This document shows, one piece after another, positions 1-64,000 of a DNA stretch of 64,000 bases. The notes beneath the pieces were generated by a model. That model saw nothing but the letters and a program-made list of their open reading frames with translations. It made no database searches and was not told where the DNA came from. How positions within the stretch are numbered: position 1 is the stretch's first letter; the number at the start of each line of letters is the position of its first letter. This DNA comes from Lachnospiraceae bacterium. Its GTDB lineage: Bacteria > Bacillota > Clostridia > Lachnospirales > Lachnospiraceae. Made by a program: the position numbers and the translations under genes. The stretch lies in NCBI GenBank assembly GCA_017392525.1, contig JAFOVD010000053.1:43929-107928 (forward strand), written 5' to 3'.

Positions 1-690
1 GTACATGTTAAGCCTGCAGAAGGAAATGTACTGAATTCTCTCGGCAAAACATTTGCAAGTAGAGATTTCCGTATATTTGTAGCATCCGATATCTGCTATT
101 GGGTGGCAATTACGATGTTCCAATCAGGATTGACATTCTTTATTACATCATTGATGAAGTTGCCGGAAACAATGAATACGATTCTTTTTTTAGGTATGAC
201 ATTTTTATCTGTACTTTGCTATGTACCGGTTAATAAACTTGCCGGAAAATTTGCAAAGAAAACTTTAATTACATTTGCGTTCTGCCAGTTTGCAGCGGTT
301 TATTTGCTGACTGCATTTTCCAGAGGAACAACTGGAACAAATGACGGAATGATTTTTGGTATTTTGATTATGGTATTTGCAGCTCTTCCAATGGCAATTC
401 TAGGTATTTTACCTCAGACTGTTGTTGCGGATATTGCAAAGGCAAATGAAATTGAAACAGGTGAAAACCGAGATGGTATGTTCTTTGCTGCACGTACATT
501 TTCTATGAAGTTAGGTCAGTCAGTTGCAGCACTTTTATTCACAAGTCTTGGAACAATTGGACGTGCACAGGGAACGGGCTATCGTATTGCTGCAGTTTCC
601 TCCTGCATTCTTTGTACACTAGCAGCTGTTCTTCTTCGTTTCTATAATGAGAAGAAGATTATGGCTACTCTTGGCGAGCCAGAAAGGTAG
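1..690 (+). CDS. MFS/GPH-type sugar:cation symporter, 3' part
   Basis: The reading frame is open from the first base, so the gene starts outside the window and only about 229 C-terminal residues are present. The protein has several hydrophobic segments separated by short basic loops and ends in a charged tail, as in melibiose-carrier-like (GPH, MFS_2) symporters that import glycosides with H+ or Na+. The segment preceding the GTG at 103 reads smoothly in frame (ASRDFRIFVASDICYW), which is typical of the middle cytoplasmic loop and the start of the second half of the transporter. The substrate cannot be told. The convergent AraC regulator next to it may or may not be related. Confidence 0.75.
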   Translation, partial: VHVKPAEGNVLNSLGKTFASRDFRIFVASDICYWVAITMFQSGLTFFITSLMKLPETMNTILFLGMTFLSVLCYVPVNKLAGKFAKKTLITFAFCQFAAVYLLTAFSRGTTGTNDGMIFGILIMVFAALPMAILGILPQTVVADIAKANEIETGENRDGMFFAARTFSMKLGQSVAALLFTSLGTIGRAQGTGYRIAAVSSCILCTLAAVLLRFYNEKKIMATLGEPER

Positions 691-772
691 GTTTTCACGA
701 AACGTGTAAATCTCTTTCTAGATACATACTCATACTTAATTCCCATGTTGTATAGCAGATGCTACACAACGA

Positions 773-808
773 AAGAGGAGCTGTGATTGTTGGTTCACAG
801 CTCCTCTT
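773..808. terminator. Bidirectional terminator between symporter and AraC gene
   Basis: A perfect 14-base stem (773-786 with 795-808) encloses an 8-base loop between convergent genes. A U-rich run follows on the plus strand and an A-rich run precedes it, so it can serve both. A second, weaker hairpin lies just upstream at about 747-770. Confidence 0.8.
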
Positions 809-811
809 ATT

Positions 812-1618
812 TTAGTTGTCCAGTTCGGCACGTAATTGGTTTCGATACTCTCTGGGACTCATTCTATATACGTCTAAAAATGCCCGGTTAAAGGTTCTCT
901 GGCTTTCAAAACCGGCATTCATATAAGCTTCTGTAATTGTCTGATTTGTATATTTCAGCAAATGCACGACGTGTCGAAGTCGCGTATGATTTAGGTACCT
1001 GTTAAAATTAGTGTGAAATGTTCCGGAGAAGATTCGTGATAGTGTATAGGGACTAACGTATAAATCTTCTGCCATTGACGTTAGAGTAATGTTTTCGGTA
1101 AAATGTCTGGCAATATATTCTACAACGCGATCAATAATATCGTTGGATTCAGAACCGGTCTTATCAATCATAGTGTAGTATGGCAATGCACGAGCCAGAA
1201 CGATTTGTACATAAGCCTGTCTTGCGATATCGGTGTATGCATTTGGTTCGCCGGGAGTGATTTTTGTCATTCCGTAGACAATATCAGGATGAACATTTTC
1301 GGATTTGATTACCGGATTCTCCGGGCGACTCTGCTGTAATGTTGGTAGAAGTAGTCCACTCAGAGCAGGGTTAGCAACCAGGTGAATGGCATAGTTTCTG
1401 CCCGGAGTAAATACCTGCTCATGGTGAATCATATCCGGAAATACCATTGCAAAATCACCGGCCTCCATGTGATATAGCTCTTGTTGAATCCCAAGTTCCA
1501 ATGTACCTTCGGTTACATAGATGCATTCCAAAGCGCTTAGGATGCGAGGTGGTTGATGTACAGATTTTTTACGATATAACTGGAATTCTTCTGTATTATT
1601 TTTGTATTCTGTAAACAT
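812..1618 (-). CDS. AraC family transcriptional regulator
   Basis: A 268-residue protein with an N-terminal cupin-like sensing domain (about residues 15-140, with a GDFAMVFPDMIHHEQ segment typical of the AraC_binding fold) and a C-terminal double helix-turn-helix domain (about 160-262). The signature TITEAYMNAGFESQRTFNRA followed by MSPREYR marks the second HTH of the AraC/XylS family. Such proteins usually activate sugar-uptake or catabolic genes when they bind a ligand. It is convergent with the symporter and divergent from the polymerase gene. The effector and targets are not visible, but control of the neighbouring transporter is plausible. Confidence 0.9.
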   Translation of the reverse strand: MFTEYKNNTEEFQLYRKKSVHQPPRILSALECIYVTEGTLELGIQQELYHMEAGDFAMVFPDMIHHEQVFTPGRNYAIHLVANPALSGLLLPTLQQSRPENPVIKSENVHPDIVYGMTKITPGEPNAYTDIARQAYVQIVLARALPYYTMIDKTGSESNDIIDRVVEYIARHFTENITLTSMAEDLYVSPYTLSRIFSGTFHTNFNRYLNHTRLRHVVHLLKYTNQTITEAYMNAGFESQRTFNRAFLDVYRMSPREYRNQLRAELDN

Positions 1619-1722
1619 GTCTATACTCCATATGTATTTATGTCTTGTGGAAATGATACATTTCTTATAAATTCAACATATATCATACAACCAAAAATGA
1701 TGAAAAAGCAAGATTTGTCCAG

Positions 1723-1751
1723 TTGAGAAAATCAAACGTATGTTCTATAAT
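1723..1751 (+). promoter_or_regulatory. SOS-type promoter with LexA box in the spacer
   Basis: A sigma-A promoter, TTGAGA (1723-1728), 17-base spacer, TATAAT (1746-1751), lies 29 bases before the Y-family polymerase gene. The spacer end carries CAAACGTATGTTCT (1733-1746), matching 12 of 14 positions of the Gram-positive LexA (DinR) consensus CGAACRNRYGTTYC. Repressor bound here would block RNA polymerase directly. This predicts DNA-damage induction of the polymerase and the small gene behind it. Confidence 0.7.
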
Positions 1752-1780
1752 ATAGATAATTATTTTGGAAGGGAGTAACC

Positions 1781-3289
1781 ATGGATAGAATAAGACAATA
1801 TATCTGTATCGATTTGAAATCATTTTACGCATCTGTGGAATGTGAGGATATGGGATATGATTCACTATCTACCAATCTGGTTGTTGCAGATCCAACCAGA
1901 ACGGAGAAGACGATATGTCTAGCAGTTTCACCGGCATTAAAGGTTTATGGTATTCCCGGACGAGCCAGACTTTTTGAAGTGGTCCAGGCTGTGAAGCAGA
2001 TTAATAGAGCCAGACTCTATAGGACGAAAGATGGAACCTTTCACGGGAAGTCTGTAGATGCAAGAGAATTGGCGGAGGATCCGGGGTTAGAACTTGATTA
2101 TGTAGTGGCTCCGCCACGGATGGCGAAATATATTGAGGTTAGTGCAAAAATCTATCGTATTTACTTAAAATATGTAGCACCTGAAGATATTCATGTCTAC
2201 TCCATTGACGAAGTTTTCATGGATGTAACTTCCTACTTAAGGGCATATGAGATGACAGCCCATGAGCTTGCGAAGAAGATGATACATGAGGTACTCAGGG
2301 AAACCGGAATAACAGCAACTGCAGGAATAGGTACCAATCCGTATCTGGCTAAAGTTGCAATGGATATAGTTGCAAAACATATCCCGGCAGATGAGGAAGG
2401 GGTTCGTATCGCAGAACTGGATGAGATGAGTTATCGACAGATTTTGTGGAATCATACACCACTGACAGATTTTTGGCGAGTTGGACCGGGATATCGAAGA
2501 CAACTGGAGTCTAAGGGAATGTATACCATGGGGGATGTGGCCCGATGTTCCGTAGAGAATGAGGAAATTCTGTACCAGATGTTTGGGGTTAATGCAGAAC
2601 TTCTGATTGATCATGCCTGGGGATATGAACCCTGCGGAATTCAACAGATTAAGGAGTATCGTCCAGAGGAGAACAGTGTAGGGACCGGGCAGGTGCTGCA
2701 ATGCGCATATACTGCAGAGAAGGGACGTTTGATTGTAAAAGAGATGACAGATCTGTTGGTTCTGGATTTAGTGGATAAGGGATTAACAACAGACCAAGTG
2801 GTGTTGACAGTTGGTTATGATGTTGAGAATCTTACAGATGTAGAGCGACGAAAGAATTATCACGGGGAGGTATATCGGGATCATTATGGAAGATTGATTC
2901 CAAAGCATGCTCATGGAACGGCAAATATAGGAGAACATACGAATTCAACTAAAAAGATTATGGAGGCAATGGTTAGTCTTTATGATCGAATTGTTGATGT
3001 AAACCTGTTGGTTCGACGGATTACAATTACTGCAAATCACACGATTTTGGAAAGTGATATTGAGAAGGAGGTTTCTTATGAGCAGATGAGTTTATTTACG
3101 GATTATGCGGAAGAAGAGGCCAAAGCAGAGTCAATAAAACAGGATATGGAGAAAGAGCGAAAAGTGCAGGAGGCCATACTGGATATTCAGAAGCGCTATG
3201 GTAAAAATGCTTTGTTAAAGGGGATGAATTTGGAAGAAGGTGCTATGACAAAGGAGCGTAACAAGCAGATAGGAGGTCATAAAGCATAA
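1781..3289 (+). CDS. Y-family DNA polymerase (UvrX/ImpB-MucB-SamB type)
   Basis: A 502-residue translesion polymerase. The N-terminal [13 protein letters not shown] carries the first catalytic aspartate and the steric residues of the Y family; the second catalytic patch is [12 protein letters not shown] (about residue 143-154), where SIDE is characteristic. A HhH/thumb region and a little-finger domain follow, and the C-terminus is a charged, probably coiled extension. The long insertion near residues 75-100 separates it from classical DinB and is common in the clostridial UvrX-like branch. It presumably copies damaged DNA during the SOS response, consistent with the LexA box in its promoter. 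It overlaps the next gene by one base (TAATG), so the two are cotranslated. Confidence 0.9.
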
Positions 3290-3501
3290 TGTCAGAAAAG
3301 GATGAGGTATATCGAAAATACGGAGATATTATAGAACTCTCGCATCATGTGTCGAAAGTACATCCCAAGATGTCTCTGGAAAAGAGAGCGGCACAATTTG
3401 CTCCTTTTGCGGCTTTAACGGGGTATGAAGGGGCAATCGAGGAAACTGCAAGAAAAGTAGTGGAAGAAGTAGAGAAAAATTATGGACGGGATATGCTATA
3501 A
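3289..3501 (+). CDS. Small YolD-like partner of the Y-family polymerase
   Basis: A 70-residue protein that starts on the last base of the polymerase stop codon. The core [21 protein letters not shown] is a motif found in small proteins encoded directly after Y-family polymerases in many Clostridia, often called YolD-like. No enzymatic motif is visible. By position and predicted coregulation through the LexA box it probably helps or restrains the polymerase; this is inference. Family assignment is from memory of the motif and context. Confidence 0.7.
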
Positions 3502-3525
3502 TGGTGCAAAGGAGAGGTATAGTGT

Positions 3526-4641
3526 ATGGAAAAGAATAAAAAAAGAGAGCGAATTATTGTCCGGACAAGTGTAATAGGGATTATAGCGAATGTGTTATTA
3601 GCTGCAACCAAGGCTATTATAGGTGTTCTGAGTAATTCTATTGCCATTACCCTTGATGCCGTTAATAATTTGAGTGATGGATTTTCATCGATTGTTACAG
3701 TAATTGGTACAAAATTGTCCAACAAACCGGCAGATAAAAAACATCCTTTTGGATATGGCCGTACAGAGTATTTGAGTACGATGGTTATTTCATTGGTAAT
3801 ATTATATGCAGGCTTGACATCACTGATAGAATCCATTAAGAAGATTATTTATCCATCCAAGCCGGAATATACAGCAATTACGTTACTGGTTATTGTTATC
3901 GCTGTTTTGGTGAAGATTGTGCTGGGCGTATATGTAAAGCGAACAGGAGATGCGGTAAACAGTGGTTCGCTTCAGGCATCCGGTCAGGATGCAATTATGG
4001 ATGCCGTCATTTCAGCATCTACACTGGTTGCAGCAGGTGTGTATCTTATGTTTCATGTCAGTCTTGAGGCATATCTTGGAGCAATGATTGCTGTGATTAT
4101 TCTGAAGGCAGGATATGACATGCTTGCGGAGACAATCAGTAAGATTCTTGGAGAACGAGCAGATAGTGAATTGACAAAGTCTATTAAACAATCTATTGCA
4201 AAGATTCCGGGAGTACAGGGAGCATATGATTTGCTTTTGGATAATTACGGACCTGAGCGATTATTGGCATCGGTTCATATTGAGGTCTGTGATACTCTGA
4301 CAGCAGGAGATATAGATAATATTACACGTGAAATTCAGACCAGGGTTTTTCGTGAATACAATGTTGTGATTACAGCCGTATCGGTTTATTCTGTAAATAC
4401 GAGAGATGAGCATGTGGTTGCTGTAAGAGAAGAGGTTTCTAAGATTTGTATGAGTTTTGAGGGAATCTTGCAGATGCATGGATTCTATCTCAATGAGGAA
4501 ATAAAGATGATGACCTTTGACGTGGTTATTTCCTTCCAGGTTGATCGAAATAAGACTTATGAAGATTTGGAGGAAGAGCTGCTTAAGCGTTTCCCAGATT
4601 ATCAGTTTAATATTAATCTGGACGTGGATTTTTCGGATTAA
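3526..4641 (+). CDS. Cation diffusion facilitator, probably manganese exporter
   Basis: A 371-residue CDF protein with about six membrane helices (residues about 12-200) and a C-terminal cytoplasmic dimerisation domain (ZT_dimer, about 205-285), plus an extra C-terminal segment. The four metal ligands read as N47xxxD51 in helix 2 and D155xxxD159 in helix 5. Zinc CDFs carry H/D there, whereas the N-D/D-D set is characteristic of Mn-transporting members such as MntE. I therefore infer Mn2+ efflux coupled to proton entry. It follows the SOS pair by 24 bases and may be read through from that promoter. Confidence 0.85.
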   Translation: MEKNKKRERIIVRTSVIGIIANVLLAATKAIIGVLSNSIAITLDAVNNLSDGFSSIVTVIGTKLSNKPADKKHPFGYGRTEYLSTMVISLVILYAGLTSLIESIKKIIYPSKPEYTAITLLVIVIAVLVKIVLGVYVKRTGDAVNSGSLQASGQDAIMDAVISASTLVAAGVYLMFHVSLEAYLGAMIAVIILKAGYDMLAETISKILGERADSELTKSIKQSIAKIPGVQGAYDLLLDNYGPERLLASVHIEVCDTLTAGDIDNITREIQTRVFREYNVVITAVSVYSVNTRDEHVVAVREEVSKICMSFEGILQMHGFYLNEEIKMMTFDVVISFQVDRNKTYEDLEEELLKRFPDYQFNINLDVDFSD

Positions 4642-4668
4642 AGCTATAATCTGAAACGGGGGATGATT

Positions 4669-5010
4669 ATGGAGAAGAAAAAAGAAGATGGAAGGTTTAA
4701 GATAAGACATATTTTGAAGAGCAAGAAGTTTTGGATCGGTTTTATCTCGCTTATAGTGCTTGTTGCAGTGATTTTTCTGGTGACATATGTTGTGGGCTAT
4801 GAGAAGAGGCAGCAGGTGGCAGAGGAGATAAAGTCGCAGTGTAGTCGGGTGGAATCAGTCGAGGTTTCCGTCTTAAAGGATGCAAGAGATCGTAAGCGAC
4901 CGACATATGTGTTGAAAGTACCTGCGGATTTTTCAGAGGATGAGAGAAATCAAGTAGAGGAAATTGTTAAAGAACATTATAAAAAATACTACTATGTGTT
5001 CTATGAATAA
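4669..5010 (+). CDS. Single-span membrane protein of unknown function
   Basis: I chose the ATG at 4669 because the GGGGG ribosome site ends at 4662; the in-frame ATG at 4663 abuts it. The resulting 113 residues have a basic N-terminus, one membrane helix (about residues 22-45) and an outside domain of about 65 residues rich in charged residues. I do not recognise a family. It lies 27 bases after the CDF gene and ends before a strong terminator, so it probably shares that transcript. Confidence 0.65.
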   Translation: MEKKKEDGRFKIRHILKSKKFWIGFISLIVLVAVIFLVTYVVGYEKRQQVAEEIKSQCSRVESVEVSVLKDARDRKRPTYVLKVPADFSEDERNQVEEIVKEHYKKYYYVFYE

Positions 5011-5017
5011 AAGAGAG

Positions 5018-5060
5018 AAGGGCTGTCAATCTGAGGATTAACTCATTTTGACAGTCCTTT
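5018..5060 (+). terminator. Intrinsic terminator after the CDF transcript
   Basis: The arms 5018-5029 and 5048-5060 form a 12-base stem (GGCTGTCAA against TTGACAGTCC with a G-U pair), followed by a run of T. The loop is long (about 18 bases). Confidence 0.75.
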
Positions 5061-5099
5061 TTGAAAGTAAATTTTTAGGAATAGGTATTTTATTATAAG

Positions 5100-5789
5100 T
5101 TATAAATCATAACCGGTTTCCATCTGTCGAGAGATGGCGATTTCAAGGTTACAATTTCTACATCTCAGTTCATCAATCATTTTTTTCTCCTGAGAATCGT
5201 CTTTTAGTTCAATATTGTAACTAAGTTTGAATAGACTTCCCATGTTTGTGGTTTTTACATCCAAAAGGGAATGGGAGAGTGTGTATTTTTCAAATAAATC
5301 ATCAAATTGATCTGTGTAGTTTAAGTCTTCCGGAATTGTGATTTTTAGCAGCTTTACGGAAGATTTTGTCTCGCCGAAGTTAGAGAGGTTTAATACAGCA
5401 AATACGCATCCTAAAATCATGGCGAATAAAACTGCCAGTGTTAAATATCCCATTCCGGAGATAAGTCCGGTTGCCATGGCAAGAAAGATAATGGAGATTT
5501 CTTTGGCAGTACCCGGTGCAGAACGGAATCGTACCAGAGAGAAGGCACCTGCAACAGCGATACCTGCTCCAATATTACCATTTACCATCATGATTACAAC
5601 AGCAACGATTGCCGGTAAGGTAAAGAGTGTAATCAGGAAACTTTTTGTTGTGCGATTTCTATACGAGTATGTCGCTGCCAGAAATGCGCCGATCAGCAGG
5701 GATATGCATAGAACCATCAAAAACTTTTGAACGGAAATCGTTGTTGTAGTTGCGGAATCGAAGATCCCCTGAAATAAGGTTGAGAGCAT
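5100..5789 (-). CDS. DUF4956 membrane protein
   Basis: A 229-residue protein with four predicted membrane helices in the first 130 residues and a soluble C-terminal domain. The segment AGAFSLVRFRSAPGTAKEIS between helices is the conserved core of DUF4956. Such genes very often follow a VTC-domain polyphosphate polymerase gene, as here, and probably act with it at the membrane; the exact role is unknown. The start at 5789 is supported by AGAGGAGGA eight bases upstream, even though it lies 131 bases inside the end of the upstream gene. Confidence 0.85.
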   Translation of the reverse strand: MLSTLFQGIFDSATTTTISVQKFLMVLCISLLIGAFLAATYSYRNRTTKSFLITLFTLPAIVAVVIMMVNGNIGAGIAVAGAFSLVRFRSAPGTAKEISIIFLAMATGLISGMGYLTLAVLFAMILGCVFAVLNLSNFGETKSSVKLLKITIPEDLNYTDQFDDLFEKYTLSHSLLDVKTTNMGSLFKLSYNIELKDDSQEKKMIDELRCRNCNLEIAISRQMETGYDL

Positions 5790-6498
5790 AATTGTTTTCC
5801 TCCTCTAATGCTTCTTTTAATATGGTTTTATATGCCATACCATATTTTGAAAATGAAGTTTTATAAAGTTTTTCTTCAGATAATATTTGAACAAACCACA
5901 GTGGGATGGCTCCTCCGGCCTTTACTTCCATGAGAACCTGTCCCGGTTTAAGTAATGGTTCGCCACCGATATAAGATGTTAGATTTACATCGGTATTTCG
6001 CCATAGAATATTTTGATCAAAAGTAATACGGAATTCATGATCATCTATGGCGTAGTAAGCTTCACGATCATAGGATAGAAGCACCCGTGGAATAAGGGTT
6101 TCATAACGCTTCTTTGTATAGTCAATCTCAGCCTCAATCTGGTTGTTTAGAACCTTTTGATGGTTGAGTAGATAACTCATAGCATCACTCTCTGTCATAC
6201 GTATACGACGTTTATAGACAACGCCTTTAAATTTCTTTTTCAGTTCAATGAAAACCATGGTATCACAATCGGCAAGTCCATAACTTCTAATACGGAGTTT
6301 TTCTTTGTAGAGCGGCTTATCCAGCGAACGACGGATAAGTAAGAAATCAGGAGTATCAAAGTATAGACTGAGATTTGTGTTTCGCCCGTGCTCATCTGCA
6401 CGCATATGTTCGGACATCTTCTGAAGTACAGATACGTATTGTTCTTGTGAGAGCATGTATTTGATTTCGTATCTTTTGAAAATCATTTGATCTGCCAT
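5659..6498 (-). CDS. VTC-domain polyphosphate polymerase-like protein
   Basis: A 279-residue protein that is almost entirely a VTC domain. Lysine- and arginine-rich beta strands line a tunnel in this fold: YEIKYMLS near the start, LRIRSYG, FIELKKKFKGVVYKRR, and the acidic LMEVKAGG that binds metal. In eukaryotes this domain makes polyphosphate from ATP, and bacterial members are assigned the same activity by homology. The ATG at 6498 is preferred over 6504 because GGAG sits seven bases upstream. The last 43 or so residues overlap the DUF4956 gene in another frame, unusually long for a coupled pair. It has its own predicted promoter region after the histidine kinase terminator. Confidence 0.85.
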   Translation of the reverse strand: MADQMIFKRYEIKYMLSQEQYVSVLQKMSEHMRADEHGRNTNLSLYFDTPDFLLIRRSLDKPLYKEKLRIRSYGLADCDTMVFIELKKKFKGVVYKRRIRMTESDAMSYLLNHQKVLNNQIEAEIDYTKKRYETLIPRVLLSYDREAYYAIDDHEFRITFDQNILWRNTDVNLTSYIGGEPLLKPGQVLMEVKAGGAIPLWFVQILSEEKLYKTSFSKYGMAYKTILKEALEEENNYALNLISGDLRFRNYNNDFRSKVFDGSMHIPADRRISGSDILV

Positions 6499-6536
6499 AA
6501 GCATTCTCCTTTACGTGTTGCTTTCTTTATGGGTAT

Positions 6537-6599
6537 GTTATCAGCCAAACCTTAAAGAAAATTTAAAAAATAGGAGAAAGAATGTGAAGAAAATGTAAA
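6537..6599 (-). promoter_or_regulatory. Candidate PhoP/OmpR-type operator for the VTC genes
   Basis: Read on the minus strand, TTTACA (6594-6599) and TTCACA (6583-6588) are 11 bases apart, and TTTAAA (6562-6567) and TTTAAG (6551-6556) continue with the same period. A possible -10 GATAAC lies at 6537-6542. The pattern of TT(A/T/C)ACA direct repeats at 11-base phase is that bound by PhoP of Bacillus and is general for OmpR-family dimers. The OmpR-type regulator encoded just upstream is the obvious candidate ligand. The inner pair deviates from consensus. Confidence 0.45.
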
Positions 6600-6621
6600 A
6601 AGTGTCTATTGTAATAAAAAG

Positions 6622-6643
6622 AGCGGTGCCTTAAAGCACCGCT
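6622..6643 (-). terminator. Terminator overlapping the histidine kinase stop codon
   Basis: The arms 6622-6629 and 6636-6643 (AGCGGTGC/GCACCGCT) form an 8-base GC-rich stem with a 6-base loop, followed on the minus strand by CTTTTTATT. The kinase stop codon TAA (6631-6633) lies in the loop, so coding sequence forms one arm. Confidence 0.85.
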
Positions 6644-7914
6644 GTAAATAGGATGGAGTTGCCATCTTTCGATTCTGCATGTATTTTTCCTTTGTGAGCA
6701 TGGACAATTGCCTGTACGACAGAGAGCCCGATACCATGTCCTCCGGTTTTGGAATTTCGCGAGGTATCATTTCTATAAAAACGTTCAAAAAGCATATCAA
6801 GATTACCCGGGGTAAGAGATCCGGGGGTTACTGTATTGTAAACTTTTAATATTCTGCTTTTGCCGGATTCCTGGAGAGAAACAGAGATTTCTCCACCTTC
6901 GTTGGAGTATTTTAAGGCGTTATCCACAAGAAGAGACACCATCTGTTGAATCATACTGATATCACCACGATAGGAAATATCAGGTTTAATATCAAAGCGG
7001 AGTACTTTGCCCTTTGCTTCAGCAACAGAGGAAAAGGAATCGACAGTCTCAGATACAATTTCACTCATAGAGAAGTCGCTGATAGAAAGATGCGATCCTT
7101 CTTCATCCATGCGGGATAGGAAAACCAGCTTTTCTGTGAGGGAGGACAAACGTTTAATCTGACGTTTTGTACTAATGGTCCATTCAGACTCCCCATTTTC
7201 CAGTTCGATTACTTCTGTATTAGCATCGATGATTGCAAGCGGTGTTTTGATTTCGTGACTTGCATCAGTGATAAATCTTTTCTGCTTCTCGTAACTTTCA
7301 GCCATAGGTCGTACAGCCAATCTGGATAGGAAGAGCACAAGTAGAAATACTAACGCTGCTCCAAGTGCGCTAACGCCAATGGAAGCATAGAGGAAGGAGC
7401 GGAAATTATTTAAGTCGTTACTACAATCCAGGAAAATATACATCGTACATTCATTGCCGTCAGAGTCCTTCACGGTTGTAGTAATGTATTTGTAATCACC
7501 TAGAAATCCGCTTTCACTGGAGGAAGCAAACAAGTCTTTAGCCATGTAAGATGCTTCCGAAAAGCTGATGGCGGCAATATGATCGACATTTACAGTAGTG
7601 ACGGTACCGTTAGAGTCAAAGGTAACCGTAAAATATCGTGTGTTAAAAGGAGTTTCTTCATTGATACCGTTCTTCTTTTTGAAGTCATCATTATCCGGTG
7701 GTGTCTGCGTCGAGCCATCGCCAGTGGATGGCGTGGAGGGAGCATTGGTGCCAAAACTTCCATCGTACATGGATAGGACGGTAAGCTTGGCATCTGACGC
7801 CTTCATGATGTCATTGTAGTTAAAGATATTAATTGTCGTCATGATACTTGATAAAACCAGGATGACGGACATCATGGTGATGAGGATGAATTTTCGACGT
7901 AGTGATTTAATCAT
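6631..7914 (-). CDS. Two-component sensor histidine kinase
   Basis: A 427-residue membrane kinase: helix 1 at about residues 10-32, an outside sensor region of about 140 residues that includes a low-complexity Thr/Pro/Asp stretch (about 55-80), helix 2 at about 176-198, then HisKA with the phospho-acceptor H220 (SHEIKTPLA) and a HATPase_c domain with the N box (VDNALKYS) and G box (GGHGIGLSVV). There is no PAS or HAMP of clear type. It overlaps the regulator gene by four bases (ATGA), so the two are coupled. The stimulus is unknown; the genes downstream suggest a link to phosphate or polyphosphate. Confidence 0.95.
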   Translation of the reverse strand: MIKSLRRKFILITMMSVILVLSSIMTTINIFNYNDIMKASDAKLTVLSMYDGSFGTNAPSTPSTGDGSTQTPPDNDDFKKKNGINEETPFNTRYFTVTFDSNGTVTTVNVDHIAAISFSEASYMAKDLFASSSESGFLGDYKYITTTVKDSDGNECTMYIFLDCSNDLNNFRSFLYASIGVSALGAALVFLLVLFLSRLAVRPMAESYEKQKRFITDASHEIKTPLAIIDANTEVIELENGESEWTISTKRQIKRLSSLTEKLVFLSRMDEEGSHLSISDFSMSEIVSETVDSFSSVAEAKGKVLRFDIKPDISYRGDISMIQQMVSLLVDNALKYSNEGGEISVSLQESGKSRILKVYNTVTPGSLTPGNLDMLFERFYRNDTSRNSKTGGHGIGLSVVQAIVHAHKGKIHAESKDGNSILFTAVL

Positions 7915-8591
7915 TTCTTTTCCTCCGCTACAAGGGAGTAGCCGACATTTCTTGTTGCTTTAATCTGTACAGTGGAATGGAGCCCTGTAAATTTTTTTCG
8001 TAAATAGGAGATGTAGACCCAGACAACATTGAGTTCTGTTTCTGTATCATATCCCCAGATTTTATCCATAAATAAATCCGGAGAGATAACTTGTCCCGGA
8101 TTTGCCATCAACATTTCTAACATCTGGAACTCTTTGCTTGTTAGGCGAATGGATTCATTCTGACAGCTCAATTGATAAGTGGAACGATTAAGGGAGAGGT
8201 CACCGAATTTCAAGATGGAATCAGTGACGTCACCGGTTCGTCTGGTCAATGCGCGAACTCTTGCAAGTAATTCCTTCATAGCAAAAGGTTTTGTGAGGTA
8301 GTCATCAGCTCCTAAATCAAGTCCGGTTACCTTGTCATCAATTTCGGATTTTGCAGTTAAAAGAAGTATTGGAACAGCATTGCCTTCTGCTCGAATCTTC
8401 TTAAGTACAGTAAGGCCGTCCATCTTGGGCATCATGATATCCAAAATGACGGCATCATATATTTCCGACTGCAGATAGTCATAGGCATCCTGGCCGTCAT
8501 AGACAGCATCTACAGAATAATTATTGTGCTTTAAAATCGTTGTAAGAGCATTTGACATCTCACGCTCGTCTTCGGCTAATAAAACTCGCAT
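7911..8591 (-). CDS. OmpR-family response regulator
   Basis: A 226-residue regulator: receiver domain (residues 1-115) with acidic D8, phospho-acceptor D51 (VILDIMMPKMDG) and K in LTKPFA, followed by a winged-helix Trans_reg_C domain (about 127-222) ending in the usual TRNVGYSL. I start at 8591 (MRVLLAEDE) because GGAGGGAGA lies just upstream; an earlier in-frame ATG at 8684 would fall in the phoH terminator. It pairs with the kinase and probably controls the VTC/DUF4956 genes and its own operon. Confidence 0.95.
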   Translation of the reverse strand: MRVLLAEDEREMSNALTTILKHNNYSVDAVYDGQDAYDYLQSEIYDAVILDIMMPKMDGLTVLKKIRAEGNAVPILLLTAKSEIDDKVTGLDLGADDYLTKPFAMKELLARVRALTRRTGDVTDSILKFGDLSLNRSTYQLSCQNESIRLTSKEFQMLEMLMANPGQVISPDLFMDKIWGYDTETELNVVWVYISYLRKKFTGLHSTVQIKATRNVGYSLVAEEKK

Positions 8592-8622
8592 AGGGTCTCC
8601 CTCCGTAATAAATGGATTTTCT

Positions 8623-8633
8623 ATATTATAACA
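8623..8633 (-). promoter_or_regulatory. Extended -10 promoter of the two-component operon
   Basis: On the minus strand TGTTATAAT (-10 TATAAT at 8625-8630, preceded by TGn) lies about 33 bases before the regulator start and directly after the T run of the phoH terminator. No good -35 is visible, as expected for an extended -10 promoter. Confidence 0.5.
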
Positions 8634-8638
8634 AAAAA

Positions 8639-8668
8639 GTAAGGTAGGAAACATGGTCCCTACCTTAC
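8639..8668 (-). terminator. Terminator of the phoH-like gene
   Basis: A 10-base stem (8639-8648 with 8659-8668) with a 10-base loop is followed on the minus strand by TTTTTT. It separates the PhoH gene from the two-component operon. Confidence 0.85.
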
Positions 8669-8729
8669 TAAAAATAGCATGCAATATTTAAATGTAACTT
8701 AAATGCAAGAAAGTTTATCATTCGAGTTA

Positions 8730-10136
8730 TTACAATTCAAGTCGTTTCAGCGCTTCGGTAGCAAGAGCGGAACGTACGGATTCTTCTTCTGCAAATGTTA
8801 CCTGTGCAACTAAATCAGAACCCTTCATCTTTTCAGAAGCAAATACCAGACCATTGGTCCAGCGATCCAGTGTATGATTATCAATCTGGTTAATGTCACC
8901 GCAGATGACAATCTTGGTTCCCTTTCCGGCACGAGTGATGATGTCTCGCATCTGAGAACGGGTGGAGTTCTGTGCTTCATCGACAATCAGATAGGATTGA
9001 CTGATGGAACGACCACGCATGTAAGCAAGTGGGCAGACATTAATCACATTGGTGAAGAACATATCATCAATCTGCATCTGTACCTGTTCGTTGTCCTCGT
9101 TGTGATGTTTACCGCGGAGGATGGATTCTAAGTTGTCATAGAATGGAGCCAGAAGCGGAGACATCTTTTCATTGATATCACCCGGCAGATATCCAAAGTC
9201 GGCATCGCTGGTGATGTTATTTCTCGTAATCAGTACTTTTTCATAGCTTCGTTCCCCTCTGGAATCATAGGTTCCATCAAGTCCGGCAGCGATAGACAGG
9301 AATGTCTTAGCTGTTCCGGCAGGACCTCGTAAAATTACGAATGGTATCTCCTCAACTGGAGCAAGGAGTGCATATAATGCAAATGTCTGAGCGGCATTTC
9401 TAGGAACAACATTGAAGGCGCGCTGTTCTTCAATCAGTTTTAAATCACCGTGACGATAAATACAGAGCGCAGACTGTGTTCCGGATTTCAACATGTAGAA
9501 TTCATTTTCTGTTGTAAATAGAAGATCCGGATCCATGGTTCCTTCAATCGGTGTAAATTCGCTTCGCATGGAAGCAATATCTTCAATTTTCTTATCGTGA
9601 TACAACTGATTAATGAGATTTCCATTGGTCTGTACGACAGATTTTCCGGTGTAGAGTTCTTCCTTACTGGAAATCTGGTCATTTCGGTAGGATTCTACTT
9701 CCATACCGCAGACAGATGCATTGATACGCATAGAGATATCATTGGTAACCAGTTTGGTTGGCATATTGGAACGTTCTATCAGAGTCAGGCAGGTGCTGAT
9801 GATTCGATTATCCGGAACGTCGATAGAATAGCCATCCGGCAAGTTCTCCTGATTTACACCGTCTGGTTCAATAAAGAGTTTGCCTCCTTCGGGATTTCCT
9901 AAATCAACCCCCTTGGTTAAATCCCCTTTGAGGCGGAGTGACTCTAGAATACGGCAGGTCTCGCGAGCGTTATAACCCAGTTCCCCCGGTAGAGTCTTTT
10001 TGTGATCCAGTTCCTGCAATGTGGTACCTGTGATAACCACATGATTATCTTCGAAACCGAAGATAGCGTTAGGAGACTGAAGCAGAATGTTTGTATCAAG
10101 AATATAATTCTTGATGGAGCCTTTGGTTTTCGTCAT
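8730..10136 (-). CDS. PIN-PhoH fusion ATPase (YlaK/PhoH2-like)
   Basis: A 468-residue protein with an N-terminal PIN ribonuclease-like domain (about residues 8-150; YILDTNILLQSP with the first acidic residue, and further acidic residues near VPDNRIISTCL and LVTNDISMR) and a C-terminal PhoH ATPase domain (about 245-460; Walker A GPAGTAKT at about 272-279 and Walker B LIVDEAQN). PIN-PhoH proteins are described as RNA helicase/ribonucleases in other bacteria. Here it is a single gene with its own terminator and a good AAAGGAGTGA ribosome site. The target RNA is unknown. Confidence 0.9.
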   Translation of the reverse strand: MTKTKGSIKNYILDTNILLQSPNAIFGFEDNHVVITGTTLQELDHKKTLPGELGYNARETCRILESLRLKGDLTKGVDLGNPEGGKLFIEPDGVNQENLPDGYSIDVPDNRIISTCLTLIERSNMPTKLVTNDISMRINASVCGMEVESYRNDQISSKEELYTGKSVVQTNGNLINQLYHDKKIEDIASMRSEFTPIEGTMDPDLLFTTENEFYMLKSGTQSALCIYRHGDLKLIEEQRAFNVVPRNAAQTFALYALLAPVEEIPFVILRGPAGTAKTFLSIAAGLDGTYDSRGERSYEKVLITRNNITSDADFGYLPGDINEKMSPLLAPFYDNLESILRGKHHNEDNEQVQMQIDDMFFTNVINVCPLAYMRGRSISQSYLIVDEAQNSTRSQMRDIITRAGKGTKIVICGDINQIDNHTLDRWTNGLVFASEKMKGSDLVAQVTFAEEESVRSALATEALKRLEL

Positions 10137-10325
10137 AAGAAATCACTCCTTTATTGTTTTGTATAATAAGTATAACATAACCGCATTTTACAGGCTATTC
10201 TTTGTGGAAATATTTGAGCTTAAGATGAGGTTTTATAATCAATAAAAAAATGCATGACAATGAAATACAATCTCTGTAATTATTTTTCATATAAGTGTCT
10301 TCTTTAAACTTCGAATATACGAGTG

Positions 10326-10334
10326 TGATATAAT
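10326..10334 (+). promoter_or_regulatory. Extended -10 promoter of the M42 peptidase gene
   Basis: TGATATAAT (-10 TATAAT at 10329-10334, preceded by TGn) lies 33 bases before the start codon; the -35 region is weak. Confidence 0.5.
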
Positions 10335-10366
10335 AAGAATAAAAAATATTATGAGAGAGGTTACTT

Positions 10367-11428
10367 ATGACTGATAAGAAATGGAAAGCATACACCGATT
10401 ATGCAGTAGAGAAATTAAAGGAGATTGAGGCAATTCCATCTCCTACAGGATATACAAGAGAAGCAGCCGAATATGTCTGCAATCAGTTTATGACACTGGG
10501 ATACGAAGCACATATTACCAATAAGGGAGGCGTGATTGTCACTCTGAATACTTTGGATGAAGCAGAAGATACAATGAAGAATGGACTTCTTTTGGAGGCC
10601 CATGTGGATACACTTGGCGGTATGGTTTCTGAAATCAAGGACAATGGTAGACTTCGTTTAAGTCCCCTCGGTGGTATGAACCCGAATAATGCGGAGACAG
10701 AAAATGTTCGAATTATCACTAAGTTTGACGGTGAGTATGAGGGAACATTTCAGCTTGATAATGCATCAATTCATGTAAATGGAGAATATAATGATATCAA
10801 ACGTGCATGGGACAAAATGGAAGTCGTAATTGATGAGGATGTAAATTCGAAGGACGATACAAAGAATCTTGGTATCAGTGTGGGAGATATTGTAGCTTTT
10901 GATCCAAGAACAAGAGTGACAGATAGCGGATATATCAAGTCCAGATTCCTGGATGATAAGTTGAGTGTTGCAATTCTTCTTTCCTATGCGAAGTATTTAA
11001 AGGATGAGGATGTAAAGCTTAAGAGAAGTCTATATGCTCATATTACAGTATATGAAGAAGTTGGTCATGGTGGATGCGGTTCTGTTCCGGAAGATGTTGT
11101 AGAAGCAATTTCTGTCGATATGGGATGTGCCGGTGGAGAGATGACTTGTACGGAGAAGCAGGTTTCTATTTGTGCCAAGGACAGTGGTGGTCCATATAGT
11201 TATGATGTGGTAACGGGATTGATTGAAGCTGCCAGAGAGGCAGGAGCTGATTATGCAGTGGATGTATATCCTCATTATGGATCCGATGTAGAAGCAACAC
11301 TGGGTGCCGGATATGATTTACGTCATGGGCTTATTGGTGCAGGTGTTTATGCATCTCATGGATATGAAAGAAGTCATGTAGAAGGGGTTAAGAATGTATT
11401 GAAATTACTCATTTCATATATCAAATAA
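10367..11428 (+). CDS. M42 family metallo-aminopeptidase
   Basis: A 353-residue protein with the M42 (glutamyl aminopeptidase / former endoglucanase family) metal ligands: the His in LLEAHVDTLGG, the bridging Asp in FLDDKLS, the catalytic and metal Glu pair in VYEEVGHGG, the Asp in SVDMGC and the C-terminal His in ASHGYERSH. It trims residues from peptides in the cytoplasm with two metal ions, usually as a large tetrahedral dodecamer in this family. The usual M42 length is about 350, so the gene is complete. It sits alone between divergent phoH and the GGDEF/EAL gene. Confidence 0.9.
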   Translation: MTDKKWKAYTDYAVEKLKEIEAIPSPTGYTREAAEYVCNQFMTLGYEAHITNKGGVIVTLNTLDEAEDTMKNGLLLEAHVDTLGGMVSEIKDNGRLRLSPLGGMNPNNAETENVRIITKFDGEYEGTFQLDNASIHVNGEYNDIKRAWDKMEVVIDEDVNSKDDTKNLGISVGDIVAFDPRTRVTDSGYIKSRFLDDKLSVAILLSYAKYLKDEDVKLKRSLYAHITVYEEVGHGGCGSVPEDVVEAISVDMGCAGGEMTCTEKQVSICAKDSGGPYSYDVVTGLIEAAREAGADYAVDVYPHYGSDVEATLGAGYDLRHGLIGAGVYASHGYERSHVEGVKNVLKLLISYIK

Positions 11429-11468
11429 GTGTAGATAAGTGTACTGGGGAGCATTGAGGGAGATTTGT

Positions 11469-14400
11469 ATGAAGGAGTTTCTGAAGTGGTTTGGCATTGC
11501 AAAGACAAGTGTCGAAGTCAGAGATCGTATTAATAAAAACAATTTAAACTTGGCAGTTTATGCCACAGCCTTAGTAATAGTTATAGAGATAAGCCTTGCG
11601 TTGGAACAGTTGGCAAAGAGTATTATGTCTAATTTTTCAGATACAAGTGCGATATCTCTTGTACTATTACATCTTTATATGTTTGCTGTCTCATATTTCC
11701 TGGAAAAAGTTGCATCAGATTATGCATTTAAGGGAATCTATCATAGAAAAAGAGCGAGTATCAGTATCTATTTGTTTTCTACCAGTGTTGGAATATATGC
11801 AGCATTGCTAACAACTTACGGATTCGCTATGCCTAATGCGATAATGGTGTTCTCGGTGTTGCTTATTGTCTCACTCTGTCTTTTTGTAATGCGTCCTGTG
11901 TATATTGTATGTTTTATTGCAACAATTTTTACAGGAATCTTTATCAATATTGGCGCTGCTGACAGGAACTTTGATGTTTTAAGCCTTGCACTAATCAGGA
12001 AGCTGGTTATCTTAGAGGCAATTGCAGTTTTGCTTGTCAGTGTCAGTAGATTTTATTTTTCCTACAATGCAGCAAAAGAGCATATTAAATTAGAGAGAAT
12101 GACGAAATGCGACTGGCTGACAGGTCTTTTAAATCGTCAGATGATGCAGATTCGTTTTTCAAAGGAGATGTTTACAGAACCATTTCGCGGAATGATTATG
12201 ATGGCGGATATGGATGATTTCCAGTTCTTTAACGATTTATATGGTGCAGAACAGGCGGATAAGGTGCTTCAGGAAGTAGCAGGAATTCTGGTGGCAGAGT
12301 TTGGAGAAGACAATGTTTACCGTTTTGGTGGAGATGAGTACCTTGTTTCATGGCCATGCGACGATAATCATTTGAATGAGCATATGATGCGAAGCAAGAT
12401 GAATAGATTTATGCAGAGAGTATCTAAATATGCCAAGGAATTGGATTGTTTGGATTTGACCATCAGTGCAGGTTATGTGTTTGGAGAAGCTGCAGATACA
12501 GAACAGATTCGCTCTATGAAACGTCAGGCAAACCGGAATCTGATAACCGCCAAGAGAATCGGTAAAAACCAGGCAGTTGGAGAACCTTATCGGGTGGATA
12601 TGAGAGAGGAAGATCTCCAGAAAGAAGCACAGCGGGTGTACAAAGCAACGGATCTGGATACGTTGACTGGATTGCCGAATATGGTAAATTTCAGAAATTA
12701 TGCAGAACGTTTGATTTATCGAATGGAGCAGGAAAAACGGCATGATCAGTGCATTTTGTATTTTGACATTGAGAATTTCAAGTCATATAACCAGAATTAT
12801 GGTTTCCAGATGGGAGATCAGTTGTTGAAAAATATTGCCAATAAGCTGAGTCAGGTATTCTCGGATGGACTGGTTTCACGTTTTTCTAGTGATCATTTTA
12901 TTGTGCTTACCTCATCGGATAATATTGTGGACAGGATTAAAGAGGTACACGAATTTGTTCATGCATACCAGCGCAATATGCGGCTTGAAATCAAGGCCGG
13001 AATCTATGTACTGAAAGAGAGTGGAAATGAAATCGGCAATGCGATGGATCGTGCGAAAATGGCGCTTGGTCTTATAAAGAAGCGATATGATTCGGATTAT
13101 ATGTTTTATGACTCCAGCATGGAGAAGGAACGTGAAAAGAAGCAGTACATCGTAGACCATATGGAAGAGGCGATGGCCAAGGGATGGATTAAGGTTTATT
13201 ATCAGCCGGTAGTTCGAACACTTACCGGAGAGATATGTGGTGTCGAGGCACTTTCCAGATGGGAGGATCCGATTCGTGGTAAGATTTCACCCGCGGATTT
13301 TGTAGAAGTGTTAGAAGAGGCACACCTGATTCATTTCCTGGATACATTTGTGCTGGAACAGGTATGTAAAACATATACCAGTTTGCATACGGAGAAGATA
13401 TTCCTGCAACCGGTATCTATCAATCTTTCCAGGTATGATTTTCAGCTTTCAAATATCTACGATATGGTAAATGATATTGTTGAATCGTATGATATGCCGA
13501 AAGATCTGATTCATATTGAAATCACAGAGAGTGCTTTGACAGAGGATCCGGATTTGTTACGTGAGCAGATCAAGCGTTTCCATGATGGTGGCTATCAGGT
13601 TTGGATGGATGATTTTGGTTCCGGATATTCATCACTGAACACGTTGAAGGATTTCCATTTTGACGTTTTGAAACTGGATATGGTTTTCTTGAAAAATTTT
13701 GATACTAATCCTAAGGTACCACTGATTATCAGCTCGATTATCAGTATGGTTAAGTACATGGGGATCCAGACTTTGGCAGAAGGTGTCGAGACCAAGGAAC
13801 AGGCAGAATTTTTGCGTGCGGTAGGTTGTGAGAAGATGCAGGGATATTTATTTGGTATTCCGATGTCCCAGAAAACTATTACACGTATGAATGAGGAAAT
13901 TCCTTTTAGGACGGAGCACCCGACACAGCGCGAGTATCTCGATCAGGTGGGACGAATTAATATGCTCAGTGCCAATCCTCTGGGTGAAATGGATGGCTGG
14001 GAGTATAATAATCCGGTTCCAATGGGTATTATCGAGTTTAAGAATAATCACCTGGAATACTTGAATTATAACCTGGCATTTCGAAACTATATCGGTAATG
14101 TAGGATTTGTTTCCGTTAAGGATGTTGAGAATCAGATTAACGATCCAAACTTTGAAGCATATGATATGGTTCGAAAAGAGATAGAGTATTGTCTGAAGAC
14201 AGGACGGGAGAGTAAGCTGACCCTTGTTAGAAATAATGAGGAAACAAGCGCATATTGCAAGTTGATTGCCAAGAATGATTTTGAGAATAAGGCAGCATTT
14301 CTAATTACCGGTACGGATCGACTGATGATGAAAGCGGATGAACTTAATATGGGTTCTCTTGAAAATGAAGCGATGATGCTTTGGCTCAGTACCCGCGGTC

Positions 14401-15332
14401 TTGCAGAAATCTTAGGATACGAGAGTTATGATGAACTGCTTGAGAATACTTACAATTTTGAAGTTGATCTCACTGAGAACAGAGTAATTAATTTCTATTT
14501 TGGATCAGATCGTTTGATACTGGCTGCGGCTAAGGAAGCCAGTGGAACATACGAAGAAGTGGTAGTTCAGATAGTGGACGGTTTAACGGAAGATCCGGAT
14601 AAACGAGAAAAGATGAAAATGTTCTATGATAGAAGTCGCCTAATTAATGCGTTCCATAAGGGGATTCAGTATGGAAATACGGAAAATGAGCTGGAATGGG
14701 ATGGACAGAAACAGTGGCTGCATACGAATTATCAGGTGAGAGAAAATGAAGACGGACATCTGATGGCAAGCTTCCTAGTATACAATATAGGTCAGTTTAG
14801 ACAGAGTGAAGATCAGATGTGGCGAATGGCCAATACGGATGCACTTACCGGATTATTTAATCGCTATTTTGCTGAAAACAAGATTAAAAATATTCTTGAA
14901 TCCAGACCGGCAACAAGACATTGTGTAATGATTCAGATCGATCTTGATAATTTTAAGACTATTAATGACACCTATGGTCATGAATGTGGAGACAATGCGT
15001 TGGTGGCTGCAGCAAAGACATTGAATGAAATCTTCCCGGGACAGGCAATTGTCAGTCGAACAGGAGGAGATGAATTCCTGATTTTTATTGAAGAATGTCA
15101 GGAATCAGATGTGATGTTCTTTTTAGAAAAACTTATGGGAGGAACAACTTTCCGATACGGGGAGGATAATGTTCATTTTACCTATTCTGTGGGATATACG
15201 ATTATTCCGGAGCAGGCTGATGAGTATGAGATTGCAATGAAAAATGCGGATGTTGCCATGTATGCTTCCAAGGAAAAAGGCAAGGGTTGCTACAGTAAAT
15301 TTAAAGAAACTATGAAAAAACAATGGAGATAA
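11469..15332 (+). CDS. Giant membrane c-di-GMP protein: GGDEF-GGDEF-EAL-(PAS-like)-GGDEF
   Basis: I use the ATG at 11469, eight bases after GAGGGAGA, giving 1287 residues; the GTG at 11439 lacks a site. About six membrane helices occupy residues 30-210. A first GGDEF domain has GGDEY at 287-291. A second, degenerate one has SSDHF at 473-477. An EAL phosphodiesterase domain follows with EAL at 593-595, IEITESA, MDDFGSGYSSL, LKLDMVF and AEGVET all intact. About 300 residues of PAS-like sequence come next, then a third GGDEF with intact GGDEF at 1199-1203. The protein probably both makes and degrades cyclic di-GMP, with the middle GGDEF as a possible GTP-sensing or structural unit. No RxxD inhibitory site is seen five residues before either intact motif. 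Confidence 0.9.
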   Translation: MKEFLKWFGIAKTSVEVRDRINKNNLNLAVYATALVIVIEISLALEQLAKSIMSNFSDTSAISLVLLHLYMFAVSYFLEKVASDYAFKGIYHRKRASISIYLFSTSVGIYAALLTTYGFAMPNAIMVFSVLLIVSLCLFVMRPVYIVCFIATIFTGIFINIGAADRNFDVLSLALIRKLVILEAIAVLLVSVSRFYFSYNAAKEHIKLERMTKCDWLTGLLNRQMMQIRFSKEMFTEPFRGMIMMADMDDFQFFNDLYGAEQADKVLQEVAGILVAEFGEDNVYRFGGDEYLVSWPCDDNHLNEHMMRSKMNRFMQRVSKYAKELDCLDLTISAGYVFGEAADTEQIRSMKRQANRNLITAKRIGKNQAVGEPYRVDMREEDLQKEAQRVYKATDLDTLTGLPNMVNFRNYAERLIYRMEQEKRHDQCILYFDIENFKSYNQNYGFQMGDQLLKNIANKLSQVFSDGLVSRFSSDHFIVLTSSDNIVDRIKEVHEFVHAYQRNMRLEIKAGIYVLKESGNEIGNAMDRAKMALGLIKKRYDSDYMFYDSSMEKEREKKQYIVDHMEEAMAKGWIKVYYQPVVRTLTGEICGVEALSRWEDPIRGKISPADFVEVLEEAHLIHFLDTFVLEQVCKTYTSLHTEKIFLQPVSINLSRYDFQLSNIYDMVNDIVESYDMPKDLIHIEITESALTEDPDLLREQIKRFHDGGYQVWMDDFGSGYSSLNTLKDFHFDVLKLDMVFLKNFDTNPKVPLIISSIISMVKYMGIQTLAEGVETKEQAEFLRAVGCEKMQGYLFGIPMSQKTITRMNEEIPFRTEHPTQREYLDQVGRINMLSANPLGEMDGWEYNNPVPMGIIEFKNNHLEYLNYNLAFRNYIGNVGFVSVKDVENQINDPNFEAYDMVRKEIEYCLKTGRESKLTLVRNNEETSAYCKLIAKNDFENKAAFLITGTDRLMMKADELNMGSLENEAMMLWLSTRGLAEILGYESYDELLENTYNFEVDLTENRVINFYFGSDRLILAAAKEASGTYEEVVVQIVDGLTEDPDKREKMKMFYDRSRLINAFHKGIQYGNTENELEWDGQKQWLHTNYQVRENEDGHLMASFLVYNIGQFRQSEDQMWRMANTDALTGLFNRYFAENKIKNILESRPATRHCVMIQIDLDNFKTINDTYGHECGDNALVAAAKTLNEIFPGQAIVSRTGGDEFLIFIEECQESDVMFFLEKLMGGTTFRYGEDNVHFTYSVGYTIIPEQADEYEIAMKNADVAMYASKEKGKGCYSKFKETMKKQWR

Positions 15333-15333
15333 A

Positions 15334-15366
15334 AAATGGGCTAGAAAAAAGTTCTAGCCCATTTTT
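15334..15366. terminator. Bidirectional terminator
   Basis: A 14-base stem (15334-15347 with 15353-15366) with AAAA and TTTT at its ends lies between the convergent GGDEF/EAL and phosphatase genes. Confidence 0.9.
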
Positions 15367-15367
15367 A

Positions 15368-16003
15368 CTATTTAGATTGATTTGGATTATAGCGAGGTCT
15401 GCTAAATCCTGGATGAATAAATTCATAGGTGTAATTCGCAAAGTCGAGTTTTATCAGTGCGCAGTTATCGATAGTAACTTCCCACAAATCCTTAAATTCA
15501 TCATCTGAAAACAAATGAACAATGCAGTGCGAGATAGCACCATGAGAGGCTAAGAGGATTCGCTTGTTATCATAGAATCCGTTTTTATTGTCCTCTTTTA
15601 TATCCATAAGCATGGCGTGGACACGATGAAGTGCCGAAAAGTATGATTCTGCACCTTCTGGTGGTTCATAAAGGGTTGGATTTTCAAAAAAATTATGGAA
15701 GAATTCGTCAGGAAGATCACTGAGCTTTTTACCTTCGTTTATTCCGAAACTCATTTCGATTAATCGAGGTTCTACTATAAAATTCTTAGGATTTTTTCCT
15801 GTAACTAGTTCGGCAGTTTGTATAACCCGTTTTAGCGGGCTAACAAAAACTGTGTCGAATGAAATTTGTTTTTCTTCTAAAAAGTCGTGCAAAGCCTTAG
15901 CCTGTTGAATACCGGTATCATTAAGTACTGTATCAGTGTGCCCTTGAAGACAGTGCATAGTGTTCATTTCCGTCTGACCATGGCGGAGTAAATAAATTTC
16001 CAT
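15368..16003 (-). CDS. Histidine phosphatase family protein (phosphoglycerate mutase-like)
   Basis: A protein of 211 residues from the ATG at 16003; a GTG at 16015 is possible. The N-terminal LLRHGQTEMN carries the catalytic RHG motif, and the second histidine lies in LLASHGAISH. Other phosphate-pocket residues are visible (SPLKRVIQTA and FGINEG). Members range from sugar-phosphate phosphatases (CobC, PhoE-like) to true mutases; the exact substrate cannot be told. It stands alone and is divergent from nadABC. Confidence 0.85.
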   Translation of the reverse strand: MEIYLLRHGQTEMNTMHCLQGHTDTVLNDTGIQQAKALHDFLEEKQISFDTVFVSPLKRVIQTAELVTGKNPKNFIVEPRLIEMSFGINEGKKLSDLPDEFFHNFFENPTLYEPPEGAESYFSALHRVHAMLMDIKEDNKNGFYDNKRILLASHGAISHCIVHLFSDDEFKDLWEVTIDNCALIKLDFANYTYEFIHPGFSRPRYNPNQSK

Positions 16004-16053
16004 TTGACAACTCACTTTCTTTCTTGCTATACATTACATGCTACTATAGCATA

Positions 16054-16082
16054 TTGTCACAAATCGTACAAAGTGTTATATT
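16054..16082 (+). promoter_or_regulatory. Promoter of nadABC
   Basis: TTGTCA (16054-16059) and TATATT (16077-16082) are spaced by 17 bases, 53 bases before nadA. I could not recognise a NiaR operator. Confidence 0.6.
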
Positions 16083-16135
16083 TTTAAGGATTATAAAAAA
16101 ATATAAACAGATCAATAGGTTGGAGTTTGATATCA

Positions 16136-17041
16136 ATGAATGAAATCGTAGAGAAGATCCAGCAGTTAAAGAAAGAAAAGAATGCTGTGATCATGGGACA
16201 CTACTATGTGCCGGATGAGGTACAGGATATTGCAGATTATATCGGGGACTCTTTCTTCCTGGCAAGACAGGCCACGAAGATTGATGCAGACATTATCCTA
16301 CTTTGTGGTGTCCGATTCATGGGAGAGAGTGCAAAAGTACTGAATCGAAATAAGAGGGTATTATTGCCGGAGATTAATGCAGATTGTCCAATGGCACATA
16401 TGGCCACTGTAGAACGAATCGCAGAAGTTCGAGAAGAATATGATGATGTTGCTGTTGTTTGTTACGTAAATTCTACTGCAGAATTGAAAGCGGCAAGTGA
16501 TGTTTGTGTAACATCAGCAAATGCACTTACTATTGTAAGTAAGTTGCCTAATAAGAATATTTATTTTATTCCGGATCAGAATCTTGCACATTACATTGCA
16601 GATCAGCTTCCGGAGAAGAACTTTATTTTTAATGATGGTTTCTGTCATGTGCACCATTCAATCAGCAAGGAGCAGATGAAAGCAGCTATGGCGGCCAAGC
16701 CACAGGCCAAGGTCTGTGTACATCCGGAGTGTAAACCGGAAGTGGTTGCATTAGCTGATTATGTGGGATCTACATCAGGAATTATCAAATATGTTGCAGA
16801 GTCTGATGCTGAGGAATTTATCATTTCTACGGAAATGGGCGTTATGCATAAATTAAAGCAGGACAATCCAGGAAAGAAATTCTATACAGCCGGAAATATG
16901 CAGATTTGTCCAAACATGAAGAAGGTTACACTTGAAAAAGTATTGGAGGCACTGGAGTCTGACGATGAAGGTATTCAGATGTCAGAGGAATTAATGAACC
17001 AGGCAGAGGCGCCTATGAGACGCATGCTGGAATTAGCATAA
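16136..17041 (+). CDS. nadA: Quinolinate synthase
   Basis: A 301-residue protein from the ATG at 16136 (TTGGAG ten bases upstream; a TTG at 16127 is less likely). It condenses iminoaspartate with dihydroxyacetone phosphate to quinolinate, using a [4Fe-4S] cluster. The three cluster cysteines are visible in LLCGVRFMGE, VHPECKPE and MQICPNMKK, and the substrate-binding YYVPDEVQDIADYIGDS-type segment is near the N-terminus. It is the first gene of the nadABC operon, 12 bases before nadB, which supplies its unstable substrate. Confidence 0.97.
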   Translation: MNEIVEKIQQLKKEKNAVIMGHYYVPDEVQDIADYIGDSFFLARQATKIDADIILLCGVRFMGESAKVLNRNKRVLLPEINADCPMAHMATVERIAEVREEYDDVAVVCYVNSTAELKAASDVCVTSANALTIVSKLPNKNIYFIPDQNLAHYIADQLPEKNFIFNDGFCHVHHSISKEQMKAAMAAKPQAKVCVHPECKPEVVALADYVGSTSGIIKYVAESDAEEFIISTEMGVMHKLKQDNPGKKFYTAGNMQICPNMKKVTLEKVLEALESDDEGIQMSEELMNQAEAPMRRMLELA

Positions 17042-17053
17042 GAAGGTATTAAA

Positions 17054-18427
17054 ATGATTGAAAGACAATACGACGTTGTTATCGTCGGAACAGGCGTAGC
17101 AGGATGCTTCACAGCCTTACATCTGCCAGAGGACTACAAGGTCCTTATGATTACCAAGGCTGATCTTGACGAAAGTGATTCATTTCTTGCACAGGGAGGA
17201 ATCTGTGTGCAGAAGGATGACAATGATTATGACTCCTATTTCGAGGACACCATGCGTGCAGGACATTATGAGAACCGCAAGGAATCGGTGGACATGATGA
17301 TTCGTTCATCACGAGAGGTTATCAATCAGTTGATTGCGTATGATGTTGATTTCGCCAGGGACGAGAATGGTGAGCTTCTATACACTAGAGAGGGTGCTCA
17401 CTCTGATAAGCGTATTTTGTATCATGATGACATTACCGGTCAGGAGATTACTTCAAAGCTCCTGGCGGCTGTTAAGAAGTGTGACAATATTACACTTCTT
17501 TCTAATACACGTATGCTGGATATTCTTTGCAGGGACAATACTTGTGATGGAATTCTGGTACAGGATAAAAAGGGACAGATTTCACCGGTATTTGCAAGAC
17601 ATATAATGTGGGCGACAGGTGGAATCGGTGGAATTTATGAGAATTCAACCAATTTCCCACATCTGACAGGAGATGCTCTGTCACTTTCTTTAAAGCATGG
17701 TATTAAGCTGGAGAATATTGACTATGTACAGATTCATCCAACGACATTTTATTCAGAGAAGAAGGAACGTCGCTTCCTTATTTCTGAATCTGTCCGTGGA
17801 GAAGGAGCTGTGTTGTTGGATAAAAATGGAGAACGATTTACAGATGAACTTCAACCCCGTGATGTGGTCAGCAAGGCTATCTTTAAGCAGATGAAGAAGG
17901 ATGGCACAAAGCATGTCTGGATGGATATGCGTACAATTACGGAATATGATATAGAAAAGCGTTTCCCAAATATTTATAAGCATTGCGTAGAAGAAGGGTA
18001 CGACCCTAAGAAGACCTGTATTCCGGTGGTGCCTGCACAGCATTACTTTATGGGCGGTGTCTATGTGGATTTAAGAAGCCATACAAGTATGAAGCATCTG
18101 TATGCAGCAGGTGAAACAGCTTGCAATGGTGTACATGGCAAGAATCGACTGGCAAGTAATTCCCTGCTGGAGTCTTTGGTGTTTGCAGAAAAGGCGGCAG
18201 AGAATATGGTAAATGTAGATGCCATTGATCGTAAGAATCACAGGGAACGTTATTATGAAGCGTTTGTGGGTGAGAAATGTGAAGATATCATCCGTAGGTA
18301 TGATATTGATTTGTCAGATTATGAGAATCTAAACCAGTACGATGCCGAGGCAATCGAAACAATCTGGCAGGAGATTCATAGAGAAGAAGAAATTAAGGCG
18401 CAGCGTGAACAGGAAATGCTGGCATAG
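17054..18427 (+). CDS. nadB: L-aspartate oxidase
   Basis: A 457-residue FAD enzyme that oxidises aspartate to iminoaspartate, first step of NAD synthesis. The N-terminal VIVGTGVAGCFTAL is the FAD-binding GxGxxG; substrate-site residues lie in QIHPTTF, SESVRGEGAVL and the arginine-rich NRLASNSLLES near the C-terminal part. At 457 residues it is shorter than the 540-residue E. coli enzyme and has only a short C-terminal helical extension, which is common in Clostridia. Anaerobes use fumarate as the acceptor; that is family knowledge, not visible here. Confidence 0.95.
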   Translation: MIERQYDVVIVGTGVAGCFTALHLPEDYKVLMITKADLDESDSFLAQGGICVQKDDNDYDSYFEDTMRAGHYENRKESVDMMIRSSREVINQLIAYDVDFARDENGELLYTREGAHSDKRILYHDDITGQEITSKLLAAVKKCDNITLLSNTRMLDILCRDNTCDGILVQDKKGQISPVFARHIMWATGGIGGIYENSTNFPHLTGDALSLSLKHGIKLENIDYVQIHPTTFYSEKKERRFLISESVRGEGAVLLDKNGERFTDELQPRDVVSKAIFKQMKKDGTKHVWMDMRTITEYDIEKRFPNIYKHCVEEGYDPKKTCIPVVPAQHYFMGGVYVDLRSHTSMKHLYAAGETACNGVHGKNRLASNSLLESLVFAEKAAENMVNVDAIDRKNHRERYYEAFVGEKCEDIIRRYDIDLSDYENLNQYDAEAIETIWQEIHREEEIKAQREQEMLA

Positions 18428-18439
18428 AGAGGGGTAAAA

Positions 18440-19291
18440 ATGGATCCAATTACAAAGAAACTCAATGTAGATCATCTGATTCAGTTGGCATTGCAGGAAG
18501 ATATTTCAAGTGAAGACGTAACAACAAATGCAGTGATGCCGGATGCTAAACCTGGTGAAGTAGAACTGCTCTGTAAAGAGGATGGTATTATCGCCGGATT
18601 AGAGATTTTTGAACGAGTATTTAAGTTGTTAGATGAAAATACAGAAGTAACATTTTTTGCAAAAGACGGCGACGAAGTAAAGGTTGGTCAAAAACTTGCT
18701 GTTGTTCGCGGAGATATCCGTGTGCTTCTTTCCGGTGAGAGAACAGCACTGAACTATCTTCAGCGCATGAGTGGTATTGCAACATATACACATTCTGTAG
18801 CAGAGCTTCTTAAGGGAAGCAAGACAAGACTTCTGGATACACGTAAGACAACACCTAATATGCGAATCTTCGAAAAGTATGCAGTTCGTATCGGTGGTGG
18901 TTACAATCATCGCTATAACTTGTCTGATGGTGTACTTTTAAAGGATAACCATATCGGTGCAGCAGGTGGTGTGAAAGAGGCTGTAAAGATGGCTCAGGAT
19001 TATGCACCATTTGTTCGTAAAATAGAAGTTGAAGTAGAAAACCTTGATATGGTTCGCGAGGCTGTAGAAGCCGGTGCAGATATCATCATGCTTGACAATA
19101 TGAGCCATGACATGATGAAAGAAGCAATTGAAATCATTGACGGACGTGCTAAGACAGAGTGTTCTGGAAATGTTACCAAGGAAAATATCAAGAATATCGT
19201 AGATCTTGGTGTAGACTTTGTATCCTCCGGTGCGTTGACACATTCTGCTCCAATTCTTGATGTATCATTAAAAAATTTACATGCAATCTAA
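18440..19291 (+). CDS. nadC: Nicotinate-nucleotide pyrophosphorylase (carboxylating)
   Basis: A 283-residue type II phosphoribosyltransferase that joins quinolinate to PRPP with loss of CO2, giving nicotinate mononucleotide. Diagnostic segments: ERTALNYLQRMSGIAT, LLDTRKTTPNMR, GGGYNHRYNLSDG, LLKDNHI and the C-terminal VDFVSSGALTHSA. Last gene of nadABC, 12 bases after nadB, and followed by a terminator. Confidence 0.97.
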   Translation: MDPITKKLNVDHLIQLALQEDISSEDVTTNAVMPDAKPGEVELLCKEDGIIAGLEIFERVFKLLDENTEVTFFAKDGDEVKVGQKLAVVRGDIRVLLSGERTALNYLQRMSGIATYTHSVAELLKGSKTRLLDTRKTTPNMRIFEKYAVRIGGGYNHRYNLSDGVLLKDNHIGAAGGVKEAVKMAQDYAPFVRKIEVEVENLDMVREAVEAGADIIMLDNMSHDMMKEAIEIIDGRAKTECSGNVTKENIKNIVDLGVDFVSSGALTHSAPILDVSLKNLHAI

Positions 19292-19298
19292 AAATAGT

Positions 19299-19333
19299 CC
19301 TCGGCAGTTAAACTGCCGGGGCTTTTTCTTTTT
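19299..19333 (+). terminator. Terminator of nadABC
   Basis: A 9-base GC-rich stem (19299-19307 with 19313-19321) with a TTAAA loop is followed by CTTTTTCTTTTT. Confidence 0.9.
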
Positions 19334-19383
19334 CGCACTTTATCCATCGCCCCGTCCAATAACATGCGTTTTTGCAGGCCTGT
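19334..19383. other. Flank of the foldback element with a copied segment
   Basis: The segment 19334-19353 (CGCACTTTAT, four bases, CGCCCC) reappears in the same orientation inside the right arm at 19605-19621 (CGCACTTTAT, one base, CGCCCC). It may be a remnant of another copy or of the insertion event. No clear target-site duplication is seen at the element ends. The remaining 19684-19776 holds only the leader of the transporter operon. Confidence 0.4.
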
Positions 19384-19683
19384 ACAGTATTTCCAAAGGG
19401 CGGTAATACTTTTAAGGTCAGGGACTATAAGGATTATCCAATACTTGAAGGCTCAAATACCGTTTGTTAAGTAAAATCAGAAAAACTGCGTCTTATGTAT
19501 CGTCATCGTAGTATATTCGACGTCCTGTCTCAGATACTACTTGCGCCGCCCTCCATGGCGGCGCATGACGATACATATGGGCGCAGTTTTTGGATTTTAC
19601 TAAACGCACTTTATTCGCCCCAAGTATTGGATAACCCTTATAGTCCTTTTGCAATTATTATTACCGCCCTTTGGAAATACTGT
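19384..19683. repeat. 300-base foldback (inverted-repeat) element with two inner hairpins
   Basis: Two arms of about 120 bases are near-perfect reverse complements. 19384-19408 pairs with 19659-19683 (25 of 25). 19422-19447 pairs with 19621-19646 (25 of 26). 19471-19490 pairs with 19582-19600 (one small bulge). 19495-19506 pairs with 19565-19576 (12 of 12). Less regular bases lie between these blocks. The centre holds two hairpins: GTAGTAT/ATACTAC (19508-19514 with 19534-19540) and GCGCCGCC/GGCGGCGC (19543-19550 with 19557-19564, loop CTCCAT), so the fold is a long stem capped by a three-way junction. No protein is encoded. It may be a MITE-like mobile remnant or a structured RNA; I cannot tell which. 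Confidence 0.8.
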
Positions 19684-19776
19684 GCGAAAATACTTGTATA
19701 CTTCAACTCGCCAATGTGTTATAGTGTGTACATGTTTTAATTAGAAAAGGGAAGAAAAGAAAAAGGAGGACACAAC

Positions 19777-20748
19777 ATGAAAAAAAGATTAATAGCTGCT
19801 TTGGCAGCGGCGACACTTGTTATCACAAGTTTTGCTGCATGTGGTTCGAGTTCGGATTCGACAACATATAAGGTTGGTGTAATTCAGCTGGTTCAGCATG
19901 AAGCGTTGGATGCAGCAACAGAAGGATTTGAGGATGCACTCAAGGATAAGCTTGGAAAGAATGTTGAAATCGAGGTTCAGAATGCGGCTGGAGATTCTGC
20001 AACATGTGCAACTATTGCCAATACATTTGCATCGCAGAATGTGGATTTGATTATGGCAAATGCAACTGCATCTTTACAGGCAGCTGTGGCAGCTACAGGT
20101 ACGATTCCAATTCTTGGAACATCAGTAACGGATTATGCAACAGCTTTAGAGATGACGGACTGGGATGGAAAGACCGGAATTAATGTCAGTGGTACATCAG
20201 ATCTGGCACCTCTTGATCAGCAGGCAGATATGTTAGAAGAGTTATTCCCGGCAGATTCTTATGGCAAGGTTGGAATTCTCTACTGTACAGCAGAACCAAA
20301 TTCAAAATATCAGGCAGATAATATTTCAAAGTATCTTGAGGAAAAGGGATATACAGTTTCTGAGTATACATTTTCTGATTCAAATGATATTGCATCTGTA
20401 ACCCAGACAGCATGCGATGGTTCAGATGTCTTATACATTCCGACAGATAATACAGCGGCATCTTGTACAGAGACTATCCGTTCTGTAGCGTTGGCCGCAG
20501 CTAAACCTATTGTATGTGGAGAAGCCGGTATCTGTAAGGGATGTGGTGTAGCAACACTGTCAATCGACTATTACCAGTTGGGTTACAAGACTGGTGAGAT
20601 GGCATATGAAGTATTGGTAAATGGTGCAGATCCTGCCGATATGGAAGTTGAAACTGCTGAGACAGTAACAAAGCAGTACAACAAGACAATCTGCGAACAG
20701 CTCGGAATTACAATTCCGGCAGACTATGAAGCATTGGAAGAAGAGTAA
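19777..20748 (+). CDS. ABC transporter substrate-binding lipoprotein (TrpX-like)
   Basis: A 323-residue lipoprotein. The signal peptide ends in a lipobox with the acylated cysteine at residue 22 (SFAAC), followed by a Gly/Ser linker. The mature part is an ABC_sub_bind domain (PF04392 type) with two Rossmann-like lobes, as in the TrpX proteins of the tryptophan/tyrosine importers. GGAGG lies just before the start. The three-gene order (binding protein, permease, ATPase) supports an importer. The substrate is not certain: aromatic amino acids are the usual inference, but nothing here proves it. Confidence 0.85.
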   Translation: MKKRLIAALAAATLVITSFAACGSSSDSTTYKVGVIQLVQHEALDAATEGFEDALKDKLGKNVEIEVQNAAGDSATCATIANTFASQNVDLIMANATASLQAAVAATGTIPILGTSVTDYATALEMTDWDGKTGINVSGTSDLAPLDQQADMLEELFPADSYGKVGILYCTAEPNSKYQADNISKYLEEKGYTVSEYTFSDSNDIASVTQTACDGSDVLYIPTDNTAASCTETIRSVALAAAKPIVCGEAGICKGCGVATLSIDYYQLGYKTGEMAYEVLVNGADPADMEVETAETVTKQYNKTICEQLGITIPADYEALEEE

Positions 20749-20750
20749 TT

Positions 20751-21668
20751 ATGGAACTAGCAACACTATTTAATGCCATGCCGGGTAATATTGCACAGGG
20801 ACTTCTCTGGGGTATTATGGCACTTGGCGTATATTTAACATTTAAAGTATTAAATTTTGCAGATCTGACAGTGGACGGGTCATTTGCAACAGGCGGCGCA
20901 GTAGCCGTAGTATTGATAACCGGCGGGGTGCCGGCACCTATAGCACTTATGATAGCATTTTTTGCAGGAGTTGTAGCGGGATTTGCTACAGGAATTTTGC
21001 ATACGGTATTTGGTATACCGGATATTCTGGCAGGAATCCTGACACAGATTGCACTGTATTCTATCAATTTAAATATTATGAGCGGAAGTGCCAATATGGC
21101 GGTGAATGTATTGAAGTATAACCTCGTTGTTACCCTTCGTGAGATTCCACACACCATTATCATTTCCTTGATTTCGGTAGCAGTTATCATCGGATTAATG
21201 TATTGGTATCTTGGTACAGCTCAGGGTTCAGCCCTTCGTGCCACAGGAAATAATCCGGCTATGAGTCGTGCGCAGGGTATCAACATTAACCTGATGAAGG
21301 TAATTGCGCTGGCGCTTTCTAATGGTCTGGTTGCACTGGCAGGTGGAATGGTAGCCCAGTATCAGGGATTCTCGGATATCAATATGGGTCGTGGTGCAAT
21401 TGTAATTGGACTGGCAGCAGTTATTATTGGCGAAGTGATTGGAAATGCAATCTTCGGTAAGAAAATGAACTTTGTTCTTCGTCTTTCTTTTGTTGTTGTG
21501 GGTGCAGTGATTTACTATATTGTTATTGGTGTTGTTCTGTGGCTGAATATGCCAACAAATGATTTGAAATTATTTACAGCAATTATCGTAGCAATCTTTT
21601 TGGCAATCCCTTATCTTAAGGGCCAGGCAAGAAGCTCTTTTAGAAAAGCCGGAAAGGGGGCAAGATAA
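20751..21668 (+). CDS. ABC transporter permease (TrpY-like)
   Basis: A 305-residue, strongly hydrophobic protein with about eight membrane helices, of the BPD_transp_2 (branched-chain-type) fold. The segment LRATGNNPAMSRAQGININ is the cytoplasmic loop that contacts the ATPase. It starts two bases after the binding-protein stop and overlaps the ATPase gene by one base, so the three are one operon. Confidence 0.88.
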   Translation: MELATLFNAMPGNIAQGLLWGIMALGVYLTFKVLNFADLTVDGSFATGGAVAVVLITGGVPAPIALMIAFFAGVVAGFATGILHTVFGIPDILAGILTQIALYSINLNIMSGSANMAVNVLKYNLVVTLREIPHTIIISLISVAVIIGLMYWYLGTAQGSALRATGNNPAMSRAQGININLMKVIALALSNGLVALAGGMVAQYQGFSDINMGRGAIVIGLAAVIIGEVIGNAIFGKKMNFVLRLSFVVVGAVIYYIVIGVVLWLNMPTNDLKLFTAIIVAIFLAIPYLKGQARSSFRKAGKGAR

Positions 21669-22462
21669 TGCTAGAAGTATCTAATATTAAAAAGACATTT
21701 AATGCCGGAACAATTAATGAGAAACGCGCGCTAAACGGTGTTGATTTGAAATTAGAGGATGGTGAGTTTGTCACCGTGATCGGTGGAAATGGAGCCGGAA
21801 AGTCAACATTTCTAAATGCAATGGCAGGCGTTTGGCCAGTGGATGAGGGTCGAATTGTTATTGATGGAATCGATGTGACAGGACTTTCGGAATACAAACG
21901 TGCGAAGTATCTTGGACGAGTTTTTCAGGATCCTATGACAGGAACTGCTGCTGATATGGAGATTATCGAAAATCTTGCGTTGGCAGATAGACGTGGCAAG
22001 AAACGTGGGCTTGGCTGGGGTGTAACAGCAAGTGAAAAAGATCGTTATTATGAACTTTTAAAGGAACTGGACCTTGGATTAGAGGATCGTATGACGGCAA
22101 AGGTTGGATTACTGTCAGGTGGACAGAGACAGGCATTGACACTTCTTATGGCCACTTTACAGAAACCGAATGTCCTTCTGTTGGATGAACATACGGCGGC
22201 GCTGGATCCAAAGACTGCTGCAAAGGTTCTGGAAACAACGGATCGAATTATTGAAGAAAATCATCTGACAACACTTATGGTTACACATAATATGCGTGAT
22301 GCAATTTTGCATGGAAATAGACTGATTATGATGTCAGAGGGCCGAATAATTTTAAATATTGCAGGGGAAGAGAAGAAGAATCTGACCGTGGAAGACCTGC
22401 TTCATAAATTCGAAGAGGTATCCGGCGAAGAATTTACGAACGATAAAGCAATCTTATCATAA
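21668..22462 (+). CDS. ABC transporter ATP-binding protein (TrpZ-like)
   Basis: A 264-residue ATPase with Walker A GGNGAGKST, signature LLSGGQRQA, Walker B LLLDEHTAAL and switch His in MVTHNM. Walker B continues with EHTAALD rather than the usual EPTSALD, a feature of this branched subfamily. It energises the importer encoded by the two preceding genes. Confidence 0.93.
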   Translation: MLEVSNIKKTFNAGTINEKRALNGVDLKLEDGEFVTVIGGNGAGKSTFLNAMAGVWPVDEGRIVIDGIDVTGLSEYKRAKYLGRVFQDPMTGTAADMEIIENLALADRRGKKRGLGWGVTASEKDRYYELLKELDLGLEDRMTAKVGLLSGGQRQALTLLMATLQKPNVLLLDEHTAALDPKTAAKVLETTDRIIEENHLTTLMVTHNMRDAILHGNRLIMMSEGRIILNIAGEEKKNLTVEDLLHKFEEVSGEEFTNDKAILS

Positions 22463-22492
22463 GTAGATCATGGTATAGAGCTTGATATAATT

Positions 22493-22536
22493 GAAGCAGG
22501 TTCCGAAATAAATTCGGAATCTGCTTCGTTATTTTT
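22493..22536 (+). terminator. Terminator of the ABC importer operon
   Basis: A 15-base stem with one G-U pair (22493-22507 with 22514-22528) is followed by GTTATTTTT. Confidence 0.88.
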
Positions 22537-22587
22537 GAGTAAATTATGTTTAGATTATGAAATTTATATAAAAGCATTGTGCACAAC

Positions 22588-22616
22588 TTGCTTTTAAAAT
22601 TTTAGTTCAATATAAT
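22588..22616 (+). promoter_or_regulatory. Promoter of ftsH
   Basis: TTGCTT (22588-22593), 17-base spacer, TATAAT (22611-22616), 33 bases before the start codon. Confidence 0.65.
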
Positions 22617-22649
22617 GGGAGCAGAGATTTTTCTGACTTGGAGGAATAT

Positions 22650-24713
22650 ATGAACGAAAAATATGGACGAGATCAAAGACCTGGAGATAACAAGAATAAG
22701 AAACAACCGTTTTTCTTAATTGTAATCTTCTGTCTTATCGCTCTTATTATAACAACTGTAATATACGGAAGTACGGGGTTAAATACTACTGAGAAAATCA
22801 GTTACAGTACATTTTTAGACCTGGTGGAATCGGATCAGGTGCAAGAGGTTAATATTGATGGAGATCGTATCTACATTACATTGACAGATGAGTCTGATTT
22901 CATGGGAGAAGATGGTGAGACCAATTCTGCAGCAGAGTATTACTACAAGACTACTGGGCAGAAATTGGATATCAAGTACTACACACCTTATCTGACAATC
23001 GGAGTGAATTCATTAGAGCAGACTCTAAGAGAACACAATGTCAAAATTAATGCGGAGTTATCAAGTTCAACAGCCAGCATTATCTATAATCTGGCAAGTA
23101 TTATTGTTCCGCTGATTATTCTATGGCTTTTGTTTGCATTTCTTATGCGTCGTATGGGCGGCGGTTCAATGGGTGTTGGCAAGAGTAATGCCAAGGTATA
23201 TGTTGAGAAATCAACCGGTGTAACATTTAAGGATGTGGCCGGTCAGGATGAGGCCAAGGAATCCCTGCAGGAAGTGGTGGATTTCTTACATAATCCGGAA
23301 AAATATACGGCTATTGGTGCAAAGCTTCCAAAGGGAGCCCTTCTTGTGGGCCCTCCGGGAACAGGTAAGACACTTCTTGCCAAGGCAGTTGCCGGTGAAG
23401 CCAAGGTTCCATTTTTCTCATTGGCTGGTTCAGATTTTGTAGAGATGTTTGTCGGTGTAGGTGCGAGTCGTGTGCGTGACCTCTTTAAGGAAGCACAGAA
23501 ACAGGCTCCATGTATCATTTTCATCGATGAGATTGATGCTATTGGTAAGAGTCGAGACAGCCGATATGGCGGTGGCAATGATGAACGTGAGCAGACATTG
23601 AATCAGCTTCTTGCTGAGATGGATGGATTTGATAGCAGCAAGGGACTTCTGATTCTGGCTGCCACAAATAGACCGGAAGTACTTGATAAGGCATTACTTC
23701 GTCCGGGACGTTTTGATAGACGTATTATCGTTGATCGTCCGGATATGAAGGGCCGTGAAGAGACACTCAAGGTTCATGCCAAAGACGTACCAATGGATGA
23801 GACAGTGGATTTACATGCACTTGCATTGGCGTCTGCCGGTCTTGTTGGTTCAGATCTTGCAAATATTATTAACGAAGCTGCAATTACAGCTGCCAAGAAT
23901 GGTCGAAGATTTGTAACACAATCAGATTTGTTCGATGCATTTGAACTTGTTGCTGTGGGCGGTAAGGAAAAGAAAGACCGCGCTATGAGTGATAAGGAAC
24001 GTAAGATTGTGTCATATCACGAGGTTGGTCATGCACTGATTTCTGCGTTGCAGAAAGAGACAGAACCGGTACAGAAGATTACAATTGTGCCTCGTACAAT
24101 GGGAGCACTTGGATATACACTTCAGACTCCTGAAGAGGAGAAATTTCTGGAAACCAAGGAAGAGCTTCTGGCTAGAATCGTTACCTTTATGGGTGGCCGT
24201 GCGGCGGAAGAGACTGTGTTTGGATCTTATACATCCGGCGCCGCCAACGATATTGAGCAGGCTACAGGCATTGCAAGAAATATGGTAACCCGTTTCGGTA
24301 TGTCAGAGCACTTTGGTATGATGGGACTGGCAACAGTAGAGAGTCAGTATCTGGAGGGCCGTGCTTCAATGACTTGTGGAGAGCACACAGCTTCAATTGT
24401 GGATGAAGAAGTACTCTCAATTATTTCTACTTCATATCAGAAGGCGATGGAGATGTTATCTGAGAATCGTGAGATTCTTGACAAGATCGCAGAATATCTC
24501 TATGAAAAGGAAACTATTACCGGCAAGGAATTTATGAAGATTTTCCGGGAAATGAAGGGTATCCCTGAACCGGAAGAAGACAAGGATGAGTCAAAAGAGG
24601 AGTCTATCTTTGTAGAAGAAGATACGGTTGTGGGTTCTTCTGTTGACCTTGTGGCAGATGAAGATACTTCAAAGTATACTTCTGATACATCTGATAAAAA
24701 TGAAACATGTTAG
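22650..24713 (+). CDS. ftsH: ATP-dependent zinc metalloprotease FtsH
   Basis: A 687-residue membrane protease that extracts and degrades membrane and short-lived regulatory proteins. GGAGGAATAT fixes the ATG at 22650 (a TTG at 22638 is the ribosome site itself). Order: helix 1 (about 21-42), outside domain, helix 2 (about 150-168), AAA+ domain with Walker A GPPGTGKT, Walker [11 protein letters not shown] and arginine fingers (RPGRFDRR), then the M41 peptidase with zinc motif HEVGH and the third ligand Asp in the region following [16 protein letters not shown]. The acidic C-terminal tail is long. HEVGH replaces the usual HEAGH but keeps HExxH. Confidence 0.97.
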
Positions 24714-24750
24714 AAAACTTACGGAGGAAGAATCTGTAAGGTGTTATGAT

Positions 24751-24778
24751 GGGGCTGAGAAGAATTCTTCTCAGTCTC
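24751..24778. other. 20-base perfect palindrome after ftsH
   Basis: CTGAGAAGAATTCTTCTCAG (24755-24774) is a perfect palindrome, extended by four G-U/G-C pairs to 24751-24778. Only a weak T-rich tail follows, so it could be a weak ftsH terminator or an operator. It lies 37 bases before uvrC. Confidence 0.5.
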
Positions 24779-24814
24779 TCGTTGTATTTAGAGAAATAGA
24801 TAGTAAAGGTTGTT

Positions 24815-26695
24815 ATGAGTGAATTTGATATTCAGGAAGCATTGAAAAAACTGCCGGACCAACCCGGTGTATACATTATGCGCGATAAGACGGATAAGAT
24901 TATCTATATTGGTAAAGCGGTTAGTCTTACAAAGCGTGTGCATCAGTATTTCCAGGCAAGTCATGACGAGGGAATCAAGAAGCGACAGATGGTGGATCAC
25001 ATCGATCATTTCGAATATGTTGTGACGGATTCTGAATTGGAAGCGCTGGTCTTGGAGTGTAATCTGATTAAGGAACATCGACCGAAGTACAATACTATGC
25101 TTCGTGATGACAAGACATACCCTTTTATCAAAGTGTCGGTAAATGAAGCATTTCCAAGAGTGCTTTTCTCACGTCAGATGAAAAAGGATGGAGCAAAATA
25201 TTTCGGTCCCTTTACAAGTGCGTCTGCGGTGAAAGATACGATTGAACTGGTGCAGAAACTCTATAAGATTCGAACATGTAACCGGAAATTCCCGGAGACT
25301 ATAGGTAAGGGCAGACCTTGTCTGAACTATCATATGAAACAGTGCGATGGTATCTGTATTGGCGCAATCAATGAGGAGGATTACAGAGCCAATGTCGAGG
25401 CGGCCCTCAGGTTTTTGAATGGTGATTTTAAACCTGTGGTGGATCAGCTTACGGAGAAGATGATGGAAGCTTCTTCTAAGATGGAGTTTGAACGGGCGGC
25501 GGAGTATCGTGATCTTCTGGAGAGCGTGAAGATGTGTGTTCAAAAGCAGAAGATTACCAGTTCCGATGCCATGAATGAAGATATTATTGGTATTTCCCAG
25601 AGCGGATATGATGCAGTTGCAGAGGTTTTCTTTGTGAGAAATGGACGTTTGATTGGACGTGAACATTTCTTTATCAAGGCCCAACAGGGAGACACAATGG
25701 ATGAACTCCTGGAGGCGTTTATCCAGCAGTTTTACGCGGGAACGCCTTATGTTCCCAGAGATATCTATATTCAGTCGACACTTGAAAACCGTGAGCTGAT
25801 AGAGGACTATCTGTCAAAACGTCGCCAGGGACCGGTACATCTCTACAGTCCTTCCCGAGGACAGAAGAAGAAACTGGTGGATCTCGCGGTAAAGAATGCA
25901 TTTCTGGTGATTTCGCAGGATCGAGAGAAGATTAAGCGGGAGGAAGGTCGAACCATCGGTGCCGTGAAGGAAATTGCGAAACTGCTAAATCTTCATGATG
26001 TGAATCGATTGGAGGCCTATGATATTTCCAATACAAGTGGATATCAGTCCGTTGGTTCCATGGTTGTATTTGAGAAAGGCAAACCCCTTCGCAGCGATTA
26101 TCGCAAGTTCCGTTTAAAGACGGTGGAAGGACCAAATGACTATGCTTCCATGTACGAGGTTTTGACGCGAAGATTCCGTCATGGACTCGAGGAAATGGAG
26201 GAGATTAAGCAGGGAAAATCTCTGGAAACAAGCAGTTTTGTAAAATTTCCGGATATTATTATGATGGATGGTGGCCGAGGACAGGTAAATATTGCCCTTA
26301 AGGTGTTGAAGGAACTGAAACTGGATATCCCGGTTTGTGGTATGGTAAAGGACGATCATCATCGGACGAGAGGGCTGTATTTCAACAATGAGGAGATTCC
26401 AATCGATAGAAACAGTGAGGGATTTAAACTGATTACAAGACTTCAGGATGAAGCTCATCGTTTTGCTATCGAATATCATAAATCTCTTCGTAGCAAGAAT
26501 CAGGTGCATAGTTTTTTGGACGATATTAACGGTATTGGACCGAAGCGTCGTAAGGAGCTTATGAAGGTTTTTGCAAGTAGTGAAGATATGAGAAATGCAA
26601 CAGTGGAGGATCTGATGCAGGTTCCATCTATGAATGAGAAGTCAGCAAAGGCGGTATTTGACTATCTCCATGGATTGAACACCGATAGGAAATAA
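24815..26695 (+). CDS. uvrC: Excinuclease ABC subunit C
   Basis: A 626-residue nuclease that makes both incisions in nucleotide excision repair. The GIY-YIG domain is at the N-terminus (GVYIMRDKTDKIIYIGKAV, residues about 17-36); a UVR motif lies near 200-235 (KMEFERAAEYRDLLES); the RNase H-like endonuclease domain follows (YDISNTSGYQSVGSMVVF, with a catalytic Asp in MMDGGRGQV), and a tandem HhH pair closes the protein (GIGPKRRKELMKVF). The length fits the family. Confidence 0.97.
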   Translation: MSEFDIQEALKKLPDQPGVYIMRDKTDKIIYIGKAVSLTKRVHQYFQASHDEGIKKRQMVDHIDHFEYVVTDSELEALVLECNLIKEHRPKYNTMLRDDKTYPFIKVSVNEAFPRVLFSRQMKKDGAKYFGPFTSASAVKDTIELVQKLYKIRTCNRKFPETIGKGRPCLNYHMKQCDGICIGAINEEDYRANVEAALRFLNGDFKPVVDQLTEKMMEASSKMEFERAAEYRDLLESVKMCVQKQKITSSDAMNEDIIGISQSGYDAVAEVFFVRNGRLIGREHFFIKAQQGDTMDELLEAFIQQFYAGTPYVPRDIYIQSTLENRELIEDYLSKRRQGPVHLYSPSRGQKKKLVDLAVKNAFLVISQDREKIKREEGRTIGAVKEIAKLLNLHDVNRLEAYDISNTSGYQSVGSMVVFEKGKPLRSDYRKFRLKTVEGPNDYASMYEVLTRRFRHGLEEMEEIKQGKSLETSSFVKFPDIIMMDGGRGQVNIALKVLKELKLDIPVCGMVKDDHHRTRGLYFNNEEIPIDRNSEGFKLITRLQDEAHRFAIEYHKSLRSKNQVHSFLDDINGIGPKRRKELMKVFASSEDMRNATVEDLMQVPSMNEKSAKAVFDYLHGLNTDRK

Positions 26696-26734
26696 GGTAA
26701 AATAAATGGCATAAATATTGTGGGAGGTGCTTAT

Positions 26735-27685
26735 ATGGAAAGCAAAAAAGGGGCAAAGTTATCGAAGATTGCTGATAAACTTGGTTTAAAGAATTTAACA
26801 CCGGATATTGATCTTGGAGAACACGAGGTACATATTGCCGATGTTAACAGACCGGCACTTCAGTTGAATGGCTTTTATGATTATTTTGAACATGGTAGAA
26901 TTCAGCTGATTGGTATGGTAGAAAAGGCGTATCTGGATAAGAAGTCCGATGAGGAACGTAAGGAGACAATTGAGCGTTTCCTGTCACATAAGATGCCTTG
27001 CGTAATTTACTGCAGAGATTTTCAGCCGGAGGATTACGTTATTGAGCTGGCATATAAGCACAACGTACCGATTCTAGGGACAGGAACAAGTACATCGGAG
27101 TTTATGGCAGAACTGATTCATATGCTTGCATATGAGCTGGCGCCTACGACGACAATTCATGGTGTATTGGTTGATGTTTATGGTGAAGGTCTTCTCATCA
27201 CAGGAGAAAGTGGCATTGGTAAGTCAGAAGCTGCTTTGGAACTGGTACGACGTGGTCATCGTCTGGTTGCAGATGATGTTGTTGAAATCAGAAAGACCAG
27301 TCAGCATACACTTATGGGAACTTCTCCTGCAATTACGAAGTATTTGATCGAACTTCGTGGTATCGGCATTATTGATGTCAAGTCACTTTATGGTGTAGAA
27401 TGCGTAAAGGAAAATCAGCGAATTGATCTTGTGATTAAACTGGCTGATTGGAAGGGTGATGCTGAATATGATCGCCTTGGCCTGGAAGATGAAACAATGG
27501 ATATCTTAGGAAATGCAGTCACTTGTCATTCTCTACCTATCCGTCCGGGTCGAAACCTGGCAGTAATCTGTGAGACAGCTGCCGTTAACCATCGTCAGAA
27601 GAAGATGGGATATAATGCCGCTCAGGAACTGTACAGAAGAGTGCAGGAAAATCTTAAAACGGGTGGACATTTTGGAGAAGAATAA
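26735..27685 (+). CDS. hprK: HPr kinase/phosphorylase
   Basis: A 316-residue bifunctional enzyme that phosphorylates HPr and Crh at the regulatory serine (Ser46 in HPr) and removes the phosphate, linking sugar-phosphate level to catabolite repression. The ribosome site GGGAGGTG places the start at 26735. Walker A GESGIGKSE follows the catalytic His in TIHGVLV, and the family signature ELRGIGIIDVKSLYG is intact. The Crh-like target is encoded about 4.2 kb downstream. Confidence 0.97.
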   Translation: MESKKGAKLSKIADKLGLKNLTPDIDLGEHEVHIADVNRPALQLNGFYDYFEHGRIQLIGMVEKAYLDKKSDEERKETIERFLSHKMPCVIYCRDFQPEDYVIELAYKHNVPILGTGTSTSEFMAELIHMLAYELAPTTTIHGVLVDVYGEGLLITGESGIGKSEAALELVRRGHRLVADDVVEIRKTSQHTLMGTSPAITKYLIELRGIGIIDVKSLYGVECVKENQRIDLVIKLADWKGDAEYDRLGLEDETMDILGNAVTCHSLPIRPGRNLAVICETAAVNHRQKKMGYNAAQELYRRVQENLKTGGHFGEE

Positions 27686-27706
27686 AGAAAGAAGGACTAC
27701 GAAATA

Positions 27707-29101
27707 ATGGAACGCGAAAACGCATGGAAGAAATATTCTAAGAAGAAAGACATGAAGAAGGTTATGGATTTTGCAGAAGACTACCGCAGATTCATTTCCG
27801 AGAATAAAACAGAGAGAGAATGTGTATCGTATTTTGTAGCACGTGCCAAGAAAGAGGGCTACAAAGATTTAGAAGATATTATTAAGAAAAACGGCAAACT
27901 TAAGGCCGGAGATAAAGTATATAGAATCAACCATAACAAGGCGCTTGCAATGTTTATTATTGGTTCTGAGCCGGTTTCAGAAGGTATGAATATCTTAGGC
28001 GCACATATTGACAGCCCACGTATGGATCTGAAGCAGAATCCACTTTATGAAGATACAGAAATGGCTATGCTGGATACACATTACTATGGTGGTATCAAAA
28101 AGTATCAGTGGGTTACACTTCCAATGGCACTTCACGGTGTTATTACAAAGAAGGATGGAACAGTGATTCAGGTTTCTGTTGGTGATAAGCCGGAAGATCC
28201 TGTATTCGGTGTATCTGACTTATTAATCCATCTTGCAGCTCAGCAGATGGAAAAATCCGGATCTAAAGTTGTAGAAGGTGAAGATTTAAATGTTTTAATT
28301 GGATCTATGCCTCTCGATAAGGTGGATGATGAAGACAAGAAGGAAGCTGTAAAGGCAAATATCAAGAAGATTCTTGCAGATCAGTATGGTATTGAAGAGG
28401 AAGATTTCCTTTCAGCTGAGATTGAAGTAGTACCTGCCGGTGATGCACGTGACTATGGCTTTGACCGTTCTATGATTATGGGATATGGTCATGATGACAG
28501 AGTTTGTGCTTATCCATCAGCAGAAGCGATGTTCAATGTAAAACCGGGTAAGAGAACATACGCATGTCTTTTGGTTGACAAGGAAGAAATCGGATCTGTT
28601 GGTGCATCAGGTATGCAGTCTATGTTCTTCGAGAACACTGTTGCTGAAATCTGCCATGCTACAGGAGAGGATTCAAATCTCTTTGTTCGTAGAGCAATGC
28701 AGAATTCTAAGGCACTTTCATCTGATGTGTCTGCTGCATACGATCCAAATTACGCATCTGTATTTGAAAAGAAAAACAGTGCATTCTTTGGTAAGGGACT
28801 TGTATTTAACAAGTATACAGGCGCAAGAGGAAAATCCGGTTCCAATGATGCATCTGCAGAATTTGTAGGCGAAATTCGTCGCATTATGGATGGAGCAGAG
28901 GTTTCATTCCAGACAGCGGAACTTGGTAAGGTTGACGCAGGTGGCGGCGGAACAATCGCTTATATCCTGGGCAACTACAATATGAATGTAATTGATAGTG
29001 GTGTAGCAGTCCTTAATATGCATGCTCCATGGGAAATCATCAGCAAGGTGGATCTCTATGAGGCATTCAGAGGATATGTTGCATTTCTTGAAGAGGCGTA
29101 A
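27707..29101 (+). CDS. M18 family aminopeptidase
   Basis: A 464-residue dinuclear zinc aminopeptidase. Metal ligands lie in GAHIDSPRMD, the bridging Asp in GHDDRVCAY, the Glu pair in LVDKEEIGSVG, and the C-terminal His in VLNMHAPWE. M18 enzymes remove N-terminal residues, usually acidic or neutral ones, in the cytoplasm. Length and motifs fit a complete member. It follows hprK by 21 bases. Confidence 0.9.
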   Translation: MERENAWKKYSKKKDMKKVMDFAEDYRRFISENKTERECVSYFVARAKKEGYKDLEDIIKKNGKLKAGDKVYRINHNKALAMFIIGSEPVSEGMNILGAHIDSPRMDLKQNPLYEDTEMAMLDTHYYGGIKKYQWVTLPMALHGVITKKDGTVIQVSVGDKPEDPVFGVSDLLIHLAAQQMEKSGSKVVEGEDLNVLIGSMPLDKVDDEDKKEAVKANIKKILADQYGIEEEDFLSAEIEVVPAGDARDYGFDRSMIMGYGHDDRVCAYPSAEAMFNVKPGKRTYACLLVDKEEIGSVGASGMQSMFFENTVAEICHATGEDSNLFVRRAMQNSKALSSDVSAAYDPNYASVFEKKNSAFFGKGLVFNKYTGARGKSGSNDASAEFVGEIRRIMDGAEVSFQTAELGKVDAGGGGTIAYILGNYNMNVIDSGVAVLNMHAPWEIISKVDLYEAFRGYVAFLEEA

Positions 29102-29141
29102 TTGGAAGGATTACGCAGGTTAAAAGTAAAGGAAGTTAGTT

Positions 29142-30062
29142 TTGAATAGAAGATTAGACGAAACTGAACTCAGAGAACTCCGCGGACTCGTCGATGAGGA
29201 TCATATATGTCTGGATGAACCAATGTCCAGACATACGACCTTTCGTATCGGTGGGCCGGCGGAGGTTTTCTTGACACCGGATTTACAGGAACTGGAGTCT
29301 GTGCTTTCTTTTTGTAAAGCCCATGATATTCCGGTAACTATCGTTGGAAATGGTAGTAATCTTCTGGTTTCGGATGCAGGAATCTCTGGAGTTGTAATTA
29401 AAATTGGTAAGCATATGGCACAGATTGAAGTGTCCGGTCATGAAATTACTGCCGGTGCCGGTGCAATGCTTTCGGCAGTAGCCAAGACGGCAGAGAGAAA
29501 TAGTCTGGCCGGTATGGAATTCGCTTCCGGTATACCGGGATCTCTTGGTGGAGGATGTATAATGAATGCCGGTGCCTACGGCGGAGAGTTAAAGGACATC
29601 CTTACAGAGATTACAGTGATTTCAAAGGATGGTACGCTGGAAACTGTGGACGCTAAAGACGCGGATTTATCTTATCGACATAGCCGGTTTATGGAATCAG
29701 GTGAAATTGTTGTGTCTGCAAAGATGGTTCTTGAAGATGGCGTTGAAGAAGAAATCAAAGCAAAGTCGGCGGATTTTAATCAGCGAAGAAGAGATAAGCA
29801 ACCGTTGAATTTCCCTAGTGCAGGCTCAACATTTAAGAGACCGGAGGGATATTTTGCAGGTAAATTGATTCAGGATAGTGGACTTCGTGGCTATCGTGTA
29901 GGCGGAGCTCAGGTTTCAGAGAAGCACTGTGGCTTTGTGGTTAATGTGGACAATGCAACTGCAGCGGATGTGCGTCAGTTGATAAGTGATGTACAGGAAA
30001 AAGTAAAATCGGAAACCGGAGTGGAAATTCATCCGGAAGTACGTTTTTTAGGTGATTTTTAA
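29142..30062 (+). CDS. murB: UDP-N-acetylenolpyruvoylglucosamine reductase
   Basis: A 306-residue FAD enzyme that makes UDP-MurNAc, the second committed step of peptidoglycan precursor synthesis. FAD-binding VGNGSNLLVSD, GIPGSLGGGCIMNAGAYG and SYRHSRF are intact, as are the catalytic SAGSTFKRP serine and C-terminal glutamate (EIHPEVRFLG). It is a type II (short-loop) MurB. The start is TTG, with AAAGGAAG upstream. Confidence 0.97.
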   Translation: MNRRLDETELRELRGLVDEDHICLDEPMSRHTTFRIGGPAEVFLTPDLQELESVLSFCKAHDIPVTIVGNGSNLLVSDAGISGVVIKIGKHMAQIEVSGHEITAGAGAMLSAVAKTAERNSLAGMEFASGIPGSLGGGCIMNAGAYGGELKDILTEITVISKDGTLETVDAKDADLSYRHSRFMESGEIVVSAKMVLEDGVEEEIKAKSADFNQRRRDKQPLNFPSAGSTFKRPEGYFAGKLIQDSGLRGYRVGGAQVSEKHCGFVVNVDNATAADVRQLISDVQEKVKSETGVEIHPEVRFLGDF

Positions 30063-30140
30063 TCACTATGTATTAAAAATCATTAATTTTTTCATCGCTT
30101 TTAAGCATTTTTTTCTAGAAGTGGAAGGTATAATTCAGAT

Positions 30141-31013
30141 ATGAGATTACTATTATTAACCGGTATGTCCGGAGCTGGTAAAAATACAGCATTTAAAATC
30201 TTAGAAGATCTTGGGTATAACTGTGTAGATAATCTGCCGGTTCCCCTCCTTAAGAATTTTGTTGAGTTAGCATTCCAGGAAAGCGATGAGCGGGTTGCAG
30301 TGGGTATAGATATTCGTTCCGGAGAGCATCTGAATGATTTGCAGGACATTCTTTCAGAATTGAAGAACGACGGCAAGAAGGTTGATATCCTATATCTGGA
30401 TGCAGAAGATTCTGTACTGTTAAAACGTTATAAGGAGACAAGACGTCTTCATCCCCTTTCAGGAACAGAGCGTATACAGGCAGGTATTGAACAGGAACGT
30501 AAGAAGATAGAATTTCTGAAGAAGGAAGCGGATTATATCATTGATACAACTTATCTGCTGACCAGAGAATTACGTACAGAATTGACACGTATTCTTGAAA
30601 AAGACAGTAATTATAAAAATATCAATGTAGTACTTATGTCTTTTGGGTATAAGTATGGTATTCCACAGGATGCAGATCTGGTTTTCGATGTGAGATTCCT
30701 TCCGAATCCTTATTACGATTTGGAGTTACGTCCATTGACCGGTAATGATGAACCGATTCAGAACTTTGTAATGAAGTATCAGGAGGCGCATCAGTTTATT
30801 GATAAGCTGGAGGATTTGGTTCGCTTTCTGATTCCCCTTTATGTTGGTGAGGGCAAGAATCAGCTGGTTATCTGCATTGGATGTACAGGAGGAAAACACC
30901 GTTCTATTACACTGACCAACGAATTGTTTAAGCGCCTGGATGGTGCAGATGGTTCCTTTGGACTTAAGAAGATACACAGAGATATTGATAAAGACCGAAA
31001 AAGAGGTAAGTAA
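30141..31013 (+). CDS. rapZ: RapZ/YvcJ family nucleotide-binding protein
   Basis: A 290-residue protein homologous to RapZ, which in E. coli is the RNase E adaptor controlling GlmS, and to YvcJ of Bacillus. Walker A reads GMSGAGKNTA with Asn where Ser or Thr normally follows the Lys. Walker-B-like LVFDVRFLPNPYY and the C-terminal core CIGCTGGKHRSI are conserved. It overlaps whiA by one base (ATAATG type), a well-conserved Gram-positive arrangement. No YvcK gene is present between them. Confidence 0.93.
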   Translation: MRLLLLTGMSGAGKNTAFKILEDLGYNCVDNLPVPLLKNFVELAFQESDERVAVGIDIRSGEHLNDLQDILSELKNDGKKVDILYLDAEDSVLLKRYKETRRLHPLSGTERIQAGIEQERKKIEFLKKEADYIIDTTYLLTRELRTELTRILEKDSNYKNINVVLMSFGYKYGIPQDADLVFDVRFLPNPYYDLELRPLTGNDEPIQNFVMKYQEAHQFIDKLEDLVRFLIPLYVGEGKNQLVICIGCTGGKHRSITLTNELFKRLDGADGSFGLKKIHRDIDKDRKRGK

Positions 31014-31897
31014 TGTCCTTTTCCCATGAAGTGAAAAGGGAGCTTTTAGAACATATTGATAAGCAAAGAGACTGTAGAGTGGCTGAACTTTCCGCCATAT
31101 TGATGTTGGAAGGTGTGGTGGATATGGAAGAGCCGGCAGTCTATATGCATACGGAGAATCAAGAGTTAGAAGAATTGTATGGGCATATGGTGCGACTTGT
31201 TTTGCCGAAGGAGTTTGAGGATGATATAAATCCCCTGGAACTTCACGGAGAGCCGGCAGGAGAACTTCTATCTATTTTGAAATGGAGAAATTCCGATGCC
31301 GTCAATGGACTTTTGATTCAGCAGGAGAAATGCAAAAAGGCGTTTATCCGAGGAGCATTTTTATCCAATGGTTCTATGAGTGACCCGGAAAAATCCTATC
31401 ATTTTGAAATTGTATGTGATTTTGAATCGCAGGCAAAACAAATACAGGATGCAATGAGGTTCTTTCATCTGGATGCAAAAATAGTGTCAAGAAAGAATCA
31501 TTCTGTGGTATATTTGAAGGAGGGCGCGCAGGTATCGACAGCGTTATCTGTTATGGAGGCTTCAATCTCCATGATGAACTTTGAAAATATACGTATTGTA
31601 AAAGAAATGAGAAATAGCGTAAACCGCAGTGTTAACTGCGAAACTGCCAATATCAAGAAGACTGTCAATGCAGCTGTTCGCCAGGTAGAAGCTATTGAAT
31701 TTATAGAGAGCAAGGTGGGATTATCCAGCTTGCCGGACAATCTGCAGAAGATTGCAGAAATACGGTTGACCCATCCAGAGACTCCATTAAAGGAGCTTGG
31801 AGAATTGCTTGATCCACCGGTTGGAAAATCCGGTGTGAATCATAGATTAAGACGCATTGTAGAGATTGCGGATAAGCTAAAACTAGGAGGAAGTTAA
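31013..31897 (+). CDS. whiA: DNA-binding protein WhiA
   Basis: A 294-residue protein with an N-terminal LAGLIDADG-like fold (visible as KAFIRGAFLSNGSMSDPEK near residues 100-118) and a C-terminal helix-turn-helix (about 230-285; LKELGELLDPPVGKSGVNHR). WhiA regulates division and sporulation in Actinobacteria and affects division and chromosome segregation in Firmicutes. It sits between rapZ and the Crh-like gene. Confidence 0.95.
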   Translation: MSFSHEVKRELLEHIDKQRDCRVAELSAILMLEGVVDMEEPAVYMHTENQELEELYGHMVRLVLPKEFEDDINPLELHGEPAGELLSILKWRNSDAVNGLLIQQEKCKKAFIRGAFLSNGSMSDPEKSYHFEIVCDFESQAKQIQDAMRFFHLDAKIVSRKNHSVVYLKEGAQVSTALSVMEASISMMNFENIRIVKEMRNSVNRSVNCETANIKKTVNAAVRQVEAIEFIESKVGLSSLPDNLQKIAEIRLTHPETPLKELGELLDPPVGKSGVNHRLRRIVEIADKLKLGGS

Positions 31898-31903
31898 GAG
31901 ATC

Positions 31904-32152
31904 ATGAAAAAAGATATTGTTATTCAAATGTCAGATTCAATGGAGGCAACTCCAATTGCACATTTAGTACAGCTGGCTAATCAGTTTGGAAGCTCTGTGT
32001 ATTTTGAAATGGATGACAAGAGAGTAAATGCTAAGAGCATCATGGGGATGATGAGCTTGGTGCTTACATCTGGTGCGAAAGTTACAGTCGTTGCAGAAGG
32101 TGACGATGAGGAAAAAGCAGTTGATGCTTTGGAGGATTTTCTCACAGCATAA
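31904..32152 (+). CDS. Crh-like HPr paralogue
   Basis: An 82-residue HPr-fold protein. Alignment to HPr places Glu14 at the position of the phosphocarrier His15 and Thr16 at Arg17, so it cannot carry PTS phosphate. The regulatory serine is kept as S45 in VNAKSIMGMMSL. This is the Crh pattern (Bacillus Crh has Gln at this site), and the position right after whiA is where crh lies in Bacillus. It is probably phosphorylated by HprK and then acts with CcpA in catabolite repression; function inferred. Confidence 0.85.
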   Translation: MKKDIVIQMSDSMEATPIAHLVQLANQFGSSVYFEMDDKRVNAKSIMGMMSLVLTSGAKVTVVAEGDDEEKAVDALEDFLTA

Positions 32153-32180
32153 AAGCTCCCGTGATCTAGGAAATGATAAA

Positions 32181-33068
32181 ATGAAGAAATGTTTATTTAT
32201 TTTGAATCCTCGTTCTGGTAAAGGGCAGGTGAAGCCATATCTTGCAGATATCATCGATACGATGGTAAAGGGTGGATATGAAACTACTGTTTATACTACA
32301 CAGGCTGCAGGTGATGCTATCCAGAAAGCGAGAAATGCGGTGGAGAGTTATGATCGGATTATCTGCAGTGGCGGAGATGGTACACTTGATGAAGTTGTAA
32401 CCGGTGTCATGCAGGCAGATAAGAAGGTGCCAATCGGATATATTCCGGCTGGTTCTACCAATGATTTTGGTAATTCATTGGGAATTGACAAAGACGTATT
32501 AAGAGCTGCCGATATTGCGGTAAACGGTAAGAAGTTCCCATGTGATATCGGTCTGTTCAATGATGACTATTTTGTCTATGTGGCAGCGTTCGGTATATTT
32601 ACAGAAGTGTCCTACTCAACAAGTCAGGAAATGAAAAATATGCTGGGACATACTGCTTATATTTTAGAGGGAATAAAACAGCTTCGAGATATTCCGTCAT
32701 TTCGTATGCAGGTCGAATACGATGGCAATGTAGTATATGATGAATTTATTTTCGGTATGATTACTAATTCGAAATCCGTTGGTGGTTTTAAAGGAATTAT
32801 CAGTGGAGATGTTGGCCTGAATGATGGTGTGTTCGAAGTGACATTGATTAAGACACCGAGAAATCCGATAGAATTTAATGAAATTATCGGATTCTTAACG
32901 GGCGTTGTAAAAGATACCATGATGGTTTATAGTTTCCAGACAAGCCGTATGAAACTTACAAGTAATGAAGAAGTTCCATGGACTTTAGATGGTGAGTATG
33001 GCGGCGATCATCAGACAGTTACTGTGGTAAATGAGCAACATGCCCTTGAAATAATGGTTGAACCGTAA
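32181..33068 (+). CDS. Diacylglycerol/lipid kinase family protein
   Basis: A 295-residue protein from the ATG at 32181. The DAGK catalytic domain carries the glycine-rich CSGGDGTLDEV and IPAGSTNDFGNSLG. Members phosphorylate diacylglycerol (DgkB) or related lipids and sphingoids (YegS, BmrU); the substrate here is unknown. It follows the Crh-like gene by 28 bases. The promoter of fba lies over its stop codon. Confidence 0.88.
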   Translation: MKKCLFILNPRSGKGQVKPYLADIIDTMVKGGYETTVYTTQAAGDAIQKARNAVESYDRIICSGGDGTLDEVVTGVMQADKKVPIGYIPAGSTNDFGNSLGIDKDVLRAADIAVNGKKFPCDIGLFNDDYFVYVAAFGIFTEVSYSTSQEMKNMLGHTAYILEGIKQLRDIPSFRMQVEYDGNVVYDEFIFGMITNSKSVGGFKGIISGDVGLNDGVFEVTLIKTPRNPIEFNEIIGFLTGVVKDTMMVYSFQTSRMKLTSNEEVPWTLDGEYGGDHQTVTVVNEQHALEIMVEP

Positions 33069-33086
33069 TCATAATTACGTTATAAT
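33058..33086 (+). promoter_or_regulatory. Promoter of fba, overlapping the upstream stop
   Basis: TTGAAC (33058-33063), 17-base spacer, TATAAT (33081-33086). The predicted start of RNA is at about 33092-33094. A perfect stem-loop (33095-33101 with 33108-33114, loop AGTAAA) therefore begins within about three bases of the 5' end. Confidence 0.7.
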
Positions 33087-33155
33087 TTTAACAGCGTCTA
33101 GAGTAAACTAGACGAAATTGTGTAATTTATTTGTTATACGAATGGAGGAATTAAT

Positions 33156-34019
33156 ATGTTAGTATCCGCAACAGAGATGCTGAAGAAGGCTAAAGCTGGT
33201 CATTATGCAGTAGGTCAGTTCAACATCAACAACTTAGAATGGACAAAGTCAATCCTGTTACAGGCACAGGAAATGAACTCTCCAGTAATCCTTGGTGTAT
33301 CTGAAGGTGCTGGTAAGTACATGACTGGTTATAAGACAGTAGCAGCTATGGTTAAGGCTATGGATGAAGAACTTGGAATCACAGTTCCTGTAGCTCTTCA
33401 CTTAGATCATGGTTCATACGAAGGAGCTAAGGCTTGTATCGAAGCTGGCTTCACATCTATCATGTTCGATGGTTCTCACTATGATATCGATGAGAACAAG
33501 GCTAAGACTGAAGAATTAGTTAAGCTTGCTCATGACAAGGGCGTTTCTATCGAAGCTGAAGTAGGTTCTATCGGTGGAGAAGAAGACGGTGTTGTTGGTG
33601 CTGGTGAATGTGCAGATCCAGATGAATGTAAGACAATCGCTGATCTTGGCGTTGATATGCTTGCAGCTGGTATCGGTAACATCCATGGACAGTATCCTGC
33701 AAACTGGGCTGGTCTTTCTTTCGAAACATTAGATGCTATCCAGCAGAAGACAGGTGATATGCCACTTGTACTTCATGGTGGTTCTGGTATCCCAGAAGAG
33801 ATGGTTAAGAAGGCTATCACACTTGGAGTATCTAAGGTTAACGTTAATACAGAATGTCAGTTATCATTTGCTGATGCTACAAGAAAATATATCGAGGCTG
33901 GTAAGGACCTTCAGGGTAAGGGCTTTGATCCTCGTAAGCTTCTTGCACCTGGTGCTGAAGCAATCAGAGAAACAGTTAAGGAAAAGATCGAATTATTCGG
34001 ATCTGCAAACCAGGCTTAA
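33156..34019 (+). CDS. fba: Class II fructose-bisphosphate aldolase
   Basis: A 287-residue zinc aldolase that splits fructose 1,6-bisphosphate in glycolysis. Zinc and catalytic residues: LHLDHGSYE (His, Asp and His), SIEAEVGSIGGEED, GNIHGQYP and VLHGGSGIP. Its codon use is distinctly biased to a few preferred codons compared with the neighbours, as expected for a very highly expressed gene. It is a single-gene transcript, with a 5'-terminal stem-loop and a terminator. Confidence 0.97.
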   Translation: MLVSATEMLKKAKAGHYAVGQFNINNLEWTKSILLQAQEMNSPVILGVSEGAGKYMTGYKTVAAMVKAMDEELGITVPVALHLDHGSYEGAKACIEAGFTSIMFDGSHYDIDENKAKTEELVKLAHDKGVSIEAEVGSIGGEEDGVVGAGECADPDECKTIADLGVDMLAAGIGNIHGQYPANWAGLSFETLDAIQQKTGDMPLVLHGGSGIPEEMVKKAITLGVSKVNVNTECQLSFADATRKYIEAGKDLQGKGFDPRKLLAPGAEAIRETVKEKIELFGSANQA

Positions 34020-34036
34020 TTCTCAAAGATGAATTG

Positions 34037-34096
34037 AAATGCTCCGTTGGACTTGGCAGGTTATATACTGCCAGCCTCAAACGGGGCATTTTTTAA
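34037..34096 (+). terminator. Terminator of fba
   Basis: A 12-base outer stem with one G-U pair (34037-34048 with 34080-34091) is followed by T6. A second hairpin (GGCAG/CTGCC) lies inside it. Confidence 0.88.
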
Positions 34097-34118
34097 AAAG
34101 TGAAAGGAAGAAAAAAGA

Positions 34119-36248
34119 GTGGAGACCGTAGATAAAGTAAACGTAGCAGAAATCTTTGGTGAAAATGTATTTGACGATCGCGTAATGCAGGAAAGATTGC
34201 CAAAGAAGACATATCAGAAATTAAAGCAGACAATTCAGGAAGGTAGAGAACTGGATTCTGAAACGGCCGATGTCATTGCTCATGAGATGAAAGAGTGGGC
34301 TATTGAGAAAGGTGCAACTCATTATACTCACTGGTTTCAGCCATTGACTGGAGTAACAGCAGAAAAACATGATTCATTTATTTCAGCACCAAAAGCTGAT
34401 GGAAAGGTGCTTATGAGCTTTTCCGGAAAAGAGCTTGTAAAGGGTGAACCGGATGCGTCATCATTTCCATCAGGTGGACTTCGTGCGACATTTGAAGCAC
34501 GTGGATATACATCCTGGGATCCTACAAGCCCTGCATTCGTAAGAGAAGATGCAAGTGGTGCAACACTTTGTATCCCAACAGCATTTTGCTCTTATACAGG
34601 CGAGGCATTGGATCAGAAGACACCACTTCTTCGCTCCATGGAAGCCATCAATGAGCAGTCGCTTCGACTCCTCAGATTACTTGGAAATACAACATCTAAG
34701 CGAGTGTTACCATCCGTTGGTGCAGAGCAGGAATACTTCATCATCGATCGTGATAAATATCTGAAGCGTAAGGATCTGATTTATACAGGTCGTACTTTAT
34801 TCGGACGTATGCCTGCAAAGGGTCAGGAAATGGATGATCATTACTTTGGTACGATTCGTGAGCGTATCGCTGCATTTATGCGTGATGTGGATATCGAACT
34901 CTGGAAGCTCGGTGTTACATCGAAGACAGAGCACAATGAAGTTGCTCCTGGACAGCATGAATTAGCGCCAATCTATTCTGTTGCCAATGTTGCAGTGGAT
35001 CATAATCACCTTGTGATGGAGACTATGAAGCGTGTTGCATACAAGCATAACCTCTATTGCCTTCTTCATGAGAAGCCATTTGCCGGCGTGAATGGTTCCG
35101 GTAAGCATAACAACTGGTCACTGGTAACAGATGATGGAATCAATCTGATTGATCCAGGCAAGAGCCCTCATGAAAATATTCAGTTCTTGCTCGTACTTAC
35201 CTGTATTATCGCTGCAGTTGATGACCATGCAGAACTTCTTCGTGAATCTGCAGCAGACGTTGGAAATGATCACCGTCTCGGTGCCAATGAAGCGCCTCCT
35301 GCGATTATGTCTATCTTCCTTGGCGATCAGTTACAGGACGTATTAGAGCAGTTGATTCATACAGGAACTGCAACGCATTCGATTGTCGGTTCTAAGATGA
35401 ACACAGAGATTAAAGCACTTCCTGAATTTATGAAGGATGCAACAGATCGTAACCGTACATCACCATTTGCATTTACTGGAAATAAGTTCGAGTTCCGTTC
35501 CGTAGGTTCTCAGGATTCCATCGGTGAAGCGAATGTTGTATTGAATACGATTGTTGCAGAAGCATTCTCCAATGCTTGCGATTATATCGAAGCTGCTGAT
35601 GACAAGGATCAGGCAGTACATGATTACATTAAGAAGCTTGCTACAGAGCACCAGAGAATTCTCTTCAATGGGGATGGATATGCACCAGAATGGGTGGAAG
35701 AAGCTGCAAAGCGTGGCCTTCCAAATCTGAAGTCTATGGTGGATGCAATTCCTGTTCTTACAGATGAGAAGACAGTTGCGATGTATAAGAAGTTCCATGT
35801 ATTCTCTGAAGCAGAACTTCAGTCTCGTGCAGAAATTGAGTATGAACAGTATAGTAAGCAGATTAATATCGAGGGCCGTGCAATGCTTAATATCTGTACA
35901 AAGCAGATTATCCCTGCTGTAATTAAGTTTGAAACAAAGGTTGCAAACTCAATCAATGCAATGGTAACTGCAGTGCCGGATGTGGATGTATCTGTTCAGA
36001 CAGAGTTATTGACAGAAACAGCGGATCTTCTGTCTGCAGCAAGAACTTCTATGTCAAGCCTTTCTGATGCGGTAGAAGAAGGCTCCAGACTTCTTCAGAC
36101 TGATGCTAAGGCAGCAGCTCATCAGTATCATGATGAAGTTATGAAGTATATGGAAGACCTTCGTACATCAGTAGATAATTTAGAGCAGTTAGTTGGAAAA
36201 GAAGACTGGCCAATGCCATCTTATGGTGACTTACTGTTTGAAGTTTAA
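34119..36248 (+). CDS. glnN: Glutamine synthetase type III
   Basis: A 709-residue GlnN-type enzyme (GS-III forms dodecamers of about 75-80 kDa subunits). The N-terminal [10 protein letters not shown] is typical of the branch. Substrate and metal motifs include [40 protein letters not shown] and [17 protein letters not shown]. The C-terminal helical region has the expected length. It makes glutamine from glutamate and ammonia. The start is GTG, with GAAAGGAAG upstream. No GlnR operator was recognised. Confidence 0.96.
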
Positions 36249-36274
36249 ATCAATCCAAGTATAACAATAAAAAT

Positions 36275-36318
36275 AACAGGCGTCAGTTTTGGGATTCCCA
36301 AGACCGACGCCTGTTTTT
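36275..36318. terminator. Bidirectional terminator between glnN and PBP1
   Basis: A 19-base stem (36275-36293 with 36297-36315, two or three mismatches or wobble pairs) with an ATT loop lies between two convergent genes, with A-rich and T-rich flanks. Confidence 0.9.
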
Positions 36319-36329
36319 AATGTTCTGAT

Positions 36330-38990
36330 TTAATTTTCCGTTTTCTGATGTTGTGATGATGTACTGGAAGAACTATTATTGCTTGACTCTGAGGAAGATT
36401 CCGAAGAGGAATCAGAGGAGTTTTGATCCAATGTTGTTTCTATTGGATCAACAGTTACTTCCGGAACATTCAGATTATCCAGCGTTGATCCGGCAGCTGT
36501 ATGTAAAGTACATACAGAAGCCAGAGTCTCATCAGAGATGAGATATGGAGTATCGCCGGTTCCCTGGGAACCGCCAACGATATATACGTTGGATGATGTA
36601 TTGGTACAATATTCGGATGCAACCTGTCCGGAATCGTTGCATATATTGACACGAACATGATGGTCACAGGACTCTGTCGGAACTGTGCCCTCAGCAAAGT
36701 ATTCTGTATATACCATGCTTCCGCGTGGATCGCTATCACATACGCCTTCAAGTGCCAGTTTTCCGGATTTCTTACAAACGCTGGCCTGAACAATTCCGCT
36801 AGGTACGGTGAAGTCCTTATAATCAAGATTTTCATGAATACGTTTCATAACCGCACCCCAGATATTCTTGGAATATGTGGTAGAGGTTTGCGGCGTATTA
36901 TCATCATATCCACCCCAGATAACTGCTGTGTAATAGGGTGTGAATCCTGCAAATACAGTATCACGATCTTTGGTTGTTGTACCGGATTTTCCGGCTACTG
37001 CTGTATTACCCGGATTGGCACGAACACCGGTACCCTGGGTCATAACATCCTGCATAGCACTTGTAAGCAGAAATGCAGTAGTTTCCTTTAATACCTGTTT
37101 AGATTTGTTTTCAGTGTTATCTAAAATGACATTACCACTGTGATCTACAACTTTAGTATAGAAGGAAGGCTTGTTATACTGTCCGCCATTTGCGATGGTA
37201 GCGTAAGCACCGGCAAGTTCCAGGTTTGTAACACCGTTTGTGATACCACCGAGAGCAAGAGCCTGGTTATTGTCACCGCTTTCTAAAGTTGTGATACCGA
37301 AGTCCTGAACATATTCATAGCCAAGACCTGTTCCAATCTGAGTAAGTGTCTTAACAGCAACTACGTTGATAGAATCTTCAATTGCTTCACGGATTGTTGT
37401 GAAACCGCGATAGTTGTTATCGTAGTTGCTGAGGGATGTACCGTTGGCATAGGTCATTGGTGCATCATCCTGAACTGTTGCAAGTGTAAGACCACCGGAG
37501 TCTAATGCAGGTGCATAGGCTGCAAGAATCTTAAAGGTTGAACCGGGCTGACGTGTGATACCTGTTGCACGGTTCAATGTTTTACTTCCGGTCTTATCTC
37601 CACGTCCACCACAGAGTGCTACGACAGAGCCGGTTGACTGATCAATAATTGTCATGGCTGTCTGTGGTTGAAGGGTATAAACAATAGATTCACCGCCCTC
37701 AGGAATAATGTCTCCATCCTCCATTACCTCTGCTTTATAAGCTTCAATTGCAGCTGCGGCTTCTTCTTCCGAATTGAAGTTGATGGAGTAGTTGCTGTTA
37801 GCAGACTGATAATAGGAGAGCATCGTCTGCTCACTGTAGTTTTCAAATGTTCCATCTGCCTTTTGGACAGTGAGTCGATAGGAGAAGGAATACTTTACGC
37901 CGCTGGAGTAGTTATCCTGGTTATTAATTTCTTCATCTACAATGGTTTGAATATCGGTATTCTGTGTACTGTAGATGCTGAGACCGCCGCTGTAGAGTAA
38001 CTGATAAGCCTCAGATTCTGTATAACCCTTCTGCTCCATTAAGTCATCAATTACCTGATCGGTAAGTGCATCGACAAAATAAGAAGTAGTTGAGGAGGAA
38101 GTAACCTGAGCATTTGCAACCTGAATTCTGTCATAGACATCATCCTGAAGTGCCTCATTGTATTCGCCCTCTGTGATATAACCTTGATCCAGCATGTTCT
38201 TTAATACCTTTTCGCGACGAGTGGCATTGTTCTGCGGATTTGTAATAGGGTTATACTTGCTTGGGTTCTGTGTGATGCCTGCAATAACAGCTGCTTCGGA
38301 AATCGTCAGATCGGAAACGCTCTTATTAAAGTAACGCTCAGAGGCTGCTTCTACACCAAGGGTATTCTGACCCAAGTTAATAGTGTTCAAATAATTTTCG
38401 AGTATCTCATCTTTACTGTGAACCTTTTCAAGCTGAACAGCCAGGTACTGTTCTTGGATCTTACGATCGATTTTATCTTTAAAGGTATTTTCACTGGTCC
38501 AACTTGTGAAGTAGTTGTTTTTGAGAAGCTGCTGGGTGATGGTACTTGCTCCCTGGGAGAAGTCACCGCCATTTATGATTCCTGTGAAACCGGCACGAAT
38601 GATACCGCGAATATCAATTCCGTTGTGTTCATAAAAACGTGAATCTTCAATCGCAACAAAAGCGTGCTCTACACAGTCTGGAATATCATCCAGTGTTACA
38701 TACTCACGGTTTGCACCGGAGGATGCCAGAGTTTCAATCTCTGATCCGTTGGAATCATACACAGTTGTCTGAAAGCCGGTTGGGGAAATGTTAATCTCCG
38801 AGATATCGGGGAGTCCCTTAATCAGATTATTTGCGTATAAACCAAATGCAAGGCCGCCGCCAATGATTAAAATCAGCAGGATAATTAAAATGGTTTTTAG
38901 AAAGGTAATTCCAAAACGTTTTCCTGCTTTGTGTTTTCCACTGGACAGTTCCTTGCTCCTTTTCTTCGTATTATTTTTTCCGTAATTCAT
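36330..38990 (-). CDS. Class A penicillin-binding protein (PBP1)
   Basis: An 886-residue bifunctional cell-wall synthase. A short basic tail, one membrane helix (about residues 28-52), then glycosyltransferase family 51 with EDSRFYEHNGIDIRGI and QGASTITQQLLKN. The transpeptidase domain has the catalytic SxxK in RQPGSTFKIL, SIN in EDSINVVAVK and KSGTT. The C-terminal about 45 residues are a Ser/Asn-rich disordered tail. It makes and cross-links peptidoglycan outside the membrane. It is a single-gene transcript. Confidence 0.95.
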   Translation of the reverse strand: MNYGKNNTKKRSKELSSGKHKAGKRFGITFLKTILIILLILIIGGGLAFGLYANNLIKGLPDISEINISPTGFQTTVYDSNGSEIETLASSGANREYVTLDDIPDCVEHAFVAIEDSRFYEHNGIDIRGIIRAGFTGIINGGDFSQGASTITQQLLKNNYFTSWTSENTFKDKIDRKIQEQYLAVQLEKVHSKDEILENYLNTINLGQNTLGVEAASERYFNKSVSDLTISEAAVIAGITQNPSKYNPITNPQNNATRREKVLKNMLDQGYITEGEYNEALQDDVYDRIQVANAQVTSSSTTSYFVDALTDQVIDDLMEQKGYTESEAYQLLYSGGLSIYSTQNTDIQTIVDEEINNQDNYSSGVKYSFSYRLTVQKADGTFENYSEQTMLSYYQSANSNYSINFNSEEEAAAAIEAYKAEVMEDGDIIPEGGESIVYTLQPQTAMTIIDQSTGSVVALCGGRGDKTGSKTLNRATGITRQPGSTFKILAAYAPALDSGGLTLATVQDDAPMTYANGTSLSNYDNNYRGFTTIREAIEDSINVVAVKTLTQIGTGLGYEYVQDFGITTLESGDNNQALALGGITNGVTNLELAGAYATIANGGQYNKPSFYTKVVDHSGNVILDNTENKSKQVLKETTAFLLTSAMQDVMTQGTGVRANPGNTAVAGKSGTTTKDRDTVFAGFTPYYTAVIWGGYDDNTPQTSTTYSKNIWGAVMKRIHENLDYKDFTVPSGIVQASVCKKSGKLALEGVCDSDPRGSMVYTEYFAEGTVPTESCDHHVRVNICNDSGQVASEYCTNTSSNVYIVGGSQGTGDTPYLISDETLASVCTLHTAAGSTLDNLNVPEVTVDPIETTLDQNSSDSSSESSSESSNNSSSSTSSQHQKTEN

Positions 38991-39058
38991 GTTTTTCCTC
39001 CTGAAATCTATGGAAAATCTACTTTATTATATCAGAAGAATCCCGTATAATCAAAACC

Positions 39059-39706
39059 ATGGAAATGCAAATGAAGATTATATATGAAGGCGGCCAGGGT
39101 GAAATTGTAGAGAAGAAGTCTCGCTTTATTGCGACGATTCGACCGGCTCATTCGGAAGACGAAGCGCAGGCCTTCATTCAGGAAATGAAAAAGAAATATT
39201 GGGATGCGCGTCACAATTGTAGTGCATATATTATAGGTAGAAACCGTGAAGTGGAACGTTGCTCAGATGATGGAGAACCAAGTCAGACAGCGGGAAGACC
39301 GATGCTGGAGATCTTAGAGAATGCCGGTATTCACGACGTCGTTGTGGTGGTTACACGTTACTTTGGAGGAACACTGCTTGGTACGGGTGGCTTAGTGCGC
39401 GCATACCAGGGTGCTGTTCAGGAAGGACTGAAGAATTGCATTGTTGCAGAAGAGGGGATGGGATATCCATTGAAAGCTTCTGTGGATTATACTGCATTGG
39501 GCAAGATTGAATATATTATCCGTGAGATGGATATTCCAGTGATGGAACAAAATTATGAGGAGATGGTAAAATTTTCTCTCATGGTCCCGTCCGAACAGAA
39601 AAATATTTTTGAGGAAAAAGTAATAGAAGCCACATCTGGAGGTATTAAAATTTCCTGGTCAGATGAGACACCATACGTTCTTATGGATGGAAAAGTGTTG
39701 ATTTAA
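39059..39706 (+). CDS. YigZ/IMPACT family protein
   Basis: A 215-residue protein with the UPF0029 (IMPACT) N-terminal domain: ARHNCSAYIIG, SDDGEPSQTAGRPMLE, VVVVTRYFGGTLLGTGGLVRAY. A C-terminal ferredoxin-like domain (about 140-205) follows. The family's biochemical role is not settled. The start is uncertain. In-frame ATGs are at 39059, 39065 and 39071; family alignment favours 39071 (MKIIYEGGQGEI), but no good ribosome site precedes any of them. Confidence 0.88.
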   Translation: MEMQMKIIYEGGQGEIVEKKSRFIATIRPAHSEDEAQAFIQEMKKKYWDARHNCSAYIIGRNREVERCSDDGEPSQTAGRPMLEILENAGIHDVVVVVTRYFGGTLLGTGGLVRAYQGAVQEGLKNCIVAEEGMGYPLKASVDYTALGKIEYIIREMDIPVMEQNYEEMVKFSLMVPSEQKNIFEEKVIEATSGGIKISWSDETPYVLMDGKVLI

Positions 39707-39757
39707 CGGGCTTTTTTGGACTTTTACAAAAAAATATAAATTTTATTAAAAAAGTAC

Positions 39758-39786
39758 TTGATTTTTTGCTGACCCCTATATATAAT
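39758..39786 (+). promoter_or_regulatory. Promoter of tRNA-Gln
   Basis: TTGATT (39758-39763), 17-base spacer, TATAAT (39781-39786), 50 bases before the tRNA. Confidence 0.75.
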
Positions 39787-39836
39787 ATCTATTGTTGAGT
39801 CGCGAGAGACACAGCGAAACAGCAAAAAATCAATAT

Positions 39837-39909
39837 TGCCCCATCGCCAAGCGGTAAGGCAACGGACTCTGACTCCGTCATTTCCAAGGTTCGAATCCTT
39901 GTGGGGCAG
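39837..39909 (+). tRNA. tRNA-Gln(CUG)
   Basis: Acceptor stem TGCCCCA (39837-39843) pairs with TGGGGCA (39902-39908), discriminator G39909. Loop CTCTGAC gives anticodon CUG, reading CAG. The T arm has GGTTCGAATCC. The 3' CCA is not encoded. Confidence 0.95.
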
Positions 39910-39915
39910 CTACTT

Positions 39916-39946
39916 AATCCCGATAGATGTTTCTATCGGGATTTTT
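39916..39946 (+). terminator. Terminator of tRNA-Gln
   Basis: A 12-base stem (39916-39927 with 39932-39943) with a short loop is followed by TTTTTG. Confidence 0.9.
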
Positions 39947-39973
39947 GATTTATAGAGAATATAACGGAAGATG

Positions 39974-39982
39974 TGTTATAAT
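39974..39982 (+). promoter_or_regulatory. Extended -10 promoter of the thioesterase gene
   Basis: TGTTATAAT (-10 TATAAT at 39977-39982), 45 bases before the start codon; the -35 region is weak. Confidence 0.5.
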
Positions 39983-40027
39983 ATAGCGAACTATGAATAT
40001 GTAGACTAATGAAAGGGACGGAAGAAC

Positions 40028-40786
40028 ATGAAATACGAGATGGACGCCCGTGTACGATTCAGTGAGATAGATGAACATGATCGCATGACTATTTCAGCGC
40101 TTATTAATTACATGCAGGATTGCTGCACATTTCAATCTGAAGATGTTGGCTATGAGCTGGAGACACTGAGAAGAAAGAAGATGGGCTGGTTTTTGCTCAG
40201 CTGGAAAATTGAACTTCATGATTTGCCGAGGATGGGAGATCGGATGAAGGTTGTGACTTGGGTTTCGGATTACAATGGGCTTTTTGCAAAGCGATGGTTT
40301 GAAATACTGGATGAAAATAGAAATGTTCTCGCAAGAGTGTTGTCCATCTGGACATTAATGGATATCGCAAAGCTTCGTGTTATGCGTATTCCGGAGGAGA
40401 TGAAGGAGTCGTATAGTTTTGATGAACCTCTCCCGGGCAACTTTGGAGGACGTAAGATTAAGGCTCCGGAGCAGGGTGAATATGCATTTGATTTCCATGT
40501 GGAGAAGATTCATCTGGACACGAATCACCATATGAATAATTCCCGTTATGTGGAAATGGCACGAGAGGTGCTGCCGGAAGGATTCAAGATTCATTTCCTG
40601 GAGGTGGAATACCGTAAGCAGGCGGTGCTGGGAGACCATGTTAGAGTAGAAAAAGTTGAGAGTGATGTTAATATGAATTTCCCGGAGGGTATCATTTCCG
40701 ATGGAAGCAGTTATCAACGCTCGGTAACAGTAATAATGAAGGATGATCAGAATGAAATTTACGCAGTGGTGGATTTTTTAGAATAG
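40028..40786 (+). CDS. Acyl-ACP thioesterase
   Basis: A 252-residue FatA/FatB-type double-hotdog thioesterase that releases fatty acids from acyl carrier protein. N-terminal VRFSEIDEHDRMTISALINY matches the first hotdog; the catalytic Asn-His pair lies in LDTNHHMNNSRYV of the second. The bacterial enzymes often act in membrane lipid turnover or fatty acid release. It begins a run of genes: CvfB is 9 bases downstream, and RidA follows after 37 more. Confidence 0.88.
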   Translation: MKYEMDARVRFSEIDEHDRMTISALINYMQDCCTFQSEDVGYELETLRRKKMGWFLLSWKIELHDLPRMGDRMKVVTWVSDYNGLFAKRWFEILDENRNVLARVLSIWTLMDIAKLRVMRIPEEMKESYSFDEPLPGNFGGRKIKAPEQGEYAFDFHVEKIHLDTNHHMNNSRYVEMAREVLPEGFKIHFLEVEYRKQAVLGDHVRVEKVESDVNMNFPEGIISDGSSYQRSVTVIMKDDQNEIYAVVDFLE

Positions 40787-40794
40787 GAGTATAG

Positions 40795-41628
40795 ATGAGA
40801 TTAGGTGAGATTCAGAAATTAAAAGTTTGTAAGAAGGTTGATTTTGGCGTATATCTCTGTGAAGAAGATAATAGAGATGAGCGGGTGCTGCTTCCAAAAA
40901 AGGTTGTGCCTGAGGGGATTGAAATAGGGGATGAAGTGGAAGTTTTCTTATATAAAGATTCCGATGATAGATTGATTGCAACTACAGCTAAACCGAAGGT
41001 TACACTTCATAACTTTGCACTTCTTACGGTTAAGGAAGTTACAAAGATAGGAGCGTTTTTGGACAATGGACTGGAAAAGGATCTGTTTCTTCCATATAAA
41101 GAAATGACAGGACGAATTGAAGTGGGAGATGAAATCCTGGTTCGTTTATATATTGATAAGTCAAATCGTCTGGCAGCAAGTATGAAGAAAATCTATCCAT
41201 TGTTGAAGAAGAATTCGCCATATAGAGCAGATGATGAAGTCAATGGACGAGTATATGAATTCGGTCATGATTTTGGAACCTTTGTGGCAGTGGATGATCA
41301 GTATTCAGCGATGATTCCAAAGCACGAGGATACATCTCATCTTCGTATCGGGGATGTGATTACTGCGAGAGTTATCGGAGTAAAGGAAGATGGTAAGCTG
41401 GATATCTCAATTCGTGAAAAGGGATCAGTTCAGATAGATACAGATGCTGAGAAGGTTCTTGGCATAATTAAATCTTATGCCGGAGTACTTCCTTTTACAG
41501 AGAAGGCATCACCGGAGATTATCAAAAGAGAGACTGGATTGTCCAAGAATGCTTTTAAACGAGCAGTGGGGCATCTGTATAAAGAGCGAATCATTGATAT
41601 TTCTGATGGAAAGATTCGTTTAGTGTAG
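40795..41628 (+). CDS. CvfB-type S1 RNA-binding protein
   Basis: A 277-residue protein with three S1-like beta-barrel domains (about residues 1-60, 65-130, 145-210) and a C-terminal winged helix (about 220-277; ETGLSKNAFKRAVGHLYKER), the architecture of CvfB, a virulence and RNA-binding factor in Staphylococcus. The function here is inferred as RNA binding. Confidence 0.85.
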   Translation: MRLGEIQKLKVCKKVDFGVYLCEEDNRDERVLLPKKVVPEGIEIGDEVEVFLYKDSDDRLIATTAKPKVTLHNFALLTVKEVTKIGAFLDNGLEKDLFLPYKEMTGRIEVGDEILVRLYIDKSNRLAASMKKIYPLLKKNSPYRADDEVNGRVYEFGHDFGTFVAVDDQYSAMIPKHEDTSHLRIGDVITARVIGVKEDGKLDISIREKGSVQIDTDAEKVLGIIKSYAGVLPFTEKASPEIIKRETGLSKNAFKRAVGHLYKERIIDISDGKIRLV

Positions 41629-41665
41629 TATAATCATAGGAAAAAGAAGAAAAGAGGTTACAATT

Positions 41666-42040
41666 ATGAAAAAAGTAATTAGTACAGACAAAGCACCTGC
41701 AGCAATCGGACCATATTCTCAGGCGATTGAGGTCAATGGAATGGTTTTCACATCCGGCGTTATTCCGGTTGATCCTGCAACAGGAAATATTCCGGAGGGG
41801 TCAAGTGCTCAGGCGGATCAGGTTATGAGAAATATGAAGAATCTCCTTGAGGCGGCAGGAACATCTATGGCCAATGTTGTAAAGACAACAGTATTTATTA
41901 AGGAGATGGATGACTTTGGTGCAATCAACGAAGTGTATGCAAAATATTTTCCAGAGCCATATCCATCAAGAAGCTGCGTAGAGGTGGCTCGTCTTCCGAA
42001 AGACGTTATGCTTGAAATGGAAGTTATTGCAACAAAATAG
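41666..42040 (+). CDS. ridA: RidA family enamine/imine deaminase
   Basis: A 124-residue RidA protein with GPYSQAIEVNG near the N-terminus, the catalytic Arg in YPSRSCVEVARLP and the C-terminal EMEVIATK typical of the family. It hydrolyses reactive 2-aminoacrylate and related intermediates made by PLP enzymes. TATAAT at 41629-41634 may be a local promoter. Confidence 0.93.
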   Translation: MKKVISTDKAPAAIGPYSQAIEVNGMVFTSGVIPVDPATGNIPEGSSAQADQVMRNMKNLLEAAGTSMANVVKTTVFIKEMDDFGAINEVYAKYFPEPYPSRSCVEVARLPKDVMLEMEVIATK

Positions 42041-42049
42041 AAATAAAGA

Positions 42050-42089
42050 AAAGATCAGGTTTTGAATTTTCAAAACCTGATCTTTTTGT
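42050..42089 (+). terminator. Terminator after ridA
   Basis: A 16-base stem (42050-42065 with 42070-42085) is followed by TT and GTTTC; a good terminator for the plus transcript. The minus side also has an A-rich run. Confidence 0.9.
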
Positions 42090-42099
42090 TTCGTTATAT

Positions 42100-42306
42100 C
42101 TAGACTAAGATGTCAATATTTCCACCGACAGCAGGGTTAACCAGTGACTCCAAAGATGGAGAACTGCTTGGCATTGCGTCCATAGTCTGGGTCATGGCGT
42201 TGCCCATATCTTTCAGCGTATCCAGATTCTTGCTTAACATCGCTGTTCCAATATTTGTCATAAGCTGAGACTGACTCATAGCTGTTGACATTCCAGCAAT
42301 ATCCAT
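42100..42306 (-). CDS. YjfB family small protein
   Basis: A 68-residue peptide with the YjfB (PF14070) pattern: N-terminal MDIAGMSTAMSQSQLM and C-terminal NPAVGGNIDILV. The YjfB-type gene in Bacillus belongs to the SigD (motility) regulon, but here a SigA-like promoter is present. GGAAGGGAGTG precedes the start. The function is unknown. Confidence 0.85.
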   Translation of the reverse strand: MDIAGMSTAMSQSQLMTNIGTAMLSKNLDTLKDMGNAMTQTMDAMPSSSPSLESLVNPAVGGNIDILV

Positions 42307-42344
42307 AACTTCACTCCCTTCCTAAGAACTGCTTTTCTATTCTC

Positions 42345-42373
42345 ATTATCCCATGGCTATTGAAATATCTCAA
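42345..42373 (-). promoter_or_regulatory. Promoter of the YjfB gene
   Basis: On the minus strand TTGAGA (42368-42373), 17-base spacer, GATAAT (42345-42350). No SigD-type GCCGATAA is seen. Confidence 0.6.
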
Positions 42374-42465
42374 CCACAAGATATATGTTCCGCGTTACAT
42401 AATACCATAAATATAGTTGGATGACACTAAGAATATTAAGAAAAAATAACATTTCCAAGAAATAG

Positions 42466-42477
42466 ATTGCGCGCAAT
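42466..42477. promoter_or_regulatory. 12-base palindrome upstream of trxB
   Basis: ATTGCGCGCAAT is a perfect palindrome in an otherwise AT-rich stretch, 43 bases before trxB. It could be an operator for trxB. No protein is assigned. Confidence 0.35.
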
Positions 42478-42520
42478 ATATCTTTGTGGTAGGATAGGTT
42501 CATATGTAGGAGGATAAAGA

Positions 42521-43447
42521 ATGATTTATGATGTGATAGTACTGGGCGGTGGCCCTGCCGGTATTACAGCTGCAATATATGGCAAGCGTGCCGGATTAGA
42601 TATTTTAGTAATAGATGAAAGTCCGAAAAGTGGCGGACAGATTTTGACAACATATGAGGTGGATAATTATCCGGGACTTCCGAAAATCGGCGGTATGGAG
42701 ATTGGAGAGAAGTTTAGAGAGCATGCGGATATGCTTGGGGCTGAGTTTGCTGTTGGACGAGTTTCTTCTATAGAAAAAGAAGATGAAATATTTCTTCTTC
42801 GAACAAGGAAAGAGGTTTTTCGTACAAGAACAGTAATTATTGCAACGGGAGCCGGACACAGAGCTTTGGGAGCCCCCGGAGAAAGCGAACACATGGGTAT
42901 GGGGGTAAGTTATTGTGCAACATGTGATGGAGCGTTTTACAAGGACAAGGTGACAGCGATCGTTGGCGGAGGTAATGTTGCTCTTGAGGATGCACTTTTC
43001 CTGGCCCGTACATCCAAGCGAGTTTACCTGATTCACCGTAGAGATGAATTTCGAGGGGATAAGGTCCTGGCAGATCAGGTTAGAGCTACTGAGAATATCA
43101 CTCTGGTTCTGGATTCGGTGGTGGAATCTATTAATGGACAGATGAAGGTGGAATCTATTGATGTAAAGAATGTAAAGACAGAAGAGATGTTGAATATTGC
43201 TGTGGATGGCGTGTTTATTGCAGTAGGTATCACTCCGAACACAGAGAGGATTGCCGGTCTTCCTGAGAGAAATGAACAGGGGTATATTGTGGCGGGAGAA
43301 GATTGCGAAACAAATATCCCGGGAATCTTTGCTGCGGGGGATGTTCGTACAAAGCAGCTTCGTCAGGTGATTACAAGTGCATCGGATGGGGCCAATGCAA
43401 TTTTTTCTGTACAACGTTACTTAAATACTCAAAAAAGCAAAGGTTGA
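42521..43447 (+). CDS. trxB: Thioredoxin reductase
   Basis: A 308-residue FAD/NAD(P)H enzyme that reduces thioredoxin. FAD motif GGGPAGITAAIYGKRAG is at the N-terminus; the redox CxxC lies in YCATCDGAF; the NAD(P) GGGNVALEDALFLA and the C-terminal GIFAAGDVRTK are intact. The length is standard. GGAGGA precedes the start. Confidence 0.96.
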   Translation: MIYDVIVLGGGPAGITAAIYGKRAGLDILVIDESPKSGGQILTTYEVDNYPGLPKIGGMEIGEKFREHADMLGAEFAVGRVSSIEKEDEIFLLRTRKEVFRTRTVIIATGAGHRALGAPGESEHMGMGVSYCATCDGAFYKDKVTAIVGGGNVALEDALFLARTSKRVYLIHRRDEFRGDKVLADQVRATENITLVLDSVVESINGQMKVESIDVKNVKTEEMLNIAVDGVFIAVGITPNTERIAGLPERNEQGYIVAGEDCETNIPGIFAAGDVRTKQLRQVITSASDGANAIFSVQRYLNTQKSKG

Positions 43448-43472
43448 CACATGTAGAAGGCTCTGATATAAT
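43444..43472 (+). promoter_or_regulatory. Consensus promoter of the NlpC/P60 gene
   Basis: TTGACA (43444-43449), 17-base spacer, TATAAT (43467-43472), identical to sigma-A consensus. The -35 contains the trxB stop codon. In the leader TGTAACA (43487-43493) and TGTTACA (43507-43513) form an inverted repeat spaced by 13 bases. Confidence 0.85.
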
Positions 43473-43547
43473 AACCAAGTAATAAATGTAACATTTTCGT
43501 AATAATTGTTACAGTGATTAAGATTTTTATGGAGGAAGACAAGTATC

Positions 43548-44807
43548 ATGAATCGTAACCGTAAAGTGACAAAGCTTGCAGCTTGTACATTGGCAGCTGG
43601 CGTAATGATCGGCAGCAGTGCGATTACAGCAGGTGCTACACCTTTAGCGGGGGTTGTGGGTGCAACATCTACAAGCGAGACAACAGCGGATGCTAGCTCA
43701 TATTCAACACTGTCAGGTATTTCCCTTACAGTATCGGATATTTTAGCAAATGCGCAGACTTCAGCAACGACGGAAACAACTGAAACAGATACAACTGAGA
43801 CTTCACAAGATACAGCTAGTACAGAAACAACTGAGACAACTGAGACAAACGAATACGCCAATGTTGGTATCGCTACAGTGTCCGACTATGTATATGTTCG
43901 TTCTTCTGCATCAACAGATGCGGATGTCGTTGGTAAATTATATGCAAACAATGCATGTACAGTAAACTCTTCAGAGAATGGATGGTATCAGATTACATCC
44001 GGCAATATCAATGGATATGTTAGCTCTGATTATGTTACTGTTGGTGACGAGGCAACAATTGCAGCAGCATCTCGTAGAGTTGCTACTGTTACAACAACAA
44101 CATTGTATGTTCGTTCAGAGACTAATACAGATTCATCAGTAATCGGAATGGTTCCTGGTGATGAAGACCTTACAGTAACAGATGAATCCACTAAGGATCA
44201 GGGCTGGGTTAAGGTTTCTGTAGAAGCAGGTGACGGATATGTTTCAACAGATTATGTAACTCTTTCAACAGAGTATACATATGGTGAAACAACAGAAGAA
44301 GAAGCAGCCAGAGTTGCAGCAGAAGAAGCTGAACGTAAGGCAGCAGAAGAAGCAGCTGCAGCAGCTGAGGCTAGAAATAATGCAAGAAGTTCATCAAGCA
44401 GTTTAAGCAAGAAGTCTTCATCAAGCAGTTCATCAAGCCAGAAGAGCTATTCGTCTGCATCAGGTTCAGGCGGAAGCGCTGTAGTAAGTTATGCTACACA
44501 GTTCCTTGGAAACCCATATGTATATGGTGGTTCTTCACTTACAAACGGAACTGATTGTTCAGGATTCGTTATGAGCGTTTACTCTGCATTCGGTGTAGGT
44601 TTACCTCATTCATCATCAGCAATGAGATCTTGCGGATATGAGGTATCTTATGATGAGATGCAGCCGGGCGATATCGTATGTTATAGTGGCCATGTTGGTA
44701 TTTATGTAGGTGGTGGTTCTATCATCTCTGCATCTAACCCAAGTGATGGTATTAAGTATAGCAACGTAAATTACAAGCCAATTCTTTCTATCAGAAGAAT
44801 TTTCTAA
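43548..44807 (+). CDS. Secreted SH3b-NlpC/P60 peptidoglycan hydrolase
   Basis: A 419-residue exported hydrolase. A signal peptide ends near residue 26 (ITAGA). A Thr/Ser-rich linker follows, then two SH3b domains (about 98-160 and 178-240, each with YVYVRS or LYVRSE type starts), an Ala/Glu-rich segment (about 250-280), a Ser-rich linker (about 283-308), and the NlpC/P60 domain (about 310-419) with catalytic Cys337 in GTDCSGF and His382 in SGHVGIYVG. It should cut D-gamma-glutamyl-diaminopimelate bonds in peptidoglycan stems. The perfect-consensus promoter suggests strong expression. Confidence 0.94.
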   Translation: MNRNRKVTKLAACTLAAGVMIGSSAITAGATPLAGVVGATSTSETTADASSYSTLSGISLTVSDILANAQTSATTETTETDTTETSQDTASTETTETTETNEYANVGIATVSDYVYVRSSASTDADVVGKLYANNACTVNSSENGWYQITSGNINGYVSSDYVTVGDEATIAAASRRVATVTTTTLYVRSETNTDSSVIGMVPGDEDLTVTDESTKDQGWVKVSVEAGDGYVSTDYVTLSTEYTYGETTEEEAARVAAEEAERKAAEEAAAAAEARNNARSSSSSLSKKSSSSSSSSQKSYSSASGSGGSAVVSYATQFLGNPYVYGGSSLTNGTDCSGFVMSVYSAFGVGLPHSSSAMRSCGYEVSYDEMQPGDIVCYSGHVGIYVGGGSIISASNPSDGIKYSNVNYKPILSIRRIF

Positions 44808-44821
44808 TTTGAATTTACAGG

Positions 44822-44853
44822 GAGTCACAGGCATTGCTTGTGGCTCTTTTTTG
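44822..44853 (+). terminator. Terminator of the NlpC/P60 gene
   Basis: An 8-base stem with one wobble pair (44822-44829 with 44839-44846) is followed by TTTTTT. Confidence 0.85.
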
Positions 44854-44859
44854 TATATA

Positions 44860-45412
44860 TAATTGTTACAAAATAGATTTCAGATAATTATTTTTGCATA
44901 GAAATGAAGCGGTTGGTGAAATTGCATAAAAACTAATAAACTGATTCGAAACCATATATAAACAAAAAATGAAATCCACAAAAAGTATGGATAACTAGTG
45001 TGCAAAAACCATTGAAAAATGGACTTATGCACGAAGTTATCCACGTTATCCACAAAAATCCACATAAATTGTGTGAAATACAGTCGGAAAAACAGAACAG
45101 TTGTTTTGTGCAGGCTACATAAAATGTTGACAATTTGTCGACGTATATTGACACATAAACTGTGTATATAATACTGAAAAGTTTCACACAATTCAGGATA
45201 CTAACGAGTATTTTCTGATAAAAATTACAAAAATATTACGCGAAATTACGAAAATAGTGAAAGTATATGGGAATGTGCCTAAAAACAGAGATAAAGTGCT
45301 TTCCTTTTTTGGTATTTTATATTAAACTGATAACGAGATATGTGTAAATTAGAGTAAAACTGAAATCGTAAATTGTATAAAATGCCTAGGACTGAAAGAG
45401 GGGACGAGGAAG
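44860..45412. other. Gene-free AT-rich stretch with DnaA-box-like cluster
   Basis: About 550 bases without a gene. DnaA-box-like sites: TTATCCACA exact at 45046-45054, directly abutted by TTATCCACG at 45037-45045; a reverse TTATCCATA at 44986-44994; weaker TTATGCACG (45025) and two AAATCCACA (44972, 45056). An inverted repeat of 12 bases (AATTGTGTGAAA at 45067-45078 and its complement at 45182-45193) flanks a segment with TTGACA at 45127 and 45148 and TATAAT at 45167. No dnaA, dnaN or other replication gene is nearby. Beyond 45240 I see only the leader of the CdaR gene. Confidence 0.55.
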
Positions 45413-46504
45413 ATGATTTCAAATCAGATTTTACAAAAAACTATAGATGGACTTAATCAGATCACAAAAACTGGTTTTGCGGTTTTGGATGCAGAGGGCG
45501 GAATTTTGGCGTCTACTATGGAAGATGCCAAGGATTATGTTGAACCTGCCATGAATTTTGCATCTTCTCCGGCAGATAGTCAGGTAGTGCATGAATGCCA
45601 TTTTTTCAAAGTGTTTGATGAACAGCATCTTGAGTTTATTGTTATTGCAAATGGAGATTCGGAAGAAACTTTTACAGTAGGTAGAGTGGCTGCTTTTCAG
45701 ATTGAGCAGTTGCTGGTTGCTTACAAAGAGAGATTTGACAAGGATAACTTCATTAAAAACTTACTGTTAGATAATTTACTGTTGGTAGATATCTATAATC
45801 GCGCAAAGAAACTGCATGTGGATATTGAGGCTAGACGTGTGGTTATGATTGTCGAGACAGGTGTGGATAAAGATGGCGATGAGATTGATCGTGTCCGCAA
45901 TGTGTTCGGTGGAAAGCGCAAGGATTTTGTAACTGCAGTTGACGAGAGGAATATTATCGTAGTGAAGGAATTGGGAACCAATGAATCCTACGAAGATATT
46001 GAGAGGACAGCGGCAGTTATTGTGGATGCATTTAAGGATCGCTGCGGGGAACAGAGAGTTCGCGTATCATACGGTACAATTGTAGACGAGTTACGTGACG
46101 TTTCCAGATCATACAAAGAGGCAACCATGGCTTTGGATGTTGGTAAGATTTTCTTTAAGGAGAGAGATGTTATCGCATATTCTGTTTTGGGTATTGGTCG
46201 ATTGATTTATCAGCTTCCGATTCCTCTTTGCAAGATGTTTATTGACGAAATCTTCGATGGTAAGAATCCGAATGAGTTTGACGAGGAAACAATTACAACG
46301 ATTAACAAGTTCTTTGAGAATAGTTTGAACGTATCTGAAACGTCGAGACAGTTGTATATTCATAGAAATACTCTGGTTTATCGTTTGGACAAGCTGCAGA
46401 AGAGCACAGGTCTGGATTTAAGAGTATTTGAGGATGCCATTACTTTTAAAATTGCAATGATGGTAGTTGAATATATGAATTATATGGATGACCAGAATTT
46501 CTAG
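45413..46504 (+). CDS. CdaR-type sugar-diacid/PucR-like regulator
   Basis: A 363-residue regulator: N-terminal diacid recognition-type sensing domain (residues about 1-130), a GGDEF-like PucR/CdaR middle (about 140-270), and a C-terminal HTH_30 (about 300-355; NVSETSRQLYIHRNTLVYRLDKLQ). The middle domain has lost the GGDEF motif, so it is not a cyclase. It probably activates genes for a carbohydrate acid. No adjacent catabolic operon is seen; the gene is single. GAGGGGACGAGGA lies before the start. Confidence 0.85.
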   Translation: MISNQILQKTIDGLNQITKTGFAVLDAEGGILASTMEDAKDYVEPAMNFASSPADSQVVHECHFFKVFDEQHLEFIVIANGDSEETFTVGRVAAFQIEQLLVAYKERFDKDNFIKNLLLDNLLLVDIYNRAKKLHVDIEARRVVMIVETGVDKDGDEIDRVRNVFGGKRKDFVTAVDERNIIVVKELGTNESYEDIERTAAVIVDAFKDRCGEQRVRVSYGTIVDELRDVSRSYKEATMALDVGKIFFKERDVIAYSVLGIGRLIYQLPIPLCKMFIDEIFDGKNPNEFDEETITTINKFFENSLNVSETSRQLYIHRNTLVYRLDKLQKSTGLDLRVFEDAITFKIAMMVVEYMNYMDDQNF

Positions 46505-46553
46505 AAAGTTTGCTCATCCCATCAGGAAATAAGCAGTTAGAAAGTGGGATAAT

Positions 46554-47228
46554 ATGATACGACTAGAAAATGTCAGTAAATCTTATCAGGCGGGAGTTCC
46601 GGCTCTTAATGATGTTAATTTAGAGATTTCACCGGGAGAGTTTGTCTTTGTTGTTGGTGCCAGTGGTTCCGGTAAGTCAACACTGATTAAACTGTTGTTG
46701 GCGGAGCTTCGACCAACAAAGGGTAAGATTATTATTAACGGAAAAGATCTTAAGTCTATAAAGCATAAGATGATTCCGAAGTTTCGCCGTAATATTGGCG
46801 TAGTGTTCCAGGACTTTAGACTCCTGGCTGATCGTAATGTTTATGAAAATGTTGCATTTGCTATGAAGGTAGTAGAGGCATCTAATAAAGAAATCAAGAG
46901 AAAGGTACCGATGATGTTATCCATGGTTGGGTTGGCAGCAAAGTATCGTTCTCTTCCAAAGCAGTTGTCCGGTGGTGAGCAACAGCGTGTTGCAATTGCC
47001 AGAGCTTTGGTAAATGAGCCTAAGATTCTTCTGGCGGATGAGCCTACAGGTAATCTGGATAACAAGAATGCCTGGGAGATTATGAAGCTCTTAGATGAAA
47101 TTAATCAGCGCGGCACAACGGTTGTAGTTGTTACCCATAATATGGAAATAGTAAAGGCGATGAATAAGCGTGTAATTACCATTAAAAAGGGTGTTGTGAT
47201 TAGCGATGAGGAAGGAGAAGAAGCATGA
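46554..47228 (+). CDS. ftsE: Cell division ATP-binding protein FtsE
   Basis: A 224-residue ABC ATPase with Walker [10 protein letters not shown], signature LSGGEQQR, Walker [12 protein letters not shown] and switch His. It partners FtsX to control peptidoglycan hydrolases at division. The gene overlaps ftsX by four bases (ATGA), a conserved arrangement. Confidence 0.96.
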
Positions 47229-48133
47229 AGATAAGTACTCTCCTTTATAATTTCAAGCAAGGTTTGAAAAATATCTGGAGAAATAAGATGTTTTCACTTG
47301 CATCTGTTGCCACTATGGCGGCATGTATTTTCTTATTTGGTATTTTTTACTCTATAGGAGTAAATTTTGAAGATATGGTAAAAGAGGCAGAAGAAGGTGT
47401 CGCTGTTACTGTATTCTTTAACTCAGACGCAACAGACGAACAGATTGCAGCAGTTGGTGAGCAGATTAAGTCAAGATCAGAGGTTGCCAAGTACAATTTT
47501 GTTTCATCAGAGGAAGCCTGGGATCAGTATAAAGATATTTACTTCCAGGGAAATGAAGAAGCTGCAGCAAGTTTTGAAGGTGATAATCCATTGGCCGGAC
47601 ATGAGAATTATGAAATCTATCTGGCGGATGTTTCAAAGCAGGATGAACTGGTTTCGTTTTTAGAGGGACTTGATGGGGTGCGTGAAGTAAAGCATTCTGA
47701 AGTTGCTGCTAATACATTATCCGATTTCAATAAGTTATTGACTTTGATTTCCGGTTTTGTTGTGGCGATTTTGATTTCAGTTGCGGTATTCTTGATTAGT
47801 AATACAGTAACTGTTGGTATTTCTATCCGTAAGGAAGAGATCGCTATTATGAAATTAATCGGCGCAAAGGACAGTTTTGTCCGAGCTCCATTCATCGTAG
47901 AGGGTGTTATTATTGGACTTGTGGGATCAGCAATCCCGCTTATCGCACTTTGGTTCCTGTATGGAGGCATAGTACGTTATGTCGCAGATAAGTTTGAATT
48001 TTTAAGTGATATGGTTTCCTTTGTTTCAGTCAAGGACGTATTCCATGTATTGGTTCCGGTATCACTGGCACTAGGTGTCGGTATTGGATATCTGGGTTCC
48101 AGATTTACACTTAGAAAGCATCTGAAAGTTTAA
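47225..48133 (+). CDS. ftsX: Cell division protein FtsX
   Basis: A 302-residue membrane protein with four helices (about 20-42, 175-198, 225-250, 275-298) and a large outside loop (about 45-170) that contacts periplasmic or wall hydrolases. The FtsX core fold and the STLLYNFKQGLKNIWRNKM N-terminus fit. Together with FtsE it activates cell-wall hydrolases, a role inferred from family knowledge. Confidence 0.95.
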   Translation: MKISTLLYNFKQGLKNIWRNKMFSLASVATMAACIFLFGIFYSIGVNFEDMVKEAEEGVAVTVFFNSDATDEQIAAVGEQIKSRSEVAKYNFVSSEEAWDQYKDIYFQGNEEAAASFEGDNPLAGHENYEIYLADVSKQDELVSFLEGLDGVREVKHSEVAANTLSDFNKLLTLISGFVVAILISVAVFLISNTVTVGISIRKEEIAIMKLIGAKDSFVRAPFIVEGVIIGLVGSAIPLIALWFLYGGIVRYVADKFEFLSDMVSFVSVKDVFHVLVPVSLALGVGIGYLGSRFTLRKHLKV

Positions 48134-48146
48134 TATGCAATGATTG

Positions 48147-48184
48147 GAAGCGGATAGGAGTCGTATGCCTATTCGCTTCTTTAT
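48147..48184 (+). terminator. Terminator of ftsEX
   Basis: A 12-base stem with a G-U pair (48147-48158 with 48168-48179) is followed by TTTATGTTT. Confidence 0.75.
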
Positions 48185-48216
48185 GTTTAGGGTATAGAAA
48201 AGGTAGGAATATTGTT

Positions 48217-49446
48217 GTGGAGAATTTAGCAGAAGAGAAGCCAAAGAAGAAACGTAACAAGAGCTCGTTTCGAAAGGGATTGATTACGGGAATCGGCGTG
48301 ACGATGAGTTTTGTCATTATTGTGCTTTTGATAGTTGGGACGTATTTAAAGAGTACTTACGGTTCTGTTTTTAATGGAGAGATTATAGGTAAATTGGCGG
48401 TAATCAATGCGGTGTTGGATAAGTATTATTATCAGGATATAGATGATGATGCCAAGATAGAAAGCCTGTATAAAGGGCTGGTAGAAAGTGCCGGTGACGA
48501 CTATACAGTGTACTATACAGCGGATGAATATCAGGATTTCCTTGTTAGTACAACAGGAACCTATGCAGGAATCGGTGCGGTGTTAAGTCAGGATAAATCC
48601 ACTATGGAAATCAGTATTAAGCAGGTTTATGACGATTCTCCTGCAGCGAACGCCGGATTACAGATGGGAGATGTAATCGTGAGTGTCGATGGCTATAAGG
48701 CGACTGATTATGAATTGGATCAGTTTGTTGATTATATCCGAGGTGACGAAGGAACTTCTCTTGAGATGGTATTTCAAAGAGACGGAGAGGAACATACGGT
48801 TACAGTAGAAAGAGACAGTATTGTGGTACCGTCTGTTTCATATCAGATGCTTGATGGAAATATTGGTTATGTGCAGATTAATGATTTCTCGAATAATACG
48901 AAAAACGAGTATGATGCCGCTATGAAAGACCTTACAAATCAGGGGATGAAAGCTGTGATTTATGATCTTCGTGCCAATGGTGGTGGACTTGTAGATTCAG
49001 TAACTGCTATTCTGGATGAGATTTTACCGGGTGGAACAACGGTATATATGTTGGATAAAGACGGAAATCGCACAGATTATACTTCGGATGGTGCCACAAA
49101 GATTGATATCCCGATTACGGTGTTGACTTCAGAATATACGGCAAGTTCTGCTGAGATTTTTACAGGTGCAATTCAGGATTTCAATTATGGTACAATTATT
49201 GGAACACAGACATTTGGCAAGGGGATTGTTCAAACCACAATTCCATTTTCAGATGGAAGTGCAGTTAAGGTGACAACTTCCAGATATTATACGCCAAATG
49301 GTACCTGTATCCATGGTGTTGGTATTACGCCGGATATAGAACTGTCATATGAATTTATGGGATCTGACGATGATGAGTACAGTGTGGACAAGGATAATCA
49401 GATTCAGAAAGCGATAGAAGTATTACAGGAAAAATTAGGAGAGTAA
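48217..49446 (+). CDS. C-terminal processing protease, S41 family
   Basis: A 409-residue protease with a membrane helix (about 25-47), PDZ domain (about 118-200; [15 protein letters not shown]) and the S41 catalytic core with nucleophile Ser in [11 protein letters not shown] and Lys in [11 protein letters not shown]. It processes outside proteins at their C-termini (CtpA/CtpB type). The start is GTG with AAGGTAGGA before it. The gene directly precedes prfB by two bases. The neighbourhood of FtsEX and such a protease is common in Firmicutes. Confidence 0.92.
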
Positions 49447-49447
49447 T

Positions 49448-50584
49448 ATGGTCGAATTAGACGAGTTAAAGATTAAGCTGGGCAATTACGAAGGCCCTCT
49501 AAAGGAATTGCAGACGGCGCTTGATATGGAAAATAAGAAGAACCGTGTTCAGGAATTAGAGCGTATGATGGAAGCGCCAGATTTCTGGGATAATGCAGAA
49601 GATTCCACCAAGAAGACAATTGAACTTAAGAGTCTCAAGGATGATTTGGCTGTTTATGCGGAACTTGAGCAGATGGCGGAGGATATTGAGGCCTATATTG
49701 AACTTGGAAATGAAGAGAACGATGAGGAAATCGCAAAAGAGGCTCTTGAAAGCTTTGATATTTTTGAGCATACCTATGAGAAGATTCGTATGAAAACCCT
49801 TCTTTCCGAAGCACATGACAAGGAAAGTGCGATTATTACGCTGCATTCCGGAGCAGGTGGCACAGAGGCCTGTGACTGGACTGCGATGTTGTATCGTATG
49901 TATACAAGATGGGCGGCAAATCATGACTTTACTGTAGAAGAATTGGATTTCCAGGAAGGTGATGAGGCCGGAATCAAGTCTGTTACTTTTCAGATTAATG
50001 GAGAAAATGCATATGGATATCTGAAGTCAGAGCATGGAATTCATCGTCTGGTAAGAATTAGCCCCTTCAATGCCAATGGCAAGAGACAGACAAGTTTTGC
50101 GTCTTGCGATGTAATGCCGGATATTGAAGAGGATTTGGATGTAGAGGTAAATGATGATGATATCCGAATCGATACATACCGTTCCAGTGGTGCAGGTGGA
50201 CAGCACATTAATAAGACTTCTTCTGCAATCCGAATTACACATTTTCCGACAGGAATTGTTGTAACCTGTCAGAATGAGCGATCACAGCACATGAATAAGG
50301 ACAAGGCGATGCAGATGTTAAAGGCAAAGTTGTTCTTATTAAAGGAAGAGGAAAATCGAAAGAAGGAAGCGGAAATCCGTGGTGAAGTCCAGGATATCGG
50401 ATGGGGAAGCCAGATTCGTTCGTATGTATTACAGCCTTATAGTATGGTGAAGGATCTTAGAACCGGTGAGGAAACAAGCAATACCGGTGCGGTTTTGGAT
50501 GGTGATTTGGATGCATTTATGAATGCATATCTGAAGTGGGTCTCTCTTGGAAGACCAGCGAGAAATGCAGTTGAGGCGGACTAA
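49448..50584 (+). CDS. prfB: Peptide chain release factor 2
   Basis: A 378-residue RF2 that reads UAA and UGA. The stop-codon tripeptide SPF lies in RISPFNANG, and the catalytic GGQ in [12 protein letters not shown]. Most bacterial prfB genes carry an in-frame UGA and programmed +1 frameshift near codon 25. Here the frame is continuous: codons GCG CTT GAT ATG stand where CTT TGA is usually found, so the autoregulatory frameshift is absent. Confidence 0.96.
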
Positions 50585-50681
50585 ATATTGAAAAATAGGC
50601 TTGTTAGCGCCCTCTCAATATGATAATATCTTTACTGCAAGGACAAATGTTTTTGTACCAAAGACATGCCGGAGGGATAAA

Positions 50682-51125
50682 ATGGCAGAGAAAACAAAGC
50701 TCTATGTATTGAAGGACAAGGCTGTGCCGGATGTTCTTCTGAGAGTAATGGAGGCTAAGAAACTTCTGGATTCCGGGAAATGTCCATCTGTACAGGAAGC
50801 CACGGAACGTGTGGGAATAAGTCGTAGTTCTTTCTATAAATACAAGGACGATATATTTCCATATCATGAAAACGGTCGTGGTAAGACCATTAATATGGTC
50901 ATTCAGATGGAGGATGAACAGGGAATTTTGTCGCAGGTTCTTAGCGCTATTGCTGTAAATGGTGCAAATATCTTGACAATTCATCAAAGTGTGCCAATCA
51001 ATGGTTTTGCTTCTCTTTCGATTAGTGCGGATGTTCCGACAGAGAATATGGACTTGACTCAGATGGTTGAGGCGATTGAATCGATTGATGGAATACTTTA
51101 TGCCAAGATTTTGGCCAGGGAATAA
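50682..51125 (+). CDS. ACT domain-containing protein (PheB/UPF0735-like)
   Basis: A 147-residue protein from the ATG at 50682, with GGAGGG upstream. A small N-terminal helical/HTH-like segment (about 10-60; CPSVQEATERVGISRSSFYKY) is followed by an ACT domain (about 70-145). ACT domains bind amino acids, so it may sense threonine, methionine or isoleucine pathway products. It is followed 22 bases later by homoserine dehydrogenase. The pheB of Bacillus has this size and domain order. Confidence 0.85.
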   Translation: MAEKTKLYVLKDKAVPDVLLRVMEAKKLLDSGKCPSVQEATERVGISRSSFYKYKDDIFPYHENGRGKTINMVIQMEDEQGILSQVLSAIAVNGANILTIHQSVPINGFASLSISADVPTENMDLTQMVEAIESIDGILYAKILARE

Positions 51126-51147
51126 TTAGGAAAAGGAAAGAAAAAAG

Positions 51148-52347
51148 ATGAAAGTAGCAATTATGGGATACGGAACAATTGGTTCCGGTGTTGCGGAGAT
51201 TCTCCGTGTCAATGGAGATGTAATCGCAAAGAGAGCGGGAGAGCCGCTTGAGCTTAAGTACGTATTGGACCTTCGCGAATTTAAGGGAGATCCGGTAGAA
51301 CATTTGATTGTTCATGATTATGAAACTATTGTCAATGACCCGGAAGTGGGCATTGTCGTCGAAACAATGGGTGGTGTAGAACCGGCGTATACTTTTGTCA
51401 AAGCTATGCTTGAGAAGGGTAAGCACGTAACAACATCCAACAAGGCGTTGGTGGCTGAAAAAGGTGCTGAGCTGATTCGAATTGCTCGTGAACATAAAGT
51501 AAATTTCCTGTTTGAGGCTTCTGTTGGTGGTGGTATTCCTATTATCCGTCCACTGCTTTCAAGTCTTACAGGTGATGTAGTAGAGGAAATAACCGGTATC
51601 GTAAACGGTACAACCAATTACATGATGACGAAGATGGCGAACGAAGGCTCTGAGTTTGATGAGGTGTTAAAAGAAGCTCAGGCCAATGGTTACGCTGAGA
51701 AGGATCCTACTGCGGATATAGAGGGTCATGATGCATGTCGTAAGATTGCAATCTTAACATCACTGGTATGTGGTCAGCAGGTAGACTATAAGGATATTCC
51801 AACAGAGGGTATTACTAAGATTTCTGCCACGGATATTAAATATGCAAAAGTGATGAATCGGGCAATCAAGCTTCTGGCAAGAAGTAAAAAGGTCGGGGAT
51901 ACTTATATTGCAAGAGTTGCACCATACATGCTTGCTCCTTCTCATCCATTGCATCATGTGAATGACGTTTTCAATGCGATTTTTGTCCATGGAAATATGT
52001 TGGGAGATGGAATGTTCTATGGTAGTGGAGCAGGTAAACTTCCAACAGCGTCAGCGGTAGTTGGTGATATGGTTGCGATGGCGAAACATATAGATAAGAA
52101 TATCTATCTGGAATGGGAAGAGGAACCATTGGTTCTTGGAAATCCAAATCAGCAGCAGAATCGTTTCTTTGTACGAACAGGTACAAGCAAGGAGGATGTT
52201 GAAAAGGTATTTTTCCGTGTAGACTATGTAGATGCAGGAATTTCTGATGAAATCGCTTTTGTTACTGTAGAAATGACTGAAGCGGAATTTGCAAGGAAAC
52301 TGGAAAGCTTATCAGATGTTCGTCAGACCTTACGTTTGGCAGATTAG
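51148..52347 (+). CDS. hom: Homoserine dehydrogenase
   Basis: A 399-residue enzyme of the aspartate pathway to threonine and methionine. NAD(P) motif GYGTIGSGVAEIL is at the N-terminus; catalytic and conserved segments are VTTSNKALVA, EASVGGGIPIIRPL, NGTTNYMMTKM and the Lys/Asp in DPTADIEGHDACRK. It has a short C-terminal region with an ACT-like fold. The ACT protein encoded just upstream may be linked to its control. Confidence 0.95.
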   Translation: MKVAIMGYGTIGSGVAEILRVNGDVIAKRAGEPLELKYVLDLREFKGDPVEHLIVHDYETIVNDPEVGIVVETMGGVEPAYTFVKAMLEKGKHVTTSNKALVAEKGAELIRIAREHKVNFLFEASVGGGIPIIRPLLSSLTGDVVEEITGIVNGTTNYMMTKMANEGSEFDEVLKEAQANGYAEKDPTADIEGHDACRKIAILTSLVCGQQVDYKDIPTEGITKISATDIKYAKVMNRAIKLLARSKKVGDTYIARVAPYMLAPSHPLHHVNDVFNAIFVHGNMLGDGMFYGSGAGKLPTASAVVGDMVAMAKHIDKNIYLEWEEEPLVLGNPNQQQNRFFVRTGTSKEDVEKVFFRVDYVDAGISDEIAFVTVEMTEAEFARKLESLSDVRQTLRLAD

Positions 52348-52384
52348 AAAAAAACTAAACAATATTACATTCAAATTATGTTCA

Positions 52385-52424
52385 AAAAACGCTCTTTTTC
52401 AGACTGAAAAAAGAGCGTTTTTGC
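52385..52424 (+). terminator. Terminator after hom
   Basis: A stem of about 18 pairs (52385-52402 with 52404-52422, one bulge) with a short loop ends in TTTTT. Confidence 0.88.
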
Positions 52425-52468
52425 ATGAAATCTGGTCATATAAAGATAAAATGTCAAAAGGGCAGATG

Positions 52469-52497
52469 TTGCATTACCCATGAGAAAAACCTATAAT
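52469..52497 (+). promoter_or_regulatory. Promoter of glpK
   Basis: TTGCAT (52469-52474), 17-base spacer, TATAAT (52492-52497), 67 bases before glpK. A short inverted pair (TATGAAG and CTTCATG) lies in the leader. I see no clear CcpA site. Confidence 0.6.
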
Positions 52498-52510
52498 TTT
52501 AAGTGTATGA

Positions 52511-54070
<1,560 letters not shown>

Positions 54071-54103
54071 AAGCGCTTCTGTTAATTATTTCTTATGAAT
54101 CTT

Positions 54104-54161
54104 TCTCCGTGGGTTAAAGTAGTATTCACACCGGATACTTCGGATGACCCACGGAGATTTA
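54104..54161. terminator. Terminator between glpK and the DUF2752 gene
   Basis: An 11-base stem (54104-54114 with 54147-54157) has a long loop with an inner hairpin and is followed by TTTATTT; it may serve both convergent genes. Confidence 0.75.
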
Positions 54162-54176
54162 TTTGTAGAAATTTAT

Positions 54177-54518
54177 CTATAGGTTTAGTAAATCAAGACC
54201 GAAGTATAGAGTGGTGTTCTTGATTAGGAAGTTGATAAGAAGGATAAAAAGTGCGATGTATACATACTTTGGATGAAACACGAATCGAGGAGTGTCTTTT
54301 GCTTTGATAATGTCCAGTAGTTTCATGCAAAGTGCGTATATGGTTAATATAACAACATACAGAACGATGGGATGGTAGATAAATGACTGTATAATATGGC
54401 CACGTAAAAGTGCAATTACGGATCTGGTTCCACCACATCCCGGACAATAATATCCAGTGACCTGATGAAATGGGCAGGGACGAAAAATCGCGTGGTAAAT
54501 CATTTCTAAAATCTTCAT
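54177..54518 (-). CDS. DUF2752 membrane protein
   Basis: A 113-residue protein with two or three membrane helices and the DUF2752 signature YYCPGCGGTRSVIALLRG near the N-terminus (Cys25 and Cys28 with Pro and Gly between). The paired cysteines and conserved Arg may form a metal or redox site, but no activity is known. AAAGGCGGA precedes the start. The gene is single. Confidence 0.85.
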   Translation of the reverse strand: MKILEMIYHAIFRPCPFHQVTGYYCPGCGGTRSVIALLRGHIIQSFIYHPIVLYVVILTIYALCMKLLDIIKAKDTPRFVFHPKYVYIALFILLINFLIKNTTLYFGLDLLNL

Positions 54519-54607
54519 AAAATCCGCCTTTCTTCAATGTTTCAAGTATAGGATAACCTTGTTTTCAAGTCAAAATGATTATATAATAAACCAAAGGAGT
54601 GTGCGTT

Positions 54608-55123
54608 ATGAATGGAATAAGTTTTTCAGTCGGCCTTATGGGTTACGGCGATTATAATAATTCCATATCTTTTGGCAGTGGAAGCTCTTTTGGCGCTTCT
54701 GTAGGCGCCAATGGTGGCGTGGGTTCGACGGAACATACCGGAGAAACCGGGGATGCCATCAAGGCAGGTCACAGATCTAGTCCCAAAGATTGCAAAACTT
54801 GTAAGGAACGCAAGTATCAGGATGGTTCTGATGAGAATGTTTCTTTTAAGGCTGCTTCACATATTTCGCCGCAGGCAGCAGGCTCTGTAGTGCGAGGACA
54901 TGAGCAGGAACATGTGAGCAATGCCTATTCCAGTGCAGCACAGAAGGGGGGACAGGTGATTAATGCCAGTGTTTCCATCCATACAGCAGTATGCCCAGAA
55001 TGTGGCAGAACCTATGTGTCAGGAGGAACAACAGATACATTAATCAAGTATCCAAAGTCCGACGCACAATCTGCGCTATCTCAAAACAATGGACGAAGTG
55101 CAGAGGAAAATTTTAACGTATAA
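54608..55123 (+). CDS. Small zincin-like protein with two CxxC pairs
   Basis: A 171-residue protein from the ATG at 54608 (AAAGGAG upstream). The first 45 residues are Gly/Ser-rich. A CKTC pair (62-65) is followed by a helix with HEQEH at 98-102 (a match to the HExxH metalloprotease motif) and by CPEC at 129-132, then a glycine-rich YVSGGTT segment. The layout resembles the SprA-related putative metalloprotease family (AHExAH followed by a GGE-type strand), but is shorter. The Cys pairs could form a zinc ribbon. No signal peptide is seen. The function is not known. Confidence 0.6.
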   Translation: MNGISFSVGLMGYGDYNNSISFGSGSSFGASVGANGGVGSTEHTGETGDAIKAGHRSSPKDCKTCKERKYQDGSDENVSFKAASHISPQAAGSVVRGHEQEHVSNAYSSAAQKGGQVINASVSIHTAVCPECGRTYVSGGTTDTLIKYPKSDAQSALSQNNGRSAEENFNV

Positions 55124-55139
55124 GGAGTAACATATCAGA

Positions 55140-57302
55140 ATGGATATTACGAAAAAGATCGCCGAGGAATTAAGCATTAAGACCTGGCAGGCAGAGGCAG
55201 CTGTGAAGCTCATCGACGAGGGAAATACCATTCCGTTTATTGCAAGATATCGTAAGGAAATGACCGGAGCCCTAAATGATGAGGTGCTCCGGAATCTTTT
55301 TGATAGGCTAAATTATCTTCGCAATTTAGAGGATAAGAAACAGACAGTAATCGCAGCAATTGAAGAACAGGGTAAGCTGACGGAGGAATTAAAAAAACAG
55401 ATTCTTGCAGCAGAGACGTTGGTGGTGGTCGAGGATTTGTATCGACCATTTAAGCAAAAGAGAAGAACAAGAGCGATGATTGCCAAGGAACGTGGATTGG
55501 AACCTTTGGCAAATGTGATTCTCTTACAGATGATTAAGACTCCGTTAGAGGATGAAGCTAAAAAATACATAGATCCGGAAAAGGAAGTGGATTCTGTTGA
55601 AGTTGCGCTGAACGGTGCATCTGATATTATTGCAGAGCAGATTTCAGACGAGGCGGATTATCGAATCTATTTACGTGATTTAACAAAGAAGAAGGGTCAT
55701 ATTTCCAGCTCGGCTAAGGACAAGGAGGCTGAGTCTGTATATGAAACTTATTATGATTTTGAAGAACCTTTGAAGAATCTTCCCGGTCATAGAGTGCTGG
55801 CTTTGAATCGTGGTGAGGCTGAGAAAATTTTAACAGTTAAGGTTGTCTTTCCGGAGGAGGACTGTCTTCGATATTTGGAGAAGAAAGTAATCTCTCGGGA
55901 TAATCAGATTACGACTCCGATTTTGAAGGATATAATCAAAGACAGTTATTCAAGATTGATTGCACCGTCGATAGAGCGAGAGATTCGCTCCGAGATGACA
56001 GAAATGGCTGAGGATGGTGCGATTAATGTATTTGGTAAGAATTTAAGACAGCTTCTGATGCAGCCGCCAATTGCAAATCAGGTGGTTCTGGGCTGGGATC
56101 CTGCTTTCCGTACGGGATGTAAGCTTGCTATTGTGGATGCAACAGGTAAGGTGCTGGATACAAAGGTGATTTATCCGACGGCACCTCAGAATAAGGTGGA
56201 GGAATCCAAGAAGATATTAAAGGCTCTGATTGCCAAGTATAATGTCAGTTTGATTTCAGTTGGAAATGGTACAGCATCCCGTGAATCAGAACAGATTATT
56301 GTGGAGCTGTTAAAAGAGCTGGATCGCCCGGTTCAGTATGTAATTGTAAATGAGGCAGGAGCATCAGTTTATTCTGCCAGCAAGCTGGCAACAGAAGAAT
56401 TTCCGAATTTTGATGTAGGACAGAGAAGCGCGGCAAGTATTGCCCGCAGACTACAGGATCCGCTTGCGGAACTTGTAAAGATTGATCCAAAGTCTATTGG
56501 TGTTGGACAGTATCAGCATGACATGAATCAGAAGAAACTGTCAGAGGCTCTTTCAGGAGTGGTTGAAACAGCGGTTAATCAGGTGGGGGTTGATTTAAAT
56601 ACGGCATCCTATTCGCTTCTGGAATATGTTTCGGGAATAAATAAAACAATTGCAAGAAATATTGTAGAATATAGGGAGAATAACGGTAAGTTTTCTTCCA
56701 GAAAAGAACTTCTTAAGGTTCCGAAGCTTGGTCCAAAGGCCTTTGAACAGTGCGCAGGTTTCCTTAGAATCCGAGACGCGGTTAATCCACTGGATGGAAC
56801 AGCAGTTCATCCGGAGAGTTATCAGGCAACAGAGAAATTGTTATCGAAACTGGGACACAGTAAAGAAGAACTAAGAGAAAGCGCTTTAAATGGTATCTTA
56901 AAGAGCCTGGATAAAAAGACAGAAGAGGAACTTGCAAAGGAACTGGAGATAGGTGTGCTTACCCTCAGAGATATTGTAGGGGAATTGGAAAAGCCGGGCA
57001 GAGATCCAAGAGAAGATATGCCTAGACCGATTCTTCGTTCTGATGTTTTGGATATGAAAGATCTGAAACCGGGGATGGTTCTCAAGGGAACGGTCCGAAA
57101 TGTTATTGATTTCGGTGCGTTTATCGATATCGGAGTTCATCAGGACGGGTTGGTTCACATTTCTCAGATGAGCAATAAGTTTATTAAACATCCATTGGAA
57201 GTTGTTAGCGTGGGAGATGTTGTTAGTGTGCAGGTGATGGAAGTGGATTTGAAAAAGAAGAGAATTGCACTTACCATGAAAATTAAGGGAGAAGAAAGAT
57301 AA
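55140..57302 (+). CDS. tex: Tex family RNA-binding protein
   Basis: A 720-residue protein with the Tex order: N-terminal helical domain, YqgF RNase H-like domain (about 320-430; VVLGWDPAFRTGCKLAIVD), double HhH (about 490-560; NKTIARNIVEYRENNGKFSS) and a C-terminal S1 domain (about 640-712; GMVLKGTVRNVIDFGAFIDI). It binds nucleic acids and influences transcription or RNA processing; the exact role is unsettled. It overlaps the next gene by one base. Confidence 0.95.
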   Translation: MDITKKIAEELSIKTWQAEAAVKLIDEGNTIPFIARYRKEMTGALNDEVLRNLFDRLNYLRNLEDKKQTVIAAIEEQGKLTEELKKQILAAETLVVVEDLYRPFKQKRRTRAMIAKERGLEPLANVILLQMIKTPLEDEAKKYIDPEKEVDSVEVALNGASDIIAEQISDEADYRIYLRDLTKKKGHISSSAKDKEAESVYETYYDFEEPLKNLPGHRVLALNRGEAEKILTVKVVFPEEDCLRYLEKKVISRDNQITTPILKDIIKDSYSRLIAPSIEREIRSEMTEMAEDGAINVFGKNLRQLLMQPPIANQVVLGWDPAFRTGCKLAIVDATGKVLDTKVIYPTAPQNKVEESKKILKALIAKYNVSLISVGNGTASRESEQIIVELLKELDRPVQYVIVNEAGASVYSASKLATEEFPNFDVGQRSAASIARRLQDPLAELVKIDPKSIGVGQYQHDMNQKKLSEALSGVVETAVNQVGVDLNTASYSLLEYVSGINKTIARNIVEYRENNGKFSSRKELLKVPKLGPKAFEQCAGFLRIRDAVNPLDGTAVHPESYQATEKLLSKLGHSKEELRESALNGILKSLDKKTEEELAKELEIGVLTLRDIVGELEKPGRDPREDMPRPILRSDVLDMKDLKPGMVLKGTVRNVIDFGAFIDIGVHQDGLVHISQMSNKFIKHPLEVVSVGDVVSVQVMEVDLKKKRIALTMKIKGEER

Positions 57303-57907
57303 TGAATACTAGAAGTGGAATTACGGTAAGATATTTGACTGTAACGGCTATGCTTTCAGCAGTAGCATTTGTACTGCAGTTTTTGGAGTTTGCAGTGCCT
57401 TTTATGCCGGGATTTATTAAATTGGATTTGTCCGATTTGCCGGCATTGATAGGTGGGTTTGCCATGGGACCTCTCTGTGGTGTTTTAATCGAGTTAATCA
57501 AGAATATTCTTCATATGCCATTGTCTCAGACAGGTTTTATCGGTGAGGCTTGTAATTTTATTCTCGGTGCGTGTTATGTATTACCGGCGGGACTTCTGTA
57601 CAAACATCACAAAACCAAGAAAGTTGCTGTTGAATCAAGTATTCTTGGTGCAATCTGCATGGCGTTGCTTTCCTTCCCGATTAATCTGTGGATAATTTAT
57701 CCGTTCTATATTGCAGTATTTTTTGGTGGAAGTACAGAAACGTGTGTCGGTATGTATCAGACAATCCTTCCTTCAGTATCGGAATTGTGGCAGTGCCTAT
57801 TGATTTTCAATGTGCCGTTTACATTTGTTAAGGCAATGATATCCGTAGTTATCACACTGTTGATTTACAAGAGAATTTCTCCTATTTTAAAGGGAGTACG
57901 TCATTAA
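57302..57907 (+). CDS. ECF transporter S component (RibU-like)
   Basis: A 201-residue membrane protein with about six helices of the ECF S-component fold. PGFIKLDLSDLPALIGGFAM and GVLIELIKNILHM match riboflavin-type S components (RibU), which work with a shared EcfAAT energising module; the module genes are not in the window. No FMN riboswitch precedes it, and the start overlaps the tex stop. Riboflavin specificity is inferred. Confidence 0.8.
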   Translation: MNTRSGITVRYLTVTAMLSAVAFVLQFLEFAVPFMPGFIKLDLSDLPALIGGFAMGPLCGVLIELIKNILHMPLSQTGFIGEACNFILGACYVLPAGLLYKHHKTKKVAVESSILGAICMALLSFPINLWIIYPFYIAVFFGGSTETCVGMYQTILPSVSELWQCLLIFNVPFTFVKAMISVVITLLIYKRISPILKGVRH

Positions 57908-57919
57908 GGAGAGAAAACT

Positions 57920-58456
57920 ATGAAAAATGTTACGTTTGATGCAAAACTTCGTGCAGAGGACATGTATGAGTTTAACCTATATCATGCTTATACCTCTTCA
58001 CAGGGATGGATGTCTTTTGTGTTTGCAATACTTGCATTTGTAGCGACAGCTGTTACATGGGGCTCTGTTTCCATGGGGTACTCAATTGCTTATATCGTGA
58101 TTGGTATTCTGTTTCTGGTTTATATGCCGATTATATTAAAACTTCGTTCTAAGGCACAGGTGAGTGGAGTGCTTCAGGGAACATTGCACTATTCCCTTGA
58201 GGACAGAGGTGTGGTAGTATCTGTTCCTGGAACAGAAGTCTTAGTGACAGAGCCGAATCAGCCACAGGAGCAGGAAGCAGTTCTCCCTTGGAATTTGATT
58301 TATAAGGCTGTTACAACGAAAAATGAGCTTTTAATTTTTAGTAATCGTGTGAATGCCTATGTTATTCCGAAGAGAGAGATAGAAGATATATATCCGGATA
58401 TCAAAGAGGCATTAGAAGATAAGTTACCTGTTCACAGAAGAAAATTGAAGTGGTAG
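57920..58456 (+). CDS. YcxB-like membrane protein
   Basis: A 178-residue protein with two membrane helices (about 33-52 and 58-76) and a C-terminal soluble domain (about 85-175) with beta-rich sequence and the pattern LPWNLIYKAVTTKNELLIF, as in YcxB-like proteins. The function is unknown. It lies between the S component and tsaE genes. Confidence 0.65.
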   Translation: MKNVTFDAKLRAEDMYEFNLYHAYTSSQGWMSFVFAILAFVATAVTWGSVSMGYSIAYIVIGILFLVYMPIILKLRSKAQVSGVLQGTLHYSLEDRGVVVSVPGTEVLVTEPNQPQEQEAVLPWNLIYKAVTTKNELLIFSNRVNAYVIPKREIEDIYPDIKEALEDKLPVHRRKLKW

Positions 58457-58461
58457 AGAAT

Positions 58462-58881
58462 ATGATTATAGAGACAAATTCACCGGAAGAAACAAAACAG
58501 GTGGGATTCAAAATCGGTCAGGAGGCAAAACCGGGGACAGTCTATGCACTTCTCGGTGACCTCGGCGTCGGGAAAACAATTTTTACCAAAGGCGTTGCAG
58601 AGGGACTTGGTATAACAGAGCCGATTAACAGTCCGACATTTACAATCGTACAGGAATACGAGAATGGGCGTTTGCCGTTTTATCATTTCGATGTGTATCG
58701 AATTGGTGATGTGGAGGAAATGGACGAGATCGGATTCGATGACTATGTATATGGGGACGGTATGTGTTTGATTGAATGGGCAAATCTGATTGAAGAGATT
58801 TTGCCGGAAAATACCAAAACCATAACGATAGAAAAAGATCTTGAAAAGGGGTTTGACTATCGTAAGATTACCATTGAATAG
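58462..58881 (+). CDS. tsaE: tRNA t6A biosynthesis ATPase TsaE
   Basis: A 139-residue P-loop protein from the ATG at 58462 (a GTG at 58450 overlaps the previous gene). Walker A GDLGVGKTIF and the conserved SPTFTIVQEYE and YHFDVYRI are intact. TsaE recharges the TsaB-TsaD complex that adds threonylcarbamoyl to A37 of ANN-decoding tRNAs. tsaB follows 52 bases later. Confidence 0.95.
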   Translation: MIIETNSPEETKQVGFKIGQEAKPGTVYALLGDLGVGKTIFTKGVAEGLGITEPINSPTFTIVQEYENGRLPFYHFDVYRIGDVEEMDEIGFDDYVYGDGMCLIEWANLIEEILPENTKTITIEKDLEKGFDYRKITIE

Positions 58882-58933
58882 ATGGATGTAGAAATGATTT
58901 GGAGAAATCCAAACTAGAAAGCAGGAATTAGAA

Positions 58934-59671
58934 ATGAAGATATTAGCTCTGGACAGTTCAGGTCTGGTGGCATCTGTAGCAGTTGTGGAAGATGAAACTT
59001 TAATAGGAGAATACAGTGTCAATTATAAGAAGACACACTCTCAGACTTTGCTTCCGATGTTGGATACCCTGGCAGCTATGATTGATCTGGACTTACATAC
59101 AATTGATGCTATAGCAGTTGCAGAGGGACCTGGCTCTTTTACCGGGCTCCGTATCGGTTCCGCAACAGCCAAGGGATTGGGATTTGCGTTAAATAAACCA
59201 TTGATTGGAATTCCGACAGTGGATGGCCTGGCATATCAGTTGGCAGGATCTGGGAATCTTGTTTGCCCGATTATGGATGCAAGAAGACAGCAGACTTATA
59301 CAGGCGTGTATCGTTTCCGGAGTCAGAGTGAGATGGAAGTTCTGGTAGAACAATGTGCCATAGGAATTGACGAATTAGTGGACAAGTTAAATGAAATTGG
59401 AGAAGCAGTAACATTTCTTGGAGATGGCGTACCGGTATTTCGTTCATTTCTTGAGGAAAATCTCAAGGTGGATTATGATTTCGCAGCGGCACATCAGAGC
59501 CGCCAGAGTGCGGGGGCGGTTGCTTCACTTGCAATGCAGTATGCGCGGGATGGCAAGATGGTAGATGCTGCGGATTTTAGACCTGTATATCTTAGATTAT
59601 CGCAGGCCGAGCGCGAGCGACTGGAGGCAGAAAAGCGCAAAGAGGCAGAAAATGGTGCAGAGGAATCATAG
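58934..59671 (+). CDS. tsaB: tRNA t6A biosynthesis protein TsaB
   Basis: A 245-residue protein of the ASKHA fold: ILALDSSGLVASVAV at the N-terminus and EGPGSFTGLRIGSATAKG typical of TsaB. It is the scaffold partner of TsaD. The C-terminal tail is acidic and basic alternating. It is followed by rimI three bases later, a conserved order. Confidence 0.95.
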   Translation: MKILALDSSGLVASVAVVEDETLIGEYSVNYKKTHSQTLLPMLDTLAAMIDLDLHTIDAIAVAEGPGSFTGLRIGSATAKGLGFALNKPLIGIPTVDGLAYQLAGSGNLVCPIMDARRQQTYTGVYRFRSQSEMEVLVEQCAIGIDELVDKLNEIGEAVTFLGDGVPVFRSFLEENLKVDYDFAAAHQSRQSAGAVASLAMQYARDGKMVDAADFRPVYLRLSQAERERLEAEKRKEAENGAEES

Positions 59672-59674
59672 CTT

Positions 59675-60118
59675 ATGAACCATAATATTCGATTCGCAAA
59701 TATTGATGATGCTGAGAATCTTGCGTCTCTGGAAAGAGAGAATTTTGACGAGCCGTGGAGTGTGAAAAACTTTGAGGAGTGCATAAGTAGTCCCAGAGGA
59801 CGAGTGGTAGTCTATGAAACAGAAGAAGGAGAACTCCTAGGGTGCGTGGTATTGTATTACGCAGCGGATGAAGGAGAGATAGATTCTGTAGTTGTGAAAA
59901 AGAGTGTAAGGCAATGTGGAATTGGTGGAAAAATGCTTGCATTTCTCCATCAGGAAGTGGAAAAGTTAGGAGTGCATTTTGTATTCTTAGAGGTTCGTTC
60001 TTCCAATTTGCCTGCCCAGAGATTATATGAAAAAATGGGATATAAGCATGTAGGAGAGAGAAAGAGTTTTTATCAAAATCCTAGCGAAGATGCTTATATT
60101 TATAAAAGAGAACAGTAG
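59675..60118 (+). CDS. rimI: Ribosomal protein N-acetyltransferase RimI
   Basis: A 147-residue GNAT acetyltransferase that follows tsaB as in many Firmicutes. Acetyl-CoA motif VKKSVRQCGIGGKMLAF, and LEVRSSNLPAQRLYEKMGY near the end match RimI. It acetylates the N-terminus of a ribosomal protein (S18 in E. coli); the target here is by homology. Confidence 0.9.
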   Translation: MNHNIRFANIDDAENLASLERENFDEPWSVKNFEECISSPRGRVVVYETEEGELLGCVVLYYAADEGEIDSVVVKKSVRQCGIGGKMLAFLHQEVEKLGVHFVFLEVRSSNLPAQRLYEKMGYKHVGERKSFYQNPSEDAYIYKREQ

Positions 60119-60128
60119 GAGTAATAAG

Positions 60129-61040
60129 ATGCTGGATGTTTGTTTACTTGGTACGGCTGGTATGATGCCGTTGCCAAATAGATATCTGACGTCATGTATG
60201 ACGAGATTTAATGGGTCTGCCCTTTTGATTGATTGCGGTGAGGGAACTCAGGTGGCAATGAAGAAGAGGGGTTGGAGCCCAAAACCTATAGATACATTGT
60301 TGATTACGCATTTCCATGCGGATCATGTAAGTGGATTGCCGGGGCTTCTTCTCACAATGGGAAATGCTGAGAAGACCAGTCCGCTGCTTATTGTGGGACC
60401 AAAGGGCGTTGAACGCATTGTGAATGCACTTCGCATAGTGGCACCGGAGCTTCCGTTTGAATTACAGTTCAAGGAATTGACAGAGCAGGATGAATATTTT
60501 GAATCTCATGGATATAAGATTCATGCATTCCGAGCCCGTCACAATGTAACATGTTATGGATACAGTATTGAGATTCCACGTCTTGGCAAATTTGATGTAG
60601 ATGCTGCCAAGGAAGCAGGGATTCCATTAAAATACTGGAATATGCTACAAAAAGGGAATACAATAGAAGATGATGGAGTTGTTTATACACCGGATATGGT
60701 TATGGGGCCGGCGAGACGTGGAATCAAGATGACGTATTGTACGGATAGTCGCCCTACAGAACATATTGTGGAAGCAGCCAAGGATTCAGACCTTTTTATC
60801 TGCGAGGGAATGTATGCAGAGAAGGAAAAACTTGCCAAGGCAAAGCAGTATAGACATATGACGTTTTATGAGGCTGCAGACATGGCGGCGAGAGCAAAGG
60901 TAAAAGAGATGTGGCTTACGCATTTCAGTCCATCTCTTGTTGGGCCGGAGCGATATATGAAGGATGTGAAGAAAATCTTCCCTGATGCTCATCTTGGAAA
61001 AGATGGAAAAACAGTGGAGCTTGATTTTCAGGAGGATTGA
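60129..61040 (+). CDS. rnz: Ribonuclease Z
   Basis: A 303-residue metallo-beta-lactamase-fold nuclease that trims the 3' end of tRNA precursors. The zinc motif THFHADHVSGLPG, the later His residues in RARHNVTCYGYS and LTHFSPSLVG and Asp in CTDSR are present. AGGAGTAATAAG places the start at 60129. The tRNAs in this window lack encoded CCA where visible (tRNA-Gln), which is the class of substrate RNase Z trims. Confidence 0.93.
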   Translation: MLDVCLLGTAGMMPLPNRYLTSCMTRFNGSALLIDCGEGTQVAMKKRGWSPKPIDTLLITHFHADHVSGLPGLLLTMGNAEKTSPLLIVGPKGVERIVNALRIVAPELPFELQFKELTEQDEYFESHGYKIHAFRARHNVTCYGYSIEIPRLGKFDVDAAKEAGIPLKYWNMLQKGNTIEDDGVVYTPDMVMGPARRGIKMTYCTDSRPTEHIVEAAKDSDLFICEGMYAEKEKLAKAKQYRHMTFYEAADMAARAKVKEMWLTHFSPSLVGPERYMKDVKKIFPDAHLGKDGKTVELDFQED

Positions 61041-61042
61041 GT

Positions 61043-61624
61043 TTGAAGAAAGCAATTCGAGTGGCAATAGTAGCTGTTTTATGTGGAGCGCTTATTTTGG
61101 GGTATTATTTTTACCTGGCCAAGAAAAGTGGTGTGTCTTCCACAGATGACACAGAGATTTCGGAATACGATATTATTACAACAAAGGATTTTACAGAAGA
61201 TTATCCGAAGACCCCTCGTGAAACAGTGAAGTGGTATAACCGCATTATAAAAGAATATTATGCCGAGGAACATACCGATGCAGAGATTGCCGCTTTGGCG
61301 CAGCAACAGCGTATGCTTCTGGATGATGAACTCTTGTCTTACAATGAACAGTCTACATTTCTTGAAAATGTTAAAGATGATGTGGCTGATCATGATGCCA
61401 GAGATCAGGTAATAGTAACGGCGAAGGTATGCAGTAGTAATGATGTAAAATATGCTACTGTTCAGGGGGACGAATGCGCCTATGTTACGAGTTATTATTT
61501 CTCACGAGAAGGAAATGATTTCACAAAGACATTTCAGGAGTATTGCTTGAGAAAAGATGGTGACGGGCGTTGGAAGATTTTGACATTCCGTCTAACTGAA
61601 GGAGACCCAGATGACTACAAATAA
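61043..61624 (+). CDS. Membrane-anchored protein of unknown function, DUF6715-like
   Basis: A 193-residue protein. GGAGGA ends at 61036, so the TTG at 61043 (not the TTG at 61037) is the likely start. One membrane helix (about 4-25), then an outside domain of about 165 residues with [19 protein letters not shown] and [16 protein letters not shown] recall similar proteins encoded before tsaD in Lachnospiraceae (DUF6715), but the name is not certain. The last 14 bases overlap tsaD, and the tsaD ribosome site is inside it. The function is unknown. Confidence 0.65.
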
Positions 61625-62639
61625 AGAAGTGAAAATACTTGCAATTGAAAGCTCTTGTGATGAGACAGCAGCTGCAGTTGTGGTAAATGGAAGAAATGTG
61701 CGCAGTAATGTGATTAGCACACAGATTCCGGTACATACATTATATGGAGGCGTTGTACCTGAGATTGCCTCTAGAAAACATGTTGAACGAGTTAATCAGG
61801 TAGTGAAAAAAGCATTAGACGACGCAGGAATGACCCTGGATGATATGGACGCAATTGGCGTAACGTATGGTCCGGGGTTAGTTGGCGCTTTACTGGTTGG
61901 TGTTTCGACAGCCAAGGCAATCGCTTATGCGGCAGATAAGCCTCTGGTTGGAGTTCATCACATAGAGGGCCATATTAGCGCAAATTATATTGAAAATTTA
62001 GATTTAGAACCACCTTTTCTGTGCTTGGTCGTGTCTGGAGGACATACACACCTGGTTAGGGTAATGGATTACGGAAAATACGAAATCCTTGGCAGGACTG
62101 TGGATGATGCAGCAGGAGAGGCTTTTGACAAGGTTGCACGTGCGATTGGCCTGGGATATCCCGGAGGACCTAAGGTGGAGAAAAAGGCCTTAGAAGGTAA
62201 TCCGGAAGCGATTCCATTTCCAAAGGCCAAGGTTAGCGGCAATGCCTATGATTTTAGTTTCAGTGGCTTAAAATCAGCTGTTCTAAATTACATCAATGGT
62301 GCGAAGATGAAAGGTGAAGAGATTAATGAGGCAGATATTGCAGCTTCTTTCCAGAAGGCTGTAGTGGATGCTCTTGTGGATCATGCCATGAATGCGCTGG
62401 ATGAATATGGCGGTGATAAAATGGCAATTGCCGGTGGTGTCGCATCAAATGGTGCGTTTCGTAAGGCCATGGAGGAGGCGTGCCGGAAACGTGGCGTAAA
62501 ATTCTATCGCCCATCTCCGATTCTTTGTACGGATAATGCAGCAATGATAGGTGCAGCGGCTTACTATGATTTTATGGCAGGAAAACGTGATTCATGGGAT
62601 TTGAATGCGATTCCAAACCTGAAGTTAGGGGAGCGTTAG
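61611..62639 (+). CDS. tsaD: tRNA N6-threonylcarbamoyladenosine transferase TsaD
   Basis: A 342-residue ASKHA-fold protein. Metal-binding [10 protein letters not shown] and the nucleotide-binding [12 protein letters not shown] and [10 protein letters not shown] are intact. It transfers threonylcarbamoyl to tRNA A37, working with TsaB and TsaE encoded 2-3 kb upstream. GAAGGAGA lies five bases before the ATG. Confidence 0.97.
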
Positions 62640-62682
62640 CATTTCCGATAGAGTTATTTCTATAATAAAAAGAGGAATATAT

Positions 62683-63372
62683 ATGAAGTATTCAGCAATC
62701 ATTCTTGCGGCCGGTTCAGGGAAACGTATGCAAAGTTCAGTTAAGAAGCAGTATATGGAAATCCTTGGCCGTCCTTTGATTTATTATGCGCTTCATGCGT
62801 TTGAAATGAGCCGGGTGGATGAAATTGTACTTGTGGTTTCTCCTGGAGACGAAGAATATGTGCGCAGAGACATCGTGGAACGCTATGGGTTTAAGAAGGT
62901 GTCTGCAATTGTCCCGGGGGGTGCTGAACGTTATGACAGTGTGTATGAAGGACTTAAGGCTGTGGGTGGACAGTATGTTTTGATTCATGACGGGGCTCGT
63001 GCATTTTTACATAATGAAATTATTGAACGTTGTATCGATGATGTGGAACGTTATCGTGCATCTGTGGTTGGGATGCCTTCCAAGGATACGGTAAAGATTG
63101 TGGATGCAGGAGGGTTCGTTGTGGATACGCCGAATCGTGCTCTTGTATGGAATATTCAGACACCGCAGTGTTTTGAGACGAAATTGATAAGAGAGGCACA
63201 TGCTTTGCTGCAGGCACATCCGGATTCTACTATTACAGATGACGCTATGGTAGTTGAGAGACTTACAGAGGTGCCGGTTCATCTGATAGAGGGAGACTAT
63301 GAGAATGTAAAAGTGACGACTCCTGATGATATTCGTACTGCAGAATCAATTCTCAAATCTAGAGGGTTTTAA
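62683..63372 (+). CDS. ispD: 2-C-methyl-D-erythritol 4-phosphate cytidylyltransferase
   Basis: A 229-residue nucleotidyltransferase of the non-mevalonate isoprenoid route. N-terminal ILAAGSGKRMQSSVKKQYME is the CTP-binding signature; VLIHDGARAF and TDDAMVVERL are also diagnostic. It follows tsaD and precedes the tRNA-Ser genes. No fused IspF is present. Confidence 0.95.
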   Translation: MKYSAIILAAGSGKRMQSSVKKQYMEILGRPLIYYALHAFEMSRVDEIVLVVSPGDEEYVRRDIVERYGFKKVSAIVPGGAERYDSVYEGLKAVGGQYVLIHDGARAFLHNEIIERCIDDVERYRASVVGMPSKDTVKIVDAGGFVVDTPNRALVWNIQTPQCFETKLIREAHALLQAHPDSTITDDAMVVERLTEVPVHLIEGDYENVKVTTPDDIRTAESILKSRGF

Positions 63373-63433
63373 ACGGCGTAATGGCGCGGTTTGTGGTAAT
63401 TTTAAAAAAATTAAAAAAAGTTTAAAAAAGTAG

Positions 63434-63462
63434 TTGCAAGACCCGAGGGGTTATGCTAATAT
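63434..63462 (+). promoter_or_regulatory. Promoter of the tRNA-Ser pair
   Basis: TTGCAA (63434-63439), 17-base spacer, TAATAT (63457-63462). An overlapping TATAAT (63460-63465) would give a 20-base spacer. A 9-base direct repeat CTGCGGCGG (63471 and 63488) lies between here and the tRNA. Confidence 0.55.
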
Positions 63463-63512
63463 AATATTCGCTGCGGCGGTGATACAGCTGCGGCGGCGAG
63501 AACTACATACAT

Positions 63513-63598
63513 GGAGAGGTATCGAAGTGGTCATAACGAGGCGGTCTTGAAAACCGTTTGTCCGCAAGGGCGCGTGGGTTCGAATCCCACCCTCTCCG
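63513..63598 (+). tRNA. tRNA-Ser(UGA)
   Basis: Acceptor GGAGAGG (63513-63519) pairs with CCTCTCC (63591-63597), discriminator G63598. Anticodon loop CTTGAAA gives UGA. The long variable arm (GTCCGCAAGGGCG region) is typical of class II tRNAs. Confidence 0.95.
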
Positions 63599-63651
63599 TT
63601 TCTTACATATTGATGTTTGGAGACAAACACAAAGATGTAGGGCAGTCGATT

Positions 63652-63741
63652 GGAGAAGTACCCAAGCTGGCCGAAGGGACACCCCTGGAAAGGGTGCAGG
63701 TCGTTAACAGCGGCGCGAGGGTTCAAATCCCTCCTTCTCCG
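63652..63741 (+). tRNA. tRNA-Ser(GGA)
   Basis: Acceptor GGAGAAG (63652-63658) pairs with CTTCTCC (63734-63740), discriminator G63741. Anticodon loop CTGGAAA gives GGA. The variable arm is long. The two Ser tRNAs are about 53 bases apart and probably cotranscribed. Confidence 0.95.
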
Positions 63742-63798
63742 CTCAGTCTATGGGCGATGGAGTTTTAATAAAAATATTTATTTTTTATTAAAAAGTGG

Positions 63799-63827
63799 TT
63801 GACACTGGATTGCTCCAATGGTACTAT
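63799..63827 (+). promoter_or_regulatory. Strong promoter, probably of an rRNA operon
   Basis: TTGACA (63799-63804), 17-base spacer, TACTAT (63822-63827). The following sequence contains GAACATTGAAAACTGAACAG (about 63861-63880), a leader type familiar from Firmicute rRNA operons. The 16S gene itself is not reached before the window ends. Confidence 0.65.
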
Positions 63828-64000
63828 AGACAAGCTGTTGCGTGAGAGCGCACAGCTTGAGAACATTGAAAACTGAACAGTGAAACAACCTTGAAAGATT
63901 CTAATGAGAATTATTTTAAGAACAGCGATTTTGAAGATCGCAACCTAACACAGTAAAGATTAGGAAATAAACGTCAAGTTTATCTCTGAATCATGTGTTC
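63828..64000 (+). other. Leader of a probable rRNA operon
   Basis: Gene-free to the window end. Hairpins include CAAGCTGT/ACAGCTTG (about 63831-63859), GCGAT/ATCGC (about 63927-63943), and CCTAA/TTAGG (about 63944-63963). The leader type suggests 16S rRNA begins after position 64000. No boxA was recognised. Confidence 0.55.

Follow-up and report, generated by a model that had tools for sequence, protein, structure and literature searches.

Bacterial MITEs and intergenic palindromes such as the Correia/NEMIS and REP/BIME repeats are short, non-coding, multi-copy, intergenic and palindromic, and REP systems need a Y1 transposase. The elements described here resemble them in all of these general traits but have a conserved centre and arms that vary between genomes, and the dependence of REP systems on a Y1 transposase has no counterpart in them.

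Another known system close to the elements is the RNA family TwoAYGGAY (Rfam RF01731), proposed in 2010 and entered in the table of that survey as a probable RNA with probably no cis-regulatory role, with human gut, gamma-Proteobacteria and Clostridiales as its taxa (PMC2864571, Weinberg et al. 2010); two covarying pairs were added to it in Rfam 15 (PMC11701678). The one functional guess in print among these sources dates from December 2014, when its loops were reported to match the CsrA-binding motif and CsrA-binding sRNAs were proposed for Clostridia, a proposal not validated in that paper (PMC4333381). The parallel proposed there is with the CsrB/CsrC/RsmX-Z sRNAs, which like the present elements carry GGA in hairpin loops, in pairs, in CsrA-bearing genomes (PMC4333381); the present elements differ in having two sites per unit, many dispersed copies and long, variable arms. 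As reported for CsrA SELEX, ACA and GGA were invariant and GU nearly so, and the selected hairpins mostly had six-base loops with AC pairing with GU, mostly with four or fewer pairs (PMC7652899). In Bacillus subtilis, a Firmicute, the known CsrA antagonist given in the same source is the protein FliW (PMC7652899).

The window, the whole stretch of 64,000 nucleotides analysed here, comes from a draft Lachnospiraceae genome (G000; 1.99 Mb, 79% complete). An earlier note on it had described a 300-base foldback between nadC and a TrpX-type gene, an observation that is confirmed, while its first interpretation is partly supported. The foldback (19384–19683, no strand assigned) is real, as judged by its arm blocks and a fold z score of −19.9, and lies between nadC (18440–19291, plus strand; TIGR00078, 345.2 bits, cut-off 198.4) and a gene for a TrpX-like ABC substrate-binding protein (19777–20748, plus strand; best model NF041285 ABC_SBP_TrpX, 233.8 bits, below the cut-off of 390). 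Its arms of 123 and 119 nt are complementary in four blocks, as had been claimed: 19384–19408 with 19659–19683 at the outside (25/25), 19422–19447 with 19621–19646 (26 nt, 96%), 19456–19484 with 19587–19615 (29 nt, 76%) and 19494–19506 with 19565–19577 (13/13). The last of these is the closing helix of the tip (19494–19577, minus strand), where the fold bears out the two enclosed hairpins and the three-way junction that they form at the end of the stem. Folded as one strand of 300 nt, the element has a minimum free energy (MFE) of −162.3 kcal/mol against a mean of −66.6 (s.d. 4.8) for 200 shuffles, none of which was as stable. The absence of an encoded protein also holds, the single ORF of at least 80 aa that overlaps the element (81 aa, 19495–19740) being judged spurious. 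Upstream, a terminator-like hairpin with a T tract stands behind nadC (19299–19331, plus strand), followed by a left flank (19334–19383) with the partial right-arm copy that had been noticed, CGCACTTTAT at 19334–19343 and CGCCCC at 19348–19353, and a weakly arm-like stretch; positions 19347–19388 show a weak likeness to arms from elsewhere in the family (six chosen subjects; 72% over 43 columns, E 0.002).

The element had been called one of unknown nature, a description that no longer applies: its core (19455–19616, minus strand) matches RF01731 over model positions 1–168 with 79.3 bits against a gathering cut-off of 43. The core thus spans the whole model, with two tip hairpins, AYGGAY-type loops and a family that counts Clostridiales among its 2010 taxa (PMC2864571). 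The differences are that the model has 168 positions, whereas the elements here go on into arms that reach 323 nt, and that they behave as a dispersed repeat. A match to RF04209 (MIR7533; 42.4 bits, cut-off 230) was attributed to chance, the query being a long hairpin. The window element adds a member, shaped as a dispersed foldback repeat, to an RNA family already described.

Read on the minus strand, which is the AYGGAY strand, tip hairpin 1 (19542–19565) has a C–G-closed, CsrA-like hexaloop of the AYGGAY type, AUGGAG, and tip hairpin 2 with its stem (19508–19540) has the five-base loop AGGAC, assigned by eye. Neither is a perfect AYGGAY, the first ending in G and the second being shortened; GGA is kept in both. 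The copy is antisense to nadC and to the TrpX-like gene, and a simple scan from 19250 to 19800 found no sigma-70-like promoter where 1.6 were expected in shuffles, so its AYGGAY strand may not be transcribed and the copy, antisense to both neighbours and behind a terminator, may be silent.

Across the family, the three-helix tip covaries strongly and carries mostly GGA loops on one strand, and the long arms vary in sequence and length. The covariation check on homologues that the earlier note had suggested gave a strong result in the tip: in an alignment of 60 distinct copies, also analysed by RNAalifold, 91.8% of cells are paired and the score is 0.834, against 0.175 for shuffled and 0.09–0.18 for slid alignments. 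Cells with double changes number 378 (shuffled mean 108) and one-sided changes 4, with double changes in 17 of 18 tip pairs, and the C–G pair that closes loop 1 is invariant (60/60). With the reservation that copies were found with a model containing GGA loops, so that loop counts arise partly by construction, GGA is present in loop 1 of 53/60 tips, in loop 2 of 46/60, in both in 43/60, in at least one in 56/60 and in neither in 4/60, and a CsrA-type C[ANGGAN]G hexaloop closed by at least three pairs occurs at least once in 53/60 tips and twice in 15 (68 in total), with 0 on the reverse strand and 0.12 in shuffles. Seven of the 60 tips have no such hexaloop, the window tip has one, and in 20/60 the loop is preceded by AC and followed by GU, as the strict SELEX form requires. 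Tip hairpin 1 of the window has about 8–9 pairs, longer than the SELEX norm, and the SELEX pair numbers suggest that CsrA may disfavour very stable stems (PMC7652899).

The balance of G–T to A–C mismatches in the tip is 9:3 (p 0.15) in a register chosen without favouring either, and 12:1 and 33:90 under other alignment registers; the three counts disagree because the register differs, and 9:3, too small to establish an RNA, is the count relied on, that of 33:90 including gap artefacts in the rows of one genome (G045) and columns outside the conserved helix. G–U pairs are scarce in the tip (9 of 1,299 cells, against 26 of 389 tRNA pairs in a rough control whose program may bracket only standard pairs).

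RNA selection on the long arms would be expected to leave G–U in excess of A–C on the RNA strand. In 61 copies read on the AYGGAY strand, the arm mismatches comprise 112 G–T and 140 A–C: the outer arms hold 3,307 Watson–Crick, 87 G–T, 105 A–C and 293 other cells, the inner stems 1,680, 25, 35 and 284, respectively. The arms of G045 (31 of 36 candidate copies, 89 consensus pairs) show 99 G–T, 120 A–C and 256 other mismatches, and 133 double changes against 45 when shuffled (maximum 58), the shuffle leaving the relatedness of copies in. RNA selection on the long stems is accordingly unsupported, G–T and A–C being about equal and without strand bias. The arms stay complementary beyond chance, without strand preference; since their mismatches have no strand bias, the complementarity looks DNA-made.

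DNA template switching is reported to create and mend hairpins (Monttinen and Loytynoja 2022, PMC8794818) and would be the simplest mechanism for the arms. The hairpins described in that paper are alike in their multi-base compensatory changes and in perfect stems that come from one event; they differ in that the paper deals with RNA genes, whereas the arms here belong to a dispersed repeat and are linked to the process by inference. The arms form a natural data set of long palindromes kept complementary with few G–U intermediates. As for the earlier proposals, a large structured RNA is right in part, the tip being the core, with strong covariation, of a described RNA family; a double-stranded RNA precursor is unsupported, given arm mismatches with no G–U preference and the lack of a promoter near the window copy in the simple scan.

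Copies at other loci, which had been suggested as a search, were found both in the own genome and in genomes of the family. Its members occur in multiple copies, lie between genes in either orientation and have a patchy distribution over related genomes. The own genome has at least 8 copies (7 by the RF01731 covariance model and 1 by blastn), and the 300 bases first reported are not the full size in the family: three own-genome copies are foldbacks of 602, 619 and 706 bases, with arms of 269–323 bases. Two copies, L027 and L030, share 92% identity over the central 473 bases, yet their outermost 74–118 bases, although self-complementary, are mutually dissimilar (E 1e-4). A congener (G003) has 20 RF01731 matches; carriers make up at least 16 of 116 relatives and, at E 0.001, at least 65 of 397 family genomes (63 over the cut-off), with 58 of 334 genera represented. 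In G045 a version of about 294 bases occupies at least 40 places (with 40 of 120 candidates scored), and some carriers have from 20 to at least 40 copies. Carrier and copy counts are lower bounds, with at most 21 candidates scored per genome in the 116-genome set, 6 in the 397-genome set and 40 in G045, and with stricter search filters for sets of more than 40 genomes.

Outer arms differ across the copies of G000 and G003, which have no conserved terminal inverted repeats, unlike those within G045, where most of 21 aligned copies end alike, in approximately GATTAGGGTGTCAAAACATG and its reverse complement. The gaps that hold 68 classified copies are tandem in 37 cases, convergent in 22 and divergent in 9, counts that carry no genome-wide baseline. 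Orientation in tandem gaps shows no significant bias (22 sense, 15 antisense, p 0.32) in a test that dropped 31 of 99 copies for a neighbour missing on one side. Some copies begin directly behind stop codons. A phage, plasmid or viral origin was set aside: blastn in ‘distant’ mode with 19422–19646 gave no match in phage and plasmid collections, and one exact tip pattern had 0 hits in viral_contigs, though diverged tips would be missed by such searches.

Some contigs end in an element or a few hundred bases from one (L028, L032 and G045 loci such as L088, L089 and L093), so draft assemblies probably undercount copies. Among 60 fetched non-window hits, 12 neighbouring pairs lie within 2 kb of each other (G001:C78, G002:C68, G011:C33, G011:C47, G025:C2, G040:C123 and G003:C1, the last with four pairs); 10 are divergent (minus then plus), 0 convergent and 2 in the same direction. 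The members of the L063 pair are inverted and 98.6% identical over 296 bases. At L029, positions 2282–2471 form a palindrome of element arms, seemingly without a core; a complete copy lies about 1.2 kb away. TTGACA reads outwards at both conserved ends of G045 copies (for example L092, 1952–2245) and could serve as a −35 box for flanking genes.

The MITE-like reading of the earlier note stands as far as the elements are dispersed, non-coding and multi-copy, and many dispersed copies without coding capacity are indeed seen; flanking direct repeats exceed chance in a minority of copies. We compared flanks for 91 of 99 copies, the window copy included, 8 being dropped as near contig ends or having too short a palindrome, against 300 permutations. 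Flanking direct repeats of at least 5 nt were present at 19 of 91 copies against 13.5 expected (reached by 16/300 permutations), of at least 6 nt at 10 against 4.0 (2/300), of at least 7 nt at 6 against 1.26 (1/300) and of at least 8 nt at 2 against 0.48 (20/300). The excess is weaker at 5 and 8 nt than at 6 and 7 nt, and most of the 91 copies, including that in the window, have no target duplication. In a simpler end test in G045, on 25 flank pairs with two places double-counted, the longest word shared averaged 4.88, against 4.23 under permutation; the 91-copy test, from which duplicates were removed, superseded it.

Presence differs between G000 and G003 at two of three places compared by eye. 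The gap between an ABC gene and ftsH holds a copy in G003 and none in the window, again by eye, and a further G003 copy, at the 3′ end of a gene, is missing from the G000 orthologue, whose neighbour on the other side is also not the same. The nadC site is occupied in both genomes, by copies that point in opposite directions and have dissimilar outer arms. The Y1 transposase (PF01797) occurs in 65 of the 116 genomes (8 of 16 carriers and 57 of 100 others) and shows no association with the element; it has no match in G003 (99% complete) or in the 79% complete draft of G000. Mobilisation of the IS200/605 or REP type was rejected as a requirement on these counts, and a search restricted to the Y1 transposase found no mobilising enzyme.

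The elements show two CsrB-type traits, several GGA motifs in hairpin loops and CsrA in the same genome. Among the 397 genomes, CsrA (PF02599) was detected in 62 of 65 carriers and 148 of 332 others (Fisher p 4e-16, phylogeny ignored), and in the 116-genome set in 15 of 16 carriers and 60 of 100 others (p 0.01); the own genome has one CsrA. The corresponding figures for FliW (PF02623) in the 397 genomes are 60 of 65 and 145 of 332 (p 3e-14). As CsrA is nearly inseparable from FliW, a link with motile lineages would yield the same table, and motility is a confounder. Three carriers have no CsrA hit (G215, G365 and G404, the last with at least 6 copies in a draft 91% complete). Five genomes have a CsrA hit without FliW; G026 (60% complete) and G190 (98% complete) are the carriers among them, and in two others of the five, G006 and G039, the CsrA hit is below the cut-off. 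The co-occurrence supports the hypothesis of CsrA binding put forward in PMC4333381, without proving it, and together with the SELEX-like loops makes that guess directly testable in culturable relatives. With weak hits counted, 14 of 30 genomes with at least two CsrA hits are carriers (p 0.03 among CsrA-positive genomes), and G395 has 6 CsrA hits.

We assign a probability of roughly 0.55 to the reading that these are dispersed MITE-like foldbacks around an RF01731 core, with DNA-maintained arms and a putative CsrA-binding tip able to titrate CsrA. Copies would spread as a MITE does, non-autonomously; the complementarity of the arms would arise and persist at the DNA level, with template switching or arm-to-arm correction during replication as the likeliest route. 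Where a copy is transcribed in the right sense, its tip would bind CsrA through the AYGGAY loops, and the CsrA-binding hairpins scattered over a many-copy genome could then together titrate CsrA. If the repeat does titrate CsrA, CsrA-controlled functions would scale with its copy number. More tentatively, in Clostridia that have CsrA and FliW a mobile-like repeat may have turned into a genome-wide store of CsrA-binding hairpins, its size set by copy number: a CsrA sponge outside Gammaproteobacteria, built from dispersed foldbacks whose arms are continually rewritten by DNA template switching and whose tip alone is under RNA-level selection; we regard this wider claim as speculative.

Dispersal, the direct repeats at a minority of copies and the strand-neutral arm mismatches would also fit a plain MITE or foldback repeat, with a tip recognised as single-stranded DNA by a transposase or recombinase and CsrA irrelevant, as would the lack of a fixed orientation to genes and the very few G–U pairs in the tip (9/1,299 cells). 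Such a repeat would leave aside the conserved loop, which resembles the CsrA SELEX topology, and the strong co-occurrence of csrA, and the Y1 transposases, a hairpin-recognising class, are unmatched in 8 of 16 carriers, G000 and G003 included; we think this account rather doubtful. The loops and the co-occurrence, along with tip covariation, the enrichment of carriers among genomes with two or more CsrA hits (14/30, p 0.03) and the published proposal (PMC4333381), point instead to trans-acting, CsrA-sequestering sRNA genes of the CsrB kind, each under selection and spread by ordinary duplication rather than transposition. Set against such genes are the scan without a promoter near the window copy, the free orientation, arms without RNA strand bias, the at least 40 copies in G045 and the truncated or arm-only copies, and they too seem a somewhat improbable explanation.

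A giant bidirectional terminator or mRNA-end stabiliser between genes would suit the 37 tandem, 22 convergent and 9 divergent gaps among 68 copies, to the extent that counts lacking a genome-wide baseline can tell, and the copies that start right behind stop codons; it is unlikely, with conserved GGA loops that would be superfluous, a terminator-like hairpin that already precedes the window copy and convergent gaps that may simply tolerate insertions. A chance or decaying palindrome without relatives, which the earlier note had tied to finding no homologue in any genome and no transcript, has a negligible probability: it is refuted by homologues, RF01731 copies being present in many genomes, and also has against it the z score of −19.9 and the RF01731 match of the window copy itself.

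Other repeats were seen in G003. A separate one, some 480 bases long, is rich in TTCTGTAA/TTACAGAA, has no convincing ORF and occurs in about a dozen places (for example L070 818–1315, L063 2395–2867 and L062 1959–2503), mostly at 89–95% and in a few cases at 74–78% identity, often beside a TwoAYGGAY element and also elsewhere. Between the ABC gene and ftsH at L067, a 154-base repeat is present twice (5260–5413 and 5932–6085, 97% identical), with many CCTCCACCATG-like units lying between the two.
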